32,538 bases of DNA from contig JAAFJU010000045.1 in the NCBI GenBank assembly GCA_013298165.1, forward strand, positions 1-32,538, given 5' to 3'. The stretch comes from Synechococcales cyanobacterium bin31.maxbin.ball.101 (GTDB taxonomy: Bacteria > Cyanobacteriota > Cyanobacteriia > Leptolyngbyales > Leptolyngbyaceae). The position numbers and the translations under genes were made by a program. Shown in pieces: positions 1 to 32,538 of the stretch. The stretch's first letter is position 1, and each line of letters begins with the position of its first letter. Under the pieces are notes generated by a model, which was given only the letters and a program-made list of their open reading frames with translations, did no database searches and had not been told where the DNA came from.

Positions 1-81
1 TACAAGAACATCAAGTTGTCATCTGAGAGAGATTTAAGTGCGAACTCGACCCATGAAGGGTTATCTCTCAGAAGCCCTGCC

Positions 82-615
82 CTATAAGCTTTTCAGCCAT
101 TTTAGACAAGAACGAATCGCACCTAAGAGTCGGATCCAGAGGGTCTTTTGGGTGGTGGGGAGTTCATCAATGGAGACGAGAATTGTTCGTAAGCCAGGAC
201 CGAGGGTGTAGATGCCTGGAGATTTTTTATGGGCGTGAAATTCTTTGAGGAGTGGCTTGCTAATATGGGAGGCTAAAACCCAGAGCGTTGCGGCTTCTGG
301 GGGTGGAGCATCATCAGTAGCTTCTGGGTTTCGGCGACGTTCTTCATTGATCCAGAGCAGTTTTAGGATGCAGGTTCGGATTGCGTCGCGGCTGGGGGGA
401 TTGTGGTATGGCTCAATGAGGCAGGGTGTTTTGGCCATTTGGCCGAGCAAGCCGAGATCGTCGATCGGTTCTGTAATCGTCTGATGCGGAATAAACCAAA
501 CGTCAACATATTTCGCTTCGCCAGGGACTTCATACTGTCGTTCTACCGTTCCAATGGGTTTTAGAAACTCCTCAAGATAACTTTTCGAGAGTTGGTCGAA
601 CGGACTTTGAGTCAT
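82..615 (-). CDS. Conserved cyanobacterial hypothetical protein, possibly C-terminally truncated
   Basis: A 177-residue protein starting MTQSPFDQLSKSYLEEFL. The pattern 'FDQ..K..LEEFL..G.VE...EVPGE...VDVWF', then 'LGLLGQMA.TPCLIEPY', then 'ELP.T..TLWIRLLG' matches, from memory, a large family of uncharacterised cyanobacterial proteins of roughly 220-290 residues. Their function is unknown, and a nuclease-like fold has been suspected for relatives. Members I recall continue for 50 or more residues after the 'LW.RLLG' motif, usually with an Ala/Glu-rich helix. Here only 12 residues follow and they do not resemble that helix, so a frameshift or truncation near bases 82-120 is likely. The downstream frames also contain stops. 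No clear Shine-Dalgarno sequence precedes the ATG at 615. The gene stands alone next to repeat-rich DNA. Confidence 0.7.
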   Translation of the reverse strand: MTQSPFDQLSKSYLEEFLKPIGTVERQYEVPGEAKYVDVWFIPHQTITEPIDDLGLLGQMAKTPCLIEPYHNPPSRDAIRTCILKLLWINEERRRNPEATDDAPPPEAATLWVLASHISKPLLKEFHAHKKSPGIYTLGPGLRTILVSIDELPTTQKTLWIRLLGAIRSCLKWLKSL

Positions 616-690
616 GGGAACCTGGGGAATGAAGATGAGATTTTATTTTAGTACTGGGACGATCGATCGACGCAGGACTATAAAAAAGTC

Positions 691-772
691 GATCGGGGAT
701 TTTTTAATTGAGTTGGGGATTTTTTAACTCGATCGGGGTTTCCGTAATTCGATCGGGGTTCCAGCAACTTAA
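691..772. repeat. Degenerate ~20-bp tandem units, copy A
   Basis: Successive units of 19-21 bases, of the form GATCGGGGATTTTTTAATT / GAGTTGGGGATTTTTTAACTC / GATCGGGGTTTCCGTAATTC / GATCGGGGTTCCAGCAACTT. The same unit types, in the same order, recur at 4015-4202, where there are more of them. A single pair also appears at 3409-3430. There are no unique spacers, so this is not a CRISPR array. The GATCGGGG core overlaps the CGATCG motif abundant in this genome. Confidence 0.8.
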
Positions 773-778
773 TTCTTT

Positions 779-851
779 CCCAATTCAATCTAATTCCTGA
801 TTTTGGAATCTTAGGCAGACTAGCAAATTTCTTTATCTTGAAATATATTGA
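779..851. repeat. Dispersed 73-bp element, copy A
   Basis: This segment matches 4307-4380 at roughly 80 percent by eye. Both share the core TTTTGGAATCTTAGGCAGAC followed by TAGCAAA. In both places it lies 3' of a block of ~20-bp tandem units, so the two loci are copies of one compound element. The inner motif CTTAGGCAGAC (810-820) also occurs inverted at 898-908 in this copy only. It is not recognisable as a known insertion sequence end. Confidence 0.75.
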
Positions 852-996
852 GATTATCGGTATGAGGTTCAAATTTAGGGACTTAAACGGACAATTTGTC
901 TGCCTAAGGTCCTAAAAGTCGGATTTATGAAGACAGTCGGTATTCAGTCTAAGATCCCGATCGGGGTACTGCAGACAACTATCCATCCATATAATT

Positions 997-1003
997 GTTA
1001 GGC
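997..1003 (+). other. Lone integron core site (GTTAGGC), cassette 1 left boundary
   Basis: GTTAGGC fits the integron core-site consensus GTTRRRY. It is followed by a gene (1097-1507) and then a well-formed attC (1514-1599), as expected for the left boundary of a cassette. The 100 bases before it contain no RYYYAAC partner with complementary arms. It therefore resembles an attI-type simple site or the scar of an old insertion rather than an attC. Seven bases are weak evidence alone; the context carries the call. Confidence 0.4.
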
Positions 1004-1096
1004 ATCTTGATTGAACTATTGAGTTCATGTTTCCACATTAAGCATTATGGGAATTATTAGCGAAGAAAGAGTACGTATCAAGCTGGCTGGTTAATT

Positions 1097-1507
1097 ATGG
1101 GATTTTCAACGATTTATCTTCGGTCATTCAAGTTCGATAAGCCGCTCACCTCAGAACATGCAAATACTTTGATTGAGTTTAATGAAACTGAGCATGAAGA
1201 TGAAGTGGGAAAGCCTGGTGGTGGTGGCAAGCCCCCAACATACTACTGTCAGTGGATCCCGACGGAAGATCTAGGTGGATTAGAGTGGGATAAAGCTGAG
1301 AAGTTTTACTACGGTAAGGAGTGGTTAGTCTATTTGATTGAGCAGTTCATCAAGCCGTGGGGTTATACATTGAATGGTGAAAGTCCGTGGTATGTAGACG
1401 ATTTCCAGGAAGCCGGAATACTCAAAGTCGTTGATAATGTTGTGATTGAAGAGTCCCGCGACATATCAGCTATTAAGAGCGAGTATGGTGAATTTGAGCC
1501 AGATTAA
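1097..1507 (+). CDS. Conserved hypothetical protein, integron cassette cargo
   Basis: A 136-residue acidic protein of unknown function. It contains 'YYCQWIPTEDLGGLEWDKAEKFYYGKEW' (written here in overlapping parts: YYCQWIPTED, GLEWDKAEKF, YYGKEWLVYL) and 'FIKPWGYTLNGE'. This pattern recalls a family of small uncharacterised proteins seen in phages and diverse bacteria, which ends in a short beta segment 'ILKVVDNVVIEE'. There is no signal peptide or membrane segment. No strong ribosome site precedes the ATG. The stop codon lies 7 bases before the attC R'' box at 1514, the usual arrangement for an integron cassette gene. It is more AT-rich than the housekeeping genes, consistent with acquisition. 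Confidence 0.75.
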   Translation: MGFSTIYLRSFKFDKPLTSEHANTLIEFNETEHEDEVGKPGGGGKPPTYYCQWIPTEDLGGLEWDKAEKFYYGKEWLVYLIEQFIKPWGYTLNGESPWYVDDFQEAGILKVVDNVVIEESRDISAIKSEYGEFEPD

Positions 1508-1513
1508 TGCGAT

Positions 1514-1599
1514 ACCTAACAATCTTGATGGAGCGGGCTATCTGAGCTAGACTATTATTATAGTAAGGTGGTTCAAGCCGCTCATCAAGAACGTTAGAC
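1514..1599 (+). other. attC recombination site (59-base element), complete
   Basis: R'' box ACCTAAC at 1514-1520 fits RYYYAAC, and R' box GTTAGAC at 1593-1599 fits GTTRRRY. Between them the arms pair. TCTTGATG (1523-1530) is complementary to CATCAAGA (1583-1590), and AGCGG (1532-1536) to CCGCT (1578-1582). G1531 is left unpaired in one arm only. A single extrahelical base in one arm is a hallmark of attC folding and of strand choice by IntI. The loop (1537-1577) is variable and includes a small ACTAT/ATAGT hairpin. The total of 86 bases lies within the usual attC range. It sits 7 bases after a stop codon. Confidence 0.8.
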
Positions 1600-1693
1600 C
1601 GATTTCATTAATTGGCGACAGTACTACGCAACAGCATCTTAGGTTTTCTTAACAACCATAGCGGACTGCTGTATTGATGTGATAATTTGAGTT

Positions 1694-2308
1694 ATGAATT
1701 TTTCTACACCTACAAGCCGCCTTCAACTCATTCTTACAGCACCTGATCCATCTCTATTTGCGGCCTTTCAAGAACAGTTTTCTCGGTTTTCAGATGTTTC
1801 AATTATCGGTGAATGCTTCGAGTGGATTCCGACTTTTGACTGCTTAGTCAGTCCGGCTAACTCATTCGGGATGATGGATGGTGGGATAGATGCCGCGATT
1901 ACTCGATTTTTTGGGCTTTCTTTGGAGTGTAGGGTACAAAGGCGCATCATTGAAGACTATCTAGGTGAGCAGCCTGTCGGCACATCTTTCATCATCGAAA
2001 CCAAACACCCGAAGCATCCTTTCCTTGCCCATACTCCAACAATGCGAGTTCCAATATCAATTAAAGGAACAGATGTTCCCTATACAGCGATGTGGGCAAT
2101 GCTTCTGGCAATTCGGCAGCACAACAAAACGAATCAACGGAAGATTGGAAGCGTAGTCTGCCCTGGGCTAGGTACGGGTATCGGTCAAGTTCCTTATTCT
2201 GAAGCTGCTCGGCAGATGGCGATCGCTTACGACCACTATCTATATCCACCTAAAATGATTAACACTTTTGTTGCTGCATCCAGGCAACTTCAAATTTGGG
2301 AGGGGTAA
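1694..2308 (+). CDS. Macro-domain protein
   Basis: A 204-residue single-domain protein. Macro domains bind ADP-ribose and related nucleotides, and some remove ADP-ribose from macromolecules. The signatures visible are the ligand loop 'SPANSFGMMDGGIDAAI' (about 53-69) and the glycine-rich phosphate loop 'CPGLGTGIGQVP' (156-167). A 'MRVP' strand followed by the helix 'YTAMWAMLLAIRQHN' lies between them. The protein is a soluble cytoplasmic type. It begins 95 bases after the attC R' box, and the hydrolase gene follows after 12 bases, so the two probably form one transcription unit within one cassette. A weak TGAG precedes the ATG. The substrate and exact activity (binding versus hydrolysis) cannot be told from sequence. 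Confidence 0.88.
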   Translation: MNFSTPTSRLQLILTAPDPSLFAAFQEQFSRFSDVSIIGECFEWIPTFDCLVSPANSFGMMDGGIDAAITRFFGLSLECRVQRRIIEDYLGEQPVGTSFIIETKHPKHPFLAHTPTMRVPISIKGTDVPYTAMWAMLLAIRQHNKTNQRKIGSVVCPGLGTGIGQVPYSEAARQMAIAYDHYLYPPKMINTFVAASRQLQIWEG

Positions 2309-2320
2309 AATCAAATACAA

Positions 2321-2941
2321 ATGCTTGTACTCTTTGTTCACGGAATGGGCCGTTCACCGCTGTCTGGCTGGCCAATGCTGCGTCGGCTCAGGCGCGCTGG
2401 ATTCTCAACTACAGTTTTTGGCTATTTGGCCGCACTGGAATCCTTCGCATCTATTGTTCACAGACTGCGCGATCGTATTCAACAAATCGCCCATGCAGGT
2501 CCATATATTGTTGTGGGCCATTCGCTCGGCGGGGTCTTACTCCGTGCAGCAATAGGCGAACTGCCGAGTTCCATTATGCCTAGCCACATATACCTGCTTG
2601 GATCACCAATAACGACCTCGCGTTTAGCAATCAAGCTACGAGCGAATCCTGTCTTTAAAGCTTTTGCCGGAGATTGCGGGCAATTACTCGCATCGGAGGA
2701 ACGAATGAAAAGAGTGGCTTCAGTAAACGGGCCAGTAACGGCAATTGTCGGCGTCCGAGGTTTTACTGGCGCAAACAGTCCGTTTGGCTTCGAGGCCAAT
2801 GATGGCGTAGTCGCTGTCTCTGAGGCGAGCGCGGAATGGCTAACGAGCAAAGTGGAACTACCTGTGATGCACACATTTTTGCCCGCTAGTTCATCGGTTG
2901 CTAACATCATCATCAACACGTATGCAGCGGATGCGGGCTAA
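2321..2941 (+). CDS. Alpha/beta hydrolase (esterase/lipase-like)
   Basis: A 206-residue hydrolase with an early HGMG oxyanion motif (7-10) and the nucleophile elbow GHSLGG with Ser68. A probable acid Asp161 lies in 'ANDGVVAVSEA', and a probable catalytic His184 in 'PVMHTF'. The order and spacing form a full Ser-Asp-His triad, so the enzyme should be active on an ester or amide bond; the substrate is unknown. There is no signal peptide and no lid insertion, and the size suits small lipase/PGAP1-like esterases. GGGAGGGG at 2297-2304 may serve as a ribosome site, although about 16 bases upstream. The stop codon TAA is part of the following attC R''-like box, a typical cassette arrangement. Confidence 0.85.
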   Translation: MLVLFVHGMGRSPLSGWPMLRRLRRAGFSTTVFGYLAALESFASIVHRLRDRIQQIAHAGPYIVVGHSLGGVLLRAAIGELPSSIMPSHIYLLGSPITTSRLAIKLRANPVFKAFAGDCGQLLASEERMKRVASVNGPVTAIVGVRGFTGANSPFGFEANDGVVAVSEASAEWLTSKVELPVMHTFLPASSSVANIIINTYAADAG

Positions 2942-2964
2942 CCCTTCGTTCGAGCCGACCCACC
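2936..2964 (+). other. Truncated attC site (5' half only)
   Basis: GGCTAAC (2936-2942, one base off RYYYAAC) followed by CCTTCGTTCGAGCCGAC closely resembles the left half of common attC sites such as that of aadA cassettes (TCTAACAATTCGTTCAAGCC from memory). It overlaps the hydrolase stop. The expected complementary right half and GTTRRRY box are missing; instead a DUF4291 relic begins at 2967. The break is seen directly; the attC identity is inferred from resemblance and position. Confidence 0.6.
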
Positions 2965-2966
2965 CT

Positions 2967-3056
2967 CGATCGCCCACCTCATAAACAAACTCACTCGGCG
3001 TCAACAGCGCAGCATAATTTCCTGTTGCAAATAGGGTTCCGTTTTTAAGTTCATGG
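2967..3056 (-). pseudogene. Internally deleted DUF4291 relic
   Basis: Two pieces of the intact DUF4291 gene (6051-6731) are joined here. Bases 3026-3056 match 6703-6733 perfectly and encode the start MNLKTEPYLQ. Bases 2967-3011 match 6127-6171 perfectly over 45 bases and encode 'LLTPSEFVYEVGDR' in a different frame. About 530 bases of the middle are lost, and reading from the ATG hits a stop after 17 codons. The near-perfect identity with the parent implies a recent duplication followed by deletion. A CAACAG/CAGCAA-like short repeat near the joint could have mediated the deletion. It directly abuts the broken attC. Confidence 0.85.
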
Positions 3057-3060
3057 CTGA

Positions 3061-3336
3061 TCACTTCAAGGTATCGGACGATCGCTCACCAAGCCAAGTT
3101 GTTAAATCAGACAATTGCTCAAAATCGAGTAGTGCTTCACCTAACTCATCCAACTGGAGGACAGATAACTGCTCAACTTGCGATCGAAGTTCCGCAGGTA
3201 AAATACCAATTCGTCGCGCTAATAGACGGATGACGAGCGATCGCGCCTGATCTCGTTGTCCGATCGCAATTCCCCTAGCCTGTCCTCTGGCTTCCGTTGC
3301 TGCTTCCCAGTCCAGAAATGATTGCGAGAATGCCAT
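3061..3336 (-). CDS. DUF4351-domain fragment (Rpn/PD-(D/E)XK family tail)
   Basis: A 91-residue product beginning MAFSQSFLDWEAATEARGQARG and containing 'ARSLVIRLLARRIG', 'LRSQVEQLSVLQLDELGEALLDF' (in parts: LSVLQLDELG, EALLDFEQL) and 'LTTWL'. This is the DUF4351 domain, normally found at the C-terminus of 250-300-residue Rpn/transposase-like PD-(D/E)XK proteins of cyanobacteria. The nuclease domain is absent here, so this is either a remnant with a fortuitous start or a free-standing small protein. It sits among other relics, which favours remnant. The AT-rich repeat pair at 3409-3430 lies just upstream. Confidence 0.7.
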   Translation of the reverse strand: MAFSQSFLDWEAATEARGQARGIAIGQRDQARSLVIRLLARRIGILPAELRSQVEQLSVLQLDELGEALLDFEQLSDLTTWLGERSSDTLK

Positions 3337-3408
3337 GATAATCTCCTGCCCGAAAAAACTTTCGATTTCACCTGTCTGGATTTTAACGCCCCATGAGGCT
3401 AAGAAATT

Positions 3409-3430
3409 GAGTTGGGGATTTTTAACTCGA
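3409..3430. repeat. Single copy of the ~20-bp repeat unit
   Basis: GAGTTGGGGATTTTTAACTC followed by GATC matches the units at 691-772 and 4015-4202, giving a third locus within 3.4 kb. It lies between the divergent DUF4351 fragment and the gene at 3494, where a promoter would be expected. Confidence 0.7.
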
Positions 3431-3493
3431 TCCTCTACGACTGACCGTGAGTCAGTTAAAATGGAGAAATCAAGTCGCAGCGAGGCTAAATCT

Positions 3494-3769
3494 ATGGCAG
3501 TTTCTCCAGAGGAGCGGTTACACGAACGACGCCCCCGATATAGTAAGGAAGAGTTTTCTCAACGTGGCACTGAGATGTATGAGTCTCAGGTACGCACTCA
3601 AGTTGAGGAAGGCAATCATGGAAAGATTGTGGCGATCGATATTGAAACTGGAGTCTTTGAAGTTGCGGCCAATATTGTCAGTGCAACCGAGCGATTGTTT
3701 GAACGAAATCCTGATGCCCAACCTTGGGTTGTTCGGATTGGTCATCGGGCTGTCTTTCGTCTTGGCTGA
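3494..3769 (+). CDS. Small conserved cyanobacterial protein upstream of a protease relic
   Basis: A 91-residue protein, MAVSPEERLHERRPRYSK..., with the core 'YESQVRTQVEEGNHGKIVAIDI' (in parts: RTQVEEGNHG, KIVAIDIETG) and 'PDAQPWVVRIGHRAVFRLG'. I recall this as a small cyanobacterial family commonly placed just before a clan AA aspartic protease, with unknown function and possibly an antitoxin-like or regulatory partner. The frame is open further upstream (ATG at 3335 and 3461), but the conserved part begins near 3494, where GCGAGG lies 9 bases upstream. Its partner gene immediately downstream is broken. It could now be an orphan. Confidence 0.65.
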   Translation: MAVSPEERLHERRPRYSKEEFSQRGTEMYESQVRTQVEEGNHGKIVAIDIETGVFEVAANIVSATERLFERNPDAQPWVVRIGHRAVFRLG

Positions 3770-3977
3770 TTTTGGGACGTTGGGTGATGGTAGCGAAGTT
3801 GTTTTTGAAATGTATACCGCAAGCGCCATCTGGGATGGGCAAATTCAGATTATCGATGTTGCATCATCAGAGGCGGAGCCGTTGATCGGGATGAGTTTAC
3901 TGTATGGCTATGACTTGAGAATTCAGGCGATCGAAGGTGGCAACGTTTCTGTCCAGGCATTGAGCGAATTACAGTGA
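3768..3977 (+). pseudogene. Clan AA aspartic protease relic, N-terminus lost
   Basis: The plus frame ending at 3977 encodes 'GTLGDGSEVVFEMYTASAIWDG', then 'EPLIGMSLLYGYDLRIQAIEGG'. This is the C-terminal half of small retropepsin-like (clan AA) proteases of cyanobacteria. The N-terminal half with the catalytic DTG is absent: upstream the frame merely runs out of phase through the gene at 3494-3769, and no start or DTG is present. The joint falls exactly at the end of the preceding gene, so a deletion of about 150 bases removed the intergenic region and the start of the protease. It cannot be an active protease. Confidence 0.75.
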
Positions 3978-4014
3978 TCGGTGCGGTCTAACACTATATT
4001 CTTCAGGCAAGGTC

Positions 4015-4202
4015 GATCGGGGATTTTTTAATTGAGTTGGGGATTTTTTTAACTCGATCGGGGTTTCCGTAACTCGATCGGGGAATTTTTAATTGAGTTG
4101 GGGATTTTTTAACTCAATCGGGGTTCCCGTAATTCGATCGGAGATTTTTTAATCGAGTTGGAGTTTCAGAAACTTGATTAGGGATTTAGTTACTCGATTG
4201 TT
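4015..4202. repeat. Degenerate ~20-bp tandem units, copy B (about nine units)
   Basis: About nine consecutive 19-21-base units such as GATCGGGGATTTTTTAATT, GAGTTGGGGATTTTTTAACTC and GATCGGGGTTTCCGTAACTC, decaying toward the 3' end. The first three units repeat the order seen in copy A at 691. The spacing of about two helical turns is notable. There are no spacers of CRISPR type. Confidence 0.85.
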
Positions 4203-4306
4203 TGGAAGGGCGATCGGCTAATAAATAATTGTGGGAGTCCAGAGGAATCGCAGGGTAGCGTGTGGTCGATCGAGGAACTTTCAAGATGGCGGATCCATAT
4301 TTGTCT

Positions 4307-4380
4307 CCCAATCAATTTAATTCCTGGTTTTGGAATCTTAGGCAGACTAGCAAAATTCTTTGTCCTGGAATATACTAAGT
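4307..4380. repeat. Dispersed ~74-bp element, copy B
   Basis: Matches 779-851, sharing TTTTGGAATCTTAGGCAGAC and TAGCAAA, and similarity fades into AT-rich sequence by about 4400. It ends about 50 bases before the ATPase-DUF4435 start. The antisense frame over both copies gives the similar peptide 'FASLPKIPK.GI', but this only reflects the shared DNA and is not evidence for a gene. Confidence 0.75.
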
Positions 4381-4432
4381 TTATTGATTTAAGATTCAAA
4401 TCTTGATTCTAAATTTTTAGGGTTGTGTACGA

Positions 4433-6064
4433 ATGGCATTTGAGATTCTGATACCAACATTTAGTGGTGAAAAACAGATTAACGTTGAGCAAGGCTCTTC
4501 GGTAGTCTTTGTTGGTGCAAATGGCACTGGTAAAACTAGATTAGCTACTCATATTGAAAATCTTTTTAACTTCAACGCACATCGCATTTCAGCACATCGT
4601 GCTCAGTTGTTGAATCCTTCAGTAGCTAAGATAAGTGAGGAGAAGGCACTTTTAGGTTTGAGGATTGGATATAATGAGTCTACTCGTCATTACACTAGCG
4701 ATAAAAGTAGTGATAGACGTTCTAATCGCTGGCAGGGGAGCGGAGCTACTGCTTTGTTGAATGACTTCGATTTCCTAATACAAGCGTTGTTTGCAGAACA
4801 GGCCAATAAGTCACTAGAAACGCACAAAAAAGTTCGTTCGGGAGACAGCAGCTCAGTTGAGCCAACACAATTTGAATGTCTTTTAGAGATATGGGAACGT
4901 CTCCTGCCACATCGAAATTTACACATATCAGGAGATAATATTCTGGTATCCGTTTCAGGAGAAGAAGAATATGTTTATTCCGGAGCAGGAATGAGCGATG
5001 GGGAGCGGGCGATATTTTACATGATTGGACAAGCTCTGGTGGCTGAGGATAGTTCTCTGATAATTTTTGATGAGCCTGAACTACACATACACCGCTCCAT
5101 GATGGCAAAGTTATGGGATGAGATTGAGGCTGTTCGTCCAGACTGCGCTTTTGTCTTAATCACTCATGACCTTGACTTTGCGGCATCACGAGTAGCACAG
5201 AAATATGTAGTTCGAGACTATAAACCAACACCTGCCTGGAATATTGAGGAGGTTCCACAGGATTCTGGTTTTGACGAGGAGCTTGTAACGCTTATACTTG
5301 GTAGCCGAAAACCAATTTTGTTTGTTGAAGGTGCCGAAAGTAGTCTAGACAAAGCAATTTATAGATGCTGTTTCCCGGAGTGGACTGTAATTCCAAAAGG
5401 ATCTTGTAAAGATGTCATCCATTCGGTTAGAACTATGCGTCATAATAAGGGGCTTACTCGAATCACCTGTTCGGGTATTGTTGATGCTGATGACAATAAT
5501 GAAGAAGATATTGAGTATTTATCAAATCTCGGTATTGCTACCCTTCCAGTATCAGAAATAGAAAATATTATATTACTACCTGAAGTCAGTCGAGCTATTG
5601 CGGAAAATGAAGGTTATAAAAACGAAGATCTAGAGATATGTTTGAAAAATTTATCAGATGATATTTTCAGAACTATTGAGGCGGACAAAAAAATCGATAA
5701 AATTATTGTTGACCATTGCAGGCGACGTATTGATCAATTTCTAAAAAAAATAGACCTGAAAGAATCGATTACTGTCGATAGCTTATTTGAAGATTATACG
5801 AGGATAACCTCATCCCTCAATATCAATGAAATTGCACAATCCGTCACAGACAATCTTCATTCCGCTGTAGATAATCGAGATTTATCTAAATTTCTAATTC
5901 ACTATAGGAATAAGAAAGAACTAATGAATTTAGCTGCACAGCATTTAAGGAAATGTAAGCTAGACCACTTTGAGAGTTGGCTCGTTAGAATTCTAATGAA
6001 TAACCAATTTCCAGAAATCACGAAAGCCATTCGGAAAAACATGCCAAATATTACAGCAATGTGA
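4433..6064 (+). CDS. ATPase-DUF4435 (TOPRIM-like) fusion, PARIS/OLD-like defence protein
   Basis: A 543-residue protein in two parts. The N-terminal ABC-type ATPase (about 1-290) has Walker A GANGTGKT (28-35), signature SDGER (188-192), Walker B LIIFDEPELHIH (209-220) and switch His in LITHD (242-246). The C-terminal part begins at PILFVEGAESSLD (294-306), followed by GIVDADDN (348-355) and SEIENIILLPE (374-384). This is the DUF4435 pattern, with acidic residues placed as in TOPRIM nucleases (Glu299, Asp351, Asp353, Glu377). ATPase plus DUF4435 is the composition of PARIS (AriA/AriB), in which AriB cleaves tRNA on phage attack; fused versions have been reported. OLD proteins (ATPase-TOPRIM) are the alternative. 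The gene is conspicuously AT-rich compared with its neighbours, stands alone and lies just after a repeat block, all suggesting horizontal gain. Its 3' end overlaps the convergent DUF4291 gene by 14 bases. Confidence 0.8.
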   Translation: MAFEILIPTFSGEKQINVEQGSSVVFVGANGTGKTRLATHIENLFNFNAHRISAHRAQLLNPSVAKISEEKALLGLRIGYNESTRHYTSDKSSDRRSNRWQGSGATALLNDFDFLIQALFAEQANKSLETHKKVRSGDSSSVEPTQFECLLEIWERLLPHRNLHISGDNILVSVSGEEEYVYSGAGMSDGERAIFYMIGQALVAEDSSLIIFDEPELHIHRSMMAKLWDEIEAVRPDCAFVLITHDLDFAASRVAQKYVVRDYKPTPAWNIEEVPQDSGFDEELVTLILGSRKPILFVEGAESSLDKAIYRCCFPEWTVIPKGSCKDVIHSVRTMRHNKGLTRITCSGIVDADDNNEEDIEYLSNLGIATLPVSEIENIILLPEVSRAIAENEGYKNEDLEICLKNLSDDIFRTIEADKKIDKIIVDHCRRRIDQFLKKIDLKESITVDSLFEDYTRITSSLNINEIAQSVTDNLHSAVDNRDLSKFLIHYRNKKELMNLAAQHLRKCKLDHFESWLVRILMNNQFPEITKAIRKNMPNITAM

Positions 6065-6731
6065 TGCTATCATTATAGTTAACCTTATCTGGTCTTGAGT
6101 AAAAACAATGATCACTTAACATATTCCGATCGCCCACCTCATAAACAAACTCACTCGGCGTCAACAGCGCATCATAATTCCCAGCAATAAACTGTTGCCG
6201 CTGTTCCGCCACAAACTCCGAAATATCTTCAATACTCAAAATCCAGTCCCTCGAATAGTTCACCGCCGCCGATCGCTGCAACCCCAACTGAATCGCCCGA
6301 CGCTCGACCCGTTGACCCGTTGGCGTATGGTCAGGATCCCACTGCAATCGCACGTCCGAGGTTGCGATCGCCTTCGCCAAAGCTTGCTCATTCTCATACA
6401 GTTCAGGACTATATTTTGAATGAACTGCCTGAGCCAAAATCAAATCAAACGCCGATCGCTTCAGCCGAATCGCCAACGTCACCTCCTGTCCCTCCTTCGT
6501 CCCCCAACCCGATCGATACATCATCCACAAAAAGTTGGGTTTAATCCAAGTCATCCGGGACAATTTAAAATCATCCCCAAAATACCCATGCTTCACCGCA
6601 AACTGTCCGATCGATGGGCGATAAGCCTGGTACACAATAATAGAATCCGCATCATACTGGGCCAAAATCACTCGTCCTCTCGATGGCCAGCGATCGGCTT
6701 GCTGCAAATAGGGTTCCGTTTTTAAGTTCAT
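6051..6731 (-). CDS. DUF4291-family protein
   Basis: A 226-residue soluble protein with the diagnostic core 'SIIVYQAYRPSIGQFAV', 'SRMTWIKPNFLWMMYRSGW' and 'VRLQWDPDHTPTG', followed by 'RRAIQLGL'. DUF4291 proteins are widespread in bacteria and fungi and of unknown function; the conserved Arg/Trp/Lys-rich core suggests a nucleotide or nucleic-acid ligand, which is speculation. The length is normal for the family. A deleted copy lies at 2967-3056. The C-terminal 24 residues after VYEVGDR run over the end of the ATPase gene, so this tail may have been altered where the ATPase segment was inserted. Confidence 0.85.
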   Translation of the reverse strand: MNLKTEPYLQQADRWPSRGRVILAQYDADSIIVYQAYRPSIGQFAVKHGYFGDDFKLSRMTWIKPNFLWMMYRSGWGTKEGQEVTLAIRLKRSAFDLILAQAVHSKYSPELYENEQALAKAIATSDVRLQWDPDHTPTGQRVERRAIQLGLQRSAAVNYSRDWILSIEDISEFVAEQRQQFIAGNYDALLTPSEFVYEVGDRNMLSDHCFYSRPDKVNYNDSITLL

Positions 6732-6754
6732 GGATAGTTACTCAAGCTCATAAC

Positions 6755-7132
6755 TCACGATCGATCGGGCAACAGTGGTAATCGGCGAATCCGAATTCGG
6801 GTTGGTTCAACAGTTACTGCCGCCCCTTGTTCCAGATCTTCTTCGCATTGACTCAACACCATCAACAATAGATCTACAACCGCCCGTGCGCGCAGGCGTT
6901 GAATTCGAATCCGAATCACAGAAGGCATTAGTGCCGTACCGATCGCTAAAAGCGTATGGAAATCGGCGTCCATCGTCGCCACGACTCGCTTTTCTTCTTG
7001 AGCTTTTCTAAGAATCTCGGAATCTTCAGCCGCCGCCATTCCAAGTTCTTCAACGTGAATTGTATCTACACCGACTTCACGTAAGAGCGCTGCGGCAGAC
7101 AGCGGCAGTCCCTGATCAAGCAACAGTTTCAT
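6755..7132 (-). CDS. DUF5615 PIN-like toxin candidate
   Basis: A 125-residue protein starting MKLLLDQGLPLSAAALLREVG. DUF5615 belongs to the PIN-like nuclease superfamily (VapC relatives). Asp6 in 'LLDQGL', the acidic pair in 'AAAEDSEIL' and 'MDADF' (Asp55, Asp57) supply the expected metal-binding acids. Its start overlaps the end of the DUF433 gene by 17 bases on the same strand, the classic arrangement of the DUF433/DUF5615 toxin-antitoxin-like pair. The C-terminal 25 residues are Arg-rich. RNase activity is inferred from the fold only. Confidence 0.85.
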   Translation of the reverse strand: MKLLLDQGLPLSAAALLREVGVDTIHVEELGMAAAEDSEILRKAQEEKRVVATMDADFHTLLAIGTALMPSVIRIRIQRLRARAVVDLLLMVLSQCEEDLEQGAAVTVEPTRIRIRRLPLLPDRS

Positions 7133-7358
7133 ACGTTATAGGAAGATCAATGATTCGATCGGCAAGTTGTGTGGAGGCATATAGCAATGATTGCTGGATA
7201 TCCTCTTCTTCTAAAGCGGGAAATTCGGCATATAATTCCGATCGATCGGGATAGATCGCCACCAACTCAATCACACGCCTCACCGTCAGCCTCAGATTTC
7301 GGATGCAAGGTTGCCCATTCATCTGAGCGGGGTTTGTAGTGATGCGATCGAGTTTCAT
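7116..7358 (-). CDS. DUF433 antitoxin candidate
   Basis: An 80-residue protein, MKLDRITTNPAQMNGQPCIRNLRLTV..., with the DUF433 core (normally 'P....G.P.I.GTRI.V') followed by a helix-turn-helix-like region 'RVIELVAIYPD' and 'EFPALEEEDIQQSLLYAS'. DUF433 proteins are the predicted DNA-binding antitoxin partners of DUF5615. It is first in the operon, and the toxin candidate follows with a 17-base overlap, which permits translational coupling. The 'GTRI' signature is altered to 'RNLRL', a common variation. The 270 bases beyond its start lead to alaS in the other direction. Confidence 0.85.
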   Translation of the reverse strand: MKLDRITTNPAQMNGQPCIRNLRLTVRRVIELVAIYPDRSELYAEFPALEEEDIQQSLLYASTQLADRIIDLPITYETVA

Positions 7359-7628
7359 GGTTGTTCTCTCTCAGCGATAAAGACCAGTATGAGCCTGCAA
7401 TCAATATTCTAGCGTGAGGCGTAAAGTTCCTGTCTATATCTTACTAATCTTAGCCCTAGACCATCGACCGAACAAATCGCCGTCGAAGCACCCGTCTTGG
7501 TCCCAACGGCGGACATCTTAGGTAGACTCCTCTGGATGTCCCAACAAAAGTAGGAATTTCTCCCAGAAACCCACACTAGTCTTAGAATAGAGAATCTAAC
7601 GTTATCCCCCGTTCTCCCAGGCAGTCCC

Positions 7629-10262
7629 ATGGCAACGCAACCTCCCGTCCTCAGCGGTTCCGAAATTCGTCAAAAATTTCTGTCGTTCTTTGAAGAACGC
7701 GGACATCAGCCGATCGCCAGCGCCTCCCTGGTGCCAGAGGATCCGACGGTGCTGTTGACGATCGCCGGGATGTTGCCATTCAAACCGATTTTCCTGGGAC
7801 AGGTTGCGCCTGCAGTTCCCCGTGCCACGACTTCGCAGAAATGTATCCGCACCAACGACATCGAAAATGTCGGACGCACCGCGCGGCACCATACGTTTTT
7901 TGAAATGCTGGGCAACTTCAGCTTTGGGGATTATTTCAAAACCCAAGCGACGGCCTATGCGTGGGAATTGACGACGCAGACCTTTGGCATTGCACCGGAA
8001 AATGTCGTCGTGAGTGTCTTTGAAGAAGATGACGAAGCGTTTGAGATTTGGCGCGATCGGGTGGGTGTGAATCCCAAACGGATCATTCGCATGGGCGCAG
8101 CGGATAACTTCTGGGTGTCCGGTCCGACGGGTCCTTGTGGTCCTTGTTCGGAGTTGTATTATGACTTCAAGCCTGAACTGGGCGATGACAATATCGATCT
8201 TGAAGATGACACGCGATTTATCGAGTTTTATAACCTCGTGTTCATGCAGTACAACCGCGATATCGATGGCAAACTGACACCGCTGCAAAAGCAGAACATC
8301 GATACAGGCATGGGTTTGGAACGGATGGCGCAGATCTTGCAGCGCAAGCCGAATAATTACGAAACGGATTTGATTTATCCGATCGTTGAAACCGCTGCCC
8401 AGCTTGCCGGAATTGACTACAGCACAGCCGATGAAGCGACGAAAGTTTCGCTTAAGGTAATCGGCGATCACGTTCGTGCGGTCGTGCATATGATTGCTGA
8501 CGGGATCACAGCATCGAATGAAGGACGGGGCTATATTTTACGGCGGTTGTTGCGTCGAGTGATTCGTAGTGGACGGGTATTGGGAATCACTGAGGTATTC
8601 ACAACAAAGGTTGCTGAAACAGCAATTCAATTGTCGGAGTCGCAATATCCGGGAGTTCGTCAACGCGAACAATTTATTAAAAACGAAATGGAGCGCGAAG
8701 AACAACGCTTCCGGGAAACCCTCGATCGCGGTGAAAAACTCCTCGCCGAAATCATCGATCGCTCCTCCAGCAGCATTTCCGGCGAAGATGCGTTCGTCCT
8801 CTACGACACCTACGGCTTCCCATTAGAACTGACCCAAGAAGTTGCAGAAGAAAAGGGTCTAACCGTTGACGCGGAAGGTTTTGAAACCGAAATGCAGAAG
8901 CAACGGGTTCGCGCTAAAGCGGCACACAAAACGATCGATCTCACGACTCAAAATGCGATCGCAGACCTCGCGAAAACCGTCGCCGAAACCTCCTTCCTGG
9001 GCTACACCGAAAACGCTGCACCCGCGAAAGTCGCCATGATTCTCGTCAACAGCACCACCGTGACCCAAGCCGAAGCAGGCGATCTCGTCAAATTTGTCTT
9101 AGACCAAACCCCCTTCTACGCCGAATCCGGCGGACAAGTGGGCGACTCCGGCTACCTCAGCGGCGACGATCTCCTCGTTCGCATCGATGACGTGCAAAAA
9201 CAAAATGGTCTGTTTGTCCACATCGGACAGGTCGATCGCGGTACCCTAACCGTCGGTTCTACGGTGACGGCAACGATCGATCGCACCTCCCGTCGCCGCA
9301 CCCAAGCCAACCACTCCGCCACGCACTTACTGCAATCCGCGCTGAAACTCATGGTAGACGACACGATCGGACAAGCCGGGTCGCTGGTGTCGAGCGATCG
9401 GCTGCGGTTTGACTTCAGCCTCAACCGAGCCGTCACCCCCGAAGAACTGCAACAGATCGAGCAACAGATTAACCAATGGATTTCTGAAGCCCACGGCGCA
9501 GATATTGAAGTCATGCCGATCGCCAAAGCGAAAGCCAAAGGCGCAACAGCCATGTTCGGTGAAAAATATGGCGAAACCGTCCGCGTCATCGACTTCCCCG
9601 GCGTCTCCATGGAACTCTGCGGTGGCACCCATGTGAACAACACGGCTGAAATTGGCGTGTTTAAAATCATCTCTGAAGCGGGCGTTGCGGCAGGCGTTCG
9701 GCGGATTGAAGCGGTGGCTGGACCTGCGATTTTGGAATATCTCAACATTCGCGAATCCGTGGTGAAAGACCTGAGCGATCGGTTCAAAGTCAAACCGGAA
9801 GAGATCACCGATCGCATCTCTGCGATGCAATCAGAACTGAAAGAAAACCAAAAACAAATCGCCGCCCTCAAGTCCCAGCTTGCGGTCGCCGGAGCGTCGC
9901 AATTGATGGCTCAAGCGGAAGGGATTGGTGAATTCAATGCGATCGTCGCCGAGCTACCCGGAGCCGACGCCGAATCCCTCAAGAGCGCCGCCGAAAACCT
10001 CCTGCAAAAACTCGGCGCATCGGGTGCCGTCGTCCTAGGTTCCTCCCCCGAAGCGGGAAAAGTCAACTTCGTCGCGGCATTCAGCCCAGAAGCCGTGAAA
10101 AAAGGCTTACAAGCGGGGAAAGTGATTGGCGCGGTCGCTAAAATCTGTGGTGGCGGCGGCGGCGGTCGTCCGAACTTTGCTCAAGCGGGTGGGAAGGATG
10201 ATAGCAAGTTAGGTGAGGCGATCGTTGAAGCGAAAGCTTTGGTGACAGCGGGTTTGGGTTAG
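7629..10262 (+). CDS. alaS: Alanyl-tRNA synthetase
   Basis: An 877-residue class II synthetase that charges tRNA-Ala. The catalytic domain opens with 'SGSEIRQKFLSFFEERGH' and continues with motif 2 'RTARHHTFFEMLGNFSFGDYF' (in parts: TARHHTFFEM, LGNFSFGDYF) and 'GPTGPCGPCSE'. The tRNA-recognition helical region follows, then the editing domain with zinc ligands His562 and His566 (HSATH) and Cys664 and His668 (CGGTH). The C-terminal C-Ala/oligomerisation domain includes the glycine run 'GGGGGGRPNFAQAGG'. Length and motif order are normal for bacterial AlaS. The ATG at 7629 fits the family N-terminus, although no Shine-Dalgarno sequence is obvious. It is divergent from the DUF433 gene, with 270 bases of intergenic DNA. 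Confidence 0.98.
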   Translation: MATQPPVLSGSEIRQKFLSFFEERGHQPIASASLVPEDPTVLLTIAGMLPFKPIFLGQVAPAVPRATTSQKCIRTNDIENVGRTARHHTFFEMLGNFSFGDYFKTQATAYAWELTTQTFGIAPENVVVSVFEEDDEAFEIWRDRVGVNPKRIIRMGAADNFWVSGPTGPCGPCSELYYDFKPELGDDNIDLEDDTRFIEFYNLVFMQYNRDIDGKLTPLQKQNIDTGMGLERMAQILQRKPNNYETDLIYPIVETAAQLAGIDYSTADEATKVSLKVIGDHVRAVVHMIADGITASNEGRGYILRRLLRRVIRSGRVLGITEVFTTKVAETAIQLSESQYPGVRQREQFIKNEMEREEQRFRETLDRGEKLLAEIIDRSSSSISGEDAFVLYDTYGFPLELTQEVAEEKGLTVDAEGFETEMQKQRVRAKAAHKTIDLTTQNAIADLAKTVAETSFLGYTENAAPAKVAMILVNSTTVTQAEAGDLVKFVLDQTPFYAESGGQVGDSGYLSGDDLLVRIDDVQKQNGLFVHIGQVDRGTLTVGSTVTATIDRTSRRRTQANHSATHLLQSALKLMVDDTIGQAGSLVSSDRLRFDFSLNRAVTPEELQQIEQQINQWISEAHGADIEVMPIAKAKAKGATAMFGEKYGETVRVIDFPGVSMELCGGTHVNNTAEIGVFKIISEAGVAAGVRRIEAVAGPAILEYLNIRESVVKDLSDRFKVKPEEITDRISAMQSELKENQKQIAALKSQLAVAGASQLMAQAEGIGEFNAIVAELPGADAESLKSAAENLLQKLGASGAVVLGSSPEAGKVNFVAAFSPEAVKKGLQAGKVIGAVAKICGGGGGGRPNFAQAGGKDDSKLGEAIVEAKALVTAGLG

Positions 10263-10278
10263 ACATCGGGAATTGAAA

Positions 10279-10524
10279 ATGACTAAGTTGCAAAAACTCA
10301 TTAATCAATTTCTTGCAGATCCGACCGAAGCACGTTTTGACGAGGTACGATCGCTGTTAGAGGCGTTCGGCTATGAGGAGAAACGCTCCAAAGGGAGTCA
10401 TCACGTCTTTGAAAACGAAACTGGTTCCGTGATTACGGTTCCAAAGAAAGGTGGACAACGGGTGAAGCGGATTTATCTTAAACGCCTTGTTGTCTTACTC
10501 GATCTGGCAAATTGGAAGGAGTAA
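10279..10524 (+). CDS. hicA: HicA-family toxin
   Basis: An 81-residue protein with the small dsRBD-like fold of HicA mRNA interferases. The core is 'FDEVRSLLEAFGY', then 'KRSKGSHHVF' with the catalytic-type His41, then 'ITVPKK' and a Lys/Arg-rich tail. An in-frame TTG lies two codons upstream (10273), but the ATG at 10279 fits better. The partner HicB gene starts 3 bases after this stop. HicA normally cleaves mRNA ribosome-independently when HicB is lost. It begins 16 bases after alaS on the same strand, so some read-through from alaS is likely. Confidence 0.88.
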   Translation: MTKLQKLINQFLADPTEARFDEVRSLLEAFGYEEKRSKGSHHVFENETGSVITVPKKGGQRVKRIYLKRLVVLLDLANWKE

Positions 10525-10527
10525 ACC

Positions 10528-10785
10528 ATGACTATCTCGACCGAAAACCGGATTCAATCGCTGTCAACGTTAGAAGATTATCTAAAATTAAGTTATCCCA
10601 TTACGCTTTATCCTGATGATGAGTGCGGTGGCTACGTGGTTGAAATCCTTGATTTGCCAGGTTGCTTATCAGAAGGTGAAACTCTAGAAGAAGCAGTTGC
10701 CAACATCAACGAAGCACGGGAGCTTTGGCTTGAGGTCGCTTACGAGTCCGGTCGATCGATTCCGTTACCGAGTCTCGATCGGTAG
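10528..10785 (+). CDS. hicB: HicB-family antitoxin
   Basis: An 85-residue protein with the HicB partial RNase H-like fold: 'YPITLYPDDECGGYVVEILDLPGC' (in parts: YPITLYPDDE, GGYVVEILDLPGC), 'SEGETLEEAVANINEARELWLE' (in parts: GETLEEAVAN, INEARELWLE) and 'GRSIPLP'. It lacks a C-terminal DNA-binding domain, so it is the short type that neutralises the toxin but may regulate poorly. GGAG lies just before its ATG, at the hicA stop. It is part of a toxin-antitoxin pair directly upstream of the ATPase/PIN module, 29 bases away. Confidence 0.9.
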   Translation: MTISTENRIQSLSTLEDYLKLSYPITLYPDDECGGYVVEILDLPGCLSEGETLEEAVANINEARELWLEVAYESGRSIPLPSLDR

Positions 10786-10814
10786 GAGAAGCTTAAGCAT
10801 GGTGGATTATTACA

Positions 10815-12065
10815 ATGTTTAAAAAACTAACCTTGCAAAATTGGAAAAGTTTCCGCTATGCAGAGTTGCCGATCGACTCCCTCACCATTTTGATCGGCAC
10901 AAATGCGAGTGGAAAATCTAATGTAGTTGATGCATTTGAATTTTTAAAGCGGGTTTCTGAGCATCAGATCATAGAGCACATTTTGATTGGAGGTGAAGGT
11001 GTTAAACCAATTCGTGGAAGTCTTGAGCTTTTCTCACACAAACTATCAAATGAGTTCACATTAGCGCTGCTTTCTGAAGATTCCGAAACTGAAGGAAAAT
11101 CAGTAGATCTTGAATATGAAATTACTGTACAAACATCTCCATCACTACAGCCCAAATCTGTAAGCCTCATAAAAATATCCATTGGTGAAGATGGAAATCA
11201 ATCTAAACAACCTATTGCAGTTAATGAGTTCATTTCGGATGAATTATCTCGGGAACTTTTGTCGTTCTACAAAAATCTAATAGCTGAAAATATTGTAGTA
11301 CCAAAGGAAATTAGTGAATTATATATTGAAGTCCTAAAGTCTAAGGGTATTAGTCGGATTGATATTGATAGCTCCAGAATAGGATTAAGTAAAATCTTGA
11401 TTTTGAGTTCTAATCCTGAAAATACAAGACTTTATAGTGCTATTTCATATCATCTAAACTCGGATGGATCAAATCTGGCAGGTTTTATTGCATCTCTAGA
11501 ACCCGATCGTAAGGCTCAACTAGAATCTCAACTCACCGAATACCTCAATCATCTTCCTGAACTAGAAATCAGCAAGGTTTGGGTTGAAACGGTAGGACGG
11601 CTGAATTCAGATGCCATGATTTACTGTGAGGAGAAGTGGGGAAATAGTGGTGAGCCTGTAATTTTAGATGCGCGGAGTATGTCCGACGGAACGCTGCGGT
11701 TTCTGACGATCATGACCGCAATTCTTACCCGACCTTCTGGCAGTCAATTGATTATTGAAGAAATTGATAATGGGTTGCATCCTTCACGAGCGAAGTTCCT
11801 AATCGAATTATTGAGAGATATTGGAGCCGATCGGCAGGTCGATGTCTTAATCACAACGCATAATTCAGCATTACTTGATGCCCTAGAACCGGATATGATG
11901 CCATTTGTAATTGTTGCTCATCGTGATCAAGAAACGGGAGAAAGCAAACTCACGCCATTGGATGAGCTAGAGGATTTACCGAAGCTTCTAGCCTCTGGAA
12001 CCCTGGGTAATCTCGTCACCCGAGGGGCGATCGAACGTAGTATTTCGAGACATGCGAGTCCATAA
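10815..12065 (+). CDS. AAA_21-type ATPase of a two-gene ATPase/PIN module
   Basis: A 416-residue SMC/ABC-like ATPase: N-terminal 'LQNWKSF' (8-14), Walker A GTNASGKS (28-35), a diverged middle (about 60-250), ABC signature MSDGTLRFLT (289-298) and Walker B LIIEEIDNGLHPS (312-324). The switch His follows in LITTHN (345-350), and 'GTLGNLVTRGAIE' lies near the end. All ATP-binding elements are present, so hydrolysis is expected. The middle part is AT-rich and unlike alaS in base use, pointing to acquisition. The next gene overlaps by one base (TAATG), implying translational coupling with a PIN-like nuclease. ATPases of this type commonly act as sensors in defence or abortive-infection operons; that role is inferred. 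Confidence 0.85.
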   Translation: MFKKLTLQNWKSFRYAELPIDSLTILIGTNASGKSNVVDAFEFLKRVSEHQIIEHILIGGEGVKPIRGSLELFSHKLSNEFTLALLSEDSETEGKSVDLEYEITVQTSPSLQPKSVSLIKISIGEDGNQSKQPIAVNEFISDELSRELLSFYKNLIAENIVVPKEISELYIEVLKSKGISRIDIDSSRIGLSKILILSSNPENTRLYSAISYHLNSDGSNLAGFIASLEPDRKAQLESQLTEYLNHLPELEISKVWVETVGRLNSDAMIYCEEKWGNSGEPVILDARSMSDGTLRFLTIMTAILTRPSGSQLIIEEIDNGLHPSRAKFLIELLRDIGADRQVDVLITTHNSALLDALEPDMMPFVIVAHRDQETGESKLTPLDELEDLPKLLASGTLGNLVTRGAIERSISRHASP

Positions 12066-12577
12066 TGGCAGGAAAAGTTTTAATCTTTGATACATCAATG
12101 CTCTGCGCCTGGTTGTCTGTTCCCGGTAAAGATACCTGTGGACCCATCAACGATCAATGGGACAAAAAACGGGTAGATGAAAAACTAGAACAGGAAAAGA
12201 AACTCAATACAACCTTTGTACTACCATTAGCCGCCATCATCGAAACCGGAAATCATATCGCCCAAGCCCCTTCAAATCGCTATGAATTGGCACAAGAATT
12301 TGCAGACCTAATGACCAAAGCCGCAAACGAAGAAAGTCCATGGGCCGCATTTGTGGATCAATCCAAGCTTTGGACTTCGGAAAATCTGCTACAACTGGCA
12401 AAAGACTGGATTCCTCTTGCCGTGCAGAAGATTTCTTTAGGTGATGCTGCAATTAAGACGGTCGCTGACTTCTACCATCGTGCAGGTTATCCTGTTGAAA
12501 TTTTGACTGGGGATGCTGGACTAAAAGCCTATGAACCGATCGCCCCGGCACCCCGCAAACGACGAAGTTCAAAATAA
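12065..12577 (+). CDS. PIN-like nuclease partner of the ATPase
   Basis: A 170-residue protein with the PIN-domain layout: first strand 'VLIFDTSML' with Asp9, 'LAAIIETGNHI' with Glu60, 'SLGDAAI' with Asp127 and 'ILTGDAGLKAYEP' with Asp150. These four acids match the metal site of PIN ribonucleases. The C-terminus is basic (PRKRRSSK). Translation is coupled to the ATPase by a one-base overlap, and no antitoxin of the usual VapB type adjoins, so the ATPase is the likely controller. The substrate, presumably RNA, is inferred from the fold. I cannot put a system name to this pair. Confidence 0.8.
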   Translation: MAGKVLIFDTSMLCAWLSVPGKDTCGPINDQWDKKRVDEKLEQEKKLNTTFVLPLAAIIETGNHIAQAPSNRYELAQEFADLMTKAANEESPWAAFVDQSKLWTSENLLQLAKDWIPLAVQKISLGDAAIKTVADFYHRAGYPVEILTGDAGLKAYEPIAPAPRKRRSSK

Positions 12578-12755
12578 CCTGTCGATTGTATGAATCCTCA
12601 TGTCCAGACCCGATCGATTTAATCCAATTAAAAATAAAAGATTGTATCGAAATGAGATTGACGAACGAGGGGGTTAGCCGCTACCTTAAGGGTCAAACCA
12701 TAAAACAACGTCCAAACTTGAGATGTTAAGAGCGTTTCGGGCTTTGGGGAGGACA

Positions 12756-12815
12756 ATGTTAATGTGTACTGACAGTCTTTCTATGCTGAATTTGATCGAA
12801 GATCCGGATACGTAG
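12756..12815 (+). CDS. Possible small peptide gene or leader (19 codons)
   Basis: ATG at 12756 is preceded by GGGGAGGA (12747-12753) with short spacing (about 2-5 bases), one of the best Shine-Dalgarno matches in the window. The peptide MLMCTDSLSMLNLIEDPDT ends at TAG 12813-12815. A second in-frame ATG at 12762 has better spacing from the ribosome site. It is too short to judge by composition; it could be an uORF or leader, or chance. Confidence 0.3.
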   Translation: MLMCTDSLSMLNLIEDPDT

Positions 12816-12889
12816 CGTGAGTGTAAAGCCCTGTGTGAATGGGTTTGATGATTTATACTGCAAAGTTTTAACGCTTTAATTGAGTCCTA

Positions 12890-12936
12890 GCGACTGAAGT
12901 CGCGACTACACAAACAAAGTCCGCACAAGGCGGACT
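12890..12936. repeat. Double-hairpin intergenic repeat
   Basis: GCGACT/AGTCGC (12890-12895 and 12898-12903) and AGTCCGC/GCGGACT (12918-12924 and 12930-12936) form two adjacent stem-loops joined by ACTACACAAACAA. Sequences of this kind are, from memory, very common between genes in cyanobacteria. It may help end transcription of the ATPase/PIN operon. Confidence 0.65.
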
Positions 12937-13053
12937 AAGACGTTGCGTTTAATCCAGGGTGCTGGGTTTTGTTTGTGCGATCGATTTGCTGTCCTAAATT
13001 GAATCAAACCCCCACCTCTTTGAGTTTTTTGAGTTCAATGACACTGATTTTTT

Positions 13054-13548
13054 ATGCAAGTTACTTACAAACCCTTGGTTGAGGCTGATCTCGTTCAGCT
13101 TCTAGAATTAATGACAGAGTTTTCGCATTATGAAGGGGTGCCCTTTGACGCTGAACAAAAAACGATCGCCATTCGGCAATTGATGGAGCGACCTAAATAT
13201 GGCCGGATTTGGTTGATTTGCGATCAGAATGGAAAAGCGATTGGTCACACGGTTTTGATTTTTTCCTATAGTTTAGAAGACTATGGCGTGATTGCTTGGG
13301 CCGATGAGATTTATCTACGATCGGACTATCGCTCCTATGGCATTGGGACACAAACGCTGGAGTTTTTAACCCAACAAGCCAAAGCAAGCGATGCTAAACT
13401 CTTGCAGTTGGAAGTGCGTGTCGATAACCCAAACGCAGAAGCCTGTTATCGCAAATTTGGGTTTGAGTTTAGCAATCACCGCATCATGGTCAATCGCTTA
13501 GTCAATCGCTTAATTCCTCCGCAACCCCAACTCGCCCAACTCAACTAA
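13054..13548 (+). CDS. GNAT-family N-acetyltransferase
   Basis: A 164-residue single GNAT domain that would transfer acetyl from acetyl-CoA to an amine. Motif A, the acetyl-CoA loop, reads 'EIYLRSDYRSYGIG', with RSYGIG at 93-98 fitting R/Q-x-x-G-x-G/A. Motif B is 'VDNPNAEACYRKFGF' (123-137). The N-terminal helix 'LVEADLVQLLELMTEF' is typical. The acceptor substrate is unknown. The next gene starts inside its stop codon (TAATG, one base shared), so the two are translationally coupled. Confidence 0.92.
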   Translation: MQVTYKPLVEADLVQLLELMTEFSHYEGVPFDAEQKTIAIRQLMERPKYGRIWLICDQNGKAIGHTVLIFSYSLEDYGVIAWADEIYLRSDYRSYGIGTQTLEFLTQQAKASDAKLLQLEVRVDNPNAEACYRKFGFEFSNHRIMVNRLVNRLIPPQPQLAQLN

Positions 13549-14030
13549 TGTCCGAACCCCACCGCTTCCGCGACACCCAAGAAACCCTCTACGACTTCAC
13601 TGACGAATACCTCGTGGTTTGTCCACAGTGCAGCGGTTGTGCGATCGTTCGTCCGATCGACCCTGAGAGCATCAGCTACCGATCGCCCCGCCGCGTCACC
13701 TGCTTAACCTGTAGCTACACCAAAGACTGGCATGGAGACACGATCGCTATTGGAAGAGCCGTCGATGCCTACTTTGGCCTACCGTTGTGGCTTCAGATCG
13801 AAGTCGGCGATGGGATCTTCTGGGCACATAGCGATCGTCATCTTCAATTCATCAAATCCTTCGTCCAAGCCACCATTCGAGAACGCAGCGAACACTCCGG
13901 ACAAGGCTGGCGCAACCAAAGTGTCATTAGCCGTTTACCAGAATGGATCAAACTGGCGAAAAACCGCAAACGAGTGTTGAAGGCGATCGAGCTTTTGGAA
14001 GAGAACACAAAGCCAAAACCACAACGCTAA
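13548..14030 (+). CDS. Zinc-ribbon protein of unknown function
   Basis: A 160-residue protein with a zinc ribbon: Cys25-x2-Cys28 in 'VVCPQCSGC' and Cys52-x2-Cys55 in 'VTCLTCSY', separated by 23 residues. It continues with 'KDWHGD', 'DAYFGLPLWLQ', 'FWAHSDRHLQFIKSFVQATI' (in parts: FWAHSDRHLQ, FIKSFVQATI) and 'SRLPEWIKLAKNR'. I recall a family of bacterial hypothetical proteins with just this order, sometimes mislabelled as PriA-related because of the ribbon. No helicase motifs are present. It overlaps the GNAT gene by one base and is followed after 36 bases by an NTF2-like gene. Confidence 0.75.
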   Translation: MSEPHRFRDTQETLYDFTDEYLVVCPQCSGCAIVRPIDPESISYRSPRRVTCLTCSYTKDWHGDTIAIGRAVDAYFGLPLWLQIEVGDGIFWAHSDRHLQFIKSFVQATIRERSEHSGQGWRNQSVISRLPEWIKLAKNRKRVLKAIELLEENTKPKPQR

Positions 14031-14066
14031 AATAACAGCGTCGATTGTAGAAACCAAAACCATCTA

Positions 14067-14450
14067 ATGAACAAGCATTCAGAAACTCAAATTATTGAAC
14101 TGGAAGATCGTCTTCAGCAAGCCATGCTCCAGTCCAACATTACAGAACTCGACGCACTCATCGCACCAGAACTGCTATTTACAACCCATTTTGGACAATT
14201 GATGACGAAAGAAGAAGACCTAGAAGGTCATCGATCGGGAGCCTTAAAATTCACAGCATTAAACCCAAGCGATCGGCTCATTCAACTCAACGAAGGCTTC
14301 TCTGTTGTTTCAGTTTTGATGCGTTTACAGGGAACCTACAACGATACCGACTTCGACCAAACCATTCGATTCACACGAGTTTGGGGCATGTCCTCAACGG
14401 GGATACTTCAGATTGTCGCGGGTCACACAAGTGTTGCAATCGATCGCTAA
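14067..14450 (+). CDS. NTF2-like (DUF4440/SnoaL-type) protein
   Basis: A 127-residue protein whose order matches the NTF2-like cone fold: helix 'IIELEDRLQQAMLQSNITELDALI' (in parts: IIELEDRLQQ, AMLQSNITEL), 'APELLFTTHFGQLMTKEEDLEGH' (in parts), then strands including 'FSVVSVLMRLQGTY' and 'IRFTRVWG'. Such proteins include small isomerases, ketosteroid-type enzymes and stand-alone ligand binders; no specific role can be given. The 3' end overlaps the convergent gene at 14447 by 4 bases, so there is no room for a terminator between them. Confidence 0.82.
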   Translation: MNKHSETQIIELEDRLQQAMLQSNITELDALIAPELLFTTHFGQLMTKEEDLEGHRSGALKFTALNPSDRLIQLNEGFSVVSVLMRLQGTYNDTDFDQTIRFTRVWGMSSTGILQIVAGHTSVAIDR

Positions 14451-15067
14451 ATTCCAGCTCCCACAACAATTTGCCCAAAGTACTTTAACGCTTGTAGCAA
14501 CTGCGTCATATCGGCGTGATTTCTAAGGGAAAAATCATTGGATTCTCCATAGTCCTGTCCCACCAACTTCAGCAATCGAAAATTAATGCCATTACTAATC
14601 AATCCAAACGTCGGACCCTTCTCACTTGGATTCGCTAACATATAAGCCAACGCCTGAGGTCGTGCCACTTCTAACGAAAACGTATTGCGCTTTGACTCCA
14701 CCACCAAAGCCCAAAGATGACGATGCAAAACCAGCACATCAATCACTCCACGAAACAAATGACCATCGTCTTTCGCTTGAATCTTAATGCTCTTTTCCGC
14801 TGAAATCCGAAACGGCGATCTGTAAAACCCAGCCAATGAAAACAGTGGCGACAGAACCACCATTTTGACCGCACTCTCATGCATGACATCTTCACTTTGA
14901 TGGAGATAATCCATCTGAATTTCCCTTAACTTCTCTTGTTCAGCAGAACTCAAAGGCGGAAACTCAACGTTCCATTCTGGAAAAAAATCAGGATTTTGCG
15001 TAGGTCTCAGGTCAAACCGATCGTGAACATCCCGCAACACTAAATCATTAATCCGAGTTGCTGTCAT
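14447..15067 (-). CDS. PD-(D/E)XK nuclease-like protein (HsdR-N-type)
   Basis: A 206-residue protein with the nuclease core 'RGVIDVLVLHRHLWALVVESKRN': Asp110, Glu124 and Lys126 form the ID...ExK motif, with Glu64 in 'MHESAVKM' as the helical acid. It resembles the N-terminal nuclease domain of type I restriction HsdR, and stand-alone proteins of this sort are common in cyanobacteria, often labelled 'restriction endonuclease subunit R'. No helicase or methyltransferase partner lies nearby, so a restriction role is doubtful. It is last in a minus-strand series, 108 bases after the secreted protein. Confidence 0.8.
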   Translation of the reverse strand: MTATRINDLVLRDVHDRFDLRPTQNPDFFPEWNVEFPPLSSAEQEKLREIQMDYLHQSEDVMHESAVKMVVLSPLFSLAGFYRSPFRISAEKSIKIQAKDDGHLFRGVIDVLVLHRHLWALVVESKRNTFSLEVARPQALAYMLANPSEKGPTFGLISNGINFRLLKLVGQDYGESNDFSLRNHADMTQLLQALKYFGQIVVGAGI

Positions 15068-15175
15068 CCTGCCCCCCTAGCAATCCAAGGCTTCTTTATT
15101 GAATTGTAACTGATCGTTGCTGAAACCCGGATCTGTACAGACCTAACCGCCGAAACCCAAAAATCTACAAAACTA

Positions 15176-15904
15176 CTAAGGATTCGGAACAACGATCGGC
15201 AACGTCCGCAACAGCACCACCGACTTCGCCTCAACCCGCATCGCCAAAAATCCCCGATCGGTCAACAACTTCACCACGGCATTCGCTGCCGACATCTCCC
15301 CCGTTTGCATCACATACAAATAGGGCCGCTCCTCATAGGCCGCCACCCCGATCGCCTGATTCAACACCTGCCCCAACTGCACCGCCACCTCAGGCCGATT
15401 GTTGTAATTCACCAACACCGCATAGCCCGAACTCAATGCCTGGGGCTTATAAGAACCCGGCGCAAACCGTTTCCCCACCGACCCAGAACCTGTAGAAGCA
15501 GCGGGTTTTGGACCAGGGGTTTGGGAGACATCAGGAACAACCGCCACGGGCGAAGGCCGAACGATCGTCGTCGGAATACCCGTCGCACGAATCAAGTACT
15601 GCCCCCAAGCTGCCGCCGAAGGCTCACTACCAAAGCCACCCACCCTTGTCACCACCTCACCCTGGTACCGACAAACCGTCGTCGTCGCATCCGTGGGAGC
15701 CTTCGATCGCAGCACCGTCTGCGCCTCAGGAGTCCGCGTCACCGCAAAGAGTAAAAATTCATTGGACGCAGGCGGCTGACAATCTGCGATCGGTGCAGAC
15801 TGCGCCATGACCGTTGGCGTTCCCACGACGATCGCCCACGTCATTGCCCCTAAAAGTCCTGCTGTCCAAGATCGATTCATCATCATGCCGCCCCAATTTC
15901 TCAC
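15176..15904 (-). CDS. Secreted or periplasmic protein of unknown function
   Basis: A 242-residue protein with a signal peptide: after M(M)MNRSW comes the hydrophobic stretch 'AGLLGAMTWAIVVGTPTVMA' with likely cleavage after VMA. ATGs at 15904, 15886, 15883 and 15880 are all possible; those near 15886 give a more typical signal peptide. The mature part has 'FLLFAVTRTPEAQTVLR', a Pro/Ser-rich linker and a C-terminal segment, 'YAVLVNYNNRPEVAVQLG' and 'YLYVMQTGEMSAANAVVKLL' (about 162-220). That segment resembles a SPOR-like repeat, but this is a resemblance only. It lies 8 bases after ycf54. Confidence 0.75.
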   Translation of the reverse strand: MRNWGGMMMNRSWTAGLLGAMTWAIVVGTPTVMAQSAPIADCQPPASNEFLLFAVTRTPEAQTVLRSKAPTDATTTVCRYQGEVVTRVGGFGSEPSAAAWGQYLIRATGIPTTIVRPSPVAVVPDVSQTPGPKPAASTGSGSVGKRFAPGSYKPQALSSGYAVLVNYNNRPEVAVQLGQVLNQAIGVAAYEERPYLYVMQTGEMSAANAVVKLLTDRGFLAMRVEAKSVVLLRTLPIVVPNP

Positions 15905-15912
15905 ATCACAGC

Positions 15913-16233
15913 TTATACCGAAACCAGCGAAGCCGTTGCACTCGCCACGTTTTCAGCCTCAAATTCACCTGTCACCACAAACTCAAGCCGCAATTTCAAC
16001 CAAGTGATAAACGCTTTATTCGTAGACACGATCGCCGCCGCTGGAGTCGGAACCTTCGCTTTAACCGCTTCAAGACCTGGAAAATCTAAGAAGGCTGGCG
16101 CTTTCACCACCCAAAAGTCAATCTCCTTTTCCTGCTCCTGATAGTTACGAATGCGCTCTGTGATCACCTCATTGGTTGGCTCTTCCGTGAACAAAAACCG
16201 ATCGCTAGCCGTAACGAAATAATAAGTCGTCAT
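15913..16233 (-). CDS. ycf54: Ycf54 (DUF2488), subunit or factor of Mg-protoporphyrin monomethyl ester cyclase
   Basis: A 106-residue protein, MTTYYFVTASDRFLFTEEPTNE..., with 'RIRNYQEQEKEIDFWVV', 'KVPTPAAAIVSTNKAFITWLKLRL' (in parts) and 'VTGEFEA'. These match the conserved Ycf54 family closely. Ycf54 is needed with the AcsF/CycI enzyme to form ring E of chlorophyll in oxygenic phototrophs, so it supports a cyanobacterial source. It is soluble, and the length is normal. It sits after pyruvate kinase (55 bases) and before the secreted protein (8 bases), all on the minus strand. Confidence 0.95.
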   Translation of the reverse strand: MTTYYFVTASDRFLFTEEPTNEVITERIRNYQEQEKEIDFWVVKAPAFLDFPGLEAVKAKVPTPAAAIVSTNKAFITWLKLRLEFVVTGEFEAENVASATASLVSV

Positions 16234-16288
16234 GATTCCTAAAAAAGATATTCAAAACAGTCCGAACTAATTATGGATTCTACCATCC

Positions 16289-18073
16289 CTAATCATCACC
16301 CCGATCGTGAAACGAAGGATGACTCCCCGAATAGACCAACCCGCGCTCCAAGTCCAGCGTCACAATCTCACCATCGCGAATCACGCTCATGGCATCCGCC
16401 ACCCCCACGATCACAGGCTTATCTAAGCGCATTGCGATCGTCACCGCATGGCCTGTGACATTGCCATCTTCTGTGATCACGCCTTTCGCCTTCTTAATCG
16501 CATCCACATATTTGGCTGTGGTCGATCGGGTCACAAGAATCTCATCGGGCAAAAACTGCGACACATCATCCTCATCCTTGAGAATCCGAGCGCGCCCACT
16601 CACCATCCCCTCTCCAAACCCGGCACCATGACCGCGCACTGCCGTCACCACTTCCACCTTCAGCAAGTCCGTCGAACCCGACACGCCTTGCAAGGTTCCC
16701 GCCGTCAAGACCACAAGGTCTCCAGGAGACACGAGCTTGTTCTCTTGGGCTAGGTTGAGGGCGGCGCTGAAGGTTTCCCAAGTCGTGTCGAGATCCAGCA
16801 TTAAGAGCGGCTTAACCCCCCAGACCATCTGCAATTGACGCGCTACATCGGTGTGGGGCGTAATCGCAATCACAGGAGTCCGAGGGCGGAATTTCGAGAC
16901 GTTGCGGGCGGTGGCTCCGGACTTGGTCAGGGTCATGATAGCGGAGGCCCCGATCTGTCCGGCGATGTTGCCGACGGCTTTACTGATGGCGTTCGGGATC
17001 GATCGGTTCACTTCATCCAGGTTGCGGGCCAGTTTTTCCTGTTCGGTGCGAATGGCGATCGTAGCCATCGTCGCGACGGCTTCCACTGGGAATTTGCCCA
17101 CGGCGGTTTCATTAGAAAGCATCACCGCATCAGTGCCATCCAAGATCGCATTGGCAATGTCAGACACTTCTGCCCGGGTCGGACGAGGGTTGCTGACCAT
17201 GCTGTCGAGCATTTGGGTCGCGGTGATGATCGGGATGCCGAGACGGTTTGCCGTGGCGATCAGGCGTTTTTGTAAAATCGGCACATCTTCTGCGGGAAGT
17301 TCCACACCCAAGTCGCCCCGCGCCACCATGGCTCCGTCGGAGAGGCGGAGGATTTCCTCCATCTGCTCGATCGCCTCATGTTTTTCAATCTTCACCACCA
17401 CGGGCGTATTTTTCCCAGCGCTGGCGATCAGATCCTTAATTTCCCGCACATCATCCGGGTTACGGACAAAACTCAACGCCACCCAGTCCACGCCATTATC
17501 CAGACCAAAGACCAGATCTTCGCGATCTTTTTCCGTGAGGGCTTTGATCGAGAGATAGACGCCGGGGAAGTTAACGCCCTTGCTGTTGGACAGCGGGCCG
17601 CCCACGACGACGCGACAATGGAGTTCGCCTGCGGCCTTATCGACCGATTCAACCACCATCTCGACCTTGCCATCATCTAGCAAGATCACCGAGCCTGCGG
17701 GAACCTCTTGAGCTAGCGGTTCGTAGGTGATGGAGCTTTTGCCCTGGGTTCCAGGAATTTTGGCGCTAGTGAGAATGAAGGGGTCGCCCTTTTCTACGAC
17801 GATCGACCCGTTTTCAAACTTACCGAGGCGGATCTTCGGTCCCTGTAAATCCTGCAAAATCGCGACGGGATAGTTCAATTCATTGGAAATTTGACGAATG
17901 AGGCGGATGCTCTTCAAATGGTCGTCATGGGTTCCATGGGAGAAGTTCAATCGCAGCGTGGTCGCTCCTGCCCGAATCAACTCCCTTAATACTTCTGGGC
18001 TACTGGTAGCAGGTCCGATCGTAGCGACAATTTTAGTGCGGCGGGGAGAAGATAGCATCATGAACGACTGCAT
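16289..18073 (-). CDS. pyk: Pyruvate kinase with C-terminal PEP-utilising domain
   Basis: 594 residues from the ATG at 18073, converting phosphoenolpyruvate and ADP to pyruvate and ATP. It starts near 'RRTKIVATIGPATSSPE', followed by 'RLNFSHGTHD', 'ILQDLQGPKIRLG', the catalytic-Lys segment 'VVVKIEKHEAI', 'DGAMVARGDLGVELP', 'ITATQMLDSM' and 'VMLSNETAVG'. After about residue 475 a PEP-utilising swivel domain is attached, with 'GRARIL', 'ILVTRSTT' and 'ITEDGNVTGHAVTIAMRL'. This extra domain is usual in cyanobacterial and many Gram-positive enzymes. A GTG at 18148 would add 25 residues with no family resemblance; ATGs at 18061 and 18058 are further options. Confidence 0.97.
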   Translation of the reverse strand: MQSFMMLSSPRRTKIVATIGPATSSPEVLRELIRAGATTLRLNFSHGTHDDHLKSIRLIRQISNELNYPVAILQDLQGPKIRLGKFENGSIVVEKGDPFILTSAKIPGTQGKSSITYEPLAQEVPAGSVILLDDGKVEMVVESVDKAAGELHCRVVVGGPLSNSKGVNFPGVYLSIKALTEKDREDLVFGLDNGVDWVALSFVRNPDDVREIKDLIASAGKNTPVVVKIEKHEAIEQMEEILRLSDGAMVARGDLGVELPAEDVPILQKRLIATANRLGIPIITATQMLDSMVSNPRPTRAEVSDIANAILDGTDAVMLSNETAVGKFPVEAVATMATIAIRTEQEKLARNLDEVNRSIPNAISKAVGNIAGQIGASAIMTLTKSGATARNVSKFRPRTPVIAITPHTDVARQLQMVWGVKPLLMLDLDTTWETFSAALNLAQENKLVSPGDLVVLTAGTLQGVSGSTDLLKVEVVTAVRGHGAGFGEGMVSGRARILKDEDDVSQFLPDEILVTRSTTAKYVDAIKKAKGVITEDGNVTGHAVTIAMRLDKPVIVGVADAMSVIRDGEIVTLDLERGLVYSGSHPSFHDRGDD

Positions 18074-18195
18074 AGTGAATTTTGAACAAGCACGAAGCAG
18101 AATGGATGGTATCACGGAAGGGGGACGCTGAAAAATTTGGGCGATCACCCCTAGGGATCATCCCTGGGAAATTGATGTCCACCCTAGCGAAATTC

Positions 18196-19761
18196 TCACG
18201 GTTGAGGTCGGCCCTTATTCACCAGTGGGGACTCTTTCAGTTCGTCTTCAAGCTGGAAAGGGCGGACAATTCGATCGATCGCATCCTTCACAAATTCCCG
18301 TACAAACTCATCTCGGCGGTTCAGTTGAAACTGCCGCTGAATCACTTCTGCCATGCCCCCATCGCCCCAGTCTTGGTCTTGCCGAAAGTATTCAATAAAA
18401 CTCCGCCCTGCGATACGGGTTAAATAAGCGGCGCTAATCCCCTGAATCGCTCGACCCACCAGAAACCCCACCACACTCACCTGCAAAACAGCGGCCACGA
18501 TCGAAATCACCCCTTTGACAATGCCTAAACTCACTAAGGTTTTGGCGAGGGACATGGCGAGTTCTTTGCTACGATCGCTGTTAATTTCACAGCCGTAGAC
18601 TTTGCCGAGTTCAACGATCATTTGGGCATTGACGGCGGCGGTGGCCAGCAGATCAACCACAGGCACTGGCGTGACTGCAATCACCCCCGCGCCAATCCAC
18701 TGAAATCTATCAACTATTTTTTCGGCTTCCCGGCGACGCTGCGTTTCTAAGATTCTGCGGGCATCTTGGCCTAGCCGCTGGGATTGCAATAGGATATTGT
18801 CCGCTAATAAGTCCTCACCCTCCGATCGCAACACCGCTGCAACCTGACGAATGAGCGGCATAATATCTGAGTCGGGTGTGACCTGTTCTCCAGTCGCTAG
18901 CCTTACCGTCGCGGGGTTTGCAGAAACCATAATTACATCAGTATTGGCAATCAATCCGCTAACCCGATCGCGCAAAGTTTTTAAAATCAAGGCTTGATCG
19001 GATTCGGTATATAAATCGTATTTGTTAAAAACCAAGAGCGATCGTTTGCCAATTCTAGCCAGCATTTGCAAGGGTTCAAATTCTGATTGTCTGAGATCAT
19101 TATCTACAACAAATAAAAGCAAGTCTGCATTAGTCGCAAGGCTTTTTGCTAGCGTTTCCCGTTGCGTTCCAGCGATGCCTGCTTCGAGGATTCCAGGGGT
19201 GTCGGTGATGAAGATTTCCCGATCGATGCCTTTGATTTGCAATCGGTGGGTTTCGCCCAGGGTGGTGGTGCCCATGGTAGCTCCGACGGAACCGACCATA
19301 CGACCGACTAGGGCATTGATCAATGAAGTTTTACCTGCGGAACCTGTGCCGAAGACGACGATCGAGAGTTCTCCTTTGGCGAGGTTTTGTTGGATTTCTT
19401 GCGATCGGGCCAGCAGTTCTTGTCTGGAAATTTCATCTTGAATTTGATCGAGCTGTTGACGAACCGCTTCGATGTTTTTCACCGCTGCTTCGGTTTTGTC
19501 TTGAGGGGCGACAGGTGGCTCGATTTTGCGGCGACGACGATCGCTGCGTTGAGGTAAAAAGACTAAGTACCACAGCAATAATCCAATTAAGCTGAGGACG
19601 ATGGCGATCGCTAAGGCAATCAGAATGCCACCGAGGTAAGGATAGGTCGCAAACAGTCCCGAAAGCCTCGACAACGAATCCAGCAACCACAGCGTAAAAA
19701 CCAGGAGGGCGATTAAACTCGCTAAGACTAGCAGGATTCGAGGAAGAGGCATGGGGCGCAC
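18196..19761 (-). CDS. Membrane-anchored GTPase with YcjF-type DUF697 domain
   Basis: 521 residues. Two N-terminal membrane segments (about 8-28 and 43-68) precede a basic RSDRRRRK and a coiled stretch. The Era/YihA-like GTPase follows: G1 GTGSAGKTS (138-146), G3 DTPG (187-190) and G4 NKYD (246-249). The C-terminal DUF697 region has 'AVTPVPVVDLLATAAVNAQM', 'SLGIVKGVISI' and further hydrophobic helices. Such proteins are conserved in cyanobacteria and chloroplast relatives; their cellular role is unclear. It lies upstream of pyk on the same strand (122 bases to the chosen pyk start). Confidence 0.9.
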   Translation of the reverse strand: MRPMPLPRILLVLASLIALLVFTLWLLDSLSRLSGLFATYPYLGGILIALAIAIVLSLIGLLLWYLVFLPQRSDRRRRKIEPPVAPQDKTEAAVKNIEAVRQQLDQIQDEISRQELLARSQEIQQNLAKGELSIVVFGTGSAGKTSLINALVGRMVGSVGATMGTTTLGETHRLQIKGIDREIFITDTPGILEAGIAGTQRETLAKSLATNADLLLFVVDNDLRQSEFEPLQMLARIGKRSLLVFNKYDLYTESDQALILKTLRDRVSGLIANTDVIMVSANPATVRLATGEQVTPDSDIMPLIRQVAAVLRSEGEDLLADNILLQSQRLGQDARRILETQRRREAEKIVDRFQWIGAGVIAVTPVPVVDLLATAAVNAQMIVELGKVYGCEINSDRSKELAMSLAKTLVSLGIVKGVISIVAAVLQVSVVGFLVGRAIQGISAAYLTRIAGRSFIEYFRQDQDWGDGGMAEVIQRQFQLNRRDEFVREFVKDAIDRIVRPFQLEDELKESPLVNKGRPQP

Positions 19762-19816
19762 GCGAAATCGGGGTTATCTCATCATCCAATATTGTAATTT
19801 GTAATGGGAAGTCTGA

Positions 19817-20416
19817 TTAATGTCCTGTGACACGATAGTGATGCCAAAAGTAGAGTTCACGGATTAGGAATTCAGTTTGCGGTTTCCACGATCGATACAT
19901 GGATGTCGGGGTCGGAGATGAAAATACGGTCATTCCCAAGTCTTGGGCCATTAGGATCGATCGTTTCATGTGAAGCGGGTCGCTGACGATGATGGCGGAT
20001 TTGAATTGCTTGTGTTGCATGATGGCCTGGGCTTCGGCGAGGTTTTGCTGGGTGGTGCGAGATTGTTCTTCAATCAAAATTTGTGAGGCGGGAATGCCGT
20101 TTTCGATCGCATAGTTTTGGGCGATCCGACTTTCTGAATAGCGTTCTCGATCGCCGATGCCACCTGTAAAAACAATCGTGGATGCAAAGCCTTTTTTATG
20201 AAGTTGAATGCCATGCTGAATTCGTTGTTCAAAGACGGGAGAGGGCCGATCATCTTCGATCGCACTGCCCAAAACGATGATACAGTCTGCTTTTGTAGCC
20301 TGATCAACAGTCCCAAATTGCCAAATATCATGACCGAGGATCGTCAGCCAAGCGATCGTGACTCCCAGCATTGTAGCCAAAACATACTTTTTCTTCACGG
20401 CGCTGTCCTCATCCAA
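19817..20416 (-). CDS. YdcF/SanA-like protein (DUF218)
   Basis: 199 residues with an N-terminal membrane anchor (about 11-29) and then the DUF218 domain: 'ADCIIVLGSAI' (43-53), 'RIQHGIQLHKKGFAS', 'IVFTGGIGDRERYSES', 'TTQQNLAEAQAIMQ' and 'AIIVSDPLHMKRS'. SanA/YdcF proteins are linked to envelope barrier function, and a nucleotide-like ligand is suspected. The stop is 55 bases before the GTPase gene. Its start faces the repeat element at 20421. Confidence 0.9.
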   Translation of the reverse strand: MDEDSAVKKKYVLATMLGVTIAWLTILGHDIWQFGTVDQATKADCIIVLGSAIEDDRPSPVFEQRIQHGIQLHKKGFASTIVFTGGIGDRERYSESRIAQNYAIENGIPASQILIEEQSRTTQQNLAEAQAIMQHKQFKSAIIVSDPLHMKRSILMAQDLGMTVFSSPTPTSMYRSWKPQTEFLIRELYFWHHYRVTGH

Positions 20417-20420
20417 TGAT

Positions 20421-20575
20421 TAAGTAGATGCTTTGTAATTAAACTGATGATGTCGTGGGGTTTGGGCTAGTCCTTACGGACGTAAACTACGACTCCGCTC
20501 AGCCCGCGCAATCAGGGTTTGAGGGCTGAGCGGAGTCGAAGTCCGGTTTTATAAATGATTGTACTCATCTACTTA
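20421..20575. repeat. 155-bp inverted-repeat element (MITE-like), copy 1
   Basis: Outer arms TAAGTAGATG (20421-20430) and CATCTACTTA (20566-20575) are perfect 10-base inverted repeats. Inside is a strong hairpin with 15-base perfect arms, GACTCCGCTCAGCCC (20491-20505) and its complement (20523-20537). Bases 20460-20501 recur, inverted and without mismatch over 42 bases, at 32373-32414. No transposase or clear target duplication is visible, so whether it moves is unknown. Confidence 0.7.
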
Positions 20576-20695
20576 CCTTTATATCGAGGTTTATGAACGA
20601 TTTTTTAGGACTGAATTTTTGCAAAATAGTCTAAGTGACTATGCGATCGAACCTCTTTTGATATAATAATTGTGTTTAAGTTAGGGAGAGTTAAG

Positions 20696-20746
20696 ATGCC
20701 AGTAGTTGCGAGGTTCTATGGAATATCGATCAAAATTTTCTTTTGA
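20696..20746 (+). pseudogene. DUF4160 gene remnant (first 16 codons only)
   Basis: MPVVARFYGISIKIFF then TGA. The pattern 'MP.I.RFYGI.I.M(Y/F)F' is the conserved start of DUF4160 proteins, which normally continue with a 'HPPPHFHA' segment to about 80 residues and sit directly before a DUF2442 gene, as here. The ribosome site AGGGAG (20683-20688) survives, but the rest of the gene is gone within 20 bases of the DUF2442 start. This is a deletion remnant. Confidence 0.75.
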
Positions 20747-20766
20747 AGTAATGAGAGGTATCGTTT

Positions 20767-21075
20767 ATGAATCCCCCTAAAATTGTCTCTGCGATCGCGA
20801 TCGATGACACCACGTTACTGATTGAATTTAGTAATCACGATCGTAAACAATATTGTGTTAAGCATCTATTAGAAAAGCCGACGTTCTCGCTATTGAAAAA
20901 TCCAGCATTTTTTAGAAGCTTCCAGATTGATGATGGGGGTTATGGGATTATTTGGAATGATGATGTGGATTTGAGTGAGTATGAGCTTTGGCAGAATGGG
21001 ACGAATGTTATCTCAGATGAGTCACGATCGCTCGTCGCTGAACAACCCCGATCGATCGCGATCGTAACTGGATGA
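20767..21075 (+). CDS. DUF2442 protein
   Basis: A 102-residue protein with the DUF2442 core: 'IVSAIAIDDTTLLIEFSN', 'DRKQYCVKHLLEKPTFSLLKN' (in parts), 'PAFFRSFQIDDGGYGIIWNDDVDLSEYELWQNG' (in parts: FFRSFQIDDG, YGIIWNDDVD, LSEYELWQNG). DUF2442 is usually paired with DUF4160 in a toxin-antitoxin-like operon, where the function of each is uncertain. The partner is destroyed here, so this gene is probably an orphan. GAGAGG lies ahead of the ATG. The tail past about residue 80 is poorly conserved. Confidence 0.88.
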   Translation: MNPPKIVSAIAIDDTTLLIEFSNHDRKQYCVKHLLEKPTFSLLKNPAFFRSFQIDDGGYGIIWNDDVDLSEYELWQNGTNVISDESRSLVAEQPRSIAIVTG

Positions 21076-21188
21076 ACATCTGCCGATCGTCCTCATCCCC
21101 GAAGTTCGATCGGATTAATTCCTCACCATTGCATAAGTGCTTTCTATCGGGTAATAAATTAGAGGAGTGATTTTCTGGGAGTTAAGCC

Positions 21189-24146
21189 ATGCGATCGAAC
21201 CTCTTTGCGTCAGGACTAGCAATCGTGCTGGGCGTGGGAAGTCCGATCGTGGGGGCGGTGGTGATGCCGGAGGGGGCGATCGCGCAGCAGAATACGAGTG
21301 AGATCGATCGGGCGATCGAAGAAGGGGTGAAGTTATGTAGAGAGGGCCGTAGAGAGTCATTTTTGGCTGCGATTAGACAATTTGAAATTGCTGTCCGATT
21401 AAGCCAAGTCGAAAACAATAAGGTAAAACAATCTTTGGCCTTGGTTTGGTTGGGGTTTATCTACGACTCATTGGGCGAAAAGCAGAAAGCACTGGACTAT
21501 TACAATCAAGCCTTGCCACTCAGACATGCGGGGGGCGATCGAGCGGGCGAAGCGGTGGTCCTCATCAATATCGGTCTTGTCTACGCCGAATTGGGCGAAA
21601 GTCAGAAAGCGCTGGGCTATTACAATCAAGCCTTGCCAATTTTGCGAGCAGTAGGCAATCGAGCAAGCGAAGCGGCGACCCTTAACAATATCGGTAGAGT
21701 CTACTCTGTATTAGGCGAAAATCAGAAAGCACTGGACTATTACAATCAGACATTGCCACTCACCCGTACGGTGGGCGATCGATCAGGTGAAGCAAGGACC
21801 CTCAATAATATCGGTCGTGTCTACGATAATTCGGGCGAAAAGAAGAAGGCACTGGACTATTACAATCAAGCCTTGCCAATTCTTCGTGCAGTGGGAGATC
21901 GATTGGGCGAAGGGAACACCATCAATAATATCGGTGGAGTCTACGACGATTTGGGCGAAAAGCAGAAGGCGCTGGACTACTACAATCAAGCTTTGGCAAT
22001 TCTTCGTGCAGTGGGAGATCGATCGGGCGAAGGAACAACCCTCAGCAATATCGGTGGAGTATACGATAATTTGGGCGAAAAGCAGAAAGCATTGGACTAT
22101 TATAATCAAGCTTTGCCGATTCTTCGTGCGGTAGGTAATCGATTGGTCGAAGCAGCGACCCTCAACAGTATCGGCAGTGTTTACAACACATTAGGCGAAA
22201 AGCAGAAAGCACTGGACTATTACGATCAAGCTTTGCCAATTCTTCGTGCGGTGGGCAGTCGATTGGTCGAAGCAGCGACCCTCAATAGTATTGGTCTTGT
22301 CTACTTCACATTGGGAGAGAATAAGAAAGCAATGGACTATTACACTCAATCTTTACCTATTCGTCGTGCGGTGGGCGATCGTTCGGGCGAAGCAACGACT
22401 CTCAATAATATTGGCCTTGTCTACTTCGCATTAGGCGAAAAGCAGAAAGCACTGGACTATTACAATCAAGCCTTGCCACTCAGACGTGTCGTGGGCGATC
22501 GATCGGGCGAAGCAACAACCCTAAACAATATCGGATATTTGATTGCTGCTCAGAAACAACCAGAACTCGCGATTGTCTTTTACAAACAATCCGTCAGCAT
22601 TTACGAAACCCTTCGCCAAGACATTCGGACACTCCCAAAAGAAACTCAACAAACCTATACCAAAACTGTTGAGAGTACTTATCGAGAACTTGCCGATCTA
22701 CTCCTGAAAGCCGATCGTATCCTCGAAGCGCAACAAGTCCTCGACCTCCTCAAAGTCCAAGAACTCAATACCTATTTGAAAAACGTTCGCAGTGCTAGCC
22801 AATCCCTCGACAACCTGCCACCCGAAACTGAAATCCTCAAAAAATACAATGCGATTCAAACCAGCGCGATCGCCCTTGGACAAGAACTCGCCACACTAAG
22901 ACAAACGCCAGAACCCTCGCGCACCCGACAGCAAACCGATCGCATTGCCCAACTCGACAAACTCCAAGACGAACTCAATCAACAATTTAACAGCTTCACC
23001 GATCGTCCCGACATCCAAAAGCTCATCGAATCTCTCAGCCCCAAAGTTCGCCGCCAAACCGTAGACACCGCCGATCTCAACGCCCTCCGCGCCAATCTCA
23101 AACAACTCAATGCCGTGATGATCTATCCCTTGATTTTGGACGATCGGCTGGAACTGATCATCACCACCCCCGACGCCCCACCCCTACGCCGCACCGTCAA
23201 TGTCAAACGAGAGGAACTCAATAAAGCGATCGTCGAATTCCGCAACGAACTCAGTCCCAACGGCGATCCCACTGATGCCAAACGTCACGCCCAAAGCCTC
23301 TACAACTGGCTGATCAAACCCCTCGAAGCCGACTTAAAGGCAAGCAATCCCAAAACTCTAATCTATGCACCGGATGGACAATTGCGCTACATCCCGATCG
23401 GCGCACTCCACGACGGAAAACAATGGCTAACCGAACGCTATGCCATTAATATTATTACTGCAAAATCCCTCACAAATTTAACGCAACAACCCCAACAACA
23501 ACCCAAAATTCTCGCAGGGTCGATCGGGGGCAAAGAATCAGACAATCTCACCGTCAATGTCGGAACCCGATCGTTCCCCTTTGCAGGATTGCCCTTTACC
23601 AATGCCGAAATCGATTCCATCCAAAGCCTCCAACCCAACACCCAAGCCCTCAAGGAAAACCAGTTCCTCCTATCAAACATCAAACCCAAATTTGCCGACT
23701 ACAACATTCTGCATTTAGCCACCCACGCCGCGATCGTCCCTGGCGATCCGCAAGACTCCTTCATTCTCTTCGGCGGAAAAACAACCGCAACGCTACGAGA
23801 AATCGAAAACTGGACCCTGAGTAACTTTGATCTCGTCGTGCTCAGCGCTTGCGAAACGGGCCTCGCTGGAAACTTTGGTGCCAATGGTGAGGAAATTCTC
23901 GGACTGGGCTACCAATTCCAAAGCCGAGGCGCAAAAGCCACGATCGCTTCCCTCTGGCGCGTCGCCGACGACAGCACTCAACAGCTCATGACCGAGTTTT
24001 ACAAAGCCCTAAAATCCGGTCAACCCAAAGCCCAAGCCCTCCAAACCGCCCAACGCGCCCTCATCTCAAAACAAGATCCCAAGAACCCCGACTTTAATCA
24101 GCCCTACCACTGGGCTAGCTTTATTTTGATCGGCAATGGGCTTTAG
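21189..24146 (+). CDS. Secreted TPR-CHAT domain protein
   Basis: 985 residues. The signal peptide (about 1-33, ending AIAQQ) implies export from the cytoplasm. Nine canonical tetratricopeptide repeats of exactly 40 residues follow (about 80-440; unit core 'NIG.VY..LGEKQKALDYY'), then a degenerate tenth. A helical linker (about 470-640) leads to a C-terminal CHAT domain, a caspase-like protease fold, with catalytic His846 in HLATHA and Cys888 in LSACETG. The ending 'QPYHWASFILIG' is typical of CHAT proteins. Such proteins are numerous in cyanobacteria. Some CHAT proteases serve in defence or programmed death, but an exported TPR-CHAT has no settled role. GGGAG (21178-21182) precedes the ATG. 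Confidence 0.93.
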   Translation: MRSNLFASGLAIVLGVGSPIVGAVVMPEGAIAQQNTSEIDRAIEEGVKLCREGRRESFLAAIRQFEIAVRLSQVENNKVKQSLALVWLGFIYDSLGEKQKALDYYNQALPLRHAGGDRAGEAVVLINIGLVYAELGESQKALGYYNQALPILRAVGNRASEAATLNNIGRVYSVLGENQKALDYYNQTLPLTRTVGDRSGEARTLNNIGRVYDNSGEKKKALDYYNQALPILRAVGDRLGEGNTINNIGGVYDDLGEKQKALDYYNQALAILRAVGDRSGEGTTLSNIGGVYDNLGEKQKALDYYNQALPILRAVGNRLVEAATLNSIGSVYNTLGEKQKALDYYDQALPILRAVGSRLVEAATLNSIGLVYFTLGENKKAMDYYTQSLPIRRAVGDRSGEATTLNNIGLVYFALGEKQKALDYYNQALPLRRVVGDRSGEATTLNNIGYLIAAQKQPELAIVFYKQSVSIYETLRQDIRTLPKETQQTYTKTVESTYRELADLLLKADRILEAQQVLDLLKVQELNTYLKNVRSASQSLDNLPPETEILKKYNAIQTSAIALGQELATLRQTPEPSRTRQQTDRIAQLDKLQDELNQQFNSFTDRPDIQKLIESLSPKVRRQTVDTADLNALRANLKQLNAVMIYPLILDDRLELIITTPDAPPLRRTVNVKREELNKAIVEFRNELSPNGDPTDAKRHAQSLYNWLIKPLEADLKASNPKTLIYAPDGQLRYIPIGALHDGKQWLTERYAINIITAKSLTNLTQQPQQQPKILAGSIGGKESDNLTVNVGTRSFPFAGLPFTNAEIDSIQSLQPNTQALKENQFLLSNIKPKFADYNILHLATHAAIVPGDPQDSFILFGGKTTATLREIENWTLSNFDLVVLSACETGLAGNFGANGEEILGLGYQFQSRGAKATIASLWRVADDSTQQLMTEFYKALKSGQPKAQALQTAQRALISKQDPKNPDFNQPYHWASFILIGNGL
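21435..22530 (+). repeat. 120-bp coding tandem repeats (TPR array)
   Basis: The DNA repeats with a strict 120-base period. The segment around GGCGAAAAGCAGAAAGC recurs at about 21475, 21595, 21715, 21835, 21955, 22075, 22195, 22315 and 22435, with few substitutions between neighbouring units. The similarity holds at silent sites as well as in protein, which points to recent duplication or gene conversion. Copy number may vary between strains. Confidence 0.9.
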
Positions 24147-24329
24147 ACTCTACAGTGGTCTGAGCCTCAATAAATAATTTACAACTTCGACTAGTACTTA
24201 TATACTGTGATGATTCCGAGTAGATTTGGCGGTCGTCAAGATTTTTGACTCGTTTCGTCCAGATCGACTTACACTAGACCGCATCTTTGTCACGATCGTC
24301 CTCCTCACATTTCCTGAGCGAAACCTCGC

Positions 24330-27300
24330 GTGTTTGTTAAACGGCTAGAACTCACAAATTTTAAATCCTTCGGCGGAACGACCCAGGTGCCGATTTTGCC
24401 TGGGTTTACGGTGATCTCGGGTCCCAATGGGTCCGGGAAGTCGAATCTTTTGGATGCAATCCTGTTCTGCTTGGGGTTGGCGGGGTCTAAGGGGATGCGG
24501 GCGGAGCGGTTGCCGGATCTCGTCAATCAGGCACAGAGTGGGCGCGGACGGACGGTGGAAGCCAGTGTGACGGTGACGTTTGACCTGTCGGATGATTTGG
24601 AGTTGCTTAAGGATGAGAATCCTGATGGAACGACGACTCAGGCGATCGTCCTAGAAAATAATGAGTGGAATGTGACGCGGAAGCTGCGGGTGACGCAGCA
24701 GGGCACCTATACGTCCAATTATTTTATCAATGGCGAATCCTGTACGCTGACGGACTTGCATGAGCAGTTGAACCGCTTACGGGTCTATCCCGAGGGCTAT
24801 AACGTCGTGCTGCAAGGGGACGTGACGCGGATTATTTCCATGAATCCTCGGGAGCGACGGGAGATTATTGATGAGCTGGCGGGGGTGGCGACCTTCGATC
24901 GCAAAATTGTGCAGGCTCGGGAAAAGCTGGATGCGGTGAAGGATCGGGAAGATCGCTACCGGATTGTGGAGCGGGAGTTGATGGATCAGCGCGATCGGCT
25001 GTCTCAGGATCGCACCAAGGCTGAGAAGTATAAGAAGCTGCGGGCGGAGATGCAGGAGAAGTCGCAGTGGGAGGCCGTATTTAAGTTTCAGCAGTCGCAG
25101 AAGCAGGTTGAGAAGATTTCGGGGCAGATTGCGAAGGGCGACACTGAGGTGATGACGCTGACGCAGCAAATTGAGGCGTCGGAAATTCAAATTAAGACGA
25201 TCGGCGCTGAACTGGATGTTCTCAATGCCAAGGTCCGATCGCTGGGAGAAGCGGAACAAATCGCCCTCCAGTCTCAGCTTGCGACCCGTGAAGCGGAGTT
25301 GCGGCAGTTGGAACGGGCGACGCTGGACTTACAGACGAGCGATCGGGAGACCCAGGGGACGATCGGGCGGATTCAAGGGGAGTTGGCGGAGCAGACGGCC
25401 CTGCTGACAAAGGCGACGGAGTCTCAGGCCGCGCTAGAAGGCCAAGATTTGAAACGGGCGACGGATGAGCGGCAGGCGGCGACGGAAGCGCTGGAGAAGG
25501 CTCGTGTGGAGGCCAGTCAGTCTGCGGCCAGTGCGGAGGCTTGGGTGCAGGAGCAGACGGCACTGCGGCATCAGATTGATAGTATTTTGTTGACCTTAGA
25601 GCCGCAGCGGACAGAACAAGCTCGGCTGGTGGAACGATCGAGTCAGTTGACCCGGCAATTGGAAGAGCAAACCCGATCGCGGGATGGCTTAGCGTTGCAG
25701 TTGCGCGATCGGCAGGCGGAGCAGGAGAGTTTGGCGACGGATTTGACGCAGGCGATGCAAGCAGTGCAGAACTTGGCGCAGGAGATCAGTGCGATCGATC
25801 AGGAATTGCAAATTCAAAAAGATACGCAGACTCGATTGCAAAATGAACAAAAGGAAAAGCAACGAAAGCTTGACAAACTCGAAGCGCAAAAACATGCGAT
25901 TCAGGAAGCCCAAGGAACCTTTGCGACTCAGGTGATTTTGGGCATGGAAATGTCTGGAGTCCATGGTTTAGTCGCGCAATTAGGTCAGGTGAGTGGGCAA
26001 TATCAGTTGGCCTTGGAAATTGCGGCAGGCGCACGATTGGGTCATCTCGTCGTGGATGATGATTCCATTGCGGCGGCGGCGATCGAGATTTTGAAAAAGC
26101 AACGGGCCGGACGGGCGACCTTCTTACCGTTGAACAAAATCCGCGCACCCCAGATTCCCGATGCCTCTAAGATCAAAACGTTGAATGGCTGTGTGGGCTA
26201 TGCGATCGATTTGATCAATTGCGACGATAAGTATTGGGATGTGTTTGCCTATGTGTTTGGGGCGACGGTGGTGTTTGAATCCATCGATCGGGCGAGACAA
26301 AACATTGGCAAATTCCGCATGGTGACATTGGATGGGGAACTGTTGGAATCCAGTGGGGCCATGACCGGGGGAAGCATTGGTAAGTCCACGCTGCACTTTG
26401 GGTCGGGTCAGGCACGGGAATCCTCGGAAGTCGTGAGTTTGCGCGATCGGTTGGCGGAAATTGATACCGTATTGTTCCGCTGCGAAGATGCGATCGCCAA
26501 GGGCACAATTACCCATCAGAACAAAACCAAACAATTGATTGAAGCGCGTCAGAAATATCGTGAATTGGAAATCAACAATACGCAGATCACAAAAGACATT
26601 GGCCAATTAACAGAACAAATTGAGCTATTAACCCACCAATTACAGCAGCAAACCCTAGAAAGCACTACAGCGGGCGATCGTTTGGTGTTCCTAAATGATT
26701 CATTGCCGCACCAGGAAGCCCAGTTAGCTGAACTTCGCACCGCGCTTGAAGTCTTAGAACAATCGCAAAACCATAGTGAATGGCAAGGCATTCAATCGGT
26801 GTTGCGTCAGCTTGAAACAGTGTTGGCGGATAAAGACAAAGCGTTGCGATCGATCGAGCAGCAGCTCTTAGAGTTTAGCAATCAAAAACTGCGATCTGAA
26901 GAACGCATTGAACAGGGTCAAATTCGACTACAAGAACTGCGCGATCAACAACTCAACGCACTTCAGCAAATTGCAACGATCGATGCCCAAAAGCTAGAAA
27001 TCAACGAAGCCCTCACCACCCTTCGCGCCTCCCTCACCGAACTGGATAAAACCCTCGGAGAAGAGCGCCACAAGCGGGATGCCCTCGATCGTCAACTCCG
27101 CGACCTCCAAACCCAGCGTCAACAGGCCGATTGGCAACGAGGCAAGACAACGGAGAGTTTGGTCAGTCTACGCCAAGACCTTGTGACACTTCAGGAAACC
27201 CTGACGACTCAAGAACAAGAATTACCGGAGCCATTGCCAGAGATTCCAGAAGATGCATCGCGAGATTTGGCGGCGTTGCAACATGAAATCCGATCGTTGC

Positions 27301-27926
27301 AAAAACGATTGCAATCCATGGAACCTGTGAATATGCTGGCGCTGGAGGAGTACGATCGGACTCAGGAGCGATTGCAAGAGTTAACGGATAAACTCACGAC
27401 GCTGGAAGAAGAGCGAACTGAATTGTTACTCCGCATCGAAAACTTTACAACGCTACGAGTGCGGGCATTTAGAGAAGCCTATGACGCTGTTGACACTAAT
27501 TTCCAAGAAATTTTTGCAACGCTGTCTGAAGGCGATGGCCGCTTGCAGCTTGAAGACGCACAGGATCCCTTTAATGGCGGTCTGAACCTCATCGCACACC
27601 CCAAGGGCAAGCAGGTTCAGCGTCTAGCGTCCATGTCTGGGGGCGAGAAATCCTTAACAGCCTTGAGTTTTATTTTCGCCTTGCAGCGCTATCGTCCCTC
27701 GCCGTTTTACGCCTTTGACGAGGTAGACATGTTCCTCGACGGGGCGAACGTGGAGAAACTGGCGCGCATGATTAAGCATCAGGCGACTTTAGCGCAGTTT
27801 ATGGTGGTAAGTCTGCGGCGACCAATGATTGAATCTGCGCAACGAACGATCGGTGTCACTCAAGCGCGTGGAGCTTATACCCAGGTGATTGGTATTCAGC
27901 TTGAAGCATTGGCAGGAGCTAGTTAG
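24330..27926 (+). CDS. smc: Chromosome segregation protein SMC
   Basis: 1198 residues with the full SMC architecture. The head starts 'VKRLELTNFKSFGG' with Walker A GPNGSGKS (31-38). A long coiled coil follows (about 170-520). The hinge (about 530-680) includes 'GVHGLVAQLG', 'GHLVVDDDSIAAAAIE' and 'GAMTGGSIG'. A second coiled coil (about 690-1020) leads to the C-terminal head with signature 'SMSGGEKSLTALS' (about 1100-1112) and Walker B 'FYAFDEVDMFLD' (about 1126-1137). SMC compacts and separates the chromosome with ScpA and ScpB, which are not in this window. The start is GTG at 24330. A possible promoter, TTGACT (24245-24250) and TACACT (24270-24275), has a long 19-base spacer. A Uma2 gene follows after 4 bases. 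Confidence 0.97.
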   Translation: MFVKRLELTNFKSFGGTTQVPILPGFTVISGPNGSGKSNLLDAILFCLGLAGSKGMRAERLPDLVNQAQSGRGRTVEASVTVTFDLSDDLELLKDENPDGTTTQAIVLENNEWNVTRKLRVTQQGTYTSNYFINGESCTLTDLHEQLNRLRVYPEGYNVVLQGDVTRIISMNPRERREIIDELAGVATFDRKIVQAREKLDAVKDREDRYRIVERELMDQRDRLSQDRTKAEKYKKLRAEMQEKSQWEAVFKFQQSQKQVEKISGQIAKGDTEVMTLTQQIEASEIQIKTIGAELDVLNAKVRSLGEAEQIALQSQLATREAELRQLERATLDLQTSDRETQGTIGRIQGELAEQTALLTKATESQAALEGQDLKRATDERQAATEALEKARVEASQSAASAEAWVQEQTALRHQIDSILLTLEPQRTEQARLVERSSQLTRQLEEQTRSRDGLALQLRDRQAEQESLATDLTQAMQAVQNLAQEISAIDQELQIQKDTQTRLQNEQKEKQRKLDKLEAQKHAIQEAQGTFATQVILGMEMSGVHGLVAQLGQVSGQYQLALEIAAGARLGHLVVDDDSIAAAAIEILKKQRAGRATFLPLNKIRAPQIPDASKIKTLNGCVGYAIDLINCDDKYWDVFAYVFGATVVFESIDRARQNIGKFRMVTLDGELLESSGAMTGGSIGKSTLHFGSGQARESSEVVSLRDRLAEIDTVLFRCEDAIAKGTITHQNKTKQLIEARQKYRELEINNTQITKDIGQLTEQIELLTHQLQQQTLESTTAGDRLVFLNDSLPHQEAQLAELRTALEVLEQSQNHSEWQGIQSVLRQLETVLADKDKALRSIEQQLLEFSNQKLRSEERIEQGQIRLQELRDQQLNALQQIATIDAQKLEINEALTTLRASLTELDKTLGEERHKRDALDRQLRDLQTQRQQADWQRGKTTESLVSLRQDLVTLQETLTTQEQELPEPLPEIPEDASRDLAALQHEIRSLQKRLQSMEPVNMLALEEYDRTQERLQELTDKLTTLEEERTELLLRIENFTTLRVRAFREAYDAVDTNFQEIFATLSEGDGRLQLEDAQDPFNGGLNLIAHPKGKQVQRLASMSGGEKSLTALSFIFALQRYRPSPFYAFDEVDMFLDGANVEKLARMIKHQATLAQFMVVSLRRPMIESAQRTIGVTQARGAYTQVIGIQLEALAGAS

Positions 27927-27930
27927 GGAG

Positions 27931-28686
27931 ATGCAACTTCCAGATCACAAGCAACTCCCTGAATCGGATGGTAGTTTTGTGAAAAACTTTCAAGAACATC
28001 CGCAAAGCCTGCTGCTAACGAGTTCAATTTGTCCAACGTTAGACGCATTGCATCCAACGGGAGATTACGCGATCGGCCAAGATTGTGGAATTTATTGGAG
28101 AATGGCGGAACCCCCGGAATCAGGGGCTGAGGCTCCGGATTGGTTTTATGTTCCCAATGTGTCGCCGTTACTGGATGGCGAACGACGACGATCGTATGTG
28201 TTGTGGAAAGAAATTATTGCACCATTGATTGCGATCGAATTTACGAGTGGGGACGGCGCTGCTGAGCGCGACGCAACATCGCCGTTGCGAGCCGCAGGGG
28301 ACAAAGCAGGGAAGTTTTGGGTGTATGAACAAGCGGTGAGGATCCCGTTTTATGCGATCTATGAAGTGGAGAAAGCCTCGGTGGAGGTGTATCAATTGGT
28401 AGAATCTCACTATCAGCGCTGTCTTCCCAATGAGCGAGGTCATTTTGCGATCGGGAGCTTGGGCGTCGAGTTGGGAATTTGGCAGGGGATCTACATGAAT
28501 CAAAATCTGCCTTGGCTGCGCTGGTGGGATCAAGATGGCAATCTGTTGCTAACGGGCGAGGAACGGGCCAGGAAAGCAGATTCTCGGGCGGATGCGGCGG
28601 ATTCTCGGGCGGATGCGGCGGAACGGCGATCGGAAGCATTGGCTGCAAAGTTACGAGAATTAGGGATTGATCCAGAGACATTATGA
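27931..28686 (+). CDS. Uma2-family endonuclease-like protein
   Basis: 251 residues from the ATG at 27931, beginning MQLPDHKQLPESDGSFVKNF. Uma2 (DUF820) is a PD-(D/E)XK family greatly expanded in cyanobacteria, often of unknown target. 'GQDCGIYWRM', 'GAEAPDWFYVPNV' with Asp70 and 'IAPLIAIEFTSGDG' with Glu103 mark the core. The usual ExK lysine is replaced by Thr/Ser ('EFTS'), which is common in this subfamily. The C-terminal tail is a coiled coil with a duplicated 21-base unit encoding 'DSRADAA'. A frame upstream of 27931 overlaps smc and is not used. GGAG abuts the ATG, so spacing is tight. Confidence 0.88.
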   Translation: MQLPDHKQLPESDGSFVKNFQEHPQSLLLTSSICPTLDALHPTGDYAIGQDCGIYWRMAEPPESGAEAPDWFYVPNVSPLLDGERRRSYVLWKEIIAPLIAIEFTSGDGAAERDATSPLRAAGDKAGKFWVYEQAVRIPFYAIYEVEKASVEVYQLVESHYQRCLPNERGHFAIGSLGVELGIWQGIYMNQNLPWLRWWDQDGNLLLTGEERARKADSRADAADSRADAAERRSEALAAKLRELGIDPETL

Positions 28687-28690
28687 ACCT

Positions 28691-29275
28691 CTAATCCCGT
28701 TTCTGTTGCTCCAATGCATCAATCAATCGCAAAACCATCCATTCATAGGTTGAATCTAGGGATTGCGATTGTTGAAAAATGCCATTGAGTTCCAATTGGG
28801 CATAACCGAAAAATGAGGCATTTAACATACGGGCAGAATGAATGATTTCAATCTCATTAAAACCCCAAGGAATTAACGCATCAGCATAGAGTTGCATAAT
28901 GCTGTTATAAAACACCGAAAACTCTTGATCAATCAAATTCATTCGGTGCGAAGCGGCGATCGAAAGTAATTCTGGATTGCTTTTCGCACATTGACGATAA
29001 CTGAGCGCGATCGCAAAAAGCTGCTCCTGTCCGGTCATTCCAGCTTTTAACGAAGCCTGAGCATAGGTCAAAAACTGCTGCCAGCCATGGAGCGCCACTA
29101 AACGGTATAAATCATCGTTTCCTTTGACATGGTTATACATCGAAGGGGGCTGAATGCCCAATTGCCTCGCAACCCGATTGATTCCCAGAGAAGACTCGCC
29201 CTCCGATCGCAAAACTTCGATCGCCGCTTCGAGGATTGAAGCTTGAGTGAGGGTTGGACCTTTGGGACGAGCCAT
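28691..29275 (-). CDS. TetR/AcrR-family regulator with WHG-type C-terminus
   Basis: 194 residues. The N-terminal helix-turn-helix is 'INRVARQLGIQPPSMYNHV' (32-50) followed by 'KGNDDLYRLVALHGW'. The pattern 'LHGWQQFLTYAQASL' and the all-helical remainder match the TetR group with a WHG ligand domain. It follows the YiaA/YiaB-like gene on the same strand, separated by 56 bases that hold six copies of a 7-base repeat. A perfect palindrome in front of the operon (29653-29698) is its likely operator, implying autorepression relieved by an unknown ligand. No ribosome site is visible: the bases before its ATG are the repeat. Confidence 0.92.
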   Translation of the reverse strand: MARPKGPTLTQASILEAAIEVLRSEGESSLGINRVARQLGIQPPSMYNHVKGNDDLYRLVALHGWQQFLTYAQASLKAGMTGQEQLFAIALSYRQCAKSNPELLSIAASHRMNLIDQEFSVFYNSIMQLYADALIPWGFNEIEIIHSARMLNASFFGYAQLELNGIFQQSQSLDSTYEWMVLRLIDALEQQKRD

Positions 29276-29280
29276 TTTCG

Positions 29281-29322
29281 ATTTTGGATTTTGGATTTTG
29301 GATTTTGGATTTTGGATTTTGG
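29281..29322. repeat. Heptameric tandem repeat (six ATTTTGG)
   Basis: Six perfect copies of ATTTTGG, then a partial copy, end 5 bases before the TetR start codon as read on the minus strand (where the unit reads CCAAAAT). Short heptameric tandem repeats between genes are known in heterocystous and other cyanobacteria (STRR class). They lie where the ribosome site of the regulator should be. Confidence 0.9.
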
Positions 29323-29331
29323 ATTGAAAGC

Positions 29332-29622
29332 CTATTTTAAGGGATGGTGGTCTGAAAGTAGCTTTTCGACTCTAGCGCCATCGACGCGGGCCGTGAGGCG
29401 TTTGTTATCGTCAATGTCACGAACGGTTTTCGAGAGACTCATGGTGGAGGCGATCGAAAAGGTAAACCCTACCCCCATATAGCCTTTCATCCAACCGTCC
29501 ACAGGCAAAAAGACAATACCGATCGTCACCGCAGAGGTGGACAAGAGAAAGGACGCCCAAGTCTGGAAAACCCAAGCTGCACTATGCTCTTGGGGCAAAG
29601 ACAAATCACGCGATCGAGTCAT
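29332..29622 (-). CDS. YiaA/YiaB-family two-helix membrane protein
   Basis: A 96-residue protein with two membrane helices: 'TWASFLLSTSAVTIGIVFLP' and 'WMKGYMGVGFTFSIASTMSL'. It ends 'SKTVRDIDDNKRLTARVDGARVEKLLSDHHPLK' (in parts: SKTVRDIDDN, RVEKLLSDHH). This is the YiaA/YiaB inner-membrane domain pattern; the family has been tied to stress responses, but its molecular function is unknown. It is first in an operon with the TetR regulator. AGGAG lies 7 bases before its ATG (29620-29622), and the palindromic operator with a good promoter lies just upstream. Confidence 0.9.
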   Translation of the reverse strand: MTRSRDLSLPQEHSAAWVFQTWASFLLSTSAVTIGIVFLPVDGWMKGYMGVGFTFSIASTMSLSKTVRDIDDNKRLTARVDGARVEKLLSDHHPLK

Positions 29623-29652
29623 GACAAAATCTCCTAAAACGATTGAATGGGG

Positions 29653-29705
29653 ATTAAACTAACACTATTAGATTAAATACTAATAGTGTTAGTTTAATTT
29701 GTCAA
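29653..29705 (-). promoter_or_regulatory. Promoter and palindromic operator of the YiaA/YiaB-TetR operon
   Basis: Perfect 19-base inverted arms at 29653-29671 and 29680-29698 are separated by 8 bases. Each arm contains its own quasi-palindrome (CTAACACTATTAG and its mirror, centred at 29665 and 29686, 21 bases apart). Two TetR dimers could thus bind on one face of the helix. On the minus strand TTGACA (29705-29700) and TAGTAT (29682-29677) are 17 bases apart, so a bound repressor would cover both the spacer and the -10. Binding by the neighbouring TetR protein is inferred from location. Confidence 0.85.
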
Positions 29706-29795
29706 GTCATCTTTGTCGGGTGATAGTCCGGTCAGATGGGTAGCCGATCAATGCCATATAATAAGAATGCGCTCTCATCGATCGGAGTCATCCCT

Positions 29796-30023
29796 ATGGA
29801 AATTGCCCCTCACATTAATGTTGATCCTGCCATCTGTGGTGGGACTCCGGTTATTACAGGCACTCGAATTCCGGTTTCGATCGTGATTGGTGCGCTTGCT
29901 AGTGACATGACGGAAGAGGAAGTGATGTATGAGTACGTTCTGAATCAAGTCCAAATCAAAGCGTCATTGGCTTATGCTGCCAGTCTTGTCAGCCATGTAG
30001 AAGTTTTTCCGATCGGAGCGTAG
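29796..30023 (+). CDS. DUF433 antitoxin candidate (second pair)
   Basis: 75 residues from the ATG at 29796, MEIAPHINVDPAICGGTPVITG..., with GGAG 9-12 bases upstream. It has the textbook DUF433 signature 'CGGTPVITGTRIPVSIVIG', then 'MTEEEVMYEYVLNQVQIKASLAYAA' (in parts). A frame open to 29736 adds 20 unconserved residues and is not used. The DUF5615 gene follows after 6 bases. It is a predicted antitoxin or regulator for that PIN-like partner. Confidence 0.9.
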   Translation: MEIAPHINVDPAICGGTPVITGTRIPVSIVIGALASDMTEEEVMYEYVLNQVQIKASLAYAASLVSHVEVFPIGA

Positions 30024-30029
30024 TGCTGC

Positions 30030-30398
30030 GTGAAGTTTCTGATTGATGAAAATATGCCCCGATCGCTAGCTGGGAAAATCGCCGAATTGGGATTTGAGGT
30101 GCATGATGTTCGAGATATTGGACTGGCAAGTCATCCAGACGAAGAGGTCATGCAGGCTGCGATCGAGCTAGATGCGATTATCATTACGGGCGATCGACGG
30201 TTTGCTGATCCGCGTAGTTGGTCCGACGAATTTAATTCAGGCGTCATTTTTATCACGCTACCTGAGGGGACTTCTGCAAAAGTCTTGATCTCAAAAATCA
30301 TCGACCTGATTAAAGACCGCCATCCTGATTCACTGTTGGGTGCTTATACCGTGGTTGAACTAAGGCGCGCACTGTCTCGCCCAGTGCGATCGCGTTAA
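30030..30398 (+). CDS. DUF5615 PIN-like toxin candidate (second pair)
   Basis: 122 residues from a GTG start at 30030, with GGAG (30015-30018) upstream. 'MKFLIDENMPRSLAGKIAELGFEVHDVRDIGLASHPDEEVMQ' (in parts: KFLIDENMPR, HDVRDIGLAS) and 'AIIITGDRRFADP' carry the PIN-like acids Asp6, Asp38 and the Asp of TGDRRF. It is more canonical than the copy at 6755. The gene ends 'LRRALSRPVRSR'. Its role as an RNase toxin is inferred from fold and pairing. Confidence 0.9.
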   Translation: MKFLIDENMPRSLAGKIAELGFEVHDVRDIGLASHPDEEVMQAAIELDAIIITGDRRFADPRSWSDEFNSGVIFITLPEGTSAKVLISKIIDLIKDRHPDSLLGAYTVVELRRALSRPVRSR

Positions 30399-30461
30399 CG
30401 ATCGCAGTCGCACTTCAGCCATTAGCAGAGCCGCCCGAAAAGAGAATAGGTCTACCGAACA

Positions 30462-31523
30462 TCAAAGATCGAGGGATTGGCGGCGGACGATGTAGCGCTG
30501 GACAACGCGGGGGAGATCGCCGCGATGTCCCATGACAATGAGAATGTCATCGGCTTCTAGGATCTGTTGACGTTTGGGATGGATGTACATTTCGCCACTG
30601 GCTTTTCGCAGAGCTACCACGATGAAGGTGCCTTTGCCCTGCTCTTCGAGACCGCCGATCGTCCCATTAATCAACGGTGAATCGGGTGCGATCGCCACCT
30701 CATCCACTTGCACATCCACCCGCGCCAGCAATTCATTTAATGTATTGCGTCCATCCTCTTGATCCAAAAAATCCAACGTCGCTGGATGCATGATCATGTC
30801 CGCAATCCGGGTCGCACTAATGGACGCAGGCAAAATCACCTGATCCGCCCCCGCAAGACGCAGCTTTTTTTCAGTGCTGGGCATTTCACCACGGGCCAGA
30901 ATTCGCAGCTTCCGATTGAGTTCGCGGGCGGTAAGCGTGATAAACACATTGACCGCATCATCGGGTAAGACCGTGGCAAGAACATTCGCCCGATCGATTC
31001 CCACGGCCATCAGCACCTCTTCATCCGCTGCATTCCCTGTTTTAACCAAATAGCCATGGAACTCCGCCGCCTCGGTCCGATCGGGATTGCGATCGATGAC
31101 CACAAAGGGAATGCCATTGGACTCCAATTGCTTCGCTAAAATCTGACCAATGCGTCCATAGCCGCAGATAATGGCATGATGTTGAAGACTTTCGATACCG
31201 CGCGTCATGCGTCTTGCTCCTAATGCTTGCTTGAGTTCGCCTTCTGCAATGGTTTGGATGATGCTTCCGACGATGTACACCACCGACGACGTGCCACCGA
31301 CAATCAACAAAATTGTGAAAAGCTTCATCTGAGGGGTCGTGACCAGACAGACTTCACCATACCCAACCCCAAAAACCGTAATCACCACCATGTAAAGCGA
31401 ATCCAGCCAGCCACAGCCGCCCAAGCGATAGCCCATGACCCCGAGGGTGAAGATGACGAGAAATGTGCCGACGCCCGTGATAATGCGTTTGGGTGCGGTA
31501 TTCAACACAACGTAAGAACCCAC
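30462..31523 (-). CDS. Potassium channel with RCK (TrkA-N/TrkA-C) domains
   Basis: 353 residues from a GTG start. Membrane helix (about 14-33), pore helix and filter 'TVFGVGYGEV' (49-58), and second helix (about 67-92) form a two-helix K+ channel pore. The RCK N domain follows with Rossmann loop 'CGYGRIG' (120-126), 'FVVIDRNP' and 'VLATVLPDDAVNVFITLTAR' (in parts). The TrkA-C domain closes the protein with 'LRKASGEMYIHPKRQQILEADDILIVMGH' (in parts). The filter has Glu where many channels have Asp (GYGE versus GYGD), as in several cyanobacterial homologues I recall. It probably controls K+ flux in response to a nucleotide or ion. It is divergent from msrA, 70 bases apart. Confidence 0.92.
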   Translation of the reverse strand: MGSYVVLNTAPKRIITGVGTFLVIFTLGVMGYRLGGCGWLDSLYMVVITVFGVGYGEVCLVTTPQMKLFTILLIVGGTSSVVYIVGSIIQTIAEGELKQALGARRMTRGIESLQHHAIICGYGRIGQILAKQLESNGIPFVVIDRNPDRTEAAEFHGYLVKTGNAADEEVLMAVGIDRANVLATVLPDDAVNVFITLTARELNRKLRILARGEMPSTEKKLRLAGADQVILPASISATRIADMIMHPATLDFLDQEDGRNTLNELLARVDVQVDEVAIAPDSPLINGTIGGLEEQGKGTFIVVALRKASGEMYIHPKRQQILEADDILIVMGHRGDLPRVVQRYIVRRQSLDL

Positions 31524-31593
31524 AAGAAGAGAGAGAAAGGCGTAAACTAATAGGCGGAACCCGCGTACAAAACATTATCAGAGAAGATTCATT

Positions 31594-32247
31594 ATGGCGC
31601 TGTTTGGATTTGGTAAAAAGTCGGCTTTGCCCACCCCGGAAACCGCATTACCGGGCCGATCGCAGGAAATGCCCGTCCCTGCAAAACATTTTGTCAATGG
31701 TCATCCGCTAAAGGGTGAGTTTCCAGCGACGTATCAACAGGTCGTGTTTGGTCTTGGGTGCTTCTGGGGTGCTGAACGCAAGTTTTGGCAGCAGGAAGGC
31801 GTCTACACCACAGCCGTCGGCTATGCGGCAGGATATACTCCGAACCCAACCTATAAAGAAGTCTGTTCTGGGGCGACGGGTCACAATGAAGTGGTGCTAG
31901 TGGTGTATGACCCCGCGATCGTCAGCTATGAAACTTTGCTAACCCTCTTCTGGGAAAGCCACAACCCCACCCAAGGAATGCGCCAAGGCAACGATACGGG
32001 AACGCAATACCGATCGGGGATTTACACCTATTCTGATGCAGATCAGCAGGCCGCGTTGGCGAGTCGCGATCGGTACCAAGTAGCGTTAACCAAAGCAGGC
32101 TACGGCGAAATCACCACCGAGATTCTAAGCGCCCCCACGTTCTACTACGCCGAAGACTATCACCAACAATACCTCGCCAAAAATCCGGGTGGCTATTGCG
32201 GGTTAGGCGGAACAGGCGTGGCTTGTTCGATCGGGGTTGCAGTGTAG
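31594..32247 (+). CDS. msrA: Peptide-methionine (S)-S-oxide reductase
   Basis: 217 residues, repairing methionine S-sulfoxide in proteins. An N-terminal extension '[19 protein letters not shown]' precedes the catalytic motif '[13 protein letters not shown]' with nucleophile Cys56. '[21 protein letters not shown]', '[17 protein letters not shown]' and '[20 protein letters not shown]' follow (each read in parts). Recycling cysteines sit in the C-terminal 'GYCG' and 'VACSIG'. The length is normal for plant/cyanobacterial-type MsrA. It is followed by repeat units and a terminator. Confidence 0.97.
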
Positions 32248-32253
32248 ACGGGC

Positions 32254-32414
32254 TTCGACTCCGCTCAGCCCTCGATACTCCGTTCAGTCCTCGATTGTAA
32301 ATAGGCGGGGTTCGACTCCGCTCAGCCCTCGACACTCAATCCTTACTCCTCTGTACAAGAGACTACGTGGGGTGAGCGGAGTCGTAGTTTACGTCCGTAA
32401 GGACTAGCCCAAAC
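32254..32414. repeat. Clustered copies of the CGACTCCGCTCAGCCC repeat
   Basis: TTCGACTCCGCTCAGCCCTCGA occurs at 32254-32275 and 32311-32332 (read in parts). The 42-base segment 32373-32414 is a perfect inverted copy of 20460-20501. The units can pair to form large hairpins behind msrA. This repeat type is common between genes in cyanobacteria. Confidence 0.8.
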
Positions 32415-32421
32415 ACAACCA

Positions 32422-32465
32422 AAAACCTCCCAAAACACTTCGATCGAAGCACCTTGGGAGGTTTT
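32422..32465. terminator. Bidirectional terminator between msrA and the FKBP gene
   Basis: AAAACCTCCCAA (32422-32433) and TTGGGAGGTTTT (32454-32465) form a perfect 12-base stem with a 20-base loop that itself contains the palindrome CTTCGATCGAAG. A TTTT run continues after the stem on the plus strand and an A-rich run precedes it, so it can serve both convergent genes. Confidence 0.8.
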
Positions 32466-32486
32466 GTTTTAAACGAACAATTCAGA

Positions 32487-32538
32487 CTAAGGAACGACTT
32501 TCAAAAGTTCGACATCAAAAATCAGGGTTGCGCCACCG
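32487..32538 (-). CDS. FKBP-type peptidyl-prolyl isomerase, C-terminal end only
   Basis: The minus frame running off the window end encodes GGATLIFDVELLKVVP and a stop at 32487-32489. 'ATLIFDVELL.V' is the near-invariant last strand of FKBP-type prolyl isomerases. The remainder lies outside the window. It converges on msrA across the terminator at 32422-32465. Confidence 0.85.
   Translation of the reverse strand, partial: GGATLIFDVELLKVVP

Follow-up and report, generated by a model that had tools for sequence, protein, structure and literature searches.

The window, meaning the whole 32,538-nucleotide stretch analysed here (contig JAAFJU010000045.1 of a Synechococcales cyanobacterium, assembly GCA_013298165.1), belongs to a draft genome of 356 contigs with 96% completeness and 0.2% contamination. 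Near its start it contained an attI-like element, an attC site, two gene cassettes and the 5' half of a second attC, as follows:

783-1003, plus strand: attI-like docking element of ~220 bp with quasi-palindromic half-sites (TTAGGCAGA / TCTGCCTAA type) and no adjoining intI, defined by recurring copies, the R2 model and half-site counts
991-1003, plus strand: attI core ATAATTG/TTAGGC (crossover at the slash), from the alignment of copies, with the probable crossover between G997 and T998
998-1593, plus strand: cassette 1, 596 bp, as delimited by two putative GTT crossovers (attI and attC)
1097-1507, plus strand: open reading frame (ORF) of cassette 1, 136 aa, no assigned function, related to proteins of phages (phrog_38666) and of Bacillus/Enterococcus plasmids
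1514-1599, plus strand: attC of cassette 1, with R'' at 1514-1520, R' at 1593-1599 and extrahelical G1530/1531 and G1537
1594-2962, plus strand: cassette 2, 3' end lost, running from the R' crossover of the cassette 1 attC into the half attC
1694-2308, plus strand: cassette 2 ORF a, a Macro-domain protein (Pfam PF01661, E 7e-14; phrog_2613, E 2e-71)
2321-2941, plus strand: cassette 2 ORF b, an alpha/beta hydrolase (Pfam PF12697, E 5e-7)
2936-2962, plus strand: 5' half of a second attC (R''-L'': GGCTAACCCTTCGTTCGAGCCGACCCA), with R'' at six of seven consensus positions and the 3' half missing
4308-4412, plus strand: second attI-like copy, 3'-truncated (R2 55.8 bits; 84% identity over 95 bp)

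An earlier note on this DNA had picked out the attC, which stands; the attI-like element at 783-1003, cassette 2 and the half attC at 2936 were absent from its picture of the locus. The attC boxes, R'' ACCTAAC and R' GTTAGAC, read as described there, paired with one another and fitted RYYYAAC and GTTRRRY. Within the arms, C1524-T1529 paired with A1584-G1589, followed by six further pairs to G1536-C1578. Two bases were extrahelical, both on the 5' arm: the G at 1530/1531, which had been noticed as the only unpaired base, and G1537 (by alignment), which had been overlooked. According to published work, extrahelical attC bases determine which strand is used and shield the L box (PMC4792948). The site followed the stop codon of its ORF in the correct orientation, as had been observed, at a distance of six bases, not seven. 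Folding of 1514-1599 gave z-scores of -4.8 and -4.7 for the two strands with none of 200 shuffles as good, and the bottom-strand fold, which had been proposed as a check, was accordingly strong. The site was present once, with no identical copy found elsewhere in the genome and no resembling sequence found in plasmid DNA.

An independent covariance model (R1) was built from 18 aligned attC-like hairpins located near integron integrases in other genomes, with the window site excluded. Covariation in the R1 stem (52 double-change cells vs. 17.6 in shuffles) also exceeded that of slid controls. R1 matched 1514-1599 over its full length at 39.9 bits, with E values of 6.6e-8 for an 80.5-kb search space and 4.4e-6 for the whole genome; no further match was found in the window at E values up to 10. 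Genome-wide, 14 sites had E < 1e-3 and 16 had E < 0.05. Two small cyanobacterial genomes (G035 and G048), a weak control, gave no R1 matches. A strict R-box scanner detected the window site only and missed the five attCs of contig C305, and for this reason the covariance model was used instead. The R boxes, paired arms and R1 match agreed with the earlier description of a structurally complete attC, and at the level of sequence the site was confirmed as a real attC, beyond chance.

On E. coli plasmids, homologues of ORF a (~53% identity) neighboured phage tail genes; a search of the three remaining genomes of the genus found none. The TAA stop of ORF b fell within the R'' box of the half attC at 2936-2962, for which no second arm was found in the window. 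The half-attC pattern occurred once in the genome (control, 0). In viral sequence it occurred on 14 contigs, all of which ran on into a matching second arm; seven of the 14 passed an automatic arm test, and the others deviated at the R' box or fell just below the strict test. The attC-like sites of these viral-classed contigs (IMG/VR, L261-L274) were short, ~52-58 bases, and nearly identical in sequence. Plasmid DNA gave a weak match (E 0.7) inside genes annotated as DUF1010, an annotation that often overlies cassette attCs.

The left boundary of the array was examined by comparing the window with congeneric genomes (BLAST) and by alignment. Four genomes of the genus together held seven further copies of the 783-1003 element, some of them partial, and homology among the copies stopped at the crossover, GTTAGGC. 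Five copies had attC matches downstream, one of which was weak. A second model (R2), whose only input was six integrase-less copies, gave eleven matches no more than ~230 bp from intI, spread over eight genomes (G002, G005, G006, G008, G010, G011, G017 and G040); ten of these matches read away from intI, and several genera were represented. Because a model made from integrase-less copies matched DNA adjoining intI, the element was named attI-like. DNA upstream of intI at 27 named loci followed much the same plan, namely several quasi-palindromic half-sites followed by a core of the kind AATAGTTAGC or ATAGTTGGGC; the complete integron of the same genome had the core ATAATTGTTAGACC at C305:5361. 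The half-site TTAKRCRGA (one mismatch allowed), a motif picked after inspection of the sequences in which it was later counted, occurred six times in the window element vs. a mean of 0.23 and a maximum of 2 in 142 other window pieces, and upstream of intI it occurred 6.1 times per 390 bp. The element has two properties of an attI: it is conserved to the G/TT crossover with variable cassettes beyond, as seen in the copies and in an orthologous pair, and it is homologous to the stretch that separates intI from the first cassette, as seen in the R2 matches and the half-site density. The third, an adjoining intI, was lacking at 783-1003. The 780 bp of DNA that precede the element up to the contig end carry a minus-strand gene (82-615) in the position of intI. 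A consensus scan of the element found no sigma-70-type promoter.

A repetitive stretch (CGATCGGGGATTTTTTAATTGAGTTGGGG type) at 640-780 and 4017-4310 preceded both attI-like copies of the window, and the 4017-4310 repeat also matched C351:48784-49089 in the same genome, just upstream of the attI-like copy there; such repeats may be a route by which the element spread. A fused AriAB gene (PARIS-type anti-phage defence; 4433-6064; PADLOC, E 5.5e-140) began ~20 bp past the truncated copy at 4308-4412, and no attC was found behind it.

No integrase gene was found anywhere in the window. This agrees with the earlier remark that none is encoded nearby; the genome search then suggested located one on contig C305 together with an attI and five attCs, so that intI, attI and cassettes, which do not occur together in the window, share one locus there. 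The C305 gene was a full-length, intact-looking open frame of 345 aa that scored 458 bits with TIGR02249 (NCBIfam) against a cut-off of 265. Its product has an integron-type insert (ALAKKYPNADRDWGWQFAFPS) and the motifs HTFRHSFATHLL and TTMIYTHV, which we take to be IntI features. The five attCs lay at C305:5937-8420 on the strand opposite intI, from ~650 bp past its start codon. In 58 cyanobacterial genomes, intI above the curated cut-off was found in 30 and R1 matches in 56, with two genomes having none. The attCs on which R1 was trained were largely cyanobacterial, and the figure of 56 therefore counts model matches and not proven sites; per-genome counts over ~70 are to be read as at least that number (77 candidates were scored). 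Cyanobacterial integrons (PMC2426708) and a Cyanobacteria-type attC model (PMC8352920) have already been published, and together with these counts they contradict the earlier statement that integron cassettes are uncommon in cyanobacteria. A contig labelled Candidatus Gracilibacteria (L050), possibly mis-binned, encoded an IntI 68% identical to the cyanobacterial one.

In the window's own genome, attI-like elements and attCs occurred together on contigs C10, C351, C194 and C272, none of which had an intI match. Across four congeneric genomes, 11 of 29 attI-like matches had an attC on the same strand no more than 3 kb downstream vs. 0.15 expected at random; the 29 are partly dependent, including one orthologous pair and some matches on a common contig. 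None of the 11 was on a contig with an intI match. The remaining 18, mostly weaker matches, had no attC nearby. One integrase-less attI was orthologous between genomes G001 and G002: the two loci were 84.5% identical for 1.6 kb and ceased to be homologous at the crossover; for G001 this comparison had only 133 bp downstream, and the G001 core read GTG, not GTT. Another integrase-less pair kept the same cassette and attC. The loci L206 (6726-7784) and L208 (2975-4033) held a cassette conserved in two species, with a reverse-oriented ParA-like gene between the attI-like element and the attC. A syntenic empty site was sought in congeners with 7.6 kb of window DNA, and only repeat families were found.

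Taken together, the attC at 1514-1599 probably closes the first cassette of a two-cassette array docked at the attI-like element without an adjoining integrase, with the IntI of C305 likely acting in trans. The array would read attI, cassette 1 with its 136-aa ORF, attC, cassette 2 with the Macro-domain and hydrolase genes, and half attC. Most likely, the cassettes were put in place by an IntI that recombined attC, as a folded bottom strand, with attI at G/TT; the C305 enzyme was the probable catalyst, and the last cassette presumably lost its 3' end once it had been inserted. If the C305 IntI serves the integrase-less sites, the genome comprises a single complete integron with several attI platforms as satellites.

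Three other readings were considered. The array could be the relic of a decayed complete integron whose adjoining intI was deleted. Signs of decay at the locus are the incomplete attC at 2936 and the shortened attI copy at 4308, and G001 has attCs and attI-like elements yet lacks a strong intI match; however, several integrase-less elements occur per genome at unrelated loci, with no intI match on the same contigs, and two such loci are conserved between species. Decay is the less likely reading. Insertion of cassettes at a non-classical chromosomal attG, leaving an isolated attC (CALIN or SALIN) and no attI, is very improbable. Such insertion is described as established for cassettes outside integrons in PMC12901181 and PMC12444791 (citing Loot 2024), and the array is small and lies away from intI, but its left boundary is a 220-bp element homologous to intI-adjoining attI regions and not arbitrary DNA. 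An ordinary hairpin mimicking attC, such as a transcription terminator, would account for the strong fold but is scarcely credible given the full attC model match with extrahelical bases, the G/TT crossovers on both sides of the cassette, and the lack of any terminator-like site with a T-run in a scan of 700-1750 or of any Rfam family match in the window; neither a failing model score nor an ordinary terminator, which the earlier note had named as grounds for abandoning the attC, was encountered.

An array docked at an integrase-less attI, the preferred reading, matches the cyanobacterial chromosomal integron (intI, attI and cassettes) in its attC anatomy, in how the cassettes are laid out, and in the core and repeat architecture of attI, and differs from it in lacking intI and in having an attI-like element that exists in several scattered copies. 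The attC-bearing cassettes without an adjoining intI resemble CALIN and SALIN (PMC12444791, PMC12690207), but those classes are defined by attC alone, whereas the window array starts at an attI-like element. With one complete and one half attC, it has fewer than the two attCs without an integrase that define a CALIN and would be a SALIN by the single-site definition. Like attG insertions (Loot et al., 2024, cited in PMC12901181), the cassettes lie outside an integron, but their target is a conserved attI-like element and not a non-classical site.

The attC is of a known kind, while dispersed integrase-less attI platforms seem to be a new variation, judged against the literature consulted. A broader proposal, put forward tentatively, is that Cyanobacteria run distributed integrons in which the attI docking sites are many and dispersed across the chromosome, each with a few cassettes of its own, and are all served by a single IntI. 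The usual picture of integrons is one docking site beside one integrase. If attI sites are distributed, gene capture would extend past one array, a single integrase could place captured genes at many loci, and surveys based on attC alone would wrongly class such arrays as relics or as attG insertions. The locus and C305 supply a defined attI-attC-IntI set from one cyanobacterium.

Elsewhere in the window, the minus-strand genes at 82-615 and 3061-3336 were fragments of repeated gene families with several paralogues in the genome, the latter encoding a DUF4351 protein. The first 140-180 bases of the window recurred at 89-98% identity on five other contigs, in some cases at contig ends. Judging from translations only, small gene pairs at 6755-7358, 10273-10785 and 29736-30398 resembled toxin-antitoxin systems, the second of them being HicA/HicB-like.
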